This document shows, in pieces, positions 1-64,000 of a stretch of 64,000 nucleotides of DNA. A program made the position numbers and the translations under genes. Location of the stretch: the NCBI GenBank assembly GCA_019241645.1, contig JAFAWQ010000047.1, positions 1-64,000 of the forward strand, given 5' to 3'. The notes under the pieces are model-generated. The model had not been told where the DNA came from, did not search any database, and saw only the letters and a list, made by a program, of their open reading frames with translations. The DNA comes from Alphaproteobacteria bacterium (GTDB lineage: Bacteria > Pseudomonadota > Alphaproteobacteria > Micropepsales > Micropepsaceae). Within the stretch, counting starts at the first letter, position 1; the number at the start of each line of letters is the position of its first letter.

Positions 1-834
1 ACTGCGCAAGCCGCCATCCTGTCCGCGAAACTCCTGAAAGCCGATCGTCGAGGTGCTGCTCCAGCTCTGTCCGCCATTGGTAGAGCGGAAAGAGATCATG
101 GCGCCAAAACCGTCAATCGGGACGACCACTGTGCCGTTTGGTTGCACCAGAGGCAGGCCGCCCAGTCCGGAGGCCTGATCGGCGGTGTTCTTGGGGGTTC
201 CCCAGTGTTGTCCGCCATCGGTGGAGGTACTCATGTAAATAAGGTCGCCGAACGCTGGAGAATCCCATTCGGTGTAGCAATTTCCGTAGAACGGGCTGGT
301 CGGGGTGTTGTCGCAGACAATCCAGTTCTTGTCGTCGGAACCGCTGGCATCTACGACAATGGGCTTGCCCCAGTGAATTCCGTCTTTCGAAATGCTGGTG
401 GCCACTTCCTCCGGATTGTCATTCTGTACCGGCAGGCTGGAAATCATCCACACGCCGTGCTTGGCATCGTAGGCCACCGCCGGATCGCTGGCGGCAGAGA
501 AGCTGCCATGCTTGTAATTCATGGTAAGGCCCGGGAGATAGCCGTGGGTCCATGTCTGGCCGCCATCGGTGGAGGTCGCAAAGCCAATATCCGCCCCGCC
601 TCCTCCGAACACGCGCGCTACCTGAAAGGCGCTCACGATGGTGGAGCCCCAGGCAAAGGTGTGCGGCTCGACCTCCGTTTTGTGCTCACTGTAATCGTTC
701 TTGAAGGTGTCCTTGCTGAGCCTATGCAGCGTGAACTGTGCCTGCTCTTCGGCCTTCAGGGGCATGGAAAGAGCCGTGCAAAACACCGCTAGGGTACATG
801 TATGCAACAATGTGAGCGACGAAGCGCGAATCAT
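1..834 (-). CDS. Secreted sialidase-like (BNR/Asp-box) protein, C-terminus cut by window edge
   Basis: An open frame on the minus strand starts with ATG at 834 and runs off the left edge, giving 278 codons without a stop. The N-terminus looks like a signal peptide (hydrophobic stretch to about residue 28). The rest carries Asp-box repeats of the S-T-D-G-G-Q-x-W type, at STDGGQTW, STDGGQHW and STNGGQSW, which mark a sialidase/BNR beta-propeller. Asp-boxes are structural, so enzyme activity cannot be inferred; many such secreted propellers are not sialidases. The opposite-strand reading of this stretch is an artefact of the same codons. The C-terminal part lies outside the window. Confidence 0.8.
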   Translation of the reverse strand, partial: MIRASSLTLLHTCTLAVFCTALSMPLKAEEQAQFTLHRLSKDTFKNDYSEHKTEVEPHTFAWGSTIVSAFQVARVFGGGGADIGFATSTDGGQTWTHGYLPGLTMNYKHGSFSAASDPAVAYDAKHGVWMISSLPVQNDNPEEVATSISKDGIHWGKPIVVDASGSDDKNWIVCDNTPTSPFYGNCYTEWDSPAFGDLIYMSTSTDGGQHWGTPKNTADQASGLGGLPLVQPNGTVVVPIDGFGAMISFRSTNGGQSWSSTSTIGFQEFRGQDGGLRS

Positions 835-943
835 GAAATGGTCCTTGGGACATCGAGGTTCGCCGCGAGCCACCGGGAAGTGTCAACGAGGCGGGATGGT
901 AGAACCCGAACGGGTGAAAACTACCGCTCGCCCGTGGCCGCTG

Positions 944-1393
944 TCAACGTGAATGGTTTTGGGTAGTGTCCCAATTTGAATTCTGCGCGGTTATAGTTCG
1001 CACTCTGTCGGGCCTGACCCTCAGCGCGTCAAGACTGTAGCGACCGGCACCCCGCGCTGCGATGAAAAGAAAGAGCCAGCTGAACAAAGCAGCGAGCTCA
1101 CCCCCATTCATAATCGGGAACAGGCCCCGCGGCGCATGCGCCTTGAAGTATGCGACGGCCATTTCGCCGCTCGCAATAAAGGCCGCATAGCTTGATAGAA
1201 GTCCCAACGCGATCATCGATCCGCCAAAAAACTCGATAATTCCCGCTGCCAGCCCCTCGGGATCGGACAACTCGGCCTGCGCCCCGAGTATTCCAAACAA
1301 TTTTTGGGCGCCATGGCACGCGAACAGGAAGCCTGCGACTACGCGAAGCGCGGCGTAGAAGAGTTCGGAATGCTTCCCCAGAAACCGATCCAT
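944..1393 (-). CDS. DoxX family membrane protein
   Basis: 149 residues with four predicted membrane segments and the DoxX-type start: FYAALRVVAGFLFACHGAQK, followed by a Gly-rich loop and EFFGGSMIALGLL. DoxX proteins are small inner-membrane proteins, often in oxidoreductase complexes or redox stress defence, with no single established reaction. I chose the ATG at 1393 because AAGGAG sits about six bases upstream; an ATG five codons earlier would place that ribosome binding site inside the gene. It stands alone, downstream of no obvious partner. Confidence 0.85.
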   Translation of the reverse strand: MDRFLGKHSELFYAALRVVAGFLFACHGAQKLFGILGAQAELSDPEGLAAGIIEFFGGSMIALGLLSSYAAFIASGEMAVAYFKAHAPRGLFPIMNGGELAALFSWLFLFIAARGAGRYSLDALRVRPDRVRTITAQNSNWDTTQNHSR

Positions 1394-1664
1394 TGTTCGC
1401 TCCTTCAATAGTCGAAACGAGTCTATTTGCCCTTCTTCCCCTCCGCCACTATCGCCTCTCTAACCGCTGCTACAGGTAATGCACAGCACGCTACAAACTC
1501 ACCGAATAATTCAAACCTTTGACCCGCGCCATCTTGTGTTGATCGGCCGAGCGTATCTCCGGAGAGGCCGGCGAACAGATCGGCCCTGTGCCGACGGACG
1601 ATAGCAAGTGCGAGGTGTGGCCGGATTTTGTTATTTGTGGTACCGCCAGCACTTGATCAGCGCC

Positions 1665-2258
1665 ATGACCCGCACGAAATCTGCCTGGCTCTGGTACGGC
1701 ACGGGCGCCGCTGCGTTGGTGGTTACGCAAATCGCCGTGCTGCATGCTTACGGCCAGCCGTTCTTGGCGGCGACCGGACAAATCCTGTTCTGGGTGAACG
1801 ATCCTTTCAGCGCAAACACATCGCAGCAGCTGACCGACTGGTACAGCTTTTCGCATATCATTCACGGCTTCATCTTCTTCGGTTTGCTTCACGTCGTGGC
1901 GCCGCACCTGCCGCTGGGCGTCCGCTTTCTGATCGCCATGGGCATCGAGATCGCCTGGGAGTTGACAGAAAACACGCCTGCCGTGATCCAACACTATCGG
2001 CAACAGGCGCTTGCGGCCGGTTACAACGGCGACAGCATCCTCAATTCCGTGTCCGACGTACTGATGATGTCGGCCGGATTCTTCTTCGCGTCGCGGACCC
2101 GGTGGCAATATGTATTGGTGCTGGCGATCGGGCTCGAAATCTTCACCGCGTGCACGATTCGCGACAATCTGACTCTCAACGTGCTCAATATGATAGCACC
2201 GGCCGGCTGGGCGCCGATAAAAGCCATTCATTACTGGCAGGCCGGCGCCAAACATTGA
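1665..2258 (+). CDS. DUF2585 family membrane protein
   Basis: 197 residues. The N-terminus is a membrane segment, followed by the DUF2585 hallmark region: a conserved W-Y-S-F-S-H-I-I-H-G stretch, then IAWELTENTPAVIQ and YNGDSILNSVSDV, and further hydrophobic segments. This family is largely alphaproteobacterial and its function is unknown. I used the ATG at 1665, which gives the normal family length; an in-frame start further upstream would add an unconserved 19-residue leader. A long open frame on the opposite strand across 1491-2960 is a codon-bias shadow. The gene ends 45 bases before the nuclease fusion on the same strand. Confidence 0.82.
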   Translation: MTRTKSAWLWYGTGAAALVVTQIAVLHAYGQPFLAATGQILFWVNDPFSANTSQQLTDWYSFSHIIHGFIFFGLLHVVAPHLPLGVRFLIAMGIEIAWELTENTPAVIQHYRQQALAAGYNGDSILNSVSDVLMMSAGFFFASRTRWQYVLVLAIGLEIFTACTIRDNLTLNVLNMIAPAGWAPIKAIHYWQAGAKH

Positions 2259-2303
2259 GTGGAACGCTGGGGCGCGCGCGCAGACTGATACATATGTCCG
2301 GCC

Positions 2304-4007
2304 ATGAAGATCGCGACCTTCAACGTCAATGACATCAACAAGCGGCTGGCGAACCTGCTCGACTGGTTGCGGACGGCAAAGCCCGATGTTGTCTGCCTGC
2401 AGGAGCTGAAAGCGGGCGACGCAGCCTTTCCAAGAGACGAGATCGCACGCGCCGGATATCACGCAGCCTGGCGCGGGCAAAAGACGTGGAACGGCGTCGC
2501 CATCCTGGCGCGCGATTGCGAGCCGGTGGTAACGCGCACGGCATTGCCGGGAGACCCTAACGACACGCAGTCGCGCTATATCGAGGCAGCGGTGAACGGT
2601 GTCATCATCGCATCGCTCTATGCCCCGAACGGCAATCCGCAGCCCGGCCCGAAATTCAAATACAAACTTGCCTGGATGCAACGACTGATCGCCCATGCGG
2701 CGAGTCTGCGCAAAGTGGATGTGCCCGTCGTGCTGGCAGGGGATTACAACGTTGTGCCGACAGACCGCGACATCTATCCAACCACGTCCTACCGCGACAA
2801 TGCCTTGGTGCAGCTGCAGCCGCGGCGGCTGTTTCAGGAATTGTTGGCGCAGGGTTGGACAGATGCCATCCGCGCACGCCATCCCGACGAACCTATATAT
2901 ACGTTCTGGGATTACCGGCGGAACCGCTGGCCGCGCGACGCAGGCTTGCGGCTCGACCATCTGCTGCTGAGTCCGCAGGCGGCCAGCCGGCTGTCAGACT
3001 GCGGCATCGATCGCGACGCGCGCGGCGTGGAGAACGCGAGCGACCATGCGCCGGTCTGGATCGCGCTGCGCGAAGCAAGGCAAAAAGTGTTGCCTCGCGT
3101 TGCAAAGGCTCTTCCCAACCGCAAACCGGCGGTGCCCAAGGCGGTGGCCAAGAGCAGGACAAAAGCAGTCGCAGGGCCGCTGCTCGCTATTGACGGCGAC
3201 TCCTTCGCGCACCGCGCTTATCACGCGCTGCCGAAAAACATTCGCAAGGCGGATGGTTCGCCGGCGGGTGCCATTCTCGGTTTCGCGAATATTCTTCTGC
3301 GACTATGGCGCGAAGAACAACCGCGCGCCGTTCTTGTCGGCTGGGATACGCTGGACAAGCCGACTTACCGTCACCGCCAGTTTCCGGCCTATCAGAGCGG
3401 CCGGCAATTCGATGAAGACCTGCTCGTTCAGTTCAAGGATCTACGCACCTTCGTGGCTGCCTGCGGCTTCGCCAATGCACGCGCCGCCGGTTACGAAGCG
3501 GACGATTTCCTCGCCGCCGCAGCAATGGCAGGAGAACGCGGCGGCACTGTCGTCATCGCCAGCGGCGATCGCGATACCTTCCAGCTCGCTTCCGATCGCA
3601 CGACCATCCTTTTTCCGGTGCGCGGCGGCGGCATGTTGCGCATTGGCCCCGCGGAGGTGCGGGAACGCTACGGTGTAGGGCCACACCAAGTGCCCGATTT
3701 CATCGCTTTGAGAGGCGACCCGTCTGACCGGCTGCCGGGCGCACCGGGTGTCGGCTCAAATGGCGCTGCTGAGCTGTTGCGCCGCCATGGCACGCTGGAA
3801 GCTGCGCTGAAAGCGGGCCGCTTTCCCGGTCAGGCCCAGCGGCTGCGCCTGTTTCGCGCCATTGCCACCATGAATCGCAAAGCCCCGCTGCCAACCCTGT
3901 CGAAGCAGCAGCCAACATGGGCCAAGGCCGCGCGGCTGGCACGACGCTGGGGCTTAATTCAGCTCGCCAATCGCATCGACGAGTTGGCGGCTGAAACCAA
4001 ATCGTAG
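2304..4007 (+). CDS. Fusion of ExoIII-type AP endonuclease and 5'-3' flap exonuclease
   Basis: 567 residues in two complete enzyme domains. Residues 1 to about 255 are exodeoxyribonuclease III/AP endonuclease: TFNVNDINKR, LQELK with the metal-binding Glu, GDYNVVPTDRDI, LDHLLLS and the catalytic SDHAPVW near residue 246. Residues about 290-567 are a FEN/PolI-type 5' nuclease: LAIDGDSF near 295, GYEADDFLAA near 397, ASGDRDTFQL near 421 and the H3TH motif GDPSDRLPGAPGVG near 471. A Lys/Pro/Ala-rich linker joins them. Both active sites look intact. Such a protein could cut at an abasic site and then remove the 5' flap, two steps of long-patch base-excision repair. The two domains are known separately; combining them is the oddity. 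Start at ATG 2304; no strong ribosome binding site. Confidence 0.85.
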   Translation: MKIATFNVNDINKRLANLLDWLRTAKPDVVCLQELKAGDAAFPRDEIARAGYHAAWRGQKTWNGVAILARDCEPVVTRTALPGDPNDTQSRYIEAAVNGVIIASLYAPNGNPQPGPKFKYKLAWMQRLIAHAASLRKVDVPVVLAGDYNVVPTDRDIYPTTSYRDNALVQLQPRRLFQELLAQGWTDAIRARHPDEPIYTFWDYRRNRWPRDAGLRLDHLLLSPQAASRLSDCGIDRDARGVENASDHAPVWIALREARQKVLPRVAKALPNRKPAVPKAVAKSRTKAVAGPLLAIDGDSFAHRAYHALPKNIRKADGSPAGAILGFANILLRLWREEQPRAVLVGWDTLDKPTYRHRQFPAYQSGRQFDEDLLVQFKDLRTFVAACGFANARAAGYEADDFLAAAAMAGERGGTVVIASGDRDTFQLASDRTTILFPVRGGGMLRIGPAEVRERYGVGPHQVPDFIALRGDPSDRLPGAPGVGSNGAAELLRRHGTLEAALKAGRFPGQAQRLRLFRAIATMNRKAPLPTLSKQQPTWAKAARLARRWGLIQLANRIDELAAETKS

Positions 4008-4012
4008 AACGG

Positions 4013-4579
4013 CTATTTCTTGGCGGCTTCCGGCGAACCGGTTTCGACATAGCGCTTAAGCCGCTCCATCTGATCGGCAAGCATGCCGTCGGCGAGCGAT
4101 GGCCACTTGCCGATGCCCCCCTTCATGAATCCACCCATAGTGTTATCGAGCGTCAAATCCGTGCCTTCCCCACTTTGCTTGAGCGTGAAGGTGAGGGCGC
4201 CGTCCATGCCCTGTCCCTGAAACGGCCCGAGCGCTCCGCGCAGCCGAAGCGTTTTGCCGGGGACGGCTTGCACCACAACAAGGTGCTGCACCGAACCGCC
4301 GTTCCAGATTTCGCAGAAGCAGCCCCCGGCCCGCGCTTCCAGAGTCATGTTGGCGGCACTCCCGGAGAAGGTATGCTCGGAGTTCCACCACTTTGCGGGG
4401 TTTGTCAGCGCGGCGTAAACGCGCTCCGGAGCGGCGGCGACATGAACGGTGCGTTGGATGGCAAAGCCGGAGGCCCCGCTCTCCACGACATCGGCGCGCG
4501 CCGGGTTGAAGCTTGCGAATGCCAGCAGCACTACCGCTGTTAAGCCTTCTCTCCAACAACGAAGAACAGGTCTCGTCAT
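4013..4579 (-). CDS. Secreted SRPBCC (START-like) domain protein
   Basis: 188 residues. A signal peptide of about 27 residues ends at PARA, followed by an SRPBCC/AHSA1-like lipid-binding fold: AAPERVYAALTNPAKWW, a central SGSAANMTLEARAGGCFCE strand and the C-terminal helix. The family binds hydrophobic ligands in a deep cavity; the ligand here is unknown. The export signal is less usual, since most SRPBCC proteins are cytoplasmic. I chose ATG 4579 with GGGG upstream. It is convergent with the nuclease fusion (six bases between stops) and divergent from the Crp/Fnr regulator. Confidence 0.8.
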   Translation of the reverse strand: MTRPVLRCWREGLTAVVLLAFASFNPARADVVESGASGFAIQRTVHVAAAPERVYAALTNPAKWWNSEHTFSGSAANMTLEARAGGCFCEIWNGGSVQHLVVVQAVPGKTLRLRGALGPFQGQGMDGALTFTLKQSGEGTDLTLDNTMGGFMKGGIGKWPSLADGMLADQMERLKRYVETGSPEAAKK

Positions 4580-4837
4580 GATACGCCCCAATTAGAGTGA
4601 GCAAGAGCGTGGATGGCCTCGCGCGCCGTTGCAAGCGCGGCCCGCAACCCAGGCAGTTCGGCCGATTTTGCCTGAAATGCCCGGATAGCCCGCGCCTCGA
4701 ACGTGACAGACTCAAAGAAGCTATCCGTCCATTTGAAACATTTGGGGGGGGATGTCGTTTCCAAATAGGACCGGGCGCGGCCCTTACGGGAACGGCCCAA
4801 AAAACAGCGGCATCTTGCCGTATGGAGAACGGCCGTC

Positions 4838-5632
4838 ATGTCCCGCCTTCCCGCCATTGCCCCGGAATACCCCGATCAGGCGGAACTAATTGTTCGCCGG
4901 CTGACGAAGGCAGCCGACCTGGCCCATGACGAAATAGAACTCTTGCGAAGCCTTTCAGAGGCGCCCGAACGGGTTCCAGCCGGCACAGAACTTATCGGGG
5001 AAGGCGATCGACTGCATGAGGCCAAACTTTTGCTGGCCGGCTGGGCCTGCCGCCAACGGTATCTCTCGGATGGCCGCCGGCAAATCTTCGACTTTATCCT
5101 CCCCGGAGATATCTATGGGCTGTGCCTGCGGCCTCAAGCCGTGGCGCTTTGTACCGCCGTGACCCTGACGCGCGCGACCATTTCCAATGCTTCCGTATTG
5201 AGCGACGCGATCGTAAACCACGCCGATGGCTACCCGGGACTGACGTCAGCCTCTTTGATGAGCGCCAGTACGGACGAAGCATATCTTCTCAACCAAATGG
5301 TTAGAATCGGCCGCCAGACAGCCTACGAGCGCGTTGCGCACCTCATTCTCGAACTCTATCATCGGCTGGCTATCGTTGGCTTGGCCGCCGACAACTACAT
5401 GCCTCTCCCGTTGACGCAGGAGATGATCGCCGACGCGCTCGGTCTCAGCATCGTCCATCTCAATCGCACATTGCAGCAACTGCGCCGGGATGGCTTGGTG
5501 GAAGTGAGAGGCGGCGGCGCGCGCCTTTTGGATCCCGGCAAGCTGCGAACCATTGCGGATTTCCGAGCCCCGCATGTAACCACACGGCGCCTGGAGAATA
5601 ACGGCGTGCGCCTGCACGCTGTCGCTACCTGA
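4838..5632 (+). CDS. Crp/Fnr family transcriptional regulator
   Basis: 264 residues. An N-terminal cyclic-nucleotide-binding-like beta-roll (residues about 30-150, with GTELIGEGDR and FDFILPGDIYGL) is followed by a C-terminal winged helix with the recognition region LTQEMIADALGLSIVHLNRT and the wing DGLVEVRGGGARL. The cysteines are not spaced as in the oxygen-sensing FNR iron-sulfur cluster, so an FNR-type sensor is unlikely. It lies tail-to-tail with the trehalose/glycogen operon (10 bases apart) and head-to-head with the SRPBCC gene, its most likely nearby target. Confidence 0.88.
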   Translation: MSRLPAIAPEYPDQAELIVRRLTKAADLAHDEIELLRSLSEAPERVPAGTELIGEGDRLHEAKLLLAGWACRQRYLSDGRRQIFDFILPGDIYGLCLRPQAVALCTAVTLTRATISNASVLSDAIVNHADGYPGLTSASLMSASTDEAYLLNQMVRIGRQTAYERVAHLILELYHRLAIVGLAADNYMPLPLTQEMIADALGLSIVHLNRTLQQLRRDGLVEVRGGGARLLDPGKLRTIADFRAPHVTTRRLENNGVRLHAVAT

Positions 5633-5642
5633 TCGGCCGCAG

Positions 5643-8168
5643 TCAGACCAGAACGGCAATTGGAAAGCTGGCGAAAAGATCGGCGCAGGCAAGGCTGCCA
5701 TATTGGCGGCCGCCGTGCAGAATATTGCGCCAGGATTTTGCAGGCAGGGATTCGGGAAGCAAAATAGCCGTGTCGCCCCAGATCTCTGGCGAGATGAAAG
5801 GGGACTGTGTGCAGGCGGCTGCCAAGCGAAGCGGCACGGCTGTCAGCACGCAGTTACCCTGATACTGGCGCATGAAGGCCAGAAGGTGATCTCGCTGTGC
5901 GCCTGCCACGGTGAGCGGAACGTAGCCACCTTGCGCGAACAATGCGGCGTTGTCGGCGCGCAGCCGTAGCAACGTCGCGATGACACGCTGTTTGATCTGC
6001 CCGGTACGCCATCCAGAAAGCAGATCGGCAGGTGACACATCATCAATGGCTGCGTGCTGGCTCGCCGTGTAGTCCACCGGACGGCGGTTGTCCGGATCGA
6101 CCAGAGAAAAGTCCCAGAATTCCGTTCCTTGGTAGCAGTCCGGTACGCCAGGTGCCGTGCAGCGCAGCGTCGCTTGCACCAATCCGTTCAATGCTCCGCC
6201 AGCCGCGATGAGATCGACAGATCCCGCCAAGTTTTCCAGAAATACCGGCGCTCGAGCCGGATCGAGAACTGCGCGGATAAATGTCTCGTTCGCCTGTTCA
6301 TACTCCGGATCGGGATCGAGCCACGACGTTCGCAGTTTCGCTTCGCGCAAGGACTTCTGCCGCCACGCCAGCACTCTCTTGGTGAATACCGACAGGCCCG
6401 CTGCGTCCCCCGGTCGAAGGTCCAGCGGCCAGGCTCCCACCAGGGTCTGATACAGCTGGTATTCGTCACCGGGATCCAGAACAACAGGCCGGTTATGCGC
6501 GTTAAGCGCAAACCATTCCCGAACGGAGCGTTCCCACGCCTCAGGGATTTCGCTCAGCACGGCGAGGCGGGCGCGAACATCCTCGCCGCGTTTGTGATCG
6601 TGCGTGGCTGTCGCCAGCAGCGCGTTTGGAAAGGCATCCGCGCGTTGCCGCATCTGTTCATGAAATTCGGCAGTACTCACAGAAAATACGGACGGGGCGA
6701 AGCCGACGTCGTTTCGCGAGAGCAGCCGTCCGTAACGATAGAACGCCGTATCTTCCACCGCTTTCGCCGCGACGGGTGCGGAAAGCTGGTTGAAACGCCG
6801 AGCAGCTTCCCGGCCCCCTTCTCTATCGCCATCGCCGGCCAGGATTGCCGAAACTAAGTCAAGTGCCGGACGGTCTGTGCCGCTCAGGCCTTCCTGTGCG
6901 GCCGCAACGGCTTGGGAGAGTTGCCGCGCGGGTTCAGGGCCGGTTTCGGTTTGGTAGGTGCGATAGATACGAAGGTGTTCCAACAGGCGCACCAGAACCC
7001 GCCGTATCGAAGGAACGCTAAGATCGCGCGTGGACAGGCCGGCCTCCGCCACCGTGAAAAAAACCTGCGAAGTTCGAGATAGCGCGCTTTCGAAAGAGCT
7101 TTGGGCGATCTCCGTGCGCGCCAGTATCTCTTCGCCTTCGAAGTTGCCGGATCGCCCGCTGATTTCGTTCCACAAGCGCGCAAGCGGCTGTGCGCCTGAC
7201 GCTGCATGCTGCAGGGCGGAGACATGGTTCATGAAATCATAGCCGGTCGTGCCGTCTGTTCCCCAATCGCGCGACAAGGATTCTCCACGCCCGAGGATTT
7301 TCTCCACGACAATATAGGCGTGTGGATCAGGCGGATTTCGTCGCTGCCCGCGGTCGTCAAGCGCAGCCCGCAGCCGGCGGCAATAGCCCGCCGGGTCGGC
7401 GAGTCCATCCACATGATCGATTCGCACACCATCGATCAGCCCCTGCTCGTACAGCTCAAGTATCTTGGCGTGCGTAGCCTCGAACACGCCATCGTGCTCC
7501 TGCCTGAGAGCAATCAGGTCCGGAATATCGAAGAAACGGCGCCAGTTGATGGTGTCGTTGGCCGTTCGCCACCAGGCCAAGCGATAGTGCTGACGTTGCA
7601 GCAGCGCATGAAGCTTCTCCGGTATATCGAATTGCGCACCGTCCAGCTCTTGGTCCTCTGGCCGCAGCGGGAATTTCCAGTCAAAATAGCGCACGCACTG
7701 TTCCGCCGTCTGCTCATTGCGACCGACGGTGATCTCGCCCGCCTCCAGCGTTTCCCAGTAGGATTTTCCCAGCACCGGCGCGAGAAATTTTCCGTCCAGC
7801 ATATCCCAGTCGATGTCGAAAAAATTGGCGAATGCGCTGTCGCGGCCGTTGCGCAAGACGTCCAACCACCAGCGATTGTCGGCATGAACGGCCATGTGAT
7901 TGGGGACGATGTCGAGCACGATGCCCAGTCCGTGCTCGCGCAATGCCGCGGCCATCCGCGCAAAGCCTTCTTCTCCACCCAATTCCGCGTTAATCACGGC
8001 GTGATCGGTGACGTCGTACCCATGCATGGACCCAGGGCGCGCTTTCAGGATTGGCGACGCGTAAACATGGCTGATGCCCAGCCGCTTCAAGTATGGCGCC
8101 AGTGGACACGCCGAGTCGAAAGTGAAGTTCTTGTGGAACTGCAGCCGGTAGGTGGCGCGCGGGATCAT
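5643..8168 (-). CDS. treY: Malto-oligosyltrehalose synthase
   Basis: 841 residues, normal TreY length. It isomerises the reducing end of a malto-oligosaccharide into an alpha,alpha-1,1 trehalose linkage. It begins with the TreY signature TYRLQFHKNFTF and YLKRLGISHVYASP. The GH13 regions are present: DIVPNHMAV (region I), GVRIDHVDGLADP with the Asp nucleophile (region II) and IVVEKIL with the Glu acid/base (region III), plus ATATHDHKRGEDVRAR. It is the last gene of the seven-gene operon. Its ATG overlaps the malQ stop as ATGA, which suggests translational coupling. TreZ, its partner, is two genes upstream. Confidence 0.95.
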   Translation of the reverse strand: MIPRATYRLQFHKNFTFDSACPLAPYLKRLGISHVYASPILKARPGSMHGYDVTDHAVINAELGGEEGFARMAAALREHGLGIVLDIVPNHMAVHADNRWWLDVLRNGRDSAFANFFDIDWDMLDGKFLAPVLGKSYWETLEAGEITVGRNEQTAEQCVRYFDWKFPLRPEDQELDGAQFDIPEKLHALLQRQHYRLAWWRTANDTINWRRFFDIPDLIALRQEHDGVFEATHAKILELYEQGLIDGVRIDHVDGLADPAGYCRRLRAALDDRGQRRNPPDPHAYIVVEKILGRGESLSRDWGTDGTTGYDFMNHVSALQHAASGAQPLARLWNEISGRSGNFEGEEILARTEIAQSSFESALSRTSQVFFTVAEAGLSTRDLSVPSIRRVLVRLLEHLRIYRTYQTETGPEPARQLSQAVAAAQEGLSGTDRPALDLVSAILAGDGDREGGREAARRFNQLSAPVAAKAVEDTAFYRYGRLLSRNDVGFAPSVFSVSTAEFHEQMRQRADAFPNALLATATHDHKRGEDVRARLAVLSEIPEAWERSVREWFALNAHNRPVVLDPGDEYQLYQTLVGAWPLDLRPGDAAGLSVFTKRVLAWRQKSLREAKLRTSWLDPDPEYEQANETFIRAVLDPARAPVFLENLAGSVDLIAAGGALNGLVQATLRCTAPGVPDCYQGTEFWDFSLVDPDNRRPVDYTASQHAAIDDVSPADLLSGWRTGQIKQRVIATLLRLRADNAALFAQGGYVPLTVAGAQRDHLLAFMRQYQGNCVLTAVPLRLAAACTQSPFISPEIWGDTAILLPESLPAKSWRNILHGGRQYGSLACADLFASFPIAVLV

Positions 8169-10168
8169 CGTTTCCGGTGCGCTGTGAGTCTGGCAAGGCG
8201 CTTTTGTGCATCAGGATCCGCCGCAATGTCAGTAACCGGAAGGCGGCGCCGCCAATTGGGATGCTCGGTCACCGTCCCCGGTATGTTCGGCTGATCGGGG
8301 AGGGCGAGCACGTCTTCGGCCGCCGCCATGGCGAGAACACAGGGTGTGCGACCGACATAAGCGAGAGCGCCCTCGATCACCGGTTCCGCTTTATCCTCGG
8401 CCGGTTCTTCACCCTTCGCGCAACCGGATTCCGTAAACGCCGTCCACAGAAGGGACCGGTCTTTGGTTCGCTCCCGTCGTTCCGCATTGACGTTTCCGAG
8501 CCGCGGCTTCTGTTTCAGCCTGGCGCACCAATCGATGTCGCGCCCCCGCCACCATCCTGCGACCGTCGGCAGGTCATGGGTGGTGGAGAGCGCTGCGGCG
8601 TGGGAATCCCAGCGGTCCGGCGGAATGAAGCGGCCATCCTTCATCCGCTCGAACCACAGCACTCGCATGCCAAGAACGCCGGCTGCGGCGATCTGCGCGC
8701 GGAATCCCTCCGGCACGGTGCCCAAATCTTCTCCAATCACGATGCTCTTGTGCAGAGACGATTCGAGCGCGATCAGCCGCAACAGATCGTGGAATGGATA
8801 CGCAACATACACGCCGTCGGCAGGCGAGGCGCCTTTGGGCAACACCCAAAGGCGCCGCAGCCCCATGGCGTGATCGATGCGTATTCCGCCGGCATGCTGC
8901 ATGCTGGCGCGCAATGTCGCGATGAAGCTTTCGTATCCCGATGCCCGCAGGGCCGTCGGCGAATAGGTCGTAAGTCCCCAATCCTGGCCGACGGTGTTGA
9001 ACACATCCGGTGGCGCCCCAATACTCAGGCCATCTAGCAGCTCGTGTGGCGCGCTCCATGCGTGGCTGCCTGTGGGCTCCACCCCTACCGCCATATCCGC
9101 GACGATTCCGATGGCCATGCTCTCGAGGGCACGAGCCTGCGCAGCGGCGGCACTCCTGGAAGCGAGCCATTGCAGGAAGAAATGATAGACGATTTGCTTT
9201 TGCTCCCGTTCGGCGAAGCCTTGTACCTCGGAACTCTTCGCGCTGCGGAATGCGGGCGGCCATTCGCGCGAGGACGACTTGCCCTCATTTCGAAAATGCG
9301 CGTCAAGCGCTTCAAACAGCGCATGGTCAAGCAATCGTTGGCCGCCGGCCTGGCAAAACTCCCGGAAGGCGGTTCGATCAGCGCCACTGGCCGAGAATTT
9401 TTCATAAGCCGCGCGCAACTGCGCATATTTTTCGCGATGCGCCGTCCGCCAGTCAATCAGGTCAGCATCTCGGTTGTCCGCAGCAGCTTCCAGCCCCGCC
9501 AATGCCGGATCGGCGTAAAGCGGATCAAGAAAGAATCGGCTCGATGGCGTGTAGGGACTTACGTTATCAGGGTCGGAGGCAAACCGCGCATGTGTCGGGC
9601 TGACACTCAGCACATCCACACCCGCTTCACCGGCTTTCGCCGCAAACTCGCCCAGCGCGGCGAAATCACCGAAGCCGGTGCTGTGGCCGCCGCGCAAGGA
9701 ATAGATTTGCACGGAAAGACCGGCCACCTTGCGGCCCGCCGCTGCTTCGGAAATGCCGTAGCAACGCGGCGGCGCCACAGCGAGGATGTGCGTTGAATCG
9801 TCCAGCTCGAGTTCGTGATAGCCAATCGTCGCCGGGCCGCGGATGCTGGCGCCGCCGATTTTCGACGGTTGAAGCGCCAGATCCTTCCATTCGCCGTCTT
9901 TCGTGCGAAGCCTCGCGTGCTTTGCGTGCCCAACATGAACGCTTTCACGCTCCTGTACGGCAATCAGCTGTGGAATCGCCTTCGACTCGCGATCGAGCCG
10001 CCGCTGGCTTTCGGCAATATTCGCCGGCTGGTCGGCTGCAAAACCAAGCGCGCTCAAAACGCTGCGCAAAGTATCAGGTTTGACCTCGTGCGGGCGGCCG
10101 TTGGCGTCCGTCCATTCCACATAAAGGCCGGCAGCACGCGCCAGCCGTTTCAGGGAGTCATCGCTCAT
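8165..10168 (-). CDS. malQ: 4-alpha-glucanotransferase (amylomaltase)
   Basis: 667 residues. MalQ (GH77) transfers glucan segments between malto-oligosaccharides, adjusting chain lengths. Visible motifs are SPTHARFASDPDNVSPYTPS, GIRIDHAMGLRRLWVLP with the nucleophile, the acid/base region GEDLGTVPEGF, and STTHDLPTVAGWW. The N-terminal 140 residues are the extra domain of bacterial long-form MalQ. I set the start at ATG 10168, which overlaps the treZ stop as ATGA; a GTG five codons earlier is possible. In this operon it probably reshapes the short oligomers left by GlgX so that TreY can use them. Confidence 0.93.
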   Translation of the reverse strand: MSDDSLKRLARAAGLYVEWTDANGRPHEVKPDTLRSVLSALGFAADQPANIAESQRRLDRESKAIPQLIAVQERESVHVGHAKHARLRTKDGEWKDLALQPSKIGGASIRGPATIGYHELELDDSTHILAVAPPRCYGISEAAAGRKVAGLSVQIYSLRGGHSTGFGDFAALGEFAAKAGEAGVDVLSVSPTHARFASDPDNVSPYTPSSRFFLDPLYADPALAGLEAAADNRDADLIDWRTAHREKYAQLRAAYEKFSASGADRTAFREFCQAGGQRLLDHALFEALDAHFRNEGKSSSREWPPAFRSAKSSEVQGFAEREQKQIVYHFFLQWLASRSAAAAQARALESMAIGIVADMAVGVEPTGSHAWSAPHELLDGLSIGAPPDVFNTVGQDWGLTTYSPTALRASGYESFIATLRASMQHAGGIRIDHAMGLRRLWVLPKGASPADGVYVAYPFHDLLRLIALESSLHKSIVIGEDLGTVPEGFRAQIAAAGVLGMRVLWFERMKDGRFIPPDRWDSHAAALSTTHDLPTVAGWWRGRDIDWCARLKQKPRLGNVNAERRERTKDRSLLWTAFTESGCAKGEEPAEDKAEPVIEGALAYVGRTPCVLAMAAAEDVLALPDQPNIPGTVTEHPNWRRRLPVTDIAADPDAQKRLARLTAHRKR

Positions 10169-11889
10169 GCTCCAAAAATCCACGCAAGCGTCGTGCAGGG
10201 CGGTATGGCCTCTTGCGCCGGGTCACCCCAGACCGGTTTCCCCGTGGGCAGTTTTGCGGGAACCGGTTCGTCGCCAAGATTGCATGCGAGAATCAGGCGC
10301 TTGCCGCCGCTTAATCGCCAGGTAGCCGTAACGGCAGAAGGCGCAATGGCTTGCGCCTTCTCGGAAACGGCGCCCTTCAAAAAGGGCACGACCCTTTCGC
10401 GGCGGATGCGCAACAGGTGGCGATAGAGATCGCTGCGTGCATTGTCGGCAAAGTCGGGACGGGACATTTCGAAGGTCGTGAGCGCGTTCGGGTCCGGAAT
10501 TCGCGCGCCTTTTGCGTCGTCAGCAAATTCCGGAAATTTCGCGAATTCTTCGCGGCGGCCCTCACGCACGGCGGCCGCAAGTTTGGGATCGCTATAGTCC
10601 GTGAAATAGAGGAATGGCTCGCGCGCGCCGCTTTCCTCTCCCATGAAGATGAGCGGAATTTGCGGCGCCAGCAACTGCAGCGCGATGGCGGCTTCCAGTT
10701 TCATTGGATCGGTCAGGGATGTGAGGCGCTCGCCAAAGGCGCGATTGCCGACCTGATCGTGGTTCTGCAGGAATGACACGAAAGCGGTGGGGCTCAACCC
10801 TTTCGCGCATGAACCACGAAGCGTCCCGCCCCGGAAAGGCGATGGATCTCCTTGATAAATGAACCCCTCGCTCAAGCCGCGCGATAGATTTGCCGCTGCA
10901 TCGCGAGCATAGTCTTCATAATAGCCGCGCGTCTCGTGTGTCAGCAGCACATGGATCACATGGTGCAAATCGTCATCCCACTGGGCGTCATAGCCATCGC
11001 GCAACAGGCCGGCGTCATTATCGTCGTTCTCGAGCACAAGATGCACTTGCCTGTCTCGAACGGCGGCGCGAATTTCGCGCGCAAGTTCGGGAAGGAAAGC
11101 CTTGTCGCAAATCGCATGCACCGCGTCGAAGCGCAATCCATCGAAGCGAAACTCCTTCAGCCAGTAAATCGCATTCTCGGTAAAGAAGCGGCGGACTTCG
11201 GGCTGGCCGAAATTGATGGCGGCTCCCCAGGGCGTGCGTTTGGTTTCGTCGAAAAATTGCGGCGCATAGAGGCTGAGGTAATTCCCGTCCGGCCCGAAAT
11301 GATTGTAGACCACGTCGAGTAACACCATAAGTTCGCGCTCATGCGCGGCATCGATCAGCGCCTTCAGCTGGTCGGGCGTCCCGTAAGCGCGATCGGGCGC
11401 AAAGGGAAGAACCCCATCATAGCCCCAGTTTCGCCGGCTGGGAAAATCCGCAATCGGCATCAACTCGATTGCAGTAACCCCAAGATCGGCCAGCCTCTCC
11501 AGATGCTTTTCGATGCCCACAAACCCGCCGAGCAAGCCCGGATGCAGTTCGTACAACACCGCTTCTTGCCACGGACGTCCTTTCCAGCCACTGCACCGCC
11601 AGCGGTATTCAGTACTATCAGTGACGACACTGGGATCGTGCACATCCTTTTCCTGCATGCGCGAAGCCGGATCGGGCACGAGAGTGTCTCCGATCCGAAA
11701 CCGGTACCGAGTTCCGGCGGCGCACTCCACTTCTGCTTCATGCCAGCCGCCGTTCCCGGCCGACAACTCGTGTTCCCTATTGCCCACCGTCACGAAAACC
11801 CGGTCTGCAGCGGGCGCCCACAGGCGAAATCGCGTCCGATTTGGCCCGATCAATAGCGGCCCGAACTGAAACTCAGATGGGTCTAACAT
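10165..11889 (-). CDS. treZ: Malto-oligosyltrehalose trehalohydrolase
   Basis: 574 residues from ATG 11889, normal for TreZ. It releases free trehalose from the malto-oligosyltrehalose made by TreY. An N-terminal CBM48-like beta-sandwich (FRLWAPAADRVFV) is followed by the GH13 barrel: VVYNHFGPDGNYL (region I), GLRFDAVHAI (region II), LVLENDDND (region III) and SFLQNHDQVGNRAFGERL (region IV). The start shares one base with the glgX stop in TAATG. A longer in-frame extension upstream lies inside glgX and has no family-like sequence, so I rejected it. Confidence 0.94.
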   Translation of the reverse strand: MLDPSEFQFGPLLIGPNRTRFRLWAPAADRVFVTVGNREHELSAGNGGWHEAEVECAAGTRYRFRIGDTLVPDPASRMQEKDVHDPSVVTDSTEYRWRCSGWKGRPWQEAVLYELHPGLLGGFVGIEKHLERLADLGVTAIELMPIADFPSRRNWGYDGVLPFAPDRAYGTPDQLKALIDAAHERELMVLLDVVYNHFGPDGNYLSLYAPQFFDETKRTPWGAAINFGQPEVRRFFTENAIYWLKEFRFDGLRFDAVHAICDKAFLPELAREIRAAVRDRQVHLVLENDDNDAGLLRDGYDAQWDDDLHHVIHVLLTHETRGYYEDYARDAAANLSRGLSEGFIYQGDPSPFRGGTLRGSCAKGLSPTAFVSFLQNHDQVGNRAFGERLTSLTDPMKLEAAIALQLLAPQIPLIFMGEESGAREPFLYFTDYSDPKLAAAVREGRREEFAKFPEFADDAKGARIPDPNALTTFEMSRPDFADNARSDLYRHLLRIRRERVVPFLKGAVSEKAQAIAPSAVTATWRLSGGKRLILACNLGDEPVPAKLPTGKPVWGDPAQEAIPPCTTLAWIFGA

Positions 11890-14003
11890 TATCGGGGCGT
11901 ATCCGGCTGCTTCGACAATGTGGTAATGATGATGGCGGCTGCGCGATCCAGAAGCCGGTAGCTTTTCACCGCGATCTCGTGCGGCATTGTCGCCGGATCG
12001 GCGCTGTCGATCAGCACTTTCCACCGAAAGCCGGCCGGCAGTGTGAAATCCAATGGCACTGCAGAGGCATTCATCAACAAAGCACCAAATTCCGGTTCGC
12101 CGTCGCCCTCCCCCCCGGCCAGCATCATCGCTAACGCGCGTCCGCTTTCGTTTTCCCAATCCTGCGGCGAAAGGCGCTGCCCGCGCTCATCCCACCAGTC
12201 GATGTCCGGAATGCCTGGTGCGGCGTCATGATGTCCGTGAAGGAAGCGGCGCGGGCGGAAAATGCCATGTTGGCGGCGGATGGCGATGGCCCGCGCGATA
12301 AAATCACAAAAACCTTGCTGCTGAGGCGTTCGGGCCAGTTCCCAGTCCAACCACGAGACGTCGTTGTCCTGGCAATAGGGATTGTTGTTGCCGTTCTGCG
12401 TGCGGCCGGATTCGTCTCCGGCTAGCAGCATTGGCGTTCCACCTGACGCAAGAAGAGTGAGCATCAAGGAGCGCTTCACGCGCTGACGCAGTTCGCGAAG
12501 AGCCTCGTCGTCCGAAGGACCTTCGTCGCCCCAATTGCTGGAATAATTCTCATAGGCGCCGTCGCGATTGTGTTCCTGATTGGCTTCATTGTGCTTGTGC
12601 ACGTAACTCACGACATCTTGAAGGGTCATGCCGTCGTGGCTTGCGACAAAATTCATTGAGGCCCAGGGCTTGCGGATGTCATCCGCGCCGAACAGATCGG
12701 CCGAGCCAGACAGGCGCCGTGCCATCTCCGGACGCATGCCCGAATCTCCTCGCCAATAACGGCGCACGGTATCCCGGTAGCGGTCGTTCCACTCTGCGAA
12801 GCCGGGAGGGTGCTTCCCAAGCTGATATCCGCCGGGCCCCATGTCCCACGGCTCCGCGATGAGCTTCAGCTGCGAAAGTTCCGGATCCTGTCGCAGCGCA
12901 TCGAAGAAACCGGAACCGGCATCGAAGCCGTGATTTTCCCTTCCCAAGGTCACACTGAGATCGAAGCGAAAACCGTCGATGCGATAAGAGCGGGCCCAAT
13001 AGCGTAGCGAATCCATCACCATCTGCAGCACGCGTGGATTGGAGAGGTTGACGGTGTTCCCCGTGCCGGTGTCGTCAACGCAATAGCGGCGATCACCTTG
13101 CAAACGGTAGTAGCTGGCGTTGTCCAGGCCGCGCCACGAGATCGTGGGCCCGGTTTCGCGGGTCTCGCAAGTGTGGTTGTAGACCACATCGAGGATCACT
13201 TCGATGCCCGCCGCGTGCAAGCGGCGGATAGTCATGCGCGCCTCGTTGGCATCGCCGCTGGCGAGATAACGGGGCTCAACCGCAAAAAAGCCGAGCGTGT
13301 TGTAGTCCCAGTAGTTGGTCAGTTTCTTCTGCAGCAACTCGCGATCCTGCAGGAAGGCATGTACCGGCATTAGCTCGATGGCTGTTATGCCAAGCCGCCG
13401 CAGGTGATCGATCACGGCGGGATGCGACAAGGCCGAGAACGTGCCGCGTTCGGACGGAGGGACATCGCTCAGCAGCTTTGTCAGGCCTCGCACATGCGCC
13501 TCGTATATGACCGTGTTGGACCACGGCGTCTCCGGACGCCGATCGCCGCTCCAATCGAACGTGTCGTGGGTAACGAGACCCTTCAGCATCGCCGGGGCGC
13601 TATCGCGCCGGTCGAAGCTCAGATCGCCGCGTGGCGAGTGCGCGCGATAGCCATAGAGCGTGTCGGTCCATTTCAGCGTCCCGAGGAGATCCTTCGCGTA
13701 CGGGTCGAGCAGCAATTTGTGCGGATTGAAGCGGTGTCCGTTCTGCGGCTCGTAGGGCCCATGCGCCCTGTAGCCGTAAGCCAACCCCGGCATCGCATCC
13801 GGCAGGTAGCCATGCCAGATTCCATCGGTACGCTCCGGTAAATCGTAGCGGCGCAGTTCCCTGCGGCCGGAAGAGTCGAACAGACAGAGCTGCATGCGAG
13901 TGGCGTGGTGCGAGAACACCGCGAAATTCACGCCGAGACCGTTCCAGTTTGCGCCCAAGGGACACGGATTGCCGGCTTCCAGCCGCTCCGGCAGGTTCCG
14001 CAT
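11889..14003 (-). CDS. glgX: Glycogen debranching enzyme GlgX
   Basis: 704 residues, usual length. GlgX is an isoamylase-type enzyme that hydrolyses alpha-1,6 branches of phosphorylase- or amylase-trimmed glycogen. The N-terminal CBM48 (GVNFAVFSHHATRMQLCLFD) is followed by the GH13 motifs DVVYNHTCE, GFRFDLSVTLGRE, LIAEPWDMGPGGYQLG and FVASHDGMTLQDVVSY. Its ATG follows the glgB stop by one base. Debranching supplies linear chains for the TreY/TreZ genes directly downstream. Confidence 0.95.
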   Translation of the reverse strand: MRNLPERLEAGNPCPLGANWNGLGVNFAVFSHHATRMQLCLFDSSGRRELRRYDLPERTDGIWHGYLPDAMPGLAYGYRAHGPYEPQNGHRFNPHKLLLDPYAKDLLGTLKWTDTLYGYRAHSPRGDLSFDRRDSAPAMLKGLVTHDTFDWSGDRRPETPWSNTVIYEAHVRGLTKLLSDVPPSERGTFSALSHPAVIDHLRRLGITAIELMPVHAFLQDRELLQKKLTNYWDYNTLGFFAVEPRYLASGDANEARMTIRRLHAAGIEVILDVVYNHTCETRETGPTISWRGLDNASYYRLQGDRRYCVDDTGTGNTVNLSNPRVLQMVMDSLRYWARSYRIDGFRFDLSVTLGRENHGFDAGSGFFDALRQDPELSQLKLIAEPWDMGPGGYQLGKHPPGFAEWNDRYRDTVRRYWRGDSGMRPEMARRLSGSADLFGADDIRKPWASMNFVASHDGMTLQDVVSYVHKHNEANQEHNRDGAYENYSSNWGDEGPSDDEALRELRQRVKRSLMLTLLASGGTPMLLAGDESGRTQNGNNNPYCQDNDVSWLDWELARTPQQQGFCDFIARAIAIRRQHGIFRPRRFLHGHHDAAPGIPDIDWWDERGQRLSPQDWENESGRALAMMLAGGEGDGEPEFGALLMNASAVPLDFTLPAGFRWKVLIDSADPATMPHEIAVKSYRLLDRAAAIIITTLSKQPDTPR

Positions 14004-14004
14004 T

Positions 14005-16209
14005 CTAGTCCTCTGGTTTGAGGATCAGCGTGGCGAGAGGCGGGAGCAGCAGTTCCAGCGACTGTTCGCGGCCGTGCGCGTGCACAGGTCCGGTTTCAAC
14101 CAAACCGGCATTTCCCAGATTGCCGCCTCCGTAGATCGCGGCATCGGTGTTGAGTATTTCGCGCCAGCGCCCACTACGCGAGACGCCCAACCGATATCGG
14201 TACCGGGGCACGGGCGTCATGTTGACGAGGACAAGAACCGGGCTGGCGCCAGCGGCATGACGTTCATAGGCATACACGCCATTCTCGGCATCGTTCTCCA
14301 CCACCCATGAAAAGCCAGAAGGCTCGCAGTCCTTAGCGTGCAAAGCAGCTTCCCGCGCGTACAGGCGATTCAAATCGCCAACGAGCCGCTGCAACCCTGC
14401 GTGCCGCGGATCGTTCAGCAGTTCCCAATCCACTTCGCCATCATGGCTCCATTCTCGAATCTGTCCAATCTCGCCGCCCATGAAAAGCAGCTTCTTGCCG
14501 GGATGCGTCCACATAAACGCGAAGTAGGCGCGCAGATTGGCCAGCTTTTGCCATTCGTCACCCGGCATCTTGCCGTACAGCGATCCCTTGCCATGGACCA
14601 CTTCATCATGGCTGAGCGGCAGAATGAATTTTTCCGAAAAGGCATAGATCAGCCCGAAAGTCATCTCATGATGATGCCATTTGCGGTGAATGGGTTCTTG
14701 ATGCACGTAATTCAGCGTGTCGTGCATCCAGCCCATGTTCCATTTGTAGTGGAAGCCAAGTCCGCCTTGCGGCACCGGCGCGGACACACCTGGCCATGCT
14801 GTGGATTCCTCGGCGATCATCAGTGCGCCCGGCGCGCGCTCGGCAACGATCGTGTTCAGCCGCCGCAGGAAGTCGATCGATTCCAGATTCTCGCGGCCAC
14901 CATGCTTGTTGGGAATCCACGCGTTCCAGGCGCGCGAATAATCCCGGTACAGCATCGAGGCAACGGCATCGACCCGCAATCCGTCAACATGAAAGGTCTC
15001 GAGCCAATAAAGCGCGCTGGCGATGAGAAAGCCCTGCACCTCTTTGCGGCCCAGATTGTAGATGTAGGTGTTCCAGTCCTGGTGAAAGCCCTCACGCGGA
15101 TCGGCGTGCTCGTACAGCGCCGTGCCGTCGAAGCGGGCAAGGCCGTGCGGATCGGTCGGAAAATGTGCCGGCACCCAGTCGAGAATCAGGCCCAGCCCGG
15201 CGCGATGGCAGGCATCCACGAAATGCGCGAACTCGTGCGGTTCGCCAAAGCGCGCGCTTGGCGCGAATTGCGACAACGGCTGATATCCCCACGATCCCCC
15301 AAAGGGATGCTCCATGATAGGCAACAGCTCGATATGCGTGAACCCGAGATCGTTCACATAAGGTATCAGTCTCTCCGCCAGCGCGATCCAGTCCAGGATG
15401 CCGGTCTGGTCGTTTTCGGGCCGCAACCACGATGCCGCGTGCAACTCGTAGATCGAAATCGGTGCGTTCGGCTTTTGACGGGCCGCGCGTTGCTCCATCC
15501 AATCGGCGTCGCGCCAACGGAACTCGAAGCGTTGCGGAACAACGGAGCCTGTCGCCGGCGGCCGTTCCGTGGCGCGTGCCAGCGGATCGGCTTTCTGCAG
15601 CACTTCGCCGTTCGCACCGATGATCTCATATTTGTAGCGCTCGCCCGCACCCAGCCGCGGCACGAACAATTCCCACACGCCCGCCGAATGCCGCAGGCGC
15701 ATCGGATGGCGCCGCCCATTCCAGCTGTTGAAATCGCCGATCACGGAAACCCGCTCTGCACTGGGCGCCCAGACAGCGAAACGGACTCCGCTTACGCCGT
15801 CGACAGTGGTGACAGCCGAACCGAACCGCTGCGCCAGCTGCCAATGGGCACCTTCGGAAAAAAGATGCAGGTCGAGATCGCCAAGCAACAAGCCGAATGA
15901 ATACGGGTCTTCGGACTCCTGCACAGCATCCGGCCAATGGATGCGGAGCAGGTAAGGCTCCAATGAAGACACCGGGCCACTGAACAAACCCCCTCTCACC
16001 GGCGTGAGCTGGCCAAGAAGCGTCCCCGTTACTCGCGCGACAACCTCGACCGCTTCGGCACCGGGCAAGAAGGCGCGAACCGCTGGGCCATGAACGGTCT
16101 GGTGCGGGCCGAGAAATGCGAACGGGTCGGAAAGGCGTCCATGCAAAAGAGCTTGCACGGCCGCCGAATCGGGTTCGTCGAAGCAGGCGCGCGGGGTCTT
16201 ATTCAGCAT
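14005..16209 (-). CDS. glgB: 1,4-alpha-glucan branching enzyme
   Basis: 734 residues from ATG 16209. GlgB (GH13_9) creates alpha-1,6 branches. The N-terminal module ([15 protein letters not shown]) and CBM48 ([20 protein letters not shown]) precede the catalytic barrel with [28 protein letters not shown] (nucleophile), [12 protein letters not shown] (acid/base) and [15 protein letters not shown]. The chosen ATG lies inside the last codons of treS (11-base overlap). Within the GlgE pathway it branches the linear glucan elongated by GlgE. Confidence 0.95.
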
Positions 16210-19200
16210 GTTCAAACTCACGGCTGCTCGTCAGGCTTTCCACCAGACGAGAAAGCCCCCGCAGTGGAATGTCGATCCAGTCCGGGCGGTTGGCGCTCTC
16301 ATAACTGACCTCGTATGCTGCTTTCTCGATACCGAACGCGGTAATCAACCTCTCTTCCTGCTCCGTCAGTGGCCCGTCGCGGCCTTCCGCATATCCTGCG
16401 AGGAACGCGCTCCGGGCGGCGCGGCGAAAATCGTCCAGCAATGCATCGGCGCGCGCATGCCCCGGTCCCGCAGCAGCCAGTTGCCCCTCTCGTTCGACGA
16501 TTCCAGCCGCGTAGTCGAACGAGCGAATCATGCCGGCGACATCGCGCATCGGCGACATCTTGGCGCGGCGCTCCTTCAGCGACTTGAGGGGTTCGCCTTC
16601 GAAATCGATGATGACGACGTCGGTACCGGCAACCAGCACTTGGCCAAGATGGAAGTCGCCATGGATACGTGTTTGCGCGGCGCCGCCGCTGTTGACCAGC
16701 AGTGCGCGGAGTTGCCGTCTGATGTCTTCGCGCTTTGACAGAAGATCGGACACCATTTCCGTCTGTGCGCCGGCATATCCTTCCAGACTTTGAAAGGCCT
16801 GATCGAGCTGCGCATCCGCCTGCCGCAGCCAGAGCTGCAAAGTCTGCTCGTCCGCTTTACCCGGCGCGAAATCAGGATTATCGGTGGGCCGGCCCAGCAC
16901 GGCGTGCATCTCTCCGGTACGCCGGCCCAGCACGCGCGCAAAAGCTTCGTATGCTTCGAAGGGATTCCGGTCCCGAGGCGCGATAGACTGCTCATCCACA
17001 ATGCGGGTGAGCATTTCCTTCGTCCATGCGCTGCCGTCGCCCTGATTGGTGACGAAGCTCTGCACAATGCCAACGGCGGCGTTAGCGCCTTCCGCGTCGC
17101 GGCTCGTAACTTCGCCTAGCATTGGGGCAATGCCGGAGAACCCTCGCTCGGTCAGCATCCGGGTCATTTCCACTTCGGGATGAATGCCGCGTGTCACGCG
17201 CCGGAACAGTTTGATGACCGCCTTTCGCCCGACGATGCAGGAAGAATTGCTTTGCTCCGCGCGTGGCCATTCGATCTCAGCGTTCCTGAGTTGCTCGAGA
17301 TCCGTACCGGGCATCGCGCGAAACTCAAGTTCGCCCCGGCCGAACGGCACGCGGGTGTTCTGCGCGATGTTGACTAGGACGGAGCGCGCGAACCGGGCAG
17401 AGGCGAAGCCATCGGTGAGAAGCCCGACTCGCCGTCCCCGCCGCACGCGTGCAAATGCCAGCGGAACCTCGAAGGGACAAGGTTCTTCGTCTTCCCAGGC
17501 GATCGAGATCGGAAACGCATAATGATTGGTGTTTTGTCCGGCGGTCACTTCCACAGCCGCGAGCACTGCATCGTTCTCATGTCCGGGAAGTGGCGCCATT
17601 GCGGCGACTCTTACCCTGGAGATTTTGGCGTTCTTTCCCTGAAACCAGCGCCGCTGCGCGATGTAGGACGGAAGGATGTCGGTCTCCAAGACCTCACGGT
17701 TTTCGCTGTTCAGCGCCTCGAGAAGCATGCCGCGCAGCACGAACGTACGGGGTTCGGTCATCGGCCCGGATATGGCCGTGCTCCACTGCGGTGGCTTCGC
17801 CGTTTCGCTGAGGAGGAACCAGTAGAATCCATAGGGCGGCAGGCTCAGCAAATAAGTGAGCTGCCCGACGAGCGGAAACGGCGAGCCACCCAGCAATTCG
17901 ACCGGCGTACGACCCGCGAACTCATGCAGATCCAGTTCCACCGCCTGCGCCGCCCGTGAGACGTTCACCACGCAGAGTATCGCATCGCCGTCATGCTCCC
18001 GCAGGTAGGCCAGCACCTTGCGGTTCTGCGGCGCAAGGAAGCGAATGGCGCCACGGCCGAAGGCCTTATGCTTGCCGCGCACGACAAGCATGCGCCGCAA
18101 CCAGTTCAGCAAGGAGTGGGGATCGCGCCACTGCGCCTCCACATTGATGGCCTGATAGCCGTAAAGCGGGTCCATGATCGGCGGCAGCACGAGCACCGCG
18201 GGATCGGCGCGTGAAAATCCACCGTTGCGGTCCGATGACCATTGCATCGGGGTGCGCACGCCGTCGCGGTCGCCGAGATGGATATTGTCGCCCATCCCGA
18301 TTTCGTCGCCATAATAGATGATCGGCGTTCCCGGCATGGTAAGCAGCAGCGAGTTCATCAACTCGACGCGGCGGCGGTCTCGCTCGAGCAGTGGCGCAAG
18401 CCGCCGCCGAATGCCAAGATTGAGCCGCGCGCGCCGGTCGGCGGCGTACACGTCCCAGAGATAGTCGCGTTCCTTGTCGGTTACCATTTCCAGCGTGAGC
18501 TCGTCGTGGTTGCGCAGGAAAATCGCCCACTGGCATTTCGGCGGCGGATCGGGCGTCTGCCGGATGATATCCGTGATCGGGAAGCGGTCTTCCTGCGCCA
18601 GCGCCATGTACATGCGCGGCATCAGCGGGAAGTTGAACACCATGTGGCACTCATCGCCTTCGCCGGCGCCGAAATAGGCCTGGATGTCCTCCGGCCACTG
18701 ATTGGCTTCGGCGAGCAGCATGCGGTCCGCGTAATGCTCGTCGATGAATTTGCGCATCCGCTTCAGGACGGCATGAGTCTCCGGCAGGTTCTCGTTGTTG
18801 GTGCAATCGCGCTCGACAAGATACGGCACGGCGTCGAGCCGCAGGCCGTCCACCCCCATATCCAACCAGAAGCGCATCACGCTCATGACGGCGCGAAACA
18901 CCTGCGGGTTGTCGAAATTCAAGTCTGGCTGGTGCGAGTAAAAGCGATGCCAGTAGTAGGCTTTGGCTTCCTCATCCCACGTCCAGTTCGACTTCTCGGT
19001 GTCGAGAAAGATGATGCGGGTGCCGGGATATTTTTTGTCGTCATCGGACCAGACGTAATAATTTCGGTAATTCGAATCGGGCTTGGCGCGCCGCGCGCGC
19101 TGGAACCAGGGATGCTGATCGGAAGTGTGATTGATCACCAGTTCGGTGATCACGCGGATGCCGCGCGCATGTGCCTCGTCGATGAAGTGCCGCACATCGG

Positions 19201-19468
19201 CGAGCGTGCCGTATTCCGGATGGACGTCGCGATATTCGGCGATATCGTATCCGTCGTCGCGGCGCGGGCTGGGATAGAACGGAAGCAGCCAAATGGCGGT
19301 GACGCCGAGTTCCGCGATGTAGTCCAGCTTGTCGATCAATCCCGGAAAATCGCCGACGCCGTCGCCGTTCGAATCGGCGAACGACTTGATGTGCACCTGA
19401 TAAATGACAGCATCCTTGTACCAAAGCGGATCCGGCTTGAGCGTGGACTTCTTGCTGCGCGGCGCCAT
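16199..19468 (-). CDS. treS: Trehalose synthase fused to maltokinase
   Basis: 1089 residues. Residues 1 to about 560 are TreS (GH13_16), interconverting trehalose and maltose: [40 protein letters not shown] and [11 protein letters not shown]. Residues about 600-1089 are a maltokinase (Pep2/Mak) with an aminoglycoside-kinase-like core: [17 protein letters not shown] at its start and [20 protein letters not shown] with DFEGEP as the catalytic and metal loops. The fused protein converts trehalose through maltose to maltose-1-phosphate, the GlgE substrate. TreS-Mak fusions are known in many bacteria. Its ATG shares a base with the glgE stop (TGATG). Confidence 0.95.
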
Positions 19469-22400
19469 CAGACTTCCCGGGCGGACTGCACGCGCCAGAT
19501 TGCGTACGGCATCTCGGGCGTAAGCCGCATGTGCTGGATTTTTCCGCGCCAGATCGAATGCCCGCCGCGCAGCAGGTCTTCGCATTCCAGCGCCTCGTGA
19601 TCCGCGCGGCCCCATTCCCACAACGGAATCTCGAAATCGGCTTCCTGCGGGTTGTGCGGATCGAGGCTGATGGCGACGAGAACGCGATCGTCATGACCAG
19701 GCGCTGTCTTGCCGAAATAGAGAATGTTGTCGTTGAAGGCGTTGTAGAAACTGATGCCCAGATGGGATTGCAGCGCCGGGTGCGCCTTGCGCAAACGGTT
19801 GAACTGGGCGATTTCCGCAATGATATTTCCAGGCGCGTTCCAGTCGCGGACCTTGATCTCGTATTTTTCCGAGTCGAGATATTCTTCCTTGCCGGGAAGC
19901 GGCGCGGATTCGCAAATCTCGTAACCCGAATACATGCCCCACAGGCCTGACAAGGTTGCCGCTAGCGCAGCGCGGATAAGAAATCCCGCGCGCCCCGAGG
20001 CCTGCAGGAAGTGCGGATTGATGTCCGGCGTGTTGACAAAGAAATGCGGCCGGAAAAAATTCGCGACCGGCTCGGTCGTCAGTTCCGTCATGTACTCCAT
20101 GATCTCGCGCTTGTTGTTGCGCCAGATGAAGTAGGTGTAGGATTGCGAGAAGCCGAGCTTGGCCAGGTGATACATGATCTTCGGCCGGGTGAACGCCTCC
20201 GAAAGGAAGATGACGTCCGGATGCTGGCCGCGGATATCAGCGATCAGCCACTGCCAGAATGGGAATGGTTTGGTGTGTGGATTGTCGACGCGGAAAATTT
20301 TGACGCCGTGCCCGATCCAGAACAGCACCACATCACGCAGCGCCAGCCACAAATCCGGCAAGGCGTCGCGCGCATAGAAATCCACATTGACGATGTCCTC
20401 GTATTTCTTCGGCGGATTCTCCGCGTACTTGATCGTGCCATCCGGACGCCAGTCGAACCAGCCTGGATGCTCTTTCAACCACGGATGATCCGGCGATGCC
20501 TGCACGGCGAAGTCGAGCGCGATCTCCAGTCCGTGCTCGTGTGCGACGGCGACCAGCTTCCGGAAATCCTGGATTGTTCCCAGCTGGGGATGAATTGCAT
20601 CATGCCCGCCCGCTTCCGAGCCGATCGCATAGACGCTGCCCGGATCGGCCGCTTCCGCCTTCAATGAATTGTTGCGGCCTTTGCGATTGGTTTTACCCAC
20701 GGGATGAATGGGCGGGAAATAGAGAACATCGAAGCCCATGTCGCGAATGGCGGGCAGACGCTTCATGACATCGCGAAACGTCCCGTGGCGCGCAGACTTC
20801 CGGCTCTCGGATCGGGGAAAGAGTTCATACCAGCTGGAGAACTGCGCCTGCAGACGCTCCACGTCGATGACATAGGTCTTGCTGCGGGCCTTGAAGCGGC
20901 ACGGGTCGGCGCGACGCATCATCTCGACGGTTTCTGGCGCAATTAAGAGCGCCGCACGATCGTTCGCGCAAAGCGCATCGAACCCGCGCAGGATCGCGGC
21001 GAGCCCCCGCTTCTCCACGCCGCCCGATTGCTGCGCGGCATCCTGCAGCATCTGCTGGCCCTCGCGAAGTTCCAGCGTGAGATCGAGACCGGCATCGCGT
21101 TTGCGATGGAGATCGCGCAGGAAAGTGCCGTAGCGATCGATCCCCGCCTCCACCGCAAATTCGTGCCGCCCGATGCGCTCTGGTGGCACCACCGCGCTCC
21201 AGCGGTCATTCGAGTGAAGCTGCATTCGCACGCGCTTCCACCCGTCTTCGTCCTCGGCGCGGACATGGACCTCCGCCGCAATCACCGGGTGGCCGTCGGT
21301 GAAAATGTCGGCGGCGATCGCGATCTGTTCGCCAACCACCGCTTTGGCTGCGAACGCGCCATCGTCCACAGCAGGGGACACATTGGCGATGACGACGCGC
21401 GGAGAGTCAGTCGCGGAACCGACGCTTCGCCGTGCGTCGTCGCTCCGGGAGATGACCACCGGCGCGCGCCGGGCGCGAAACACACGCACTTCGCCCGGCC
21501 TCAATCTGCTTCCCTCACCTGTGAATGGCGGCACAGCCTCAAGCCGGTTGAAAGAGCCCAGCCGGCTGAGAAGGTCCTGGCTGGGCTCCACGGCCACAAT
21601 CGGATTGGGATTTACGAGTGCGACGAGCGCTTCTTCGGAAAGGCGCATGTCTGGAGCTTTCGCGCGCAATAGAATGGTCAGCGGCGCTCCTGGCCCCGTC
21701 AGCGATTGCAGCTGGCCGTTGACCCACCGCGTTTCGCAAACGAAGGCGTTCGCGGCGCGTATTGCGGCATCGAGATCGACCGAGTCCCCCTCCGATTCCG
21801 GTTTGGCATAGTTGAGCGGCATCATGATGCCGGTGCCTGTGACGGCAGCCAGCGCAAGGCGGCCGCAACGTTGACGCGACGAGGCGGGCGGGAGTTTCGC
21901 GGAAGATTCGACCTGTGCGATCATCGGCGCCACCCTCGAAAGCGCTTCATACTCTTCGATCAGCCAAGCCGCGCGCCCGTCCCACCAGGGAAGAGAAGAC
22001 AGGGTGAAATCGAAACCGGTCAGCGATGACGCGCGATTCCGCTGCTCGCCTGTCGTATCGGCGATGAACGTCACGCGGTTGGGACCATTATGCGCGGCAG
22101 TGTCCATCAGCGCTTCGCGCACCACGGGCGGGGTCGAACTCGGATGGAGCAGGCGGACGCCACGAACGCCGGCAGTCAACCAGCCCGCAAGTTGCTCTGA
22201 CCACCATGCAACAAGGGGGCCGGCCGCTTGCGAGGGCCGCAAATAAGCGCGGCCCTTTCCCGGGCCGGGATGGCGCGGATCAACCACTTCACCCGGTTCG
22301 CCAGTGCGTCGAATTGCGAAGCTTTCGGGATACCGGGCAACCACCGGGTGACGCAGATCCAGCTCAGCGACGTTCAAATCGATAAACAGAGACAGTCCAC

Positions 22401-22557
22401 GGCTGCCGCATGCCCGCGCCAGCGCGGCGTCGACCCGTTCGCCACTGCTTTCGATAAGGATCGTGTCGAAGCCGAGCCGTTGGACCCGTTCAAGGATCTG
22501 CGATGTTTCGCCGGCCAGTTCAGGGCATCCGATATGGCAGATTCTTAAGGCAGACAT
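19468..22557 (-). CDS. glgE: GlgE maltosyltransferase with long N-terminal extension
   Basis: 1029 residues; a typical GlgE is about 650-700. The C-terminal part, about residues 375-1029, is GlgE: alpha-1,4-glucan:maltose-1-phosphate maltosyltransferase, which extends glucan by maltose units. Motifs there include LYFPPIHPVGKTNRKGRNN, FRVDNPHTKPFPFW with the Asp nucleophile, FLSEAFTRPKIMY, and an N-terminal beta-sandwich region from about 385. The first 370 residues resemble a decayed alpha-amylase barrel: VQRLGFDTILI and LFIDLNVAELDLRHPVVARY line up with region I, but GVRGVRLLHPSS and FIADTTG lack the Asp and Glu expected in regions II and III. First gene of the operon; AGG-type ribosome binding site just upstream. 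Confidence 0.92.
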   Translation of the reverse strand: MSALRICHIGCPELAGETSQILERVQRLGFDTILIESSGERVDAALARACGSRGLSLFIDLNVAELDLRHPVVARYPESFAIRRTGEPGEVVDPRHPGPGKGRAYLRPSQAAGPLVAWWSEQLAGWLTAGVRGVRLLHPSSTPPVVREALMDTAAHNGPNRVTFIADTTGEQRNRASSLTGFDFTLSSLPWWDGRAAWLIEEYEALSRVAPMIAQVESSAKLPPASSRQRCGRLALAAVTGTGIMMPLNYAKPESEGDSVDLDAAIRAANAFVCETRWVNGQLQSLTGPGAPLTILLRAKAPDMRLSEEALVALVNPNPIVAVEPSQDLLSRLGSFNRLEAVPPFTGEGSRLRPGEVRVFRARRAPVVISRSDDARRSVGSATDSPRVVIANVSPAVDDGAFAAKAVVGEQIAIAADIFTDGHPVIAAEVHVRAEDEDGWKRVRMQLHSNDRWSAVVPPERIGRHEFAVEAGIDRYGTFLRDLHRKRDAGLDLTLELREGQQMLQDAAQQSGGVEKRGLAAILRGFDALCANDRAALLIAPETVEMMRRADPCRFKARSKTYVIDVERLQAQFSSWYELFPRSESRKSARHGTFRDVMKRLPAIRDMGFDVLYFPPIHPVGKTNRKGRNNSLKAEAADPGSVYAIGSEAGGHDAIHPQLGTIQDFRKLVAVAHEHGLEIALDFAVQASPDHPWLKEHPGWFDWRPDGTIKYAENPPKKYEDIVNVDFYARDALPDLWLALRDVVLFWIGHGVKIFRVDNPHTKPFPFWQWLIADIRGQHPDVIFLSEAFTRPKIMYHLAKLGFSQSYTYFIWRNNKREIMEYMTELTTEPVANFFRPHFFVNTPDINPHFLQASGRAGFLIRAALAATLSGLWGMYSGYEICESAPLPGKEEYLDSEKYEIKVRDWNAPGNIIAEIAQFNRLRKAHPALQSHLGISFYNAFNDNILYFGKTAPGHDDRVLVAISLDPHNPQEADFEIPLWEWGRADHEALECEDLLRGGHSIWRGKIQHMRLTPEMPYAIWRVQSAREV

Positions 22558-22597
22558 TCCTGACCTCAGCCCGGCCGCGCGAAGCGCGCGAGCCTAG

Positions 22598-22623
22598 AAC
22601 TCCGAAAAATGCTCGCCGGTTCC
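22598..22623 (-). promoter_or_regulatory. Candidate sigma-EcfG-like promoter of the glgE operon
   Basis: On the minus strand GGAAC at 22623-22619 is followed after 17 bases by AGTT at 22601-22598, about 40 bases before the glgE ATG. The EcfG consensus is GGAAC-N16/17-CGTT, so the -35 is perfect and the -10 matches three of four. A short GC hairpin (CGCGC-gaa-GCGCG class) follows in the leader. Weaker than the two perfect sites in this window. Confidence 0.4.
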
Positions 22624-22673
22624 TAACAACGCGCTAAAGGCCAAAGAGAGCGGTTTTAAGGCGAACGCCGCCG

Positions 22674-23210
22674 TTAAGGCGCGCCCCCACCCTTGGGAAG
22701 CTGCTGCGCCATCGACAGGTGTTCCTGCAGAGCCGGCAACGTGTCGGCCGCGAACTTTTTCAGGTCGGCATCCTTGCCGTTCTGCGACTCGCTCGTGAAC
22801 AGCATTACGGCCTGATTGTGGGCCTGGATCTGCTGCTGGGCGTAGAGGGTATCGAAGCTCGCTCCTTTGGCTGCGCGCAACCGGCTCAACATCGCCTTGT
22901 GCTGCGCGTCCAGCGAAGTCGGAATGGCCAGCCCGTGCTTGTTGGCGGCCAATGATTTTAGCGCGTCACTTGTCTTGGTGTGATCCGTTACCATCCGGCT
23001 CGCAAAGGTCTTGGTGTCGGCGCTCGTGGCCTTTGTCTGTGCGAGTTCGCTCGCCTGGATTTCAAATTTGTCACTGATGGCGACCGCCTTGACAAAGCTC
23101 GCATCACCGACCGGCGCCGTACCGGACGACATTGTCGTGCTCGTTTGCGCTAGCGCGGGCAGAGCAAAAACGGTGGCCGATAGGGCGGCCGCGAAAACAG
23201 AGGCGCGCAT
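22674..23210 (-). CDS. Exported DUF4142 (ferritin-like fold) protein
   Basis: 178 residues. A signal peptide ends at ALPALAQ (about residue 22), followed by a helical DUF4142 domain: DASFVKAVAISDKFEIQASE, FASRMVTDHTKTSDALK and a final helix with LPALQEHLSMAQQL. DUF4142 proteins are predicted four-helix, ferritin-like periplasmic proteins of unknown role, often stress-induced. GGAG lies nine bases before the ATG. A perfect EcfG-type promoter 33 bases upstream supports a general-stress role. It is on the same strand as the glgE operon, 117 bases away, so part of the operon may also be read from here. Confidence 0.88.
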   Translation of the reverse strand: MRASVFAAALSATVFALPALAQTSTTMSSGTAPVGDASFVKAVAISDKFEIQASELAQTKATSADTKTFASRMVTDHTKTSDALKSLAANKHGLAIPTSLDAQHKAMLSRLRAAKGASFDTLYAQQQIQAHNQAVMLFTSESQNGKDADLKKFAADTLPALQEHLSMAQQLPKGGGAP

Positions 23211-23242
23211 GAGTTTTCTCCGCTGTTGAAAGACACAATATG

Positions 23243-23267
23243 AACGGATGGCGCGAGGGCACGTTCC
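23243..23267 (-). promoter_or_regulatory. Sigma-EcfG consensus promoter for the DUF4142 gene
   Basis: GGAAC at 23267-23263, 16 bases, then CGTT at 23246-23243 on the minus strand. This is an exact match to the alphaproteobacterial general-stress sigma-EcfG consensus (GGAAC-N16/17-CGTT). The predicted transcript start near 23236 would leave a leader of about 25 bases with a GGAG ribosome binding site before the ATG at 23210. Confidence 0.75.
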
Positions 23268-23285
23268 CTAAGGGGACCCCAGTTC

Positions 23286-24917
23286 CTACCGCGACGTGGC
23301 GTTTTGGTTTCCCTTTAATCCGCCAAGCGTGACGCCGCTGCATTCCTGGCGGTCTTGTCGGTTGCGGGCTGAGTAGGCTTCCGTTGAAAAATCCCGGCGG
23401 GGCAACAGTGCCAGCGCGATCAGCGCCGGAACGAACAGCGCCGCCATGAGAAACCAGCCCTCGTTGAGCGATTGCGCGAAAGCGGCGCGCTGCACCATCG
23501 GCGCAATCATGTGTTTGAGCGTCTCACCGATCGGTCCCATGGCATGGCCGTGAAACATCGCGGTGGGCAGTCCCACCGCGGCAGCTGCATCGGCGTCGCC
23601 GGCCTGCAACCTTTCAATCAGCCGCGAGGCATGGCCGGCGGTGCGCTGCTGTAGAATGGTGTCCACCAGCGCGATGCCGATGGCGCCGCCGAGGTTTCGG
23701 AGGAGATTGAACTGGGCGCTTGCATCTGACCGGTCCCACTGCGGCCAACCCTCCATGGCAAGACGGGTCGAAGGAATGATGCAGAACATGATTCCGGCGC
23801 CCCGCAAAATCTGCGGGACCACCAGCCCTGCGAAATCCGTATGGATTGTGCAAAAGCCGTCGGCAACCAGACCGGCGGCGAACATCGTGTAGCCAAGAGC
23901 CGCCATGGCACGGCCGCTGATGCGGCATTCCAGCAAGGCTGCGACCGGGGCCGAAACGAGCTGCGCCAGCCCAGCGACGATCATGATTTCGCCGATCTCG
24001 AGCGCCGTATGCTTGCGGACGAAGCCCAGGAACAGCGGGAGCAGATACACAGACCCGAATAGCCCTATGCCAAGAATGAAGCTTAAGAAACATGCCGCCG
24101 AGAAGCCGCGATCCTTGTACCGGCGCAATTCCAGAAACGGACGGCGCCGTGTCAGGCATTGATGCACGGCCAGCGCGAACGAGACCGGGCAAACAATCAG
24201 CAGAGTGTTCACGAACGGTCCGGTCCAGTGGCGGTGCGGCGCTTCCTTCAGCAGCAGTTCGAGACTGGCCAGGAAGACGGCGGCGAGAAGGACGGTGAGG
24301 AAATCGATGTCGGTGAGCGCTCGGAGGTTGGCCCGGCCGCTGGGAACAAGAACCGCCACCATGCCGCCGAACAGCGCGCCCGGAATCACATTGACCAAAA
24401 AGATGGCGTGCCAGCTGTACGTCTGGGTGAGGAAGCCGCCGAACGCGGGCCCCACGGTCGGCGCGATCATGGCGAATGTGCCGGCGATTACGGTGGCCAG
24501 CGTATGCAGGCGCCGCGGAAACAGCTCGAAGATCGCGGTAAAGACGGCCGGGATAAGCGCGCCGCCGAAAAACCCCTGCACGGTGCGGAACGCGACGAGT
24601 TCGGCAAAGTTGGTGCTCATTGCGCAGCCGATGCTCGCCAACGTGAAGGCGAAGGTGGCGCCGGCGAAAAGCCAGCGCACGGTTAGCGCGCGCGTCATGA
24701 ATCCCGTCAGCGGTATGCCGACAATCTCCGCCATCAAATAGCTTGTCTGAATCCAGCTGAGCCGGTCCTGCGAAATATTCAGCGCTGCGCCGATGTTGGG
24801 GAACGAACTCGCCACCACCTGGATGTCGAGGATCGCCATGAACATGCCGATGCACATGGCGATAAAGCCAAGCCAGGTAAGAATGCTAACCGGCTGTTCC
24901 TCCGAAGGAGGAGTCAC
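23286..24917 (-). CDS. DHA2 (14-TM) MFS efflux transporter, EmrB/QacA-like
   Basis: 543 residues from GTG 24917, with about 14 membrane segments. It starts with FIAMCIGMFMAILDIQVV, where the D in transmembrane segment 1 is the DHA2/EmrB motif, followed by LSWIQTSYLMAEI and the motif-A/C-like GFFGGALIPAVF. DHA2 proteins are proton-driven exporters of amphipathic molecules. It is the last gene of the type III polyketide synthase operon and starts on a GTGA overlap with the AlkB-like gene. An export role for the operon's product is therefore a reasonable inference. No EmrA-type adaptor is next to it. An open extension upstream lies within the AlkB-like gene and was rejected. Confidence 0.88.
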   Translation of the reverse strand: MTPPSEEQPVSILTWLGFIAMCIGMFMAILDIQVVASSFPNIGAALNISQDRLSWIQTSYLMAEIVGIPLTGFMTRALTVRWLFAGATFAFTLASIGCAMSTNFAELVAFRTVQGFFGGALIPAVFTAIFELFPRRLHTLATVIAGTFAMIAPTVGPAFGGFLTQTYSWHAIFLVNVIPGALFGGMVAVLVPSGRANLRALTDIDFLTVLLAAVFLASLELLLKEAPHRHWTGPFVNTLLIVCPVSFALAVHQCLTRRRPFLELRRYKDRGFSAACFLSFILGIGLFGSVYLLPLFLGFVRKHTALEIGEIMIVAGLAQLVSAPVAALLECRISGRAMAALGYTMFAAGLVADGFCTIHTDFAGLVVPQILRGAGIMFCIIPSTRLAMEGWPQWDRSDASAQFNLLRNLGGAIGIALVDTILQQRTAGHASRLIERLQAGDADAAAAVGLPTAMFHGHAMGPIGETLKHMIAPMVQRAAFAQSLNEGWFLMAALFVPALIALALLPRRDFSTEAYSARNRQDRQECSGVTLGGLKGNQNATSR

Positions 24918-25969
24918 GAGACTGCAGCGACGCGCCGAACGTCCATGTTGCAGGCGCAATCGCCGGAAAGGGTCGAAATGTTGGCGAGCCGGCGATGCAT
25001 GACACGACGCCATAGTGGGGGAATCAGCGCCAGCATGATGGCCCCTGCGTATCCGCCAGGCAACTCCGGCGCAGCCGCCGTAAGACGCAATCCTTCATAG
25101 GGCATTGCCGGTGCGCGATGGTGATGACTGTGCCGACCCATGTTGAAAAGCAGTAGATTGGCTGCACCGGAACAATTCCAGCTGAATTGGTCGCCCATGG
25201 GTTCCCGGGGACCGCGCAGCATGCCGTAATGCGCCACGTAATTGAACAGCTCGAGCACAATTATGGCGACAGCACTCTCGGCCGCCAGGAACGCCATCGC
25301 ACGTGCCGCGCAAAAAACATAGACAGCGATGTAAAGCAAAGCCGTAATTGCGATATCCTGGAACACGCGATTGCGAACGATCGAAACGGCCGCGTTTCGG
25401 GCCCGGTGCTGTTCAAATCGCCAAGCATAGACTACCTGCCAAACCAGCGTGCGCCACAAGAACGCGTAGAAGCTTTCGCCGTAGCGCGCAGTCGAAGGGT
25501 CACGCAAGGTCGCTACGAAGCGATGATGCCCGTAAATATGCGCTAAACGGAAGTGGCGATAGCTCATTCCGGTCAGCATGAGCGCGCCAAGCCAGCGCTG
25601 CCATGCGCCACGGCTATGCACCATTTCGTGCGCGGCCAGCGCGCCGAACACACCGGTGCAGACGCCGGTTGCAGCGGCGAGACCGACAAACCCAAAGGTG
25701 CTCGCATCCTGGAACGCCACCTCAAACAGCGCCCAAAGGATCGCCATCAATTGAAGTGGAATGTAGAGCGCCGGTAGCAACCGCTCCGCTGCAACCTCGC
25801 CGGCGCCAACATCGGAATAAGGGATTTCGTGCGCGATCAGCAGCGACAGAAGCAGCGCCGGTACGAGCGCCGAGGGTGCGAAACTCGATAGTCTGTAGAG
25901 CAAAGGGACTGACGCAAGGAACACGAAAGGTCCGGCAAACCGCAGCTGTGTCTGTGCAAGAATCGTCAC
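24914..25969 (-). CDS. AlkB-type diiron membrane monooxygenase
   Basis: 351 residues, multi-spanning. The alkane-monooxygenase histidine boxes are present in order: HEMVHS, HIYGHHRFVATLRDPS, NYVAHYGMLRGP and RHSHHHRAPAMPYEGLR. These bind the two irons of membrane hydroxylases and desaturases. AlkB inserts oxygen at terminal or subterminal carbons. The position in a polyketide synthase operon rather than an alkane regulon suggests hydroxylation of a long-chain phenolic or pyrone product; that substrate is inferred. The start is GTG, overlapping the methyltransferase stop as GTGA. No rubredoxin gene is nearby, so electrons would come from elsewhere. Plain alkane hydroxylase remains possible. 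Confidence 0.88.
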   Translation of the reverse strand: MTILAQTQLRFAGPFVFLASVPLLYRLSSFAPSALVPALLLSLLIAHEIPYSDVGAGEVAAERLLPALYIPLQLMAILWALFEVAFQDASTFGFVGLAAATGVCTGVFGALAAHEMVHSRGAWQRWLGALMLTGMSYRHFRLAHIYGHHRFVATLRDPSTARYGESFYAFLWRTLVWQVVYAWRFEQHRARNAAVSIVRNRVFQDIAITALLYIAVYVFCAARAMAFLAAESAVAIIVLELFNYVAHYGMLRGPREPMGDQFSWNCSGAANLLLFNMGRHSHHHRAPAMPYEGLRLTAAAPELPGGYAGAIMLALIPPLWRRVMHRRLANISTLSGDCACNMDVRRVAAVS

Positions 25970-26463
25970 AGCGCGCGACGCGATGCCAACCCGCGCTCCT
26001 CCTCGCGAATGCGCCAGAACAGCAGCAACGCGTTCAAAAGCGAAAACGCTGCCGCGACCCGGACTTCACCGAACACCAATGGCAACACTGCAATCTCGCC
26101 AGTGACCACAATGTAATTCGGGTGCCGCACGAAACGGTAGGGTCCTCGCCGAACCAGCGGCGCACCTTCCACCGTGATGATCCGCGTCGTCCAGTATGGA
26201 CCGAGCGACAACATCGTCCAGACGCGACCAACTTCCAGCACGACATAACCGGCCAGCGGCAGCCAGTAGAGGGGTGTGGGATGCGGCAGCGCCGTGGCGA
26301 TTGTCACCAGCCATGCGCCGTGAAGAATGACGAACAACGGATAGTGTTCGCGGCCAATCTCCACGCCGCCCCGCGTCAGCAGCGCGCGCGTGTTGCGCTC
26401 GGCATACACGAGCTCGCCCAGGCGCTGAATGACAACCAGCGCAAGAATGAGGTACGCGCTCAC
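25966..26463 (-). CDS. Isoprenylcysteine carboxyl methyltransferase-like membrane enzyme
   Basis: 165 residues, about four to five membrane segments. The C-terminal half has the ICMT/phospholipid-methyltransferase signature: LVRRGPYRFVRHPNYIVVTG, then the E-rich end RIREEERGL, which forms the SAM pocket in this family. The GTG start overlaps the polyketide synthase stop as GTGA. In actinobacterial and other phenolic-lipid operons an ICMT-like enzyme next to a type III synthase O-methylates the alkylresorcinol (for example SrsB of Streptomyces griseus); the same role is likely here. Confidence 0.87.
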   Translation of the reverse strand: MSAYLILALVVIQRLGELVYAERNTRALLTRGGVEIGREHYPLFVILHGAWLVTIATALPHPTPLYWLPLAGYVVLEVGRVWTMLSLGPYWTTRIITVEGAPLVRRGPYRFVRHPNYIVVTGEIAVLPLVFGEVRVAAAFSLLNALLLFWRIREEERGLASRRAL

Positions 26464-27503
26464 GCACCTTCCAGCATCAGAAAAGCGGCGGAGAATCCAG
26501 GGCCCAGCGCGCTCATTAGCGTGCGGCCCACCACTCCGCGGCTCCGCATCCGGTTCAACACGAAGAGAGCGGTCACCGCGGACATGTTGCCGTAGTCGCG
26601 CAACACCGCCCGGCTGTCCTCCAATGCGCCTGTGGCGAGGTCCAGCGAAGCCTCAAGTGCATCCAGTACCTTGGCGCCGCCAGGATGACAGGCAAAGCCT
26701 TCTATACTGTCCAGCGGAATATCGTTCTTGCGCAAAAAACCGGCCGCGATAGCGCGGAAGTCGCTCGCCACCAGAGAGGGGATGCTTTGCGCGAAGAGCG
26801 CCTTCAGCCCGTCTTCCTCCACTTCCCAACCCATGACATCCAGCGAATTGGGCCATGTGTAACCTCCGTTTGCGCCAAATTCCGGCCCTGTGCCGGAGGT
26901 CGAGATAATCGCTCCTGCTGCCCCATCACCGAACAAAGCCGCCGCCACGATATTGCTCTTGGAGACATCGTCCTTGCGGAAGGTGAGCGCGCAGAGCTCG
27001 ACAACGAGAAACAGAACACGCGAGCCGGGCATGGCGCGAGCAAGATCGGCGGCCCGTGCCAACCCCGAGACGCCGCCCGCACAGCCAAATCCGAAAATCG
27101 GCAAGCGCGCCACATCGCGGCGCAGCATCATTCGCTCGATCAGCAGTGCATCGAGGCTGGGTGTCGCGATGCCCGTGGTGGAGGCAATCACCACCACGTC
27201 GATGTCCTCCTTCTCGAGACCGGCTTCCGCCAGGCAGTCCAGAGTCACCTTTTCCAGAAGATCGACTGCATTCTTCAGATAGAGCTCGGTCCGTTCCTTC
27301 CAGCCATGGGCCCGCGTGTACCAATCGATCGGCACGCAGGAATACCGCGTGTCTATGCCTGTATTGTCGAACACCGCGAGGAGGCGGAGGATCTCCGGAT
27401 GCTCCTCGAAAAGAATGGCCGCACGGCGCCCAGCCTCGCGCTGATCCACCGGATAGGGTGGAACCGCCGTCTTCAGGGCGTTGAGGCGCGGTTGTCCGGG
27501 CAT
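26460..27503 (-). CDS. Type III polyketide synthase (alkylresorcinol/alkylpyrone synthase-like)
   Basis: 347 residues from ATG 27503, with GGAG a few bases upstream. The thiolase-fold catalytic triad is intact: Cys in FGFGCAGGVSG, His in FACHPGGAKV and Asn in LRDYGNMSAVTALFV. C-terminal GPGFSAAFLMLEG is typical of the chalcone synthase superfamily. Such bacterial enzymes condense a fatty acyl starter with malonyl-CoA to make alkylresorcinols or alkylpyrones. It is the first gene of the four-gene operon with the methyltransferase, AlkB-type oxygenase and exporter. Chain length and product cannot be read from the sequence. Confidence 0.93.
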   Translation of the reverse strand: MPGQPRLNALKTAVPPYPVDQREAGRRAAILFEEHPEILRLLAVFDNTGIDTRYSCVPIDWYTRAHGWKERTELYLKNAVDLLEKVTLDCLAEAGLEKEDIDVVVIASTTGIATPSLDALLIERMMLRRDVARLPIFGFGCAGGVSGLARAADLARAMPGSRVLFLVVELCALTFRKDDVSKSNIVAAALFGDGAAGAIISTSGTGPEFGANGGYTWPNSLDVMGWEVEEDGLKALFAQSIPSLVASDFRAIAAGFLRKNDIPLDSIEGFACHPGGAKVLDALEASLDLATGALEDSRAVLRDYGNMSAVTALFVLNRMRSRGVVGRTLMSALGPGFSAAFLMLEGA

Positions 27504-27529
27504 GCTCTCCTGCTTCCCGCGTGGCAAAC

Positions 27530-27555
27530 GACGCGAGTTCGCAATGCGTTATTCC
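27530..27555 (-). promoter_or_regulatory. ECF-type promoter candidate of the polyketide operon
   Basis: On the minus strand GGAATAA (27555-27549), 15 bases, then CGTC (27533-27530), 26 bases before the polyketide synthase ATG. The same GGAATAA-N15-CGTC pattern is found exactly upstream of the ECF sigma gene (54687-54712) and divergently beside it (54754-54779), which suggests a shared sigma factor. It differs from the EcfG -35 GGAAC. Confidence 0.6.
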
Positions 27556-27615
27556 ATGAAGACTTTTGGAACGCTAATCTGAACCGGCACTGAACCCCGG
27601 ATCAGGATCACTCAA

Positions 27616-28767
27616 TTGCTCCCGAAGGACGTAAGGCCCTCAACCCTTGCCGCGCAAGCGCTGGGATGGATTGACGAGCGCACGCGAGCCGTCGCGCCCA
27701 CGCTGCATGCCTCCAGCACCTTCCTGCGCGATGAGGACAACCAATACCGGTCGGGGCGCAATTACGCGCGCGCGGACAATCCGGCTTTCGATCAGCCGGA
27801 GGCCCTGCTTACGGCACTCGAAGGCGGTGCGGATGCGATGCTGTTTGCCTCCGGCATGGCGGCGGCTACGGCTGTTTTCCAATCATTGAAGCCTGGCGAA
27901 CATCTTGTCGCACCCAAAGTGATGTACTGGTCGCTGCGCAACTGGATTGCCGGCTTTGCCCCGACCTGGGGCATTGCGGTCGATTTCGCCGATATGAGCG
28001 ATCTCGATGCGGTGCGGCGTGCGACCCAGCCTGGCCGCACGAAACTGGTGTGGACCGAAACGCCGGGCAATCCCCTTTGGAACATCACCGACATCGCCGC
28101 TGTGGCCGATCTCGCGCATGAAGCCGGCGCTTTGCTGGCGGTGGATTCCACTGTTGCCACTCCGGTTCTGACGCAGCCCATCGCCCTCGGCGCCGATGTC
28201 GTCATGCATTCGGCGACGAAATACCTGAACGGTCATTCGGACATCGTGGCCGGCGCCCTCGTCACTCGCGCGAAAGACGAATTTTGGGAACGCATCGGTC
28301 ACAATCGCGTGCACCTGGGCGGAATTCCCGGTTCGTTTGAAGCCTGGCTGCTGCTGCGGGGCATGCGCACCCTGTTCCCGCGCGTGCGCACGGCTTGCGC
28401 CAGCGCGCAGAGGATCGCTGAAGCCCTCGCATTGGATGCACGCGTGCAAGAGGTTCTGTATCCCGGTCTGCGCGAATTTCCGGGACATGAAATCGCGGCG
28501 CGGCAGATGCGGGGCGGCTTTGGCGGCATGCTGTCAATTCGCGTGAAAGGCGACGAACAATCAGCCATCGCCACCGCGGCCAGAGTGGAAATCTGGAAGC
28601 GCGCCACTTCGCTTGGCGGCGTGGAAAGCCTGATCGAGCATCGCGCTTCAGTCGAAGGGCCGGACACACCCTGCCCGCCCGATCTACTACGGCTTTCCAC
28701 GGGCATTGAGGACCCCGACGATCTCATCGCCGATCTGTCGCAAGCCCTCGATCAGGCGCACCGCTAA
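27616..28767 (+). CDS. Cys/Met metabolism PLP-dependent lyase (cystathionine beta-lyase-like)
   Basis: 383 residues. The PLP Lys lies in MHSATKYLNGHSD, with TPGNPLWNITDI and DSTVATPVLTQPIALGADVV before it and SLGGVESLIEHRAS near the C-terminus, all typical of the gamma-family (MetB/MetC/MetZ). Cystathionine beta-lyase or a related trans-sulfuration step is the best guess; cystathionine gamma-lyase or O-acylhomoserine sulfhydrylase cannot be excluded. An in-frame stop at 27580-27582 leaves TTG at 27616 as the only usable early start, with AGGA eight bases upstream. The gene is divergent from the polyketide operon and followed two bases later by a small hypothetical gene. Confidence 0.88.
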   Translation: MLPKDVRPSTLAAQALGWIDERTRAVAPTLHASSTFLRDEDNQYRSGRNYARADNPAFDQPEALLTALEGGADAMLFASGMAAATAVFQSLKPGEHLVAPKVMYWSLRNWIAGFAPTWGIAVDFADMSDLDAVRRATQPGRTKLVWTETPGNPLWNITDIAAVADLAHEAGALLAVDSTVATPVLTQPIALGADVVMHSATKYLNGHSDIVAGALVTRAKDEFWERIGHNRVHLGGIPGSFEAWLLLRGMRTLFPRVRTACASAQRIAEALALDARVQEVLYPGLREFPGHEIAARQMRGGFGGMLSIRVKGDEQSAIATAARVEIWKRATSLGGVESLIEHRASVEGPDTPCPPDLLRLSTGIEDPDDLIADLSQALDQAHR

Positions 28768-28769
28768 CA

Positions 28770-29126
28770 ATGTCGCGCATCAAAGTGTTCACCGCCAATC
28801 TCGGTTTCTATGAAACGGCTGTGGCCACGCGCTCGCGGAAGATGGCGCTGGCACATTGGGGCGTGACCCGCGATCTGTTCCGCGAAGGCACGGCGCAGGA
28901 GACAAACGATCCCAAGGCAGTGGAAGCGGCGATGCGCAAGGTGGGGCTGATTGTCCGAAGGCCGATCGGCTCCCACGGACCCTTCGAAGAGCGCGCGGAA
29001 GCGGAGCAGGCGCTTCTCCAGACCTTCAAGGCGAAGCCGGCGAACAAGCCTGAGCCAAAGACAAAACAAGCTGCGGCGCGAAAACAATCAACCCGGCATC
29101 CTGCCGCCAAGAAGAAGCGTCGCTGA
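28770..29126 (+). CDS. Small conserved hypothetical protein with basic tail
   Basis: 118 residues. The first 80 residues look like a compact alpha/beta domain starting SRIKVFTANLGFYETAVATR with MALAHWGVTRDLFREGTA. The last 40 are rich in Lys, Arg, Ala and Pro and end AAKKKRR, suggesting nucleic-acid or acidic-surface binding. It resembles a group of small alphaproteobacterial proteins without known function. Two bases separate it from the upstream lyase stop, so the two are probably co-transcribed. I cannot assign a function. Confidence 0.65.
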   Translation: MSRIKVFTANLGFYETAVATRSRKMALAHWGVTRDLFREGTAQETNDPKAVEAAMRKVGLIVRRPIGSHGPFEERAEAEQALLQTFKAKPANKPEPKTKQAAARKQSTRHPAAKKKRR

Positions 29127-29198
29127 TTTGCTCCGCTCCACTTGTCTCTGGCGCTGGAAGCTGGGTTATGCTGCTGCCCATTGAGCGGAGGGTGGGCA

Positions 29199-30953
29199 AT
29201 GGGCGCAGATCGGTTGACAAAGGTCGGCATCGCGGCAGCTACGCTGTCCTGTTGTCTGATTGCTCCGGATAGTCTCGGGGAACCCGCGCCCCAATACGAT
29301 GTGCTTATCACTCACGGCATAATCTATGACGGCGCCGGTTCGGCGCCTTTCGTGGGCGACGCTGCGATTACCGGCGATCGCATCGCCTATGTCGGTCCGC
29401 ACGCGCCGGGCACCGCGAAGCGCACCATCGATGCGCGCGGCAAAGCCGTGTCGCCCGGTTTCATCAACATGTTGTCCTGGGCAAACGAGTCGCTTCTGGT
29501 GGACGGCCGCGGCCAGAGCGATCTGCGCCAGGGTGTCACGCTGGAGGTTATGGGCGAGGGCGATTCCATGGGCCCGCTGACGCCGAAGATGAAGCAGCTG
29601 GCGGAGCAGCGGCAGATTGACATCAAGTACAGTATCGACTGGACCACGCTCGGCGAATATCTGGAGAAACTGGAGAGGCAGGGCGTTTCGCTGAACGTCG
29701 CCTCTTTCGTCGGGGCCACCACCGTGCGCGTGCACGAGCTCGATGAAGAGAACGTGACACCCACGCCGGCGCAACTCGCGCGCATGCAAGCGCTGGTGGG
29801 GCAGGCGATGGAAGAAGGCGCGGTCGGCGTCGGCTCCTCGCTGATCTACTCACCCGCGACTTATGCAAAAACGCCGGAGCTGATTGCGCTGATGCAGCAG
29901 GCGGCTGCGTGCGGCGGCATGTACATCTCTCACATGCGCAACGAGGGCAATCATGTGCTCGATGCGGTGGACGAGCTGATCGAGATCAGCAAGCAATCCG
30001 GCGCGCCGGCCGAGATCTACCACATGAAGGTCGCGGGCAAGCCGAACTGGGACAGACTCTCCCCGATGATTGCCAAGATCGAGGCGGCGCGCGCGGCCGG
30101 CCAGCGCATCACCGCCGACATGTACACCTATCCCGCGGGCGCCACCGGGCTCGACGCCGCCATGCCGCCATGGGTGCAGGAAGGCGGCCAGGAGAAATGG
30201 ATCGCGCGGCTGAAAGATCCGGCGATCCGCAAGCGCGTCATTGCCGAAATGCGCGATGCAAAAACATCCTGGGACAATCTCTATGCGCTGGCCGGCCCGG
30301 AAGGCACGCTGATGTTGCAATTCAAGAATTCGAAACTGAAGCCACTGACCGGCAAGCGCCTCTCTGAAATTGCCGCCATGCGCCACACGAGTCCCGAGGA
30401 CGCGGCCATCGATCTTGTCATTGAGGATGGGAGCCGCGTCGGCGTGGCTTATTTTCTGATGTCGGAAGACAACATCAAACGCGAACTGGCGCTGCCTTAT
30501 GTCAGCTTCGGCTCCGACGAAGCGGCACAGGCGCCGGAAGGCGTGTTCCTGAAATCAAATCCCCACCCCAGAGCCTATGGAAACTTTGCGCGGGTGCTGG
30601 CCAAGTATGTGCGCGACGAAAAGGTCGTCCCGCTTGAACAGGCCATTCGCAAGCTAACGGCGCTGCCGGCATCCAATCTGTCGCTGCGCGATCGCGGAAT
30701 GCTGAAGGCGGGCAACTATGCCGACGTCGTGGTGTTCGATCCCGCAACCATTCAGGACCACGCCACCTTCGAGCGACCTCAGGTGCTCGCCACCGGCGTC
30801 AGCGAAGTGTTCGTCAACGGCGTGGAAGCGCTAAAAGAGGGCGAACCGACCGGCGCGCATTCCGGACGCTTCGTGCGCGGCCGCGCCTGGACGGGCTGGC
30901 CCGGCGGCGGCTGCCGCAAATCCGCCGCGGATTGGCAGTGGGCGAAGAACTAG
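29199..30953 (+). CDS. N-acyl-D-amino-acid deacylase-like amidohydrolase, exported
   Basis: 584 residues from ATG 29199, with a GGAG-type ribosome binding site and a signal peptide of about 27 residues. It has the D-aminoacylase/amidohydrolase-3 layout: YDVLITHGIIYDGAGSAPF, then VGVGSSLIYSPATYAKTPEL, metal-site ISHMRNEG, EIYHMKVAGK and FGSDEAAQAPEG. In normal D-aminoacylases the sequence after PGFI is D-x-H-x-H-D; here it reads GFINMLSWANES, so the first two metal histidines are absent. I infer a divergent subfamily with an altered metal site, so the annotated reaction is uncertain. Confidence 0.85.
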   Translation: MGADRLTKVGIAAATLSCCLIAPDSLGEPAPQYDVLITHGIIYDGAGSAPFVGDAAITGDRIAYVGPHAPGTAKRTIDARGKAVSPGFINMLSWANESLLVDGRGQSDLRQGVTLEVMGEGDSMGPLTPKMKQLAEQRQIDIKYSIDWTTLGEYLEKLERQGVSLNVASFVGATTVRVHELDEENVTPTPAQLARMQALVGQAMEEGAVGVGSSLIYSPATYAKTPELIALMQQAAACGGMYISHMRNEGNHVLDAVDELIEISKQSGAPAEIYHMKVAGKPNWDRLSPMIAKIEAARAAGQRITADMYTYPAGATGLDAAMPPWVQEGGQEKWIARLKDPAIRKRVIAEMRDAKTSWDNLYALAGPEGTLMLQFKNSKLKPLTGKRLSEIAAMRHTSPEDAAIDLVIEDGSRVGVAYFLMSEDNIKRELALPYVSFGSDEAAQAPEGVFLKSNPHPRAYGNFARVLAKYVRDEKVVPLEQAIRKLTALPASNLSLRDRGMLKAGNYADVVVFDPATIQDHATFERPQVLATGVSEVFVNGVEALKEGEPTGAHSGRFVRGRAWTGWPGGGCRKSAADWQWAKN

Positions 30954-30981
30954 CCGCGCATTACGGAGGCGAGCCGATTCA

Positions 30982-31437
30982 TCACTGGCCGAAGAGCCAG
31001 GACTGCTTCTTCAATTCCGCTTCATGCGCCTTGTAGAAAGCGACTTGCGCAGGCGACATCCGATCCGACAGTTTCGCCGCTGCCGACGGATACTGCGCTG
31101 CCATGCCCGCATCCATCAGCACGAACGGCATGACGACGACATCATGCACGCTGAGACCATGCTTGCGGAACAGTGCGACGGCTTGGGGATCGGCGGAAAG
31201 CTTCGCTTCCATCTCCGCGACGGACTGGCTGTTATCACCGATATGCTGCAGGTGCGCGGTCCCTGCGCTTTTCTTCGCATCGTCCATCGCCGCCTGCATG
31301 GCGTTCACCCTGTCCATCGACAAGGTGTAATCGTGCAACGCCTTGGCGCTGTCCGGATCCAGTTCGCCATGCGCGGCCAACGCCGGCGAGATCAAAAGGA
31401 TCGCGGTCAATGCGCCGGCAAGGTAAAACGCTGTCAT
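30982..31437 (-). CDS. Exported hypothetical protein
   Basis: 151 residues from ATG 31437, with GGAG eight bases upstream. It has a signal peptide (LAGALTAILLISPALAAHG) and a mainly helical mature part with DPDSAKALHDYTLSMDRVNAM, a central acidic region and a C-terminal FYKAHEAELKKQSWLFGQ. No recognised domain. It is convergent with the D-aminoacylase-like gene. An extra 21-residue upstream reading is possible but would bury the signal peptide. Confidence 0.72.
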   Translation of the reverse strand: MTAFYLAGALTAILLISPALAAHGELDPDSAKALHDYTLSMDRVNAMQAAMDDAKKSAGTAHLQHIGDNSQSVAEMEAKLSADPQAVALFRKHGLSVHDVVVMPFVLMDAGMAAQYPSAAAKLSDRMSPAQVAFYKAHEAELKKQSWLFGQ

Positions 31438-31545
31438 GCAGGGCTCTCCGTAGGTTGGGCTGCAAATAGAAGCTCGAATCAAGCGCGGACAGTCTTGCAT
31501 GCACTGGCTCGCTGCTGAAGCAATGTGCTCTCGGCGTGAATGCCA

Positions 31546-32952
31546 CTATTCCGAATGATGTGAAGAGGTCGGCTGTTCACCGTGCTGCGCCACCACGACC
31601 GTCTTGATGTTGACGAATTCGCGGATGCCGTAGCTCGACAGCTCGCGGCCGTAGCCGCTGTCCTTAACCCCGCCGAACGGCAGCTTGGGATCGGACGAGA
31701 CGGTGGCGTTGACGAACACCGAACCTGCGTCGATGCGATCGGCGGCCAGCCGCTCGCCGAGTGCGAGATCGCGGGTGAACACGCCGCCACCCAGGCCGAA
31801 TTCCGAATCGTTGGCGATGCGCACTGCGTCGTCCACATCCTTCGCCGCAATCACGGAGGCCACCGGGCCAAACAACTCTTCGTCATAGGCGGGCATTCCC
31901 GGATGCACGTCGCCTAGCACGGTTGGCGGATAAAAGGCTCCGGGGCCGTCAGGGCTCTTGCCGCCGCACAGCAGACGCGCACCCTTGGCGATGCTTTTCT
32001 CCACTTGCTCGTGCAGTTCGTCGCGCAGATCGCGCCGCGCCATCGGGCCCACGGTGGTGCTTTCTTCCAGCGGATCGCCAACCCTGGCTTTCCCCATTTC
32101 CGCGACCAGATGGCGCTCGAAACGCTCCTTCAGCGCGTCAAGCACGATAAAACGCTTGGCGGCGATGCAGCTCTGCCCGGAATTGACCAGCCGTCCCTTC
32201 GCGCTGGCTGCCGCGGCGAAAGCGATATCGGCATCGGCCAGCACGAGATAGGCATCGCTGCCGCCCAGTTCGAGTACGCACTTCTTGAGTACCGCGCCGG
32301 CTTTCGCGGCAACATCGCGGCCGGCCGGCGTGCTGCCAGTGAGCGACACGGCGCGCACATGCGGATGCGCAATGACGTCGCCGACCATCTTGCTGCCGAT
32401 CATCAGGGTGCGGAACAGATGCTCGGGGAATCCGGCGTCGCGGAACAGTTGTTCCAGGGCAAGCGCGCTGCCCGGTACATTGGAGGCGTGCTTCAGCAAG
32501 CCCGCATTGCCGGCCATCAGGGCAGGCGCGGCAAAGCGGATCACCTGCCAGAAGGGAAAATTCCACGGCATCACCGCCAGCACCACACCAAGCGGACGAA
32601 AGGCGACGAAGCTCTTGCGCGAGCCGCTGTCCACGATTTCATCGGCCAGGTAGCGCTGCGCGTGCTCCGCGTAATACTCGCAGCCCATCGCGCATTTCTG
32701 CGCTTCGCCAATGCCGTCGCGGATAGGCTTGCCCATTTCCTGCGCCATCAGCTTGCCATATTCCGCCGCACGATCGCGCAGAAGCACTGCCGCCTTGCGC
32801 ATCAGTGTCGCACGTTCGGCGAAGCTGGTTTCGCGCCATTTGAGGAAGGCCGCGTGAGCGCTTTCAATCGCCGCATTCACCTGCGGCAGCGCCATTTCCT
32901 CATAGCGCTTGAGAGTTTCACCCGTGGCGGGATTGACGGATTCAATGGGCAT
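31546..32952 (-). CDS. NAD(P)-dependent succinate-semialdehyde dehydrogenase family enzyme
   Basis: 468 residues from ATG 32952, beginning IESVNPATGETLKRYEEM. It is an aldehyde dehydrogenase with the catalytic Cys in VNSGQSCIAAKRFIV, Glu in LELGGSDAYLVL and cofactor loop MPWNFPFWQVIRFA. The C-terminal PFGGVKDSGYGRELSSYGI is typical of the GabD/Sad group, so oxidation of succinate semialdehyde or a similar short aldehyde is likely; the exact substrate is not determined. An upstream in-frame stretch overlaps the frameshifted hydrolase and was excluded. Confidence 0.88.
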   Translation of the reverse strand: MPIESVNPATGETLKRYEEMALPQVNAAIESAHAAFLKWRETSFAERATLMRKAAVLLRDRAAEYGKLMAQEMGKPIRDGIGEAQKCAMGCEYYAEHAQRYLADEIVDSGSRKSFVAFRPLGVVLAVMPWNFPFWQVIRFAAPALMAGNAGLLKHASNVPGSALALEQLFRDAGFPEHLFRTLMIGSKMVGDVIAHPHVRAVSLTGSTPAGRDVAAKAGAVLKKCVLELGGSDAYLVLADADIAFAAAASAKGRLVNSGQSCIAAKRFIVLDALKERFERHLVAEMGKARVGDPLEESTTVGPMARRDLRDELHEQVEKSIAKGARLLCGGKSPDGPGAFYPPTVLGDVHPGMPAYDEELFGPVASVIAAKDVDDAVRIANDSEFGLGGGVFTRDLALGERLAADRIDAGSVFVNATVSSDPKLPFGGVKDSGYGRELSSYGIREFVNIKTVVVAQHGEQPTSSHHSE

Positions 32953-32986
32953 CGACGACCTGCGCGAATAGCTCGAGTGCGGCTTC

Positions 32987-34118
32987 CTACTTGGAAGGGG
33001 CGCCGCCAAGCAAATCGGCCAGATATTTCTGCCAAACGGCCCCCCAGGTGTGAGTGCCGTGGCCATGAGTTTGGTCGCTGACAGGAATAAGAACGAAGCG
33101 GCCTTTCTTCAGGCGCTTCGCTTCGCGTTCCGCAATGCCAAGCTCCGGCGGGTTGATGAAGTCGTCCGCCGAATTGATCCACATCACACGGGCCTCGATC
33201 TTCTCAAGCGCGCCGCTCGGATCGTAATCGCGCGATGCATCCACCTGGTAAAGCATATCGTTGGCGTCGAGCGATGCCACATCTTTTGCCACGGTATCGA
33301 CGACATATTTGTCCGCCGCATCGCGGGTCGGATAGCTCTTCTGCATCTGGTGCGGTGCGCACCGCGATGATGAGCAAATCGGCGGCGGCGCGCAGTGCCA
33401 TTTGCGGTTCGCTCTTGTATTCGCCCCCCTCCCAGGCCGGATCGCTGTGGATCGCATCCATCAGCATCTTGCGCCACATGCGATTGCGGCCGGCGATCTG
33501 CACCGGCAGGCAGGCGAGCGGCATCAGCGCGTCCATGTAGCCGGGCCAAGTCTCGCCCCAGACGAACGCATGCATGCACCCCATCGAGGTGCCCATCAGC
33601 AGGCGCAGATGATTGACATGCAGGTGCTGTGTAAGCAGCGCGTGTTGCGCCGCGACCATGTCGCCGTAATCGTAATGGGGAAAGCGCGCGTGCAGGCCGT
33701 CGCTGGGCTTCGAGGATTTCCCGTGGCCGATGCCATCCGGGAGGATGACGAAATACTTCGCGGGATCGAGCAATCCGCCGGGCTTGAACAGCACATCGGC
33801 GAACTGCGGGCGCAGGAATTGGTGACCGTCTCCGCCAGTGCCATGCAATACGACAACGGCGTTTGTCGTGCGCCCCTGCGCATCCAACTGAGGCGCACCC
33901 AGCGTGATGTAGTGCAAATGAAGCTCGGGTAGACTCTCGCCGGAGTGGAATCTGAAATTCCGGATGGTGAAGTCGCTGACCTTTGTCTCGTAGGCAGCCG
34001 CCTGTCCCGCTACGGCACAGCCAAGCATGACTAGCCCCGCGGCGAATTTTGCAGTGTTGCGCCAGCCCCGTCCCCCGTAGGGAATTCGCAAGGCATCGAC
34101 TGGTAAAATGCCGAACAT
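32987..34118 (-). pseudogene. Alpha/beta hydrolase (MetX-like fold), broken by a frameshift
   Basis: Two overlapping frames encode one protein. The first (from 34118) has a signal peptide ending GQAAA, then DFTIRNFRFHSGESLPELH, VVLHGTGGDGHQFL and the nucleophile elbow GTSMGCMHAFVWGE, up to LRAAADLLIIA. The second frame (from about 33365 down to 32987) continues with APHQMQKSYPTRDAADKYV, the acid region INSADDFINPPE and the catalytic His in DQTHGHGTHTW. The switch falls in a 14-base perfect palindrome, GCGGTGCGCACCGC at 33352-33365. It is either a real pseudogene or a one- or two-base assembly error. If intact it would be an exported homoserine-acetyltransferase-like hydrolase. Its ATG overlaps the divergent export gene's start. 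Confidence 0.8.
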
Positions 34119-34761
34119 GTATCGCTTCCTGACTGGCTTTTTCGCAGCCTGCGCATGCCTGCTGCTGTTGCCTATGTACGCGCTTGCCGAAGATGGCGGG
34201 CAGCTCCGTCCATCATCGGCAAGGAGCGTAGAGGAAGCTTACCAGCTGGGGACAGGCGACAAGGTGCGCGTGGCCGTTTTTGGCGAGCCGGACCTCGGTG
34301 GCGAATTCCAGGTTGACGGCAAGGGTCGGATCGCAGTCCCCCTGATCGGAACGGTCCAGGCAGCCGGTGAAACGGCCGCCGGCCTTGAGCAGACGATCGC
34401 CGAGCAGCTCGCGGACGGCTATATCCAGAACCCGAGGGTCAGTGTCGAAATCACCACCTACCGGCCATTTTACGTGATCGGCGAGGTCAACAAACCAGGC
34501 GAGTACGCTTATGTGGATGGCATGAGCGCGCTCAACGCCATTGCCCTGGCGGGCGGATATGGCGATCGCGCAAATGAGGACACCATCTACATCCGCCGCA
34601 ACGGCAACCCCAGGGAAGAGCGCCTGCCGGCCGATCAGATGACTCGCATCTTCCCCGGTGACGTCGTCCGTATACCCAAGAGCGTGTTCTGGACGGTCAT
34701 GTCGGTCGTCAGCCCTGTTGCCGGTATCGGTGCACTTGGCTATTCCGCCGCCCGCTACTAG
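34108..34761 (+). CDS. Polysaccharide biosynthesis/export protein (Wza/SLBB type)
   Basis: 217 residues. A signal peptide (LTGFFAACACLLLLPMYALA) is followed by the Poly_export domain YQLGTGDKVRVAVFGEPDLG and then an SLBB-type strand set VEITTYRPFYVIGEVNKPGE and DGMSALNAIALAGGY. The family forms the outer-membrane channel or periplasmic part of capsule/EPS export. It is shorter than Wza and lacks a clear C-terminal amphipathic helix; it ends with a hydrophobic segment, so it may be the periplasmic subtype. ATG 34117 is an equally good start. No other capsule genes adjoin it. Confidence 0.87.
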   Translation: MPNMYRFLTGFFAACACLLLLPMYALAEDGGQLRPSSARSVEEAYQLGTGDKVRVAVFGEPDLGGEFQVDGKGRIAVPLIGTVQAAGETAAGLEQTIAEQLADGYIQNPRVSVEITTYRPFYVIGEVNKPGEYAYVDGMSALNAIALAGGYGDRANEDTIYIRRNGNPREERLPADQMTRIFPGDVVRIPKSVFWTVMSVVSPVAGIGALGYSAARY

Positions 34762-34805
34762 CCACGCGGCAAATAACGCATCGTTATCCATGCTTTAGGG
34801 CATGC

Positions 34806-34830
34806 GGAACTTTTGGCATCGGTCCGCGTT
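34806..34830 (+). promoter_or_regulatory. Sigma-EcfG consensus promoter before the poly-HAMP kinase
   Basis: GGAAC at 34806-34810, 16 bases, then CGTT at 34827-34830 on the plus strand, an exact match to the general-stress consensus. The predicted start near 34837 leaves a leader of about 170 bases before the ATG at 35008. The leader has no obvious open frame or terminator. Confidence 0.7.
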
Positions 34831-35007
34831 GGCGGCTTTGCGAGGAATTTCCTCCAAGGGCGGCAAAACGGGGCGCGGATGACACGGCCGGACTTTCCGG
34901 TAACTTTTCGTTCATAACCGCTTCACCGATCTTGCCAGAGCCCAACAGCCCGTGCGGCGGCGAGCGCGCCCTCCGGGTCACCGTCGTCCGCTCGCCGAAA
35001 GACGATC

Positions 35008-38000
35008 ATGAGCACCCATTCCGACCCTACCCCCGAAGTCCGGTCTCCGCCCCAGCGGAAGCGTAAAGCGAATGGCGGAGCCGGTCCGGTTGGCGAGCAG
35101 CCGGACCTGCAGGAACTGTTGCAGGCTCTTCAGGGCATGAAGGCGGGCGATTTCTCTGTCCGCATGCGGAGCGATCAAATCGGTATAGCTGGCAAGATCG
35201 CGGATGCCTTCAACGAAATCGTCGCCACCAATGAGCGTATGGCGGACCAATTGGAGAAAGTTGGCGAGCAGGTCGGCAAGCAGGGCAAGACGCGCAATCG
35301 GGTCAAGTTTGGGCAGCCGGTGGGCGCGTGGGCCGGCATGGAAGCCTCCGTAAACACCCTGATCGACGATCTCTTGTGGCCGACTGCGGAAGTCACCCGC
35401 GCCATCGCGGCGGTGGCGCAAGGCGACCTTCTGCAGACGGTGCACCTGGATGTGGAAGGCCGGCCGCTGAAGGGCGAGTTCCTGCGCTCCGCCAACATCG
35501 TCAACACCATGATCAAGCAGCTCTCGGTGTTCACTTCCGAAGTGACACGTGTGGCGCGCGAAGTGGGCACCGAAGGCAAGCTTGGCGGTCAGGCACAGGT
35601 CCGCGAAGTGACCGGCGTGTGGAAAGACCTCACCGAGTCCGTGAACTCTATGGCGAACAACCTCACAGCCCAGGTCCGCAACATCGCGGAAGTGACTATC
35701 GCCGTGGCAAATGGCGATTTGTCGAAAAAGATCACCGTGGACGTGCGGGGCGAGATTCTGCAGCTCAAGGAAGCCATCAACACGATGGTGGACCAGCTGC
35801 GCTCGTTCGCTTCCGAAGTGACGCGCGTGGCGCGCGAAGTGGGCACCGAAGGCAAGCTTGGCGGTCAAGCGCTGGTGCCGGGCGTGGCCGGTACCTGGAA
35901 AGACCTCACGGACTCCGTCAACGCGATGTGCGGCAACCTCACAGACCAGGTCCGCAACATCGCGCAGGTGACGACCGCCGTGGCCCGCGGCGACTTGAGC
36001 CGCAAGATTACGGTGGATGTGAAGGGCGAAATCCTGGAGCTGAAGAACACCATCAACACCATGGTGGACCAGCTCAATGGCTTTGCGTCCGAAGTGACGC
36101 GCGTGGCCCGCGAAGTCGGCACCGAAGGCAAGCTCGGCGGACAGGCGACCGTGCCCGGCGTGGCCGGCACGTGGAAAGACTTGACCGACAACGTGAACTT
36201 CATGGCCGGCAATCTGACCTCGCAGGTGCGCAACATTGCCGAAGTCACGACAGCCGTCGCGCGCGGTGACTTGAGCCGCAAGATCACGGTGGACGTGAAG
36301 GGCGAAATCCTGGAGCTGAAAGACACCATCAACACCATGGTGGATCAGCTGAACGGATTTGCATCCGAAGTGACGCGCGTGGCGCGCGAGGTCGGCACCG
36401 ATGGCCGCCTTGGCGGGCAGGCGCAGGTGCCCGGCGTGGCCGGCACCTGGAAGGACCTCACCGACTCCGTGAACTCCATGGCGTCCAATCTCACCGCGCA
36501 AGTGCGCAACATCGCCGAAGTGTCCACGGCTATCGCGAACGGCGACCTGTCGAAGAAAATCACCGTGGACGTGAAGGGCGAGATTCTGCAGCTCAAGGAA
36601 ACCATCAACACGATGGTGGACCAGCTGAACGCTTTCGCGGGCGAAGTGACGCGCGTGGCCCGCGAAGTCGGTACGGATGGAAAGCTCGGTGGACAGGCCG
36701 TGGTGCGCGGCGTCGCCGGCACCTGGAAAGACCTCACGGACTCCGTGAACTCGATGGCGTCGAACCTCACCGCGCAGGTGCGCAACATCGCGGAAGTGGC
36801 GACGGCCGTGGCGACCGGCGACCTCTCGCGCAAGATCACCGTGGACGTGAAGGGCGAAATTCTTGAGCTCAAGAACACGCTCAACACCATGGTGGACCAG
36901 CTGAACGCCTTCGCCTCGGAAGTGACGCGCGTGGCCCGCGAAGTGGGCACGGAAGGCAAGCTCGGCGGACAGGCGCAGGTACCCGGCGTGGCCGGAACTT
37001 GGAAGGATCTCACCGACAACGTGAACTCCATGGCGGGAAATCTGACGGCCCAGGTCCGCAACATCGCCGAAGTGGCGACCGCCATCGCCAACGGCGACCT
37101 TTCCCGCAAGATCACCGTGGACGTGCGCGGCGAAATCCTTCAGCTGAAGGAAACGCTGAACACCATGGTGGACCAGCTGAACCGGTTCGCCGGCGAAGTA
37201 ACGCGCGTGGCCCGCGAAGTGGGCACGGAAGGACGGCTTGGCGGGCAGGCCAACGTGCCTGGCGTTGCGGGAACCTGGAAAGATCTGACCGACAACGTGA
37301 ACCTGCTTGCCGCAAACCTGACCACACAGGTGCGCAACATCGCCGAGGTGACGACCGCGGTGGCGCGCGGCGACCTTTCCCGCAAGATCACCGTGGATGT
37401 GAAGGGTGAAATCCTCGAACTGAAGAACACCATCAACACCATGGTGGACCAGCTGAATGCGTTTGCCGCCGAAGTGACGCGCGTGGCGCGCGAAGTCGGC
37501 ACCGAAGGCAAGCTTGGCGGTCAGGCTCAGGTGCCTGGCGTCGCCGGAACCTGGAAGGACCTGACCGACAACGTGAACTTCATGGCCGGCAATCTGACGG
37601 CTCAGGTCCGCAACATCGCCGAAGTGGCGACCGCCATCGCCAACGGCGATCTGTCGAAGAAAATCACCGTCGACGTGCGTGGCGAAATCCTGCTGCTCAA
37701 GGAAACGCTCAACACAATGGTGGAGCAGCTCCGCTCGTTCGCCGCGGAAGTGACGCGTGTGGCGCGCGAGGTCGGGACAGACGGACGGCTGGGCGGCCAG
37801 GCGGTGGTTCCCGGCGTCGGCGGTACCTGGAAGGACCTCACCGACTCCGTGAACTTCATGGCCGGCAATCTGACCTCTCAGGTGCGCAACATCGCCGAAG
37901 TGACCACGGCAGTGGCGCGCGGCGACCTTTCCCGAAAGATCACCGTCGATGTGAAAGGCGAAATCCTGGAGCTCAAAAACACCATCAACACAATGGTGGA

Positions 38001-41000
38001 CCAGCTCAACGCCTTCGCCTCCGAAGTGACGCGCGTGGCCCGCGAGGTGGGCACGGAAGGCCGCCTTGGTGGACAGGCCGCGGTGCCGGGAGTCGCCGGA
38101 ACCTGGAAAGACCTGACCGATACCGTGAACGTCATGGCGGCAAACCTGACGGAACAGGTGCGCGGCATTGTGAAGGTGGTGACCGCCGTCGCCGATGGCG
38201 ACCTCAAGCAAAACCTTACGGTGAAATCGAAGGGTGAGGTCGCGGCCCTCGCCGAGACCATCAACAACATGACCGACACCTTGGCCATCTTCGCCGATCA
38301 GGTGACGAGCGTGGCGCGCGAAGTCGGCGTGGAAGGCCGGCTCGGCGGTCAGGCAAACGTGCCGGGCGCCGCCGGTACCTGGAAGGACCTCACCGGCAAC
38401 GTGAACCTGCTGGCTGCCAACCTCACCACACAGGTGCGCGCCATCGCTGAAGTGGCCACTGCGGTGACCAAGGGCGATTTGACCCGCTCCATTCAGGTGG
38501 ACGCGCGCGGCGAGGTCGCCGAGCTCAAGGACAACATCAACACCATGATCGGCAATCTGCGCCTCACCACGGAGCAGAACACCGAACAGGACTGGCTGAA
38601 AACCAATCTCGCCAAGTTCACCAACATGCTGCAGGGCCAGCGCGATCTCACGACCGTCGGCCGCATCCTGCTCTCGGAATTGACGCCGCTGGTCAACGCG
38701 CAGATGGGCGTGATTTATCAGATGGAGAACGCCGAGCCGCCCAGTCTCAATCTCGTGGCCGCCTACGCGGATCATCCGGTTGATGGTCACCCGCAGAGTT
38801 TCCGCCTCGGCGAGGGTTTGGTGGGACAGGTCGCGCTCGACAAGAAGCGGGTCCTGATCAGCGATCTGTTCGAAGGCGCGGTGCCAATCAGTTCCGCTCT
38901 CACCAGCATGTCGCCGCAGAGCATCATCGTGCTGCCGGTGCTGTTCGAGAATCAGGTCAAGGCGGTCATCGAGCTGTCGACGCTCACCACTTTCACCGAT
39001 CTGCAGATCGCATTCCTGGAGCAGCTGACGGCAAACATCGGTATCGTGCTCAACTCCATTGAAGCGACCATGCAGACGGAAGGCTTTCTGAAGCAGTCGC
39101 AGCAGCTCGCCGGCGAATTGCAGGCACAGCAAAAGGAATTGCAGCAAACCAACGAGCAGCTGGAACAGAAGGCGCGTCAGCTGGCCGAACAGAATGTGGA
39201 AGTGGAGCGCAAGAATCAGGAAATCGAACAGGCCCGCCGTGCTCTCGAAGAAAAGGCGACGGAACTGGCGCTGACTTCCAAATACAAATCCGAGTTCCTG
39301 GCCAATATGAGTCACGAACTGCGGACCCCGCTGAACTCGATTCTCATTCTGGGCCAGCAATTGGCGGACAATCCGGACGGCAATCTCTCCGGCAAGCAGG
39401 TCGAATTCGCGCGCACCATTCACGGTGCCGGCACCGACCTCCTCAATCTGATCAGCGACATTCTCGATCTGTCCAAAATCGAATCCGGCACGGTCACTGT
39501 CGATGCCGAGGAAATACCGTTCAACAGCGTTGTCGAGGCGACCGCGCGGCCGTTCCGCCACGAAGCGGATACACGGCAGTTGTCGTTCGATCTCAGCGTC
39601 GATCCGCAACTCGAGCGGACAATTCTCACCGATTCCAAGCGCCTGCAACAGGTACTCAAGAACCTGTTGTCCAACGCGTTCAAGTTCACGGAAGCGGGCG
39701 GCGTGCGCCTGAAGGTTTCGCGCGCGACCGGCGGATGGAGCCCGGATCATCCTGTCCTCAGCCAGGCGCAGTCCGTGGTTGCGTTCGAAGTATCGGACTC
39801 CGGCATCGGCATTCCGCCGGACAAGCAGCGGATCATTTTCGAAGCCTTCCAGCAGGCGGACGCCTCGACCAGCCGGAAATATGGCGGCACCGGCCTGGGG
39901 CTCGCCATCAGCCGCGAACTGGCCAGTCTGCTTGGGGGCGAGATTCACCTCCACAGCACGCCGGGAGTCGGCTCGACCTTCACGCTCTATTTGCCCTCCC
40001 GTTACGTGGGACCGGCCGGGGCCAACAGGCAGCAGACATCGTCGTCGGCGGCTGTTCAGCTTCCGCCTTCGCGCGCCTCGATCATGGCGGCGCTGCCGGA
40101 GCGGCCGATTGAACCGGTTCCCGACGACCGCAGCAACATCGAGCCGGGCGAGACGGTGCTCCTCATTGTGGAAGACGACCCGCACTACGCGCGAATTCTC
40201 ATGGATCTCGCGCACGACGAAGGTTTCAAGGTTCTCGTCGCGATGCGCGGCGAAGATGCGTTGGAACTGGCGCATGAATACCGTCCGACCGCGGTGTCGC
40301 TCGACGTGTTCCTGCCTGACATGCTCGGCTGGACCGTGCTCAGCCAGCTGAAACAGAATCCGCTCACGCGGCACATCCCGGTGCAGATCGTCACCATCGA
40401 TGAGGATCGTCAGCACGGTCTGGCGCGTGGGGCGTTCTCGTTTGTCACCAAGCCCACCAGTACGGAAGGTGTGCGGGCAGCGCTGACGCGGATAAAGGAG
40501 TATGCAGAGCCGCGCAAAAAACGTCTCCTGGTCATCGAAGACAATCCGGCCGAGCAGCTCGGTATCTCCGAATTGCTGGGCCACGACGATATCGAGATCG
40601 TCACCGCCGGCAGCGGTGCCGCGGCGCTGGACGCGCTGCGCGAAAGCCCGGTGGACTGCGTCGTTCTTGATCTGCGGCTGCCGGACATGACCGGCTTCGA
40701 GGTCCTGGAGAAGCTGAAGGCGGATCCGACTCTATCGGATATTCCCGTGGTGGTGTTCACGGGGCGGGAGCTCTCCGCGGAAGAAGATGCACAGCTTCAC
40801 ACAATGGCGCGCAGCATCGTAGTGAAGGGGGTGGAATCGCCCGAGAGGCTACTGGATGAGACCGCGCTATTCCTGCATCGCGTGATCACCGACCTTCCCG
40901 GCGAAAAGCAGCGGCTGCTGGAGCGGCTCAACAGCTCGGACGAAGACCTTGTTGGCCGGACAGTGCTGCTGGTGGACGACGATGCCCGCAACATTTTCGC

Positions 41001-41322
41001 GCTTTCGAGCGTGCTGGAGCGGCGCGGCATGCAGGTGCTTACCGCCACCACCGGCGAAGAAGCCATCAAGCTCGTGGAGTCCACGCCAGAGCTCGCGCTG
41101 GTGCTGATGGACATCATGATGCCGGAGATGGATGGATATCAGACCATCGGGCACATTCGCGCCAATCCGAAATTCCGGCGCTTGCCGATTATCGCGCTGA
41201 CGGCCAAGGCCATGAAAGGCGACCGCGAAAAGTGCCTGGAGTCAGGCGCGTCGGACTATCTCGCCAAGCCGGTGAACACAGAGCAGCTGCTGTTCGCGCT
41301 GCGCATGTGGCTGCACCGTTAG
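35008..41322 (+). CDS. Giant soluble poly-HAMP hybrid histidine kinase with three receiver domains
   Basis: 2104 residues with no membrane segment or signal peptide. After a short basic N-terminus come one degenerate and eleven near-identical 92-residue HAMP units (about residues 90-1190), a GAF domain ([18 protein letters not shown] onward), a coiled coil rich in E/Q (about 1370-1420), HisKA with the phospho-acceptor in [12 protein letters not shown] near His1436, and HATPase with [11 protein letters not shown] and [13 protein letters not shown]. Three REC domains follow, with acceptor Asp near 1766 (LDVFLPD), 1888 (LDLRLPD) and 2035 ([10 protein letters not shown]). The layout resembles fungal group III (Nik1) kinases and large alphaproteobacterial relatives. 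It probably senses a cytoplasmic cue and passes phosphate through the RECs. A perfect EcfG-type promoter lies upstream and a second kinase follows 12 bases downstream. Confidence 0.93.
35536..38571 (+). repeat. Eleven tandem 276-bp direct repeats encoding HAMP units
   Basis: Units start every 276 bases from 35536, each beginning with codons for (S/G/A)[10 protein letters not shown] and containing GTWKDLT, [12 protein letters not shown] and [11 protein letters not shown]. Units 1-9 are highly similar at protein and DNA level; units 10 and 11 (about 38020-38571) diverge. A twelfth, more degenerate unit lies just before the array. This tract is prone to collapse or expansion in assembly. Confidence 0.93.
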
Positions 41323-41334
41323 GCGGAACGCACT

Positions 41335-43221
41335 ATGAGCGCGGACAGCAAAGTCAACGTTCTTCTGGTCGACGACCAGCCGGGCAAACTTCTCACCTAC
41401 GAGGTGATGCTGAAGCCATTGGGCGAGAACCTGATCAAGGCGTCGTCCGCGAAGGAGGCGCTGGAGCAGCTGCTCAAGACCGATATCGCCGTGATTCTGG
41501 TCGATGTCTGCATGCCGGAGCTGGATGGTTTCGAGCTTGCGACCATGATCCGCGAGCATCCGCGTTTCCAGAAAACCGCCATCATTTTCATCTCGGCCAT
41601 TCATATCAGCGAGATGGATTACATGAAGGGCTACAGCGCGGGCGCGGTCGATTACGTGCCGGTGCCGGTAGTGGCCGACGTCCTGCGCGCCAAAGTGCGG
41701 GTATTCGCCGAACTCTACCGCAAGACGCGCGAACTCGAGCAGCTCAACCGCCAGCTCGAGCAACGCATCAGCGAGCGCACCGCCGCGCTGGAATCCTCCA
41801 CCGAGCGGCTGCTGCAAAGCGAGCGTGGGCGAAGCCTCGCGCTCGCCGCAGGAAATATGGGTTCATGGGACTACGACGTGGCCGAGAGCCGCTGGTCGTG
41901 GGACAAAGGCCATTGCCAAATCTTCGGGCTCGAGCCGGACTTTCTCGAAACCCGGCAGGGCGCGCCCGACGGCAATCTCGTCCGCTCGTTTTTCAGCGAA
42001 GACGATTGGAGCGCTCTGACCCAGGGCATGCAAAATCTGACGCTTGAAAACGGGACGTTTCAGCGGGAAGTGTGCATTGTCAGGGCAGATGGGCATCTTC
42101 GATCCGGCGTGATATCGGCTGCCGGGAGCTTCGATGCCGACGGGAATTTGGTGCGAGTCGACGGCGTTACGCTCGATATCACGGAGCGCAAGGAGGCCGC
42201 CAACCGGCAGAGCCTGCTTGCGCGCGAGGTCGACCACCGGGCCCGCAACGCGCTCGCCGTCGTCCAGGCCATCGTACGCCTCGGCCGCGCCGATAATACG
42301 CAGGACTACATCGCGGGTGTCGAAGGCCGCATCCGCGCGCTGGCGCAAACGCACGAGCTGCTGTCGCAATCGCGGTGGCAGGGCGCGGACATGCTTCGGC
42401 TGGTCAACGAGGAGATCTCGCCCTATCGCACGCGATGTGTCACTCGCATCGCCGTGGCGGGGCCCTCCGTTATCCTGCCTCCAGACAAGGCCCAGACCAT
42501 GGCGCTTGCGCTGCACGAGCTCGCCACCAATGCGGCAAAGTATGGCGCGCTTTCCAATGCAATGGGCGAGGTCGGAATTCGCTGGGAGCTCAGCGACGGT
42601 AAGGTGATTCTGCGATGGACGGAGTCAAAGGGCCCGGCCGTTGCGGAGCCTCGGCATCGCGGCTTCGGGATGAAGATCATCACCGCGAGCATCGCGCAAC
42701 AGAGCGGAGGGGAAGTCCGATTCGACTGGCGGCCTGAGGGACTCGATTGCACCATCTCTCTTGCCTATGCCGGGGAAGCGGCAAGAGCGGCGCCGCACCC
42801 GGTGCCGGAGCATCTGAAGCTTGTCCGGCAGGCACCCCGCGGACCCAAGGTTCTGCTCGCGGAAGACGAGGCGCTCGTCGGCATGCTGATCCGCGACATG
42901 CTGGAAGAAACTGGCTGCCTGGTGACCGGACCCATGACCGATCTGGAATCTGCGCTTCACGCGGCGAAGGACGAGACTTTCGACGCAGCGGTGCTCGACA
43001 TCAATCTCGGCGGCTCTTTCGCTTATCCGCTGGCCGATCTGCTGCATGGCAAGGAAACGCCGTTCGTGTTTCTCACGGGCTACGCGGAAGAAACCGTGGA
43101 TGAGCTGTTCAGCGACGTTCCGATCCTCAGAAAGCCGATCGAGCGGGAGGCCCTGGAAACGGCGCTGCGCACCGTGCTCGCGGGGGTTGAGCGGGACGTC
43201 TCGCTCCGCAGCCGTCAATAG
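41335..43221 (+). CDS. Hybrid HWE-family sensor kinase: REC-PAS-HWE-REC
   Basis: 628 residues, soluble. Order: N-terminal receiver (VNVLLVDDQPGKL, acceptor Asp in LVDVCMPELDG near residue 60), coiled coil (about 125-165), PAS domain (NMGSWDYDVAESRWSWDKG to VDGVTLDITERKE), HWE kinase with phospho-acceptor region AREVDHRARNALAVVQAIV and ATP-binding ALHELATNAAKYGAL, and a C-terminal receiver (VLLAEDEALVGMLI, AVLDINLGGS). HWE kinases are common in Alphaproteobacteria and some feed the PhyR/EcfG general stress pathway. Twelve bases from the poly-HAMP kinase, so co-expressed and perhaps its phosphorelay partner. Confidence 0.92.
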   Translation: MSADSKVNVLLVDDQPGKLLTYEVMLKPLGENLIKASSAKEALEQLLKTDIAVILVDVCMPELDGFELATMIREHPRFQKTAIIFISAIHISEMDYMKGYSAGAVDYVPVPVVADVLRAKVRVFAELYRKTRELEQLNRQLEQRISERTAALESSTERLLQSERGRSLALAAGNMGSWDYDVAESRWSWDKGHCQIFGLEPDFLETRQGAPDGNLVRSFFSEDDWSALTQGMQNLTLENGTFQREVCIVRADGHLRSGVISAAGSFDADGNLVRVDGVTLDITERKEAANRQSLLAREVDHRARNALAVVQAIVRLGRADNTQDYIAGVEGRIRALAQTHELLSQSRWQGADMLRLVNEEISPYRTRCVTRIAVAGPSVILPPDKAQTMALALHELATNAAKYGALSNAMGEVGIRWELSDGKVILRWTESKGPAVAEPRHRGFGMKIITASIAQQSGGEVRFDWRPEGLDCTISLAYAGEAARAAPHPVPEHLKLVRQAPRGPKVLLAEDEALVGMLIRDMLEETGCLVTGPMTDLESALHAAKDETFDAAVLDINLGGSFAYPLADLLHGKETPFVFLTGYAEETVDELFSDVPILRKPIEREALETALRTVLAGVERDVSLRSRQ

Positions 43222-43339
43222 ACATCTACGGCGCCACGGCCTTGTGAAGCTCGCATGCCCTACCGGCGTTGCGGCAGGCGGGCTGCCCCTTGTATCGTTT
43301 GCGGGCGAGAACTGAAGTCCGACGCTGAAGGGATTTTCC

Positions 43340-45016
43340 ATGCAACGGAAATGGCTGCTGGCCGCCGCGCTTTCCGCAGTGGCGACGATTGCGTGCGCCG
43401 ACAATACCAAGAAGGGCGATGACAAAGACCGCGCCAAGGTCGAGCCTGCCGTTGCGCAGTATTTCAAGAACGACGACACCACCACCGACAGCAGCGTCAC
43501 GGTTGAGGGCAGCAGCGTCGGCTACCATGCCATCGCAGGTACGTTGATCGTCCATCCGAAGGACTGGGACGACGTCACGCAATCGACAGAAGGCGAGGCG
43601 CCGCCCCCCGGCGAACCGTCGGCGGAGAAGGCCCCTGCCCCGCAAAAGGATACCGGCGCCCGGGCGTCGATGTTCTACGCGTACTACGCCAAAAGCGGAA
43701 CGCGTCCGGAAGAACGGCCGCTCATGTTCTTGTTCAATGGCGGTCCGGGCTCCTCGACCGTGTGGCTGCATATGGGCGCCTTTGGACCGCGCCGCGTCAT
43801 CACCGCGGACGACAAACATACGCCAGCCGCCCCGTACAAGCTCGTCAACAACGATTACAGCCTGCTGGATGCCAGCGACCTCGTCTTCATCGATGCGCCA
43901 GGCGCCGGATTTTCCCGGATCACCGGCAAGGACAAGGAGAAGGCGTTTTGGGGCGTTGATGCCGACGCCTGGGCCTTCGCCGAGTTCATTACCCAGTTCC
44001 TCTCCAAATACGGCCGTTGGAACTCGCCGAAATATCTGTTCGGCGAAAGCTACGGCACGACGCGCGCGGCCGTGCTCGCCAACATGCTGGAGACGGAGCG
44101 CTCCATCGACCTGAACGGCATCGTCATGCTGTCGCAGATTCTCAATTTCGACATGAGCGCGGACTCGCCGCAGTTCAATCCCGGCGTCGACCTTCCTTAC
44201 ATGCTGGCATTGCCGACTTACGCCGCCAGCGCCTGGTATCACAACAAACTGCCGGGCAAGCGGCCGCCGGACATGCAGAAATTTTTGGGCGAGGTGCAGC
44301 ATTTCGCCATGGGCGATTATTCGCAGGCGCTGCAGGCCAACGCGGCCCTCAACAACAAGCAGCGCCAGGCCATCGCCAACCGGTTGCATCAATATACCGG
44401 GCTCCCGGTCTGGTATATTCTGAAAGCCAATCTGCGCATCGATGGCGGCATGTTCGAGCAGAACCTGCAGGGCAATGCCGACATCACCACCGGCCGGCTC
44501 GATACGCGCTTTTCCGGACCGACCATGGACCCGCTGAACAAGGAAGCCGACTACGATCCGCAATCGGCCTCGATCAGCTCCGCCTATGTCAGCGCGCTGA
44601 ACGACTATGTGCGCAAGCAGCTGAACTATGGGCACGGCAAGCAGTACAAGCCTTTCGCGGACGTCTTCCGCAGCTGGGATTTCCAGCACAAGGTGGCCGG
44701 GGTGCCCATTCCGCTGCCGCAGGCGACCAATGTCATTCCCGATCTATCAACGGCGATGAAATACAACCCGAACCTGCACGTCATGCTGACGGGCGGGTAC
44801 TTCGACCTGGCGACGCCGTATTATGAAGGCATCTATGAGATGCGCCACATGCAGATCCCCCGCGCGCTGCAGAGGAACATCGAATACCGCTACTATCCGT
44901 CAGGCCACATGGTGTACGCGCACGAGGATTCGCTGAAAGCGATCCACGACCACACTGCGGATTTCATTCGCCGCACCAGCAACATCGGGGGTAACGGCGG
45001 CTGGTTCAGCCACTGA
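43340..45016 (+). CDS. Exported S10 family serine carboxypeptidase
   Basis: 558 residues. A signal peptide of about 20 residues (possibly with a Cys near its end) is followed by the S10 fold: FLFNGGPGSSTVWLHMG, SDLVFIDAPGAGFS, the nucleophile in FGESYGTTRAAVLA, the Asp in GGYFDLATPYYEG and the His in YPSGHMVYAHE. It removes C-terminal residues from peptides, probably in the periplasm. A Pro/Glu/Ala-rich loop (about residues 90-115) is inserted before the core. It is convergent with the LdcA-like gene, whose stop lies directly after its own. Confidence 0.92.
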   Translation: MQRKWLLAAALSAVATIACADNTKKGDDKDRAKVEPAVAQYFKNDDTTTDSSVTVEGSSVGYHAIAGTLIVHPKDWDDVTQSTEGEAPPPGEPSAEKAPAPQKDTGARASMFYAYYAKSGTRPEERPLMFLFNGGPGSSTVWLHMGAFGPRRVITADDKHTPAAPYKLVNNDYSLLDASDLVFIDAPGAGFSRITGKDKEKAFWGVDADAWAFAEFITQFLSKYGRWNSPKYLFGESYGTTRAAVLANMLETERSIDLNGIVMLSQILNFDMSADSPQFNPGVDLPYMLALPTYAASAWYHNKLPGKRPPDMQKFLGEVQHFAMGDYSQALQANAALNNKQRQAIANRLHQYTGLPVWYILKANLRIDGGMFEQNLQGNADITTGRLDTRFSGPTMDPLNKEADYDPQSASISSAYVSALNDYVRKQLNYGHGKQYKPFADVFRSWDFQHKVAGVPIPLPQATNVIPDLSTAMKYNPNLHVMLTGGYFDLATPYYEGIYEMRHMQIPRALQRNIEYRYYPSGHMVYAHEDSLKAIHDHTADFIRRTSNIGGNGGWFSH

Positions 45017-45853
45017 TCAGGTTTCGATGCGAGTGGTCCAGCGGCCGAAGGGAACGATCTTGTTGTCCACGTCGTGGCCGATATCGGCACGGCCGAGGTA
45101 GTCGAGGCCAGACTGCTCGCACCAGTAGCGCATCACCTCTTCGTCGGTCAGCGCGAAATCGGGATCGTTCGGGGGCACCTCGCTGATGCGTCCCAGCTTC
45201 AGCCCGGCCGCTTTGCGAATGTTGGGGCTCGACGTGACATGGAACAGCGCGCGATCCACCGCATACATCGGCTCGGACACGTCTTCGAGCAGGAGAACAT
45301 GGCCGGTGAGATCGGGCTCCAGCGGCGTGCCGATCAGGTGAGAGAGAATCGTAAGATTGAACGCGGCAGCCAGCTCCCCCTCCAAAACGGTCGGCTCCAG
45401 CGTGGTTTCATCGCGCTCGACGAGGAATTTCAACCCGCGCACGACCGCGGCCTCTCCGCCTTCGCGGCGAAGGTCGGCGGCGATTGGCCCGTGCGCCACC
45501 GCGAAACCTTTCTTGTATAGGCCAGCCAGAAGAAACCCGCCATCGCTGTAGCCCAGATAGAGCTTTTCTCGCGCGACATCGTCCAGCCCCGACAGCACGC
45601 GTTCCGCGATGCGGTTGGCGCCGTAGCCGCCCCGGGCCCACCAAAGCGCGTCAAAGCTCGCGTCGTTGGCGACTTCCACGAACGCATCCGCCCGCGTGCG
45701 GTCCTCTCCTGCGAAATGCCCGGAAGATAGAAAACATTGCGGATGGAAATACAGTTCCACCTGCTCCGCGTAGAGCTGTTGCGCAATCGCCCGCACGCGC
45801 TCCGCGGTGCTTTCGTCGATGCGCGAGGCCGGCGCGACAATGCCGATTCTCAT
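45017..45853 (-). CDS. ldcA: LD-carboxypeptidase (S66 family), murein recycling
   Basis: 278 residues. S66 motifs: IGIVAPASRID at the start, WWARGGYGANRIAERVL, the nucleophile Ser in LGYSDGGFLLAGL and HGPIAADLRR, with Glu and His elsewhere in LLLEDVSEPMYAVDR. The family removes the terminal D-Ala from murein tetrapeptides in the cytoplasm; MccF-like members instead cleave microcin. The tripeptide ligase gene lies divergently nearby, which favours the recycling role. Its ATG follows the stop of a small membrane-protein gene directly (TAAATG). Confidence 0.87.
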   Translation of the reverse strand: MRIGIVAPASRIDESTAERVRAIAQQLYAEQVELYFHPQCFLSSGHFAGEDRTRADAFVEVANDASFDALWWARGGYGANRIAERVLSGLDDVAREKLYLGYSDGGFLLAGLYKKGFAVAHGPIAADLRREGGEAAVVRGLKFLVERDETTLEPTVLEGELAAAFNLTILSHLIGTPLEPDLTGHVLLLEDVSEPMYAVDRALFHVTSSPNIRKAAGLKLGRISEVPPNDPDFALTDEEVMRYWCEQSGLDYLGRADIGHDVDNKIVPFGRWTTRIET

Positions 45854-46174
45854 TTAATTTGGTCTCACAAATGGAAATATGGCCAGCAATACAAGGAAGA
45901 AAACTGCATCTACTGCGAAGAGTAAGCGAATCGCGGTTACAAGCTGACTCAATCGCTCATCTTGGAGCACTCGATGCCGAGCCGAGAAAAAGAACTTCAG
46001 GGTGTGCCAAGTGTTAAGCGGCGAATTGTTCAAGAAGGATGGACTCCCGATCGTTACCCATGTTTCCGGATGATTATCTCTCAAATAATAAATCGTGTAC
46101 TGAAAAGCGGCGAGATAAGTGACCACAAGTACGCCAAAAATCGACCAAGGATAAAAGAAAGCATGCTCGCTCAA
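45854..46174 (-). CDS. Small two-TM membrane protein, UspB-like topology
   Basis: 106 residues from TTG 46174, with GGGAGG seven bases upstream, which decides the start. Two membrane segments, PWSIFGVLVVTYLAAFQYTI near the N-terminus and AVDAVFFLVLLAIFPFV at the C-terminus, flank a soluble loop with HPETWVTIGSPSFLNNSP and FFFSARHRVLQDERL. The arrangement recalls UspB-like proteins but I cannot claim homology. Its TAA directly precedes the ldcA ATG, so the two are co-translated. Confidence 0.65.
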   Translation of the reverse strand: MSEHAFFYPWSIFGVLVVTYLAAFQYTIYYLRDNHPETWVTIGSPSFLNNSPLNTWHTLKFFFSARHRVLQDERLSQLVTAIRLLFAVDAVFFLVLLAIFPFVRPN

Positions 46175-46215
46175 ATCGTGCCCTCCCAATCTCGTTCCGT
46201 TTATAGCGTTGTCGC

Positions 46216-47625
46216 ATGCAGGTGAACAAATCCTACTTTTTCTGCGGCATTGGTGGGAGCGGAATGTTGCCGCTGGCGCTGATATTGCGCGGCCACGGCG
46301 CGACCGTCGCCGGTTCGGACCGCGCGCTGGACCAGGGCCGCACGGCCGCGAAGTTCGAGTTTCTGAAAGGCCGCGGCATCGAGCTGTACCCGCAGGACGG
46401 CTCCGGCGTCACCAGTCCGGAGCAGATCGTCGTTGTTTCTACGGCGGTCGAAGAAACCGTACCGGATGTCATCGCCGCACGGAAAATCGGCGCGCCGCTG
46501 ATAACCCGCGCCGAACTGCTGGCGCAACTGTTCAACGCGGCGCCTGTCAGCATCGGTGTCGCCGGCACCAGCGGAAAATCCACTGTCACTGGTATGATCG
46601 GCTGGATGCTGACCGATCTCGGCCTTGATCCCACCATCATGAACGGCGCGGTGATGAAGAACTTTGTCAGCGCCGATGCGGCGTTCGCCAGCGCGCGCGT
46701 CGGCGCGAGCGATATTTTCGTCAGCGAAGTCGACGAAAGCGATGGTTCGATCGCGCGCTACACGCCGCATACCGCGGTGGTGAACAACATCTCGCTCGAT
46801 CACAAGTCGATGGACGAGTTGCGCGCGCTGTTCGGTGATTTTGTTTCGAAGTCGAAGGTTGTCGTGCTGAATCTCGATAATGCGGAAACCGCGGCACTGA
46901 CGCCGCATGCGGCCAAGGCAATCACTTACAGCTTGTCAAATTCCGCCGCCAATTTGCGCGCGGAAAACCTTTGCCCTGCCCCGGACGGAATCACGTTCGA
47001 CGTGATAGCTAGCCAAACCAGCGAGACGCTCCGCATAACGCTCCAGGTTCCCGGCACGCACAATATCTACAATGCACTCGCTGCCTTGAGCGTGGCGCAG
47101 GCGCTTGCCATTCCGCTCAAGGACGCGTGCGAATCCCTGTCGCGATTCACCGGCATCCGCCGCAGGCTAGAAGTCGTCGGAACAGCAAACGACGTCACCG
47201 TGATCGACGATTTTGCGCACAATCCGGACAAGATCGCCGCGACGCTGGAAACCCTTCACGCTTTCCCCGGCCGCCTGCTCATCCTGTTCCAGCCGCACGG
47301 CTTCGGCCCATTGCGCAAGATGAAAGCGGACTTCATCGACGTGTTCGCGCGCGAGCTTGCGCCAGAAGACGTGCTTGTGATGCCGGAGCCGGTTTATTAC
47401 GGCGGCACCACGGAACGCAGCATCACCAGCGAAGATGTTGTGGCCGGCGTGCGGGATGCCGGCCGACAGGCCTTCGCTTTTCCGTCGCGTCAGGAATGTG
47501 GCAACGAACTTTTCCACCTCGCAGAATCGGGTGATCGCATCGTCGTCATGGGGGCACGCGACGACACGTTGAGCACTTTCGCTGCAGAGCTGTTATGGAG
47601 GCTGGCGCAACAGCCTGCTGCTTAG
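46216..47625 (+). CDS. mpl: UDP-N-acetylmuramate:tripeptide ligase-like Mur ligase
   Basis: 469 residues. Mur-ligase layout: N-terminal Rossmann part FFCGIGGSGMLPLALILRG, P-loop GVAGTSGKSTVTGMIGW, central EVDESDGSIARYTPHTAVV with NNISLDHKS, and C-terminal FTGIRRRLEVVG, DDFAHNPDKIAATLE. The MurC/Mpl group is clear. I prefer Mpl, which attaches recycled L-Ala-gamma-D-Glu-DAP tripeptide to UDP-MurNAc, because it stands outside a dcw cluster and next to the LdcA-like gene that would make the tripeptide. MurC-like activity cannot be excluded. Confidence 0.82.
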   Translation: MQVNKSYFFCGIGGSGMLPLALILRGHGATVAGSDRALDQGRTAAKFEFLKGRGIELYPQDGSGVTSPEQIVVVSTAVEETVPDVIAARKIGAPLITRAELLAQLFNAAPVSIGVAGTSGKSTVTGMIGWMLTDLGLDPTIMNGAVMKNFVSADAAFASARVGASDIFVSEVDESDGSIARYTPHTAVVNNISLDHKSMDELRALFGDFVSKSKVVVLNLDNAETAALTPHAAKAITYSLSNSAANLRAENLCPAPDGITFDVIASQTSETLRITLQVPGTHNIYNALAALSVAQALAIPLKDACESLSRFTGIRRRLEVVGTANDVTVIDDFAHNPDKIAATLETLHAFPGRLLILFQPHGFGPLRKMKADFIDVFARELAPEDVLVMPEPVYYGGTTERSITSEDVVAGVRDAGRQAFAFPSRQECGNELFHLAESGDRIVVMGARDDTLSTFAAELLWRLAQQPAA

Positions 47626-47631
47626 AGAGCG

Positions 47632-47646
47632 AGCCGCAAAGCGGCT
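47632..47646. terminator. Weak hairpin between convergent mpl and GloVer genes
   Basis: AGCCGC-AAA-GCGGCT, a perfect 6-bp stem with a 3-base loop between two converging stops. There is no T-run on either side, so termination function is only possible. Confidence 0.3.
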
Positions 47647-47649
47647 GTC

Positions 47650-49011
47650 CTAGTGGCTGATCTGGAACGCCGTGCCGCCCTGGTAGGTCGCGCCGTGCTT
47701 TCCACCCAATTGCGTCGTTCCAAAGATGTTGCCGCTGCCGTCAATCAGCACGCCGGCATTGGGGTACTCGCCGTCGGCGCAGTTCTGTTCGGTGCAGAAA
47801 TTGCGCAGCACGCGCAGGCCTCCGGATGGGGTGTAGCGGAAAACGGTGCCGCCGCCTTTCTGATCGCGGTCCTGATATCCCATGCCGCCGTTGTAGGTGG
47901 TGCCGTACACATAGCCCGCGGCATCCACTGTAACGGTCGAGGACGGCGCAGATCCGTCGGCACAGTAATCCTTTGAGCAAAAATGATGGAGCACGGTGTA
48001 CGGCGAACCGCTGCCGGCCGGCGTGATCTTGAACAGGGTACCGGCTCCGCGCGCGCCGCCATAATAGGTGGTTCCCACCAGATCGCCGGAGGAATCGATC
48101 GTCAGGCCGTTCGGCGCGCGGCCATCCGCGCAATTCTGATCCTGGCAAAAGTTGCGAAGCACCATTTCCTTCCAGGCGCCCCCACCGGCCGGACTTAGCT
48201 CAAAGGCGACGCCATTCTGCTGGTCGCGGCCGTAGGTAACGCCGAACAGATTCCCGCCCCCATCCATGACGAGATTTTGCCAGGGCTGCGCGCCGTCGGA
48301 GCAATTCGATATCGTGCAGAAGCTGTAGATCACGGTCTCCGACCACTGGCCCGACACCGGCGCGATCTGAAAGGCAACGCCGCGGCCGTGGACGCCCCCG
48401 CTTTGCGCCGTGCCAAAGAGCGGTGAAGTGCCGTCATAGGGAACGCCGGTGCTGGCGCCCTGATAGGTCAATCCCGAAGCTGGGCTTTTGCCGTCGCCGC
48501 AGTTTTTCTTTTCGCAAAAGGCGTGAAGGACGGAGAGCTTCCAGCGCTCGTGACCGGCATCCGGAGAAAGCTTGAATACGACTCCCGCATCCTGGGCAGG
48601 CTTTCCGCCGCCAAGCGCCGTGCCATAGAGATTTCCACTGGCATCGACGACCAGCTTGCCGGTCGGCGCTGTGCCATCGGCGCAAGGGTAGCCATGCTGA
48701 CAGAAATTGTGCAGGACTTTGCGCTTCCATTTGCCGGTTTCCGTGTCGCGGGAAAGCCGGAACACGGTGCCGGAGCTGCTGACGCCGCCCCCGAGGGTTG
48801 TCCCGTACAAATTGCCAGCCTCGTCCATGACGAGATCGGCCGATGGGGACGTGCCATCCGCGCAACTTGCCTTGCTGCAAAAGGACGAAACCGTCCGCTG
48901 CTTGGCGGAAGCCGCCCCGAACGGCACCAAGGCCGAAGCCGCCAAAACCGCCAGCGATAGATGGAAGGACCGGCGCAGAGCAGCGCTCCGCGACTTCTCG
49001 ATTTGCAACAT
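47650..49011 (-). CDS. Exported GloVer-repeat (choice-of-anchor) protein
   Basis: 453 residues from ATG 49011, with GGAG nine bases upstream. A signal peptide (about 30 residues, to FGAASA) precedes seven repeats of roughly 55-65 residues, each with C-x-DG-x-x-P, a D-x-x-GN-L-Y/F-G-T-T turn and a G-T-V-F-R/K-L/I strand. These are the GloVer tandem repeats predicted to form a beta-propeller. Paired Cys residues between repeats (FCSKASCADG, FCQHGYPCADG) suggest disulfides. Probably cell-surface or periplasmic; ligand unknown. No C-terminal anchor is visible. Confidence 0.85.
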   Translation of the reverse strand: MLQIEKSRSAALRRSFHLSLAVLAASALVPFGAASAKQRTVSSFCSKASCADGTSPSADLVMDEAGNLYGTTLGGGVSSSGTVFRLSRDTETGKWKRKVLHNFCQHGYPCADGTAPTGKLVVDASGNLYGTALGGGKPAQDAGVVFKLSPDAGHERWKLSVLHAFCEKKNCGDGKSPASGLTYQGASTGVPYDGTSPLFGTAQSGGVHGRGVAFQIAPVSGQWSETVIYSFCTISNCSDGAQPWQNLVMDGGGNLFGVTYGRDQQNGVAFELSPAGGGAWKEMVLRNFCQDQNCADGRAPNGLTIDSSGDLVGTTYYGGARGAGTLFKITPAGSGSPYTVLHHFCSKDYCADGSAPSSTVTVDAAGYVYGTTYNGGMGYQDRDQKGGGTVFRYTPSGGLRVLRNFCTEQNCADGEYPNAGVLIDGSGNIFGTTQLGGKHGATYQGGTAFQISH

Positions 49012-49112
49012 GGACCCGCGCTCCAGATTGATTCGGCACATCTGCCGAAGCCATCCGCAAGTTCGGGGCCATGTGTCTGACCGTCAGTCAGGCACGGCCG
49101 GGAGTGTGCCAA

Positions 49113-50105
49113 TCAGGGATGGTGGACCTTTCCCATCTTAACCACTTCGAACGCCGAGCCGGTGACTTGGCGCAGTTCTCCCACCAGATGATCGTTGTTC
49201 CAGCGGTCGTCCGGCGCGCCCGAGATGTACCAGTTGCTGCCGTTATCGGCCACGAACATCCCATAGGTCTTCATCGCCTGGAGGATGACCTTGGTTTCCG
49301 GGCTGAAATTGTCGGGGATCTTGTAGCTCGCCTTGAGGCGGACCCGCATTCCCATCGGCGGCAGGTTTGGGTTGTCGTCGTCCGACGCCCAGTGGTTAGC
49401 CGGCTTCACATAGGCGCGGCGGGAATGCGCTACGGTGAAGCGCAAGGCATGGGGGATCAAGCCGGCCGCGGCCTCGTCGTAGCGCACCAGGCCCGGAAAG
49501 ATCGGCAGGCCGGCTGCATCCGCGCTGGTCCAGCCTTTTTTCCCCGTGGGCCGTACCTTGTTGGAATCGAGATGAAAGATGGCGCCCGAATCCGCATTCC
49601 AGCTTACGTCCTTCTGTGGAAAGGCGCGGTAGAGCTCGTAGAGCCGGTCGGTATCGCGATCGATCACCAGAACATGGCGGTCGCCGCCAAACTTTTTGCC
49701 GTCATCCCGCATACCTTCGATCGGCGCGTCCGGCGGGACGGGATAAGGCCCCTTGTCGCTCTCGTCCTTGTACGCCTTGAAGTGGATCGGGACATACATC
49801 TGCGAATCCGGCACGACCACATAGGGGATGCCGATCAGGCCGTGCTGATAATATCCGCTGCCGAAATCCGGATGCAGCCCGGTGTCCAGACCGATGGAGG
49901 CGATCAGGTTGTCCGAATTCGGATCGACGTCCGCGCCGGAAATGTCCCTGTTCCAGGCATTGTCGGCAGGAAACGGCACGGCACCATTAAGATCGGCGCC
50001 GACACCGAGATCGGCACCGCTCATGTCGCCATAGGTGGTCGCGTTGGCAGGCATCCCCGCTGCGAGAAGAATGGAAAACACGAAAGCCGCGAACTCGAAT
50101 TTCAT
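49113..50105 (-). CDS. Exported protein of unknown function (FPADNAWN-type)
   Basis: 330 residues from ATG 50105, with GGAGG seven bases upstream. A signal peptide (FAAFVFSILLAAGMPANA) is followed by a mature region with FPADNAWNRDISGADVDPNS near the start, YVPIHFKAYKDESDKGPYPV, HVLVIDRDTDRLYELYRAF, and a C-terminal ILQAMKTYGMFVADNGSNWY. Similar proteins occur widely in secretomes of soil bacteria without an assigned reaction. The ordered Trp/Tyr/Asp motifs suggest a carbohydrate-active or adhesion fold, but that is inference. Confidence 0.75.
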   Translation of the reverse strand: MKFEFAAFVFSILLAAGMPANATTYGDMSGADLGVGADLNGAVPFPADNAWNRDISGADVDPNSDNLIASIGLDTGLHPDFGSGYYQHGLIGIPYVVVPDSQMYVPIHFKAYKDESDKGPYPVPPDAPIEGMRDDGKKFGGDRHVLVIDRDTDRLYELYRAFPQKDVSWNADSGAIFHLDSNKVRPTGKKGWTSADAAGLPIFPGLVRYDEAAAGLIPHALRFTVAHSRRAYVKPANHWASDDDNPNLPPMGMRVRLKASYKIPDNFSPETKVILQAMKTYGMFVADNGSNWYISGAPDDRWNNDHLVGELRQVTGSAFEVVKMGKVHHP

Positions 50106-50239
50106 GGAACGCCTCCGAAACAACACACGGATAATGGAGACGATCAGCGAATGGCCGGCTTCGGTCAAGCACTGTCCCTCGCGGGATTAACCAATGATGA
50201 GCACCGCCAATAAGATCGGAGTCATTCGCCCAGTAAATT

Positions 50240-51850
50240 CTAGAACGTGCGCTGAAACGTCAGCAAGACGAAGTCACGGTCGGCAAGCGGCTGCCTTTCC
50301 GGATAGCCAATGAAATGCGTGAAGGAGAGACTTCCCTGCCACACGGTTCGGTAGGTCGCTGCGACGCCGATCTGGAAGTTGCCGGAGCGTGCCGCCTGCG
50401 TTTCATCCACGCTTGAGTTTCCCGCCAGACCATAGCCGAGGCCCATCGGCAGTTTCACATCGAGGCTCGGCAGCACCTGATAATATTGCGGCGTAAAGTT
50501 CGCGTGGAACGCCATTGCGAAGCGATCCGCGTAGTGGTCCAGCGCCGCGGGATTCCTGTCGATGGACATCCGGTAGTTGGCGGCCACCTCGGCGCTCAAA
50601 TCGGCACGCTGCCAGAACGATGACGAAGCGAAAGCGGTCTCGACCGAAACCTGCCCGTGCAGCGTTTCTCCGACGGCGTAGAGCGGATGGTCCGAATTAT
50701 CGGCACGCACGCCAAACGGCACCACCTGCGGATCGCTGGCCAGCGGCATGTTGCGGCGATACGAGAATTCTCCGGCAACGCCGCTGTCGGCGACATAGGT
50801 GCTGAAACTGGCGCCATAGAGTTCGATGCCCGTTGGGTAAACCAGCTTGTAGGTGCCGTCGCCGAAGCGCAGCGGCTCGAAATAGCGGCCCAGATACAGA
50901 TAGGTTTCCGGCTCCTTGCCGTTGAACCTCAGCGCATAAAGTCCAAAATTGGCCTCGCTGCCGCTCACTTGCAGGGACAAGCCGAACTGGCCCGTATCCG
51001 GCGGATGCTGATCGTCCATTCGGTACAGAAAGTGCTTGTTCGGCAGAAGGATCCGCTCGCCGCCGGCATCCAGATAATCGAAATAGCTGAAATAACTGCC
51101 CGAGCCGGGCAAAATGCTTTTTCGCCAGGCGAACTGATAATAACCGCTGATCGCAATATCCTCTGTCGGCTGAACCGTCAGCGAGGCCTGCCACACCGGC
51201 AAGAAAACCTGGTTGCTGTAAGACGAGGGCTGCGAAAGCTCCCGGTTGACGTCGCTCGGGGCCTGTCCCGCACCGATGCTGTTTTCCCCGAAAAAAACGC
51301 TCTCGCCCCACAGCAGTGCATAGCGGCCGACGCGAAACGAGGTGGGCACACCCCACGGCTCGAAAGCACCGTAAAGAAAGGCGTCGCCCAGCCTGGCATC
51401 CTCGCCCTGCAATGATCGCACGTCCGACGTGAAATGCCTGTGGCGCACGGAGAACGGGTTGAAAGTCTTCCGGGAGTCGTTGTCGTTGCGCTCGTGGTAG
51501 ACAAAATCGTACCAGGCCGTGCCGCTGAGCCTGAAGCCGAAATCGCCATGGGTCAGCTCGAGTTCTGAGAGAAGGTCGAACCGGTTGGAAATCAGCCCGG
51601 GGCTGAAATTACGATCGCCGTCATCCCAGTTCACGTTCTCGACCAGCTTTGGATCGCGGTCAAAAACCCGGAACGCGGCCGCATAACTGAGTGTATTGTC
51701 CCACCTCACGGTGAGCAGGTCATCGTGGTAGACTTCCGTCGCCATTGCTTCCGGGATAGCGCCACATGCGAAAATCAGGACCGCAACGCGGCGGATTTGC
51801 GCCGCCGCGCGCGCAAGGTTAGGCCAGAGAATGCGTTCCGGTCTTGGCAT
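50240..51850 (-). CDS. DUF1302 outer-membrane beta-barrel protein
   Basis: 536 residues. A signal peptide ends at PEAMA, followed by strands typical of DUF1302: VRWDNTLSYAAAFRV near the start, NFSPGLISNRFDLLSEL, GWYDF-type motifs and a final phenylalanine (LLTFQRTF), the usual C-terminal signature of outer-membrane barrels. DUF1302 genes are normally paired with DUF1329 and often an RND exporter in lipid, steroid or aromatic catabolic loci. Here the DUF1329 gene is divergent and the two starts abut or overlap. Confidence 0.87.
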   Translation of the reverse strand: MPRPERILWPNLARAAAQIRRVAVLIFACGAIPEAMATEVYHDDLLTVRWDNTLSYAAAFRVFDRDPKLVENVNWDDGDRNFSPGLISNRFDLLSELELTHGDFGFRLSGTAWYDFVYHERNDNDSRKTFNPFSVRHRHFTSDVRSLQGEDARLGDAFLYGAFEPWGVPTSFRVGRYALLWGESVFFGENSIGAGQAPSDVNRELSQPSSYSNQVFLPVWQASLTVQPTEDIAISGYYQFAWRKSILPGSGSYFSYFDYLDAGGERILLPNKHFLYRMDDQHPPDTGQFGLSLQVSGSEANFGLYALRFNGKEPETYLYLGRYFEPLRFGDGTYKLVYPTGIELYGASFSTYVADSGVAGEFSYRRNMPLASDPQVVPFGVRADNSDHPLYAVGETLHGQVSVETAFASSSFWQRADLSAEVAANYRMSIDRNPAALDHYADRFAMAFHANFTPQYYQVLPSLDVKLPMGLGYGLAGNSSVDETQAARSGNFQIGVAATYRTVWQGSLSFTHFIGYPERQPLADRDFVLLTFQRTF

Positions 51851-53273
51851 CGTGACGAAATGGCTTTGGCGGTATGTCCCTCACGGACGTACAGAACGGC
51901 ATGATGCGTGTCCGATCAACTCCTACGGCCGCTCGTGTCGCCTGGCCGTCCCGTTTGGCCTGTTGAGCCTGACGCTTTTTTCCTCGCCCGCTCAGGCCGC
52001 TTCCTCGCAGGAGGCCGAACGACTGCGCACCGATCTGACCCCTTTGGGCGCTGAGCGGGCCGCAAACAAGGACGGGAGCATTCCCGCCTGGACGGGTTCG
52101 CCGCTCGCTCGAAAAACGCCTGGCGAAGACCCTTTCCCCGCTGAAAAGCTGCTGTTTCGCATCGGTTCAAAGGATTTCGAACGGTATGGCGACAAGCTGC
52201 CGGAAGGCGCGAAAGCCATGTTCCGGCGCTTTCCGGACTATCGGATGGACATTTATCCCGCTCATCGTAGCGCGGCGTTTCCGGCATCGGTCTATGAAAG
52301 CGTTTTCCAAAACGCGACGCGGGCTCACGCCGCCGCGAAGGGAATCGCCTATGGCGTCGAAGGAGCCGCAGGCGGAGTCCCGTTTCCGATCCCCAGGAAT
52401 GGCGCCGAGGTCGTCTGGAACCACCTGCTGGCGTATTGGGGCCCCGCTCGGGAGCTGCACGTCAACACCTATGTCGTGTCCCCCGACGGTCATGCCGAGC
52501 TATCGGCGGGCTACAACGAGATCGCCGACTTCCCCTATTATTATCCCGGCGCTACGCCGACTTCGTACGGCGGATATTATTTCAAAACGCGGCACATTCA
52601 GGACGCGCCGCCCGGTAGCGTCGGGCAGGGCTACCTGGATTGGCAGCCGATCGACACTGCCCGCTATAATTTTGCCGCCTGGCGGCTGTTGCCGGGCGAG
52701 CGGCGGGCGCGCCGTGGCCCCTCGCTCTCATACGATGTGCCGGATCCTGAAGCCTCGGGGTTCGAGAACCTGGACGAATACTACATCTTCTTCGGCGGAC
52801 CCGATCGCTACGACTGGAAGCTGCTTGGCAAGCGCGAGATGTATGTCCCGTACAACAACAACCGCTTCTATCAGAAAGCGACCTCGGAGCTGCTGGGCCC
52901 GAAGCACGCCAATCCGGACAACCTCCGCTACGAACTGCACAGAGTTTGGGTGGTGGAAGGGACGCTCGCGCCTGGCAAGCATCATGTGGCGCCGCGCCGG
53001 CGGCTCTACATGGATGAGGACAGCTGGCTCGCGCTCTATAGCGACTCCTGGGACGAAAACGGGCATCTGTGGAAGTTCGCCCACGGCACGACCTATCTGA
53101 TGCCGGAGAACCCGGCGCTCATTCTGGGCAGCCAGTTCGTCTACGACCTCACCCTTGGCGGGTATGTTTTGAGTTTCGCCTTCAACGCCGACCCGCGCGG
53201 CTATCGCATCACCGCTCCACATCCGGCAAGCATGTTCTCACCGGAAGCGTTCGCGGCGCGGGCGGTGCGCTAG
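51831..53273 (+). CDS. DUF1329 family exported protein
   Basis: 480 residues as drawn from ATG 51831; GTG 51852 is an alternative that avoids overlap with the divergent DUF1302 start. A hydrophobic segment (LAVPFGLLSLTLFSSPAQA) serves as signal peptide. DUF1329 motifs include RLRTDLTPLGAERAANKDGS, IPAWTG, the WNHLLAYWGPA region and RRRLYMDEDSW, with VWVVEGTLAPGKHH. The fold resembles LolA/LolB-like lipid-binding beta-barrels, so it probably hands a hydrophobic compound to or from the outer membrane with DUF1302. Its stop overlaps the convergent anti-sigma stop in a shared CTAG. Confidence 0.85.
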   Translation: MRSGLGIVTKWLWRYVPHGRTERHDACPINSYGRSCRLAVPFGLLSLTLFSSPAQAASSQEAERLRTDLTPLGAERAANKDGSIPAWTGSPLARKTPGEDPFPAEKLLFRIGSKDFERYGDKLPEGAKAMFRRFPDYRMDIYPAHRSAAFPASVYESVFQNATRAHAAAKGIAYGVEGAAGGVPFPIPRNGAEVVWNHLLAYWGPARELHVNTYVVSPDGHAELSAGYNEIADFPYYYPGATPTSYGGYYFKTRHIQDAPPGSVGQGYLDWQPIDTARYNFAAWRLLPGERRARRGPSLSYDVPDPEASGFENLDEYYIFFGGPDRYDWKLLGKREMYVPYNNNRFYQKATSELLGPKHANPDNLRYELHRVWVVEGTLAPGKHHVAPRRRLYMDEDSWLALYSDSWDENGHLWKFAHGTTYLMPENPALILGSQFVYDLTLGGYVLSFAFNADPRGYRITAPHPASMFSPEAFAARAVR

Positions 53274-54034
53274 GCCTCCAGTCCCGAATAGGCGAGGCTT
53301 GCGAGCCGCTGCATTTCGGCCGCCGACATTTCGCCGCTCATCACTGCGCCGATCACATCATCCTGCCAGATGCAAACCCGCAATCTGCCCTGCTTGAACT
53401 GATCGAACCGGGGCGTGCCCGACGAATGCCGCACATAGAGCGTGAAGGTGCGATTTTCCTTGTTCTTGTAAAGCAGCTCGGCTGCCTTGCCGCCCGGCAC
53501 ATTCGAATACAGGTGTGCACCGATCAGCCGGTAACCCATGCGCCGAAGATCGGGCGCGGAAAGCTTCATCGAGAAAGTGGCGGACAGAACGCGTCCCACC
53601 GCCACGCCTTCGGCCGGTGCATTCACGGCAATCTTTCGTTGCACGGGATATTCATCGCTGCGCGCCGCGAGGGCCTCCGCGACGATGGTTTCCTCGTGCG
53701 GCCGCGACTGCTCGTAATACAACGTTCCTCCCACGGTCAGCATGATCGCTGCCGCAATTCCCGCGATCGCCTCGATCGAGAACAATTGCCGCCGGGGAGA
53801 AGATGCCCGATGGCACTCAATTTGCGACAACCATTGCGGCGGCAGCGGCTTTTCCAGCAGGCTCTCATACATGCCGGCCAGCCGAGCCTTGTCCGCCCGG
53901 AAAAGCGCGACGCGCTGGCCGAGATACGGATCCGCGGCGACCACAGTCTCGAGATCGGCGCGTTCCCCCGCTGTCAGTTCGCCGTCGATAAGGGCGTGAA
54001 GCCGCTCGTCAGGGACATGGACGTGTTCACTCAT
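53270..54034 (-). CDS. Membrane-anchored anti-sigma factor
   Basis: 254 residues. A cytoplasmic N-terminal domain with DERLHALIDGELTAGERADL and VALFRADKARLAGMYESLL is followed by one membrane helix (IEAIAGIAAAIMLTVGG) near residues 90-110 and a periplasmic C-terminal sensor domain. This is the usual layout of anti-sigma factors that hold an ECF sigma at the membrane. There is no zinc-binding HxxxCxxC motif, so it is not the ZAS type. It overlaps the sigma gene as ATGA, which strongly supports the pairing. Confidence 0.87.
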   Translation of the reverse strand: MSEHVHVPDERLHALIDGELTAGERADLETVVAADPYLGQRVALFRADKARLAGMYESLLEKPLPPQWLSQIECHRASSPRRQLFSIEAIAGIAAAIMLTVGGTLYYEQSRPHEETIVAEALAARSDEYPVQRKIAVNAPAEGVAVGRVLSATFSMKLSAPDLRRMGYRLIGAHLYSNVPGGKAAELLYKNKENRTFTLYVRHSSGTPRFDQFKQGRLRVCIWQDDVIGAVMSGEMSAAEMQRLASLAYSGLEA

Positions 54035-54588
54035 TGCCTCAACCTCCGCCGCGCGTCGAGCGAGGTGACGCTCGCGCTGCGTGGCGCAATTCCATTCTCC
54101 AGCGCAAAGCGCAGGCGTTCCCGCGCGCGCGCCAGCCGCGACATCACCGTGCCGATGGGGATGCGCAGATCCTCCGCGATCTCGCGGTAGTTCTTTCCCT
54201 CAAGTCCGACCAGCAGCAGGATTTGCCGGTGTTCCTCCGAGAGGCTCCCAAGCGCCGCGGCAAGTTCGTGCTGCGATGCCTCGCCGCTTGGGGGAACACT
54301 TATGGCGAAATCGTCGGCCAACTCCGTAATGTCCTCTTCGATTCCTCTGCTGCGCTTCCGGCGCAGTTCGTCGATATAAAGATTGTGCAGGATCGAGCGC
54401 AGCCATGCTCCCAGCTTCTGCTGCTCGCGAAGGCGATCCCCCTGTTTCAGCGCTCGTTCGATGCAATCCTGCACAAGGTCATCTCCACTGGACACACTGC
54501 CCGACAGTGCCGCCGCGTAGCGGCGCAAAGCGGGCAGCTGCGCGATCAGGGCGCTGTTGAACTCCTTCTGCGAATCCTGTCTGAGCAC
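54031..54588 (-). CDS. ECF RNA polymerase sigma factor
   Basis: 185 residues from GTG 54588. Sigma region 2 (LPALRRYAAALSGSVSSGDD, LVQDCIERALKQ, LRSILHNLYIDELRRKRSRG) and region 4 (LSEEHRQILLLVGLEGKNYR, EIAEDLRIPIGTVMSRLARA) are both complete. The anti-sigma gene follows in an ATGA overlap. A GGAATAA-N15-CGTC promoter 98 bases upstream suggests autoregulation; the same site precedes the type III polyketide operon. The start codon is uncertain because the local ribosome binding site is weak. Confidence 0.9.
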   Translation of the reverse strand: MLRQDSQKEFNSALIAQLPALRRYAAALSGSVSSGDDLVQDCIERALKQGDRLREQQKLGAWLRSILHNLYIDELRRKRSRGIEEDITELADDFAISVPPSGEASQHELAAALGSLSEEHRQILLLVGLEGKNYREIAEDLRIPIGTVMSRLARARERLRFALENGIAPRSASVTSLDARRRLRQ

Positions 54589-54686
54589 AGCCGGGGCCGG
54601 TTCAGCCCTGGCGATGCCGAGCGACGGCGCGGTGCCTGGATGTCCTTTCCGTAATCATTCCTTGCCCTTCGTCGCCACATCCAAGA

Positions 54687-54712
54687 GACGGGGCGTGAAC
54701 CAAGCTTATTCC
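54687..54712 (-). promoter_or_regulatory. ECF-type promoter of the sigma/anti-sigma operon
   Basis: GGAATAA at 54712-54706, 15 bases, CGTC at 54690-54687 on the minus strand. It is identical in both boxes and spacing to the site before the polyketide synthase operon. It lies 98 bases upstream of the sigma start, as expected for an autoregulated ECF gene. Confidence 0.62.
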
Positions 54713-54753
54713 GCGCCAACTTGTCATAGGTTTAAAAAATCCTTCAACCGGCG

Positions 54754-54779
54754 GGAATAAGAGTGGGCAACGGCGCGTC
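54754..54779 (+). promoter_or_regulatory. Divergent third copy of the ECF-type promoter
   Basis: GGAATAA at 54754-54760, 15 bases, CGTC at 54776-54779 on the plus strand, in the same gap as the sigma promoter and pointing the other way. No credible protein gene follows; the transcript start near 54786 would enter a hairpin-rich segment and then run antisense to the end of the GT-C-like gene. Confidence 0.5.
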
Positions 54780-54785
54780 AATTAT

Positions 54786-54960
54786 CTCACATGTTACCGA
54801 CCCCAGGCGAGCCGGACCGGTTTTCCGACGCGTACCCAGTCAGCCTCAAGAGGAATGCGGATGACCGGCTCGGCCCGCAAGGACGAGCAGGTTGCCGCAG
54901 CGGCAGGAGCTGCCGCGGCGGTGCCGGTGTGTTTTCGTACCCCCCATCCGAGGACACACC
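54786..54960 (+). ncRNA. Possible ECF-controlled small RNA
   Basis: Inferred only from the plus-strand GGAATAA-N15-CGTC site and the following strong hairpin near 54893-54920. The T-run (TTTT near 54934) is not directly after the stem, so the 3' end is uncertain. A 86-codon open frame from ATG 54791 is the alternative product but has shadow-like composition. Confidence 0.22.
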
Positions 54961-54963
54961 GGC

Positions 54964-56361
54964 CTACCCGCCTACGGCCCGGCGAGGCCGCAGGCAAACC
55001 CAATACAGCGTCGCCAGCGCCGAAAGATCGAGCAGATACAGGTACCGATAATCGCAGGCGAGCGAGAGAAAAAAGAAGCTCAGCGAGAACACGATGGAGC
55101 CGCCCAGCAGGCATATCCACGGTAAATCGGTAGCGCACCGGCGGTACAGCAGGAACGCCACCTCGCACAGGCTGAGAACAAGAAATGTGAGGTGCGAGAA
55201 GATCGAAGTGCCGACGAGGCGCCTCCCATACCAGTTCGCCATCCTGTCGCGTTGCGAAAACCGTGCCTTCAATCCGAGCTCGGCAAGCGGGCCGGAGGGC
55301 CCACGCACGCCCACTATGAAAGGAACACAGGCGCCGATTTGGGGAGTCCGAACAACCCAGCGGAAGATTTCCGCACGATGGCGCAGGTATGTGCCAGGCT
55401 TCGAGAACACGAATTCCAGCCACGGTTTGTGCAGGACATTTTCCGGCGCTTCCGCCAACGCCAGTTGCAGCGGTGCCGAGCGCGCCAGCGTGTCGCTGCG
55501 GACCGGGGAATAGAGTTGCGCGCCGTCATGTTTCAAACGCTCGAACAGCTTGGAATCGCGTTGCCGCAGCGCGGGACTATCGAGTGCGGGATCGTCGGCG
55601 AACGCTCCGGCGAGATCGTAGAACTCCAGCAGCCGCAACTGCTTCGCGGCACCGCCATCGTCCGGGATTCGCAGCGCCAAAGCGGCGTTCGTCATCCATA
55701 CGATCACCAAGCTCGAAACAACGGCGCTGGCGCCCATCAGTATCGCGCGGCCGCGTGCCATGCCGCTCCGAATGGCCATCCACGCCAGTGCAAGTCCGCC
55801 GAACGGCAACAGCAGAAATCCATTCTGACGCACCAATGCGGCGAGACAGAGCAACAGAAATGCCGCGCCCGCCGGCAGCCATCTCAACCTGTCGGCGTTC
55901 TGCCCCGCCACGGCGTGCGTGAGAGTTGCGAAGGCTGCGACGGCCGCATTGGCGAACAGCACGTCTTTCCACACCGTTCCCTGATAGAGAACGAATTGCG
56001 GCGTCAGCACGCAAAACAGCGCGCAGGGCACGGCGAGCCATGACACCGGTCGCGCGATGCGGAGCAGCAACAGCATGGCGCCCAGGAGCAGAAGCGCGTT
56101 GCCGGCAACGAAAAGCGCCGTGCCCGGGATCACCGCATCGCCCAATCCCAGCAGCCACGACATGATCGGCGGATGCCAGCCGCTGTAGATGCCGGTGCGG
56201 CCTTCCAGAAGCTGGATTACAGAATCGTAAGACAGATAGCCCGGGAGGCTTGCCGCCATGGAAATGCCAAAACCCAGCGTGAGAACCAATGCCGTCGCGA
56301 TGGCTGGAAGCGGCGAGTCAGGTTCGTGACGGCGCAGAAAATTGCCATACGCGTGGGCCAT
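54964..56361 (-). CDS. Polytopic membrane protein, GT-C-like glycosyltransferase candidate
   Basis: 465 residues, about ten to twelve membrane segments. The first extracytoplasmic loop contains PGYLSYDSVIQLLEGRTGIY and SGWHPPIMSWLLG, with an Asp and a WHPP motif as in GT-C-like/DUF6020 membrane proteins that use polyprenyl-phosphate sugars. A large loop (about residues 240-350) is soluble. I infer transfer of a sugar to a lipid-linked or surface glycan in the periplasm, but the donor is unknown. It is divergent from the GH18-deacetylase-GT2 gene 28 bases away, which fits a shared polysaccharide role. Confidence 0.72.
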   Translation of the reverse strand: MAHAYGNFLRRHEPDSPLPAIATALVLTLGFGISMAASLPGYLSYDSVIQLLEGRTGIYSGWHPPIMSWLLGLGDAVIPGTALFVAGNALLLLGAMLLLLRIARPVSWLAVPCALFCVLTPQFVLYQGTVWKDVLFANAAVAAFATLTHAVAGQNADRLRWLPAGAAFLLLCLAALVRQNGFLLLPFGGLALAWMAIRSGMARGRAILMGASAVVSSLVIVWMTNAALALRIPDDGGAAKQLRLLEFYDLAGAFADDPALDSPALRQRDSKLFERLKHDGAQLYSPVRSDTLARSAPLQLALAEAPENVLHKPWLEFVFSKPGTYLRHRAEIFRWVVRTPQIGACVPFIVGVRGPSGPLAELGLKARFSQRDRMANWYGRRLVGTSIFSHLTFLVLSLCEVAFLLYRRCATDLPWICLLGGSIVFSLSFFFLSLACDYRYLYLLDLSALATLYWVCLRPRRAVGG

Positions 56362-56389
56362 GCCTATTTAGAGCGCCGAAGGGACGAGC

Positions 56390-59300
56390 GTGACAAAGCC
56401 AATTTTTCAGGACCGCACCGGGCGGCGCGCCGCCCGCGTGAATTTGATCGGGTGGCTGATCGCCGGCCTGGCCATTGTGCTCGGCGGTGTCTTCACCGTC
56501 ACCCTGTTCGCGCCCACCCGGATGGATGCCGCAAAGTTGCCGGGGCAGATCAATGCCGTGCGGATCCAGAGTCTCGAAAAAACGGCCACGGCGCCGCGCC
56601 TGATGCGCTCGGCGATGCAGCTGGCCGCCGAAGCGAGAGCGAAGCGGCTGAAGGATATTCTGAAAAAGATTCAGGCGCGCGAACGCAATGCGCGCGTGCA
56701 CGCCAGCGCGCAGACCAAACCTGCTGGACGGCCGCTGTCCATCGCCTTCTACCCAAACTGGGAGCCCTCGGCGTACGACTCGCTGCGCTTGGCACTGCCG
56801 TCGCTCGACTGGGTTGTGCCCACCTGGCTTAGTTTGCAGGGGCCGCAGCTGAAGCTGAAAGACGCTTACAGCCGGAAGGTTGAGCTGCTGATCCGGGGGC
56901 GTCCGAAGGTTGCCATCTTGCCGGTGATCCAGAATTCCACTCTGGGAAAGTGGGACGGTGCCGGCATGGCGGCTTTGCTAGCCGACAAGGACCGGCGAGG
57001 CTCTCTCGTTCGCGACCTTTCCTCGTACCTCGGCCGGCGCAAGTTGCAGGGCATCGTGGTGGACTTCGAGGCTATGCCCGACGCCGCGCTGCTGGATCTC
57101 GGCGCGTTCCTCAGGGAATTGCATGCCGCATTCGCACCGCGTGGCTGGACAGTGGCCGTCGCCGCGCCATTCGCGAACGACAAATGGCCGTTCGCAGATT
57201 TCGCCAAAAACATCGATTACACGCTGCTGATGGCCTATGATGAACATGCCTCACCGGCCGCGCCCGGAAGCATCGCGGGCCAGACCTGGTTCGAGAACCT
57301 TCTGGACAGGCGCATGGAAGTCCTTTCCCCGGAACGCACCATCGTAGCGCTCGGCAGCTACGCCTACGACTGGAATTCCGAAGACGTCGACAGCCTGTCG
57401 TTCGAGGAAGCGGTCATCGCCGCCAACGACTCCGACGCGACCGTCGATTTCGATCCGCAAACCAACAACCCGCACTTCTCATATGTGGAGGAGGATCATA
57501 CCCGCCACGACGTCTGGCTGCTGGATGGCGTGACCGCTTACAACCAGATCCATTCCGCCGACGTTTATCGGCCGGCCGGCTATGCCATCTGGCGCCTGGG
57601 CAGCGAGGATCCTTCCGTCTGGTCCGTGGTTGGGCGGCGATACGGGATGCCGGCACCTTACGCGTTGCACAAAATTCCCATCATTGAGGACATCGATTTC
57701 GAAGGTTCGGGGGAATTTCTCCGCGTCGAGGCGCAGCCGCAATCGGGAGCGCGGAATTTCGATGTCGAGAAAGCAACCGGGGACATCGACGACGAGCGCT
57801 ACACCAAATTGCCGACCGGATATGTCATCCGCCAGTTCGGCGCGGCGCGCAAAACGGTCGCGCTGACGTTCGACGACGGTCCCGATCCCGAATGGACACC
57901 GCAGATTCTCGACATCCTACGTGCCGAGCACGTCCCGGCCACCTTCTTCGTCATTGGCAGCAATGCGGAGGCCTATCCGGAGCTGGTGCGGCAGATGGTG
58001 GAGGACGGCCATGAGGTCGGCAACCACACTTTCACGCATCCCAATTTGTCGGAAACGCCGCCGCGCGTCGTGCAACTAGAGCTAAACGCGACGCAGAGGC
58101 TGTTCCAGGCGCTCACCGGGCGATCCATGCGCCTCTTCCGTCCGCCCTATCTCGGAGATGCGGAGCCGACCGATGAAGAGCAGATCCTGCCGGTGCAGGT
58201 GGCGCAGGACATGGGCTACATCACGGTGGGCGAGCATGTCGATCCGGTGGATTGGGAACTACCCGGCGCAGACAAGATCGTAGAGCGCGCGATGCGGATG
58301 GTGCATAGCGCCAAGTCGAACTCACCGCGCAACATCGTTCTGTTTCACGATGCCGGCGGCGACCGCTCGCAAACGGTGGCGGCACTGCCGATACTGATCG
58401 AGAAGCTGAGGGCGGAAGGATATCGCTTCGTGCCCGCCTCGGGACTTGTGGGTTTCAGTCGCGACCAGGCCATGCCGCCGCTCGCCGATAACATGTCGGT
58501 GGTCGCCGATCGGGTGGTGTTCTACGCGTTGAGCAAATTCGGACGCCTGCTGCACTGGGCATTTCTGCTGGCGATCTGGCTGGGCATTGGGCGCGTGCTC
58601 TTCCTGATTTTTCTGGCGGCCCGCAACTTCCGTAGCGAACAGCGGCAGACGAAGGCACCGCCTCTTTCGGATGCGATTCAAGTTTCCGTCGTCATTCCCG
58701 CCTACAATGAGGAGCGCGTGATCGTGCGCTCGGTGCGGCGCATTCTGGAAAGCACCCATCGCAACTTGCAGATCGTGGTGGTGGATGATGGCTCGAAGGA
58801 CGACACCTTTGGCGTGCTCACGGCCAATTTTGCCAATGATGCTCGCGTCACTTTGCTCCGCATCGCAAACAGCGGAAAGGCGCACGCGCTGAATGCAGGC
58901 CTCGCGCAGGCGCAAGGCGACGTCGTCGTGGCGCTCGACGCCGACACCATCTTCAAGCGGGACGCCATTGCGCGGCTGGTGCGCTGGTTTTCCAATCCGC
59001 AAATCGGCGCCGTCGCCGGCAACGCGAAGGTCGGCAACCGCATCAACATGATCACGCGCTGGCAGGCGCTGGAATATATTGGCGCGCAAAATCTGGAACG
59101 CCGGGCGCTGGCGGCGCTTGGAACGCTGACGGTTGTCCCGGGCGCGATCGGCGCCTGGCGGCGCAGCGCGGTCGCGCAGCTAGGCGGCTTTCCGGGCGAC
59201 ACGGTGGCGGAAGATCAGGATCTCACCATCGCGCTGCAACGGGCAGGCTATCGCGTGTTGTTCGACAGTTCGGCGATTGCCTGGACGGAAGCACCGACGA

Positions 59301-59806
59301 CATTCGGCGGCCTTGCCCGTCAGCGATTCCGCTGGGCCTATGGGACGCTGCAATGCCTGTGGAAATACCGCGCCCTCACCTTCAATCCGCGCTATCGCGC
59401 CCTGGGCATGATCGCCCTGCCGCAGGTCTGGCTGTTCCAGATCGTGCTGACGGCGCTGGCGCCGGTGGCGGACCTGATGTTGCTGTGGCAACTCATCTGG
59501 CAGGGTGCGGCCTATCTCGAACATGGCGCGGAGTTCAACAATGACAGCCTGATCAAGACCGGGCTCTATTATGGATTGTTCGTGCTAGTCGACATGGCCG
59601 CCGCCGGATTCGGCTTTCTCATTGAAGGCAAGGAGCAGAAACGGCTGCTCATCAGCCTGCCGCTGCAACGCTTCGGCTACCGGCAACTGATGTATTACGT
59701 GGTCGTCCGTTCGATCTTCTCGGCGCTGAAAGGCGCGGTGGTGGGCTGGGGCAAGCTCGAACGAACAGCGACGGTTACCCACGTCGAGGCGCAGGAACTC
59801 GCGTAG
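56390..59806 (+). CDS. Trifunctional GH18-like/polysaccharide deacetylase/GT2 membrane protein
   Basis: 1138 residues. An N-terminal membrane helix (LIGWLIAGLAIVLGGVFTV) and coiled linker lead to a GH18-like domain (about 120-430: LSIAFYPNW, GIVVDFEAMPD with the catalytic-type D-x-E, LLMAYDEHASPAAPG). Next is a NodB/CE4 deacetylase (about 485-690: ALTFDDGPDPEWTP, GNHTFTHPNLSE, RLFRPPYLGD, VLFHDAGGDRSQT). A processive GT2 follows with two to four C-terminal helices (VVIPAYNEERVIV, VVDDGSKDD, ALDADTIF, EDQDLTIAL, RQRFRWAYGTLQCLW). In Gram-negatives PgaB joins deacetylase and hydrolase and PgaC is the synthase; this protein holds all three activities. The product is probably a partly deacetylated poly-N-acetylglucosamine-type glycan (inferred). 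Confidence 0.9.
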   Translation: MTKPIFQDRTGRRAARVNLIGWLIAGLAIVLGGVFTVTLFAPTRMDAAKLPGQINAVRIQSLEKTATAPRLMRSAMQLAAEARAKRLKDILKKIQARERNARVHASAQTKPAGRPLSIAFYPNWEPSAYDSLRLALPSLDWVVPTWLSLQGPQLKLKDAYSRKVELLIRGRPKVAILPVIQNSTLGKWDGAGMAALLADKDRRGSLVRDLSSYLGRRKLQGIVVDFEAMPDAALLDLGAFLRELHAAFAPRGWTVAVAAPFANDKWPFADFAKNIDYTLLMAYDEHASPAAPGSIAGQTWFENLLDRRMEVLSPERTIVALGSYAYDWNSEDVDSLSFEEAVIAANDSDATVDFDPQTNNPHFSYVEEDHTRHDVWLLDGVTAYNQIHSADVYRPAGYAIWRLGSEDPSVWSVVGRRYGMPAPYALHKIPIIEDIDFEGSGEFLRVEAQPQSGARNFDVEKATGDIDDERYTKLPTGYVIRQFGAARKTVALTFDDGPDPEWTPQILDILRAEHVPATFFVIGSNAEAYPELVRQMVEDGHEVGNHTFTHPNLSETPPRVVQLELNATQRLFQALTGRSMRLFRPPYLGDAEPTDEEQILPVQVAQDMGYITVGEHVDPVDWELPGADKIVERAMRMVHSAKSNSPRNIVLFHDAGGDRSQTVAALPILIEKLRAEGYRFVPASGLVGFSRDQAMPPLADNMSVVADRVVFYALSKFGRLLHWAFLLAIWLGIGRVLFLIFLAARNFRSEQRQTKAPPLSDAIQVSVVIPAYNEERVIVRSVRRILESTHRNLQIVVVDDGSKDDTFGVLTANFANDARVTLLRIANSGKAHALNAGLAQAQGDVVVALDADTIFKRDAIARLVRWFSNPQIGAVAGNAKVGNRINMITRWQALEYIGAQNLERRALAALGTLTVVPGAIGAWRRSAVAQLGGFPGDTVAEDQDLTIALQRAGYRVLFDSSAIAWTEAPTTFGGLARQRFRWAYGTLQCLWKYRALTFNPRYRALGMIALPQVWLFQIVLTALAPVADLMLLWQLIWQGAAYLEHGAEFNNDSLIKTGLYYGLFVLVDMAAAGFGFLIEGKEQKRLLISLPLQRFGYRQLMYYVVVRSIFSALKGAVVGWGKLERTATVTHVEAQELA

Positions 59807-60973
59807 CTACGCGGCGTGTTGCGGCACGCCGCCCAACCAGGTGTGTATTACTTCGAGGTCTTTCGTCAGCGCGACGAGATCGGCGCGGGCGCCGGGCGCG
59901 ATGACGCCGCGCTCCTGGCCGAGGCCGAGAAAGCGCGCCGGGGTGCGCGATGCCGCGACCAGCGCCTGCTCCAGCGGGATGTTCGCCAGCTGCACGGCAT
60001 TGCGCACCGCTGACGCCATGTCGAGATGCGCGCCGGCCAGCGTCCCGTCTTCGCTCACAAGCCGGCCGTTGCGCCGGGCGATCCTGGTGCCCGGCAACTC
60101 GAACGCGTCGATATCCGCGCCGACGGTTGGCATGGCGTCCGTCACCAGCGCGATACGCGCCGCGCCTTTTGCGGCGAACGCGGCGCGCACGGAAACAGGA
60201 TCGACATGAAATCCATCCACAATGAGTCCGGCCGTCAGTCGCCCATCTGCAAAGGTTGTTCCCACCGGTCCCGGTGCGCGGCTGCCAAACGGCGGCATGG
60301 CGTTGAACAGATGCGTCACGCCCGAAAGCCCTTCCTCGATGGCATTCTGCAACACGCTCGCGCTGGCCTCGGTATGACCGGCGCAGACGCGAATGCCGCA
60401 CGAAGCGAGTTCGCGAATGAAGCCCGGCGGCACGCATTCCGGGGCCAGCGTTACAATCGAGCGGCCGATTTCCCCCAGCGGCGCGAGCCAGGCGATGTCG
60501 TTCATCTGGGCACGCGCAACATTCTCCTTCCGGTGGATGCCGGCGCGGACGGGGTTGATGAAAGGCCCTTCGACATGCAGTCCCAATACACCATCGCTTC
60601 CCGTGCACGCCCTGGCGGCGGCGATGGCGGCGAGCGTTTTATCGCGGCTGTCGGTAATGAAGGTCGGCAGCAGGCCTGTCGTGCCAAAGCGGCGATGGAC
60701 CCGCGCGATCTCCCGCATGGTTTCCGCCGTGGGCCTATCGTTCAGCAGGATGCCACCACCGCCGTTCACCTGCAGGTCGATAAATCCAGCCGTCACAAAG
60801 CCGCCGTCAGGCACTTGGTGCCGCTCGACCGCTTCCGGTATTTCGTGCCAAGCCGAGACGGCGCGGACACATCCGGCCTCGATCAGCACGGCCGCTTTGT
60901 CGCGCCAGCCCTGGCCGTCGAAGAGACGTTCGGCGAGAATGGCGTGCGGGGCGTTGTGGTCAGGAGGCATCAT
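59807..60973 (-). CDS. nagA: N-acetylglucosamine-6-phosphate deacetylase
   Basis: 388 residues. Amidohydrolase motifs of NagA: PDGGFVTAGFIDLQVNGGGG, HVEGPFINPVRAGIHRKEN, the metal and substrate histidines in CAGHTEAS and VTHLFNAMPPFGSR, DGFHVDP and the catalytic Asp in LVTDAMPTVG. It yields GlcN-6-P and acetate from GlcNAc-6-P. It is tail-to-tail with the GT2 gene (the stops form a CGCGTAGCTACGCG palindrome at 59800-59813) and divergent from murQ and nagB-II, so the amino-sugar set is split around a gap of about 50 bases. Confidence 0.94.
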   Translation of the reverse strand: MMPPDHNAPHAILAERLFDGQGWRDKAAVLIEAGCVRAVSAWHEIPEAVERHQVPDGGFVTAGFIDLQVNGGGGILLNDRPTAETMREIARVHRRFGTTGLLPTFITDSRDKTLAAIAAARACTGSDGVLGLHVEGPFINPVRAGIHRKENVARAQMNDIAWLAPLGEIGRSIVTLAPECVPPGFIRELASCGIRVCAGHTEASASVLQNAIEEGLSGVTHLFNAMPPFGSRAPGPVGTTFADGRLTAGLIVDGFHVDPVSVRAAFAAKGAARIALVTDAMPTVGADIDAFELPGTRIARRNGRLVSEDGTLAGAHLDMASAVRNAVQLANIPLEQALVAASRTPARFLGLGQERGVIAPGARADLVALTKDLEVIHTWLGGVPQHAA

Positions 60974-61025
60974 ATCACGACCGGGATCGGATCAGCCTAG
61001 CCGGAGCATTAGCGATGGGCGAGCG

Positions 61026-61949
61026 ATGAAACCAACGCCTTGCGAAGAAAGTCAGTTATCCACCGAACAGATCGATCGCAGGCACGGCGATCTGGACTCA
61101 TTGTCCACCGCCGACATGCTCGATGCCATGTATGAGGGGCAACGCATGGCGGTTGCGGCGGTGAAACCTGCTTTGCCGCAGATCGCAGGCGCCGTCGAAG
61201 CGGCGGCGGCCGTTCTGCGGCATGGCGGGCGGCTGATTTACGTGGGCGCGGGAACCTCGGCGCGCATCGGCGTGCAGGATGGCGCCGAACTGACGCCGAC
61301 GTTCGACTGGCCATCGGAACGGTTGGCGTTCCTGATTGCCGGAGGGCTCGACGCACTCTCCCGCAGCATTGAGGGCGCCGAGGACAGCAAAGACGATGGC
61401 GTCCGCGCCGTCACGGCGGCTCGTGTCGGCCCGCAAGACGTCGTTATTGCCGTCGCCGCCAGTGGCACGACGCCCTTCACCGTCGCTGCATTGGGCGCCG
61501 CCCGCGAAGCCGGCGCCATGACGGTCGCCATCGCCAGTAATGCTGGTTCGGCGATGTTGCATGAAGCCGGGCATCGAATCCTTGTGGAAACGGGCGAAGA
61601 AATAGTTGCCGGTTCGACCCGCATGAAGGCTGGCACGGCGCAGAAGATCGTGCTCAACCTTTTCTCTACGGCGCTGATGGTGAAGCTTGGCCGCGTCTAT
61701 CGCGGATTGATGGTGGATATGCGAACCACCAACGCCAAGCTCCACCGCCGCGCGAAAGCCATCCTGCGCGAACTCACCGGCTGCAGCGAAGCGGACGCCG
61801 CAAATTATCTGGCGCAAGCGCGCGGAAACCTGAAATTGGCGATCCTTCTCGGCCACGGTGCGTCGCTGCAAACGGCATCGTCGGCGCTGGACCGGCACGC
61901 CGGCAATCTGCATCTGGCATTGCAAGACCTCGGGTACAGCGATGCATGA
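61026..61949 (+). CDS. murQ: N-acetylmuramic acid 6-phosphate etherase
   Basis: 307 residues from ATG 61026. It splits MurNAc-6-P into GlcNAc-6-P and lactate in cell-wall recycling. SIS-fold motifs: LIYVGAGTSARIGVQDGAEL, VIAVAASGTTPFTVAALGAA and VAGSTRMKAGTAQKIVLNLF, plus the N-terminal LSTADMLDAMYEGQRMAVAA. An open upstream stretch to 60393 lies opposite nagA and is not part of the gene. The last eight bases overlap nagB-II, indicating coupling. Confidence 0.93.
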   Translation: MKPTPCEESQLSTEQIDRRHGDLDSLSTADMLDAMYEGQRMAVAAVKPALPQIAGAVEAAAAVLRHGGRLIYVGAGTSARIGVQDGAELTPTFDWPSERLAFLIAGGLDALSRSIEGAEDSKDDGVRAVTAARVGPQDVVIAVAASGTTPFTVAALGAAREAGAMTVAIASNAGSAMLHEAGHRILVETGEEIVAGSTRMKAGTAQKIVLNLFSTALMVKLGRVYRGLMVDMRTTNAKLHRRAKAILRELTGCSEADAANYLAQARGNLKLAILLGHGASLQTASSALDRHAGNLHLALQDLGYSDA

Positions 61950-62958
61950 ACCGAGCGCGATGGCGCGCGAGATTGCGGAGATACCCGCAGCGGCTGAGCG
62001 ATTCATGCGCTCGCGCGGCATAATCGCCGAGGTTGCTGCGAAAGTTGCCGCCTATCAACCAGGCCTCGTGATCTTCTGTGGACGCGGCAGCTCCGGCCAT
62101 GCCGGCGTGTATCTGCGCTATGTCGTGGAGACAAGGCTGGGGCTGATGACCTCTGCCGCCGCGCCATCGCTGGCAACGATCTATGACGCGCAACCCAACA
62201 TGGCAGACGCATTGTTCGTGACGGTCTCGCAATCCGGCCGCAGCCCTGATCTTGTCGCGGCGACGGAAATGGCCCGCAAGCAAGGCGCACTCACGCTCGC
62301 CATCGTCAACGATGTGGCGTCTCCCGTCGCTCTGGCATCGGAGCTCGTACTTCCCATCGAAGCCGGACCGGAGCGCGCGGTCGCTGCCACCAAGACTGTG
62401 GCGCTGTCGATGCTGGCCGGCGCCCGGCTCGTAGCTGCAATCGCGCGCGACGACGGTCTCGCCACAGCGCTGGATGGGATGCCAGAGCGGTTTGCTGCGG
62501 TGATGAATGGCGATTGGTCCGCCTGGCAGAACGCACTTGCCTCGGCGCCGGTCGGTTTCGCGGCAGGCCGCGGCTATGCCTTCGGGCCTGCGCGTGAGAT
62601 CGCGCTGAAGCTCATGGAGACATTGCGTATTCCGGCGCTCGGCTTCAGCACCGCGGAACTTCGGCACGGCCCGCGCGCGGCCCTCGGGCCTTCAACGCCT
62701 GTCCTCATCCTGAGGCAGAACGATGGTACCGCGGCGGGTGCGGATGTATTGGCGGACGATTTGCGCGCGGATGGCATTCCGGTTTTCGTCGCCGGCGGTA
62801 CACGAAGCGATCTGCCGTGGATCGGCGATCGAGATCCGATTTGCGATCCCATCGCCATGCTGCTGCCGGCTTACAAGGCGCTGGAAGGGGCGGCACGGGC
62901 CCGCGGCTTCGATCCCGACCATCCGCCACATCTCAGCAAAGTGACGCGTACGCTTTAG
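61942..62958 (+). CDS. SIS-domain glucosamine-6-phosphate deaminase (NagB-II type)
   Basis: 338 residues from ATG 61942. Two SIS domains as in the isomerase half of GlmS: VIFCGRGSSGHAGVYLRYVV, FVTVSQSGRSPDLVAATEMA and VAATKTVALSMLAGARLVA, then ALKLMETLRIPALGFSTAEL and RHGPRAAL. In NagA-MurQ neighbourhoods this family acts as glucosamine-6-phosphate deaminase, non-orthologous to classical NagB, completing GlcNAc-6-P conversion to fructose-6-P. The AgaS-type deaminase for galactosamine is a less likely alternative. It is followed by a strong terminator. Confidence 0.87.
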   Translation: MHEPSAMAREIAEIPAAAERFMRSRGIIAEVAAKVAAYQPGLVIFCGRGSSGHAGVYLRYVVETRLGLMTSAAAPSLATIYDAQPNMADALFVTVSQSGRSPDLVAATEMARKQGALTLAIVNDVASPVALASELVLPIEAGPERAVAATKTVALSMLAGARLVAAIARDDGLATALDGMPERFAAVMNGDWSAWQNALASAPVGFAAGRGYAFGPAREIALKLMETLRIPALGFSTAELRHGPRAALGPSTPVLILRQNDGTAAGADVLADDLRADGIPVFVAGGTRSDLPWIGDRDPICDPIAMLLPAYKALEGAARARGFDPDHPPHLSKVTRTL

Positions 62959-62993
62959 CGGCCACATAAATAACAATCGTTGCGGGAAACGTC

Positions 62994-63023
62994 GGCGGAG
63001 CCGCGGACTCCGCCTCGTTTTTT
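62994..63023 (+). terminator. Rho-independent terminator of the murQ-nagB-II operon
   Basis: GGCGGAG (62994-63000), 7-base loop, CTCCGCC (63008-63014), TCG and then TTTTTT (63018-63023). A 7-bp GC-rich stem with a T-run on the plus strand; the T-run also covers the stop of the convergent small secreted protein gene. Confidence 0.85.
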
Positions 63024-63399
63024 AGCAGTTGACAACCACGTCGAAGCGGAAATCGGCCGGCAACAACGTGACGGCGGTGAAGGTATTCACCCGCAGTGTT
63101 TTGTCGTCGAACCTGCTGACCATGATGTAGCCGGGTGCCACGGCCTTTCTCTCGCCGCGAATGGTCGCGTTGGCGGCGCACCGATTCACGTCTTGGCTGA
63201 ACACGACATGGTACACACCGGTGCTCTTGTGGCGGACGGTCGTGACATTGGCCTTGTGGCGAACCTGTCCATCGGCACCCACGACAGCGAACCCGCCGGT
63301 GAACGCCGCCTGCTCCTGTGCCACTGCGGTTTCGGTGACGGCAACGGTGAGTCCTGCCGCGGCGATGGCAGCAGCCGCGAAGCTTTTTCGAACTGACAT
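63022..63399 (-). CDS. Small exported hypothetical protein
   Basis: 125 residues from ATG 63399, with GGGAG about eight bases upstream. A signal peptide (FAAAAIAAAGLTVAVTETAVA) is followed by a roughly 95-residue mature beta-rich domain with FAVVGADGQVRHKANVTT, YHVVFSQDVNRCAANATIRG and a terminal FRFDVVVNC; the two Cys may form a disulfide. Similar short domains occur in alphaproteobacterial secreted proteins; function unknown. The longer upstream open reading lacks a plausible start and would bury the signal peptide. Confidence 0.78.
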   Translation of the reverse strand: MSVRKSFAAAAIAAAGLTVAVTETAVAQEQAAFTGGFAVVGADGQVRHKANVTTVRHKSTGVYHVVFSQDVNRCAANATIRGERKAVAPGYIMVSRFDDKTLRVNTFTAVTLLPADFRFDVVVNC

Positions 63400-63712
63400 G
63401 TTGGTCTCCCTCTTTCTCACTTGCTGACGGCGGAGATTTGTGCCCACCGGAGCGTCGACAATGGGAACGGGAGTTGTGACCGGTTGTTGCCGCAGCCCCG
63501 GAAAACTGGGTAACCGGGAGTTTCGCCGGCAGCGAAAAATTTCTGAAAACCATGCCATTTGCCGCGAGCTATCACCGGCAAGTATCATCGACGCGTGCGG
63601 TTCATCTGCCAGACTGCGGCACTGCAGGCGTTTGACGTCCATTCTTGCGGATCGATCTGAAAAGGGCGGAAGCTTTCGCTCCCGCCCTTTTCATTGCGGA
63701 AATAATGACGCG
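63400..63712. other. Gap of 313 bases with a terminator and no gene
   Basis: Apart from the hairpin terminator at 63659-63692 I see no coding sequence or RNA gene. The part nearest 63400 should hold the promoter of the small secreted protein gene, but no clear consensus site is visible; GGAAC-N16-TGTT at about 63448-63472 points the wrong way. Confidence 0.5.
63659..63692. terminator. Bidirectional hairpin terminator
   Basis: GAAAAGGGCGG (63659-63669) and CCGCCCTTTTC (63682-63692) form an 11-bp stem around a 12-base loop. Arms carry A-run and T-run, so it can end transcripts in either direction; its obvious use is to end the minus-strand small gene that stops at 63713. Confidence 0.85.
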
Positions 63713-63973
63713 CTAGAAGCGGATCCAAACGCCGTTGCGCCAGTAGCCGCGACCCGTGTGCTCGCGCCAAACGTATTTCTCGTGCGCGGCCCAGCGCCAG
63801 TTGTTGGGATGGACCACGACGCCGAATTCCGGCTTGTAGGCATAGGCGCGTTTGACGTGCCAGCACTCGCCGTGGCCGTTGCACACAATCGCGGCCGATG
63901 CTGTCGTGGCCGTCACAGCCAAAGCACCAGCGCCCAATGCTGCAGCCGCGATCAATTTTGTCAGATTTCTCAT
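63713..63973 (-). CDS. Small exported Trp/His-rich protein
   Basis: 86 residues. A signal peptide (LIAAAALGAGALAVTATTASA) precedes a 55-residue mature part with IVCNGHGECWHVKRAYAY, VVHPNNWRWAAHEKYVWREH and GRGYWRNGVWIRF. Two Cys near the mature N-terminus may form a disulfide. The pattern is a recurrent alphaproteobacterial secreted family of unknown function. Start at ATG 63973; the upstream region runs off the window edge. Confidence 0.82.
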   Translation of the reverse strand: MRNLTKLIAAAALGAGALAVTATTASAAIVCNGHGECWHVKRAYAYKPEFGVVVHPNNWRWAAHEKYVWREHTGRGYWRNGVWIRF

Positions 63974-64000
63974 TCTAAGCTCTCCGTTGCTATGTGGCCG

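Follow-up and report, generated by a model that had tools for sequence, protein, structure and literature searches.

A type III polyketide synthase operon with an AlkB-fold membrane oxygenase in an alphaproteobacterium

Genes and layout of the operon

We analyzed a 64,000-nt window of an alphaproteobacterial genome (contig JAFAWQ010000047.1, assembly GCA_019241645.1), on the minus strand of which positions 27503 to 23286 encode, in this order, a type III polyketide synthase (PKS), a methyltransferase of the ICMT family, a membrane oxygenase with the AlkB fold and an exporter of the DHA2 family. The PKS gene (26460..27503, minus strand; 347 aa) has an ATG start with an AGGAG-type Shine-Dalgarno (SD) sequence, and its product is a type III PKS by its chalcone/stilbene synthase Pfam domains (PF00195/PF02797, above cut-off) and its Cys-His-Asn triad; the triad residues, C141, H273 and N306, are all in place, as had been predicted, and are invariant in 30/30 aligned homologues. 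The closest solved structure by sequence is PKS11 of Mtb (4jao), and identity to a type III PKS of Rhizobium etli p42d is 43.8%. W226, within an MGW motif, is likewise invariant in 30/30 homologues and may occupy the position of ArsB Trp281, which excerpted literature gives as a resorcinol determinant. A call between resorcinol and pyrone from the ArsB Trp281/ArsC Gly284 position was dropped because W226 could not be aligned to ArsC, which is absent among the 60 structure chains listed.

The second gene (25966..26463, minus strand; 165 aa) encodes a membrane methyltransferase that belongs to the ICMT family (PF04140, 96.7 bits; cut-off 24) and scores 24.1 bits against a cut-off of 160 for NF040696, the equivalog of true protein-S-isoprenylcysteine O-methyltransferases. 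It is followed by the gene for the AlkB-fold, diiron-type oxygenase (24914..25969, minus strand; 351 aa; PF00487, 103.6 bits, above cut-off) and by that for an MFS efflux transporter of the DHA2 family, EmrB type (23286..24917, minus strand; 543 aa from GTG; PF07690; TIGR00711, 348 bits, cut-off 230). The transporter gene also has an alternative ATG at 25013, which would give a longer ORF.

Each junction is a 4-nt GTGA stop/start overlap on the minus strand: PKS-ICMT at 26460..26463, with an SD-like GGAAGG at 26467-26472; ICMT-AlkB at 25966..25969; and AlkB-MFS at 24914..24917, where no clear SD is seen by eye. Overlap at all three junctions is peculiar to the window operon as compared with its relatives, among which the PKS/ICMT junction is the conserved one (4-nt overlap in 33/40 loci, TTG starts allowed). 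The ICMT gene follows the PKS gene in 24/24 same-genus loci of the PKS clade (L031-L052, L054 and L060); the same is true of L075, a locus that covers no more of the PKS than its end. Coordinates, Pfam families and overlaps thus bear out the original prediction of a tightly coupled four-gene operon, and the family assignments agree with its composition: a PKS and an ICMT as an srs-like core, joined by an exporter and by a membrane oxygenase of the diiron type.

The stretch 5' of the PKS gene (27504..27615), judged from ORFs and Pfam, is a divergent intergenic stretch and likely the promoter region; on its other side begins a gene for a PLP enzyme of Cys/Met metabolism (Pfam). A simple scan of 27504..27615 gave no sigma-70-type match, and a dyad scan for a lux box 5' of PKS gave nothing common. 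LuxR/LuxI-type genes adjoin the operon in six relatives, though not in the window genome.

Distribution in the genus and related operons

The window genome appears to belong to the Rhizomicrobium group. Within the genus, the PKS clade occurs in 26 of 69 genomes (window included), and both the ICMT gene and the exporter gene are kept with it in 26/26 operons. The AlkB gene is more variable: among these 26 genomes it is intact in its slot in 12, broken in 2, elsewhere in 2 and absent from 10, so that the order is PKS-ICMT-AlkB-MFS, with AlkB intact, in 12 and PKS-ICMT-MFS in the other 14. The search for the same four-gene order in other genomes, which had been put forward as a check, is therefore positive within the genus (12/26 PKS-clade genomes, the window among them), and this synteny rules out adjacency of the four genes by chance. 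The presence of AlkB clusters on the PKS tree (4 changes against a shuffled mean of 9.8; 0/500 as low), and the AlkB tree recovers the groups L037-L040 and L034-L036/L043/L044, with the window and L031 joined only loosely. The genes are jointly inherited, and AlkB is under purifying selection: in two pairs, its dN/dS was 0.19 and 0.35, as compared to 0.15 and 0.23 for PKS in the same pairs. In the samples examined, linkage of AlkB to PKS was confined to this genus, as expected if a single arrangement had been inherited; by itself this is no proof of joint function.

The core of the operon is of a known kind. The srs and pkq operons, which excerpts of PMC5916927 and PMC9927152 connect with methylated polyketides and quinones, resemble the window operon in that srsABC of Streptomyces griseus and pkq of Mycobacterium smegmatis each unite genes for a type III PKS, for a methyltransferase and for an oxidative enzyme; however, their oxidative gene is described as a hydroxylase or oxidoreductase rather than a membrane AlkB-fold protein, and those excerpts name no exporter, whereas the window operon has one. 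SrsB, of the srs operon, reportedly catalyzes decarboxylative methylation. Judged as an srs-type phenolic lipid operon, the window operon has the adjacent PKS and ICMT-like methyltransferase and lacks an SrsC-type flavin hydroxylase. The hierridin (hidABC) and planctomycete alkylresorcinol operons likewise join a PKS to a methyltransferase and an oxidoreductase, but in another gene order and in other phyla, and the oxidoreductase is not specified as AlkB-like in the excerpted text (PMC10896814). Closer to home, Rhizobium sp. BG4 plasmid pRPC2 carries the same PKS, ICMT and DHA2 families, adjacent and with overlapping ends (PKS 45.6% identical), but no AlkB is among the features listed there; Phyllobacterium sp. 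628 has the same three families, and all three annotated features touch the ICMT match. Two characterized alphaproteobacterial type III PKSs come from enzyme studies without operon context, as excerpted: the products of Rhodospirillum centenum RpsA are alkyl-dimethylpyrones and resorcylic acids, and those of R. etli RePKS are pyrones (PMC6274091). The R. etli p42d PKS, which may or may not be RePKS, has no ICMT annotated beside it. Among the matches listed in our literature search, which reached few subscription papers, none described a type III PKS operon that contains an AlkB-type gene; one long review (PMC12857756) contains the words alkane hydroxylase and alkylresorcinol. What sets the operon apart is its probable hydroxylase, which is of a kind usually associated with the degradation of alkanes.

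The AlkB-like protein and its electron supply

The predicted model of the AlkB-like protein (pLDDT 77.2, pTM 0.82) gave only two Foldseek matches at E <= 0.001, both AlkB (8f6t, 1.1e-13; 8sbb, 4e-12), and the same structures were the sole matches by sequence at E up to 0.001. Its boxes read HEMVH, AHIYGHH, NYVAHYG and RHSHHH. The fold and nine histidines are common to it and to the alkane 1-monooxygenase of Fontimonas thermophila (8f6t, 8sbb), and the nine metal histidines are invariant in 14/14 aligned copies of the same type. In those same 14/14 rows, however, the glutamates of boxes 2 and 3 (EHxxGHH, NYxEHYG) have become alanine, whereas canonical-type rows (L073, L074, L076 and L077) have glutamate in both boxes (4/4), and in box 4 of the window protein the D of RHSDHH is replaced by H. 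The statement that all AlkB histidine boxes are present therefore stands for the nine histidines and fails for the acidic residues of boxes 2, 3 and 4. The box-4 D is kept in 1/13 operon or split copies as compared to 6/7 stand-alone copies (Fisher p 0.0012, which is no fair probability because the rows are related); neither this count nor the AlkB tree includes the broken copies L049 and L075, L095 (30% identical) or those named entries that duplicate G loci.

The protein thus has the fold and histidines of an AlkB alkane monooxygenase, lacks the canonical glutamates and the rubredoxin partner, and differs from the F. thermophila enzyme also in lying in a polyketide operon. No rubredoxin (PF00301) was found in the window genome, which is 99.67% complete (the control was positive in 7/14 genomes); one is absent from 11/15 same-genus AlkB carriers, some with incomplete genomes, and present in 4/15, and just 1/6 sampled genomes with more distant AlkB homologues has one (G072, G077, G092, G097, G099 and G112). 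This absence is weak evidence, because a rubredoxin is also missing from most of the sampled genomes with more distant homologues, and some same-genus carriers do have one. Redox candidates in the window genome are a single 360-aa reductase with PF00970 and Fer2 (L103) and two further Fer2 matches, one of them a frame of 112 aa; we found no donor common to the AlkB carriers, since PF00970 occurs in 8/15 genomes.

Proposed pathway and its alternatives

We consider it probable that this is a polyketide-lipid operon whose acyl-primed product undergoes O-methylation, hydroxylation of an sp3 carbon and export; each chemical step, the step order, the hydroxylation site, the donor and the export are what we infer. 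The PKS would use malonyl-CoA, methylmalonyl-CoA or both to elongate an acyl starter, most likely a fatty one, and would then close the ring of an alkylpyrone, an alkylresorcinol or a resorcylic acid. That the starter is fatty is less than certain, because RePKS can start from acetyl-CoA (excerpts of PMC6274091). The ICMT-like enzyme would O-methylate this product, the AlkB-like enzyme would hydroxylate an sp3 carbon of the tail or of a ring methyl with electrons from a donor encoded elsewhere in the genome, not a rubredoxin, and the DHA2 protein would export the finished product. Enzymes of the AlkB family are known for hydroxylating sp3 C-H bonds rather than aromatic rings.

The original prediction had AlkB occupy the oxidation step of SrsC, a flavin enzyme. 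This is not borne out: AlkB is absent from 10/26 otherwise persisting operons, and for that reason, together with the sp3 chemistry of its family, the oxidation it adds is more likely another one, and a dispensable one. Since the PKS-ICMT-DHA2 core also occurs in Rhizobium, we take AlkB to be an accessory tailoring step upon a core that is already known. Nor does the exporter look like an addition tied to hydroxylation, as it is found in 26/26 operons with or without AlkB and in Rhizobium too. The same dispensability, with 2 further copies broken, also counts against the pathway proposed here.

One could envision that AlkB instead performs an SrsC-type ring oxidation to a methoxy-hydroquinone or quinone, which might carry electrons in the membrane as mycobacterial polyketide quinones do. 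The AlkB gene follows the PKS and methyltransferase genes as the oxidoreductase gene does in srs/pkq, the conserved PKS W226 might mark a resorcinol producer, and PF01494, presumably the family of SrsC-type flavin hydroxylases, is missing from the four operon genes and the nine window neighbors scanned (a 1029-aa ORF at 19468-22557 lay outside the scan). We nevertheless find this unlikely, given the sp3 chemistry noted above, the operons that persist without AlkB and a conserved exporter that would be ill suited to a respiratory carrier. A PF01494 gene does lie 5-22 kb from PKS in at least 14/25 genomes (matches in G060 and G054 are partial), but it was set aside as an operon partner: it stands beside a dihydrolipoyl-dehydrogenase-type gene in 6/8 regions read (one copy of each gene named), so its proximity looks like general chromosomal synteny, and it remains a lead for ring oxidation. 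The window genome has six PF01494 matches, and the two among the matches listed lie on other contigs.

Equally doubtful is a passenger role, in which AlkB would share the operon but hydroxylate unrelated substrates (alkanes, fatty acids or terpenoids). Stand-alone homologues occur in MAGs of Caulobacteraceae, Sphingomonas and Rhodospirillales, an unlinked copy is present in G052, and AlkB is repeatedly absent from the operon. Several further observations count against the pathway we prefer: the same AlkB variant is stand-alone in other genomes (L072, L080, L088-L092), the non-operon rows L080 and L088 fall beside the window protein on the AlkB tree, and the AlkB of G049 (L071) is placed differently from the PKS of that genome on the PKS tree. 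A passenger, however, would hardly be expected in the same internal slot in 12 genomes that span several PKS-tree branches, under purifying selection, and as the single AlkB homologue of the window genome. Least likely is that the protein desaturates or epoxidizes the alkyl tail: PF00487 does span desaturases and hydroxylases, but only AlkB structures matched by sequence and fold at E up to 0.001, and its histidines are spaced as in the AlkB rows set beside it.

Returning to sp3 hydroxylation of an exported polyketide lipid, we would more tentatively suggest that an AlkB branch left alkane oxidation, lost its acidic second-shell residues and became a tailoring hydroxylase that works without rubredoxin on exported lipids of type III polyketide origin, the product being quorum-controlled in part of the genus and maybe a secreted signal or surfactant. 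Excerpts of a 2021 survey of cyanobacterial clusters give srsC as the only stand-alone hydroxylase gene known besides the survey's own (PMC8086630), and a P450 gene near a mycobacterial cluster is mentioned in PMC5916927. If the proposed pathway is true, type III polyketide pathways would gain a membrane diiron C-H hydroxylase, and AlkB would gain a biosynthetic role with another electron supply. Sister genomes with an intact, broken or missing AlkB in the same slot offer a natural experiment by which one gene could be tied to one mass shift.

Organization and neighborhood of the operon

Four genes on the minus strand of the window, encoding a type III PKS (27503-26460), an ICMT-family methyltransferase (26463-25966), an AlkB-like oxygenase (25969-24914) and a DHA2 MFS exporter (24917-23286), follow one another without gaps, with a GTGA overlap at each junction in the window sequence. 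Each is an open reading frame scoring above its Pfam cut-off, the exporter also above that of TIGR00711. By eye, an AGGAG-type Shine-Dalgarno sequence precedes the PKS gene and a GGAAGG-type the ICMT gene, with none at the MFS start, a pattern that fits translational coupling; of the 40 loci with both genes, 33 share the 4-nt PKS/ICMT overlap. Elsewhere in the window, the stretch 17003-22557 holds an amylase-family gene that carries a maltokinase cap (PF00128, PF18085) and, adjoining it, a 1029-aa ORF, which presumably resembles a GlgE-type maltosyltransferase, and a polysaccharide export gene (PF02563) lies at 34108-34761.

Upstream of the PKS in six relatives (G022, G028, G029, G046, G049 and G066) are LuxR-type genes, assigned by clustering and, for two G046 genes, by Pfam. 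LuxI-type genes there match PF00765 in G022, G028, G029 and, by a separate Pfam scan, G046 and were assigned by clustering in G049 and G066; the G066 and G046 copies match TraI models, both below the model cut-off. The PF00765 search of the genus covered G000-G041, and 14 control genomes gave 0 matches. It found no LuxI-type match in the window genome (G000), so the lead toward quorum-type regulation does not apply to that genome. These six loci (L032, L034, L035, L036, L043 and L044) belong to one subgroup of the genus; by clustering, with Pfam for the L035 copies, four carry a PhyH-type dioxygenase gene and five a quinone-oxidoreductase-like gene. A penicillin-amidase-family gene lies beside or near the exporter gene in three loci (L032 828-2936, L037 924-3026 and L039 965-3070; clustering, PF01804 scanned for L039), and the PF01804 family takes in AHL acylases. 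Ten loci have a cyclopropane-fatty-acid-synthase-type gene close to the exporter gene, usually in tail-to-tail orientation (e.g., L048 7534-8706; PF02353 scanned for L048), followed in some by a flavin amine oxidase gene. A PF01494 flavin monooxygenase lies 5-22 kb from the PKS in at least 14 of 25 genomes (e.g., L139 2043-3266, an FAD-dependent oxidoreductase of the PRK06185 type).

Distribution of the four-gene form

We searched the PKS against 120 relatives and its own genome, the genus subset being 69 genomes (G000-G068). It was found at ≥60% identity in 25 of these, and G038, with only the PKS end at a contig end, brings the total to 26. All 26 have an ICMT homologue and an MFS gene alongside the PKS, while AlkB is intact between ICMT and MFS in 12 (G000, G011, G013, G014, G022, G028, G029, G035, G041, G046, G054 and G066); the G066 match was flagged with a stop, but it extends at either end past an uninterrupted 340-aa frame and was scored intact. 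AlkB is broken in G064 (pieces in two frames, one box-4 histidine lost) and G038 (a fragment with an internal stop), lies outside the operon in G049 (on a 3.5-kb contig) and G052 (unlinked), and is missing from ten (G009, G023, G025, G034, G053, G057, G060, G062, G063 and G067). Draft-assembly errors could explain the broken genes and the G049 case. The broken genes lie in place at L049 5032-5546 and L075 4718-5134, in operons that both retain ICMT, exporter and PKS (in L075, the PKS end only). The genus also has a second PKS clade, with 45-49% identity; of the seven loci retrieved from it (L061-L066, L070), six have ICMT, five MFS and none AlkB.

In nine loci from other families of the class (L053, L055-L059, L067-L069), PKS-ICMT is present in all, followed by MFS in one and AlkB in none. 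Plasmid records show PKS-ICMT-DHA2 with overlapping ends in Rhizobium sp. BG4, PKS-ICMT-SDR in Azospirillum ramasamyi, PKS-ICMT with a divergent DHA2 gene in Sphingomonas parapaucimobilis, PKS-ICMT in Phyllobacterium zundukense, and PKS followed by a hypothetical gene in Marinovum algicola; R. etli p42d has a PKS without an annotated ICMT beside it. When the genome collection was pattern-scanned with the operon AlkBs, 19 loci were recovered: eight have the full four-gene order, two the same order with a broken AlkB, and nine lack a PKS, including one on a 3.5-kb contig. By profile search, 27 of 289 genomes of the class had an AlkB-family match (E up to 1e-30), and among the 30 loci retrieved of 35 places, ICMT and PKS lay beside AlkB (1.5-kb flanks) in two, both from the window's genus. 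Within this sampling, the four-gene form occurs only in the genus.

In a 31-row PKS tree, the AlkB carriers are spread over several groups, requiring at least four changes (two forced by starred branches) against a shuffled mean of 9.8. The AlkB tree recovers the groups L037-L040 and L034-L036/L043/L044 and sets the window close to L031, adjoined by the non-operon rows L080 and L088; L033 is basal, and the G049 copy adjoins L037-L040, unlike the position of its PKS. Support is weak on many branches. The simplest reading is that AlkB is ancient and was repeatedly lost in place, which gains support because two copies are broken in place; AlkB may also have been gained repeatedly.

The AlkB variant and the proposed pathway

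The only two PDB sequence matches of the AlkB-like protein are both AlkB, and its predicted model matches these structures at E values of 1.1e-13 and 4e-12; the next matches, chloroplast motor-complex chains, are at 2.7e-3 and 6.9e-3, with none further below 1. The alignment of same-type copies shows the nine histidines unchanged in all 14 rows. However, all operon copies have AHxxGHH (or AHxxxHH) for EHxxGHH in histidine box 2 and NYxAHYG for NYxEHYG in box 3, whereas four canonical-type relatives have both glutamates. Stand-alone homologues without a PKS in other alphaproteobacteria (L072, L080, L088-L092) share NYxAHYG and have A/S-H in box 2, with S in two of the seven; the box-4 D is kept in six of these seven versus 1 of 13 operon or split copies. 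For two pairs, AlkB dN/dS was 0.19 and 0.35. We found no rubredoxin in the window genome (2.87-Mb assembly, 99.67% complete), nor in 11 of 15 same-genus AlkB carriers, but this is weak evidence because it is also absent from five of six genomes with more distant AlkB homologues.

A PKS-methyltransferase core has been described before, and public annotation of Rhizobium sp. BG4 already shows the PKS-ICMT-DHA2 trio; in the literature searched, we found no description of AlkB as a tailoring enzyme in a type III PKS operon. The PKS class and precedents point to a product, probably long-chain, that is either a pyrone, a resorcinol or a resorcylic acid. The ICMT-like enzyme would O-methylate it and AlkB would hydroxylate one of its sp3 carbons; ring oxidation by AlkB, implied by the original prediction of a diiron oxygenase in the oxidation step of an srs-like pathway, is less likely. 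The DHA2 exporter would remove the product from the cell, and, since AlkB, unlike the exporter, is optional, export would be independent of hydroxylation.
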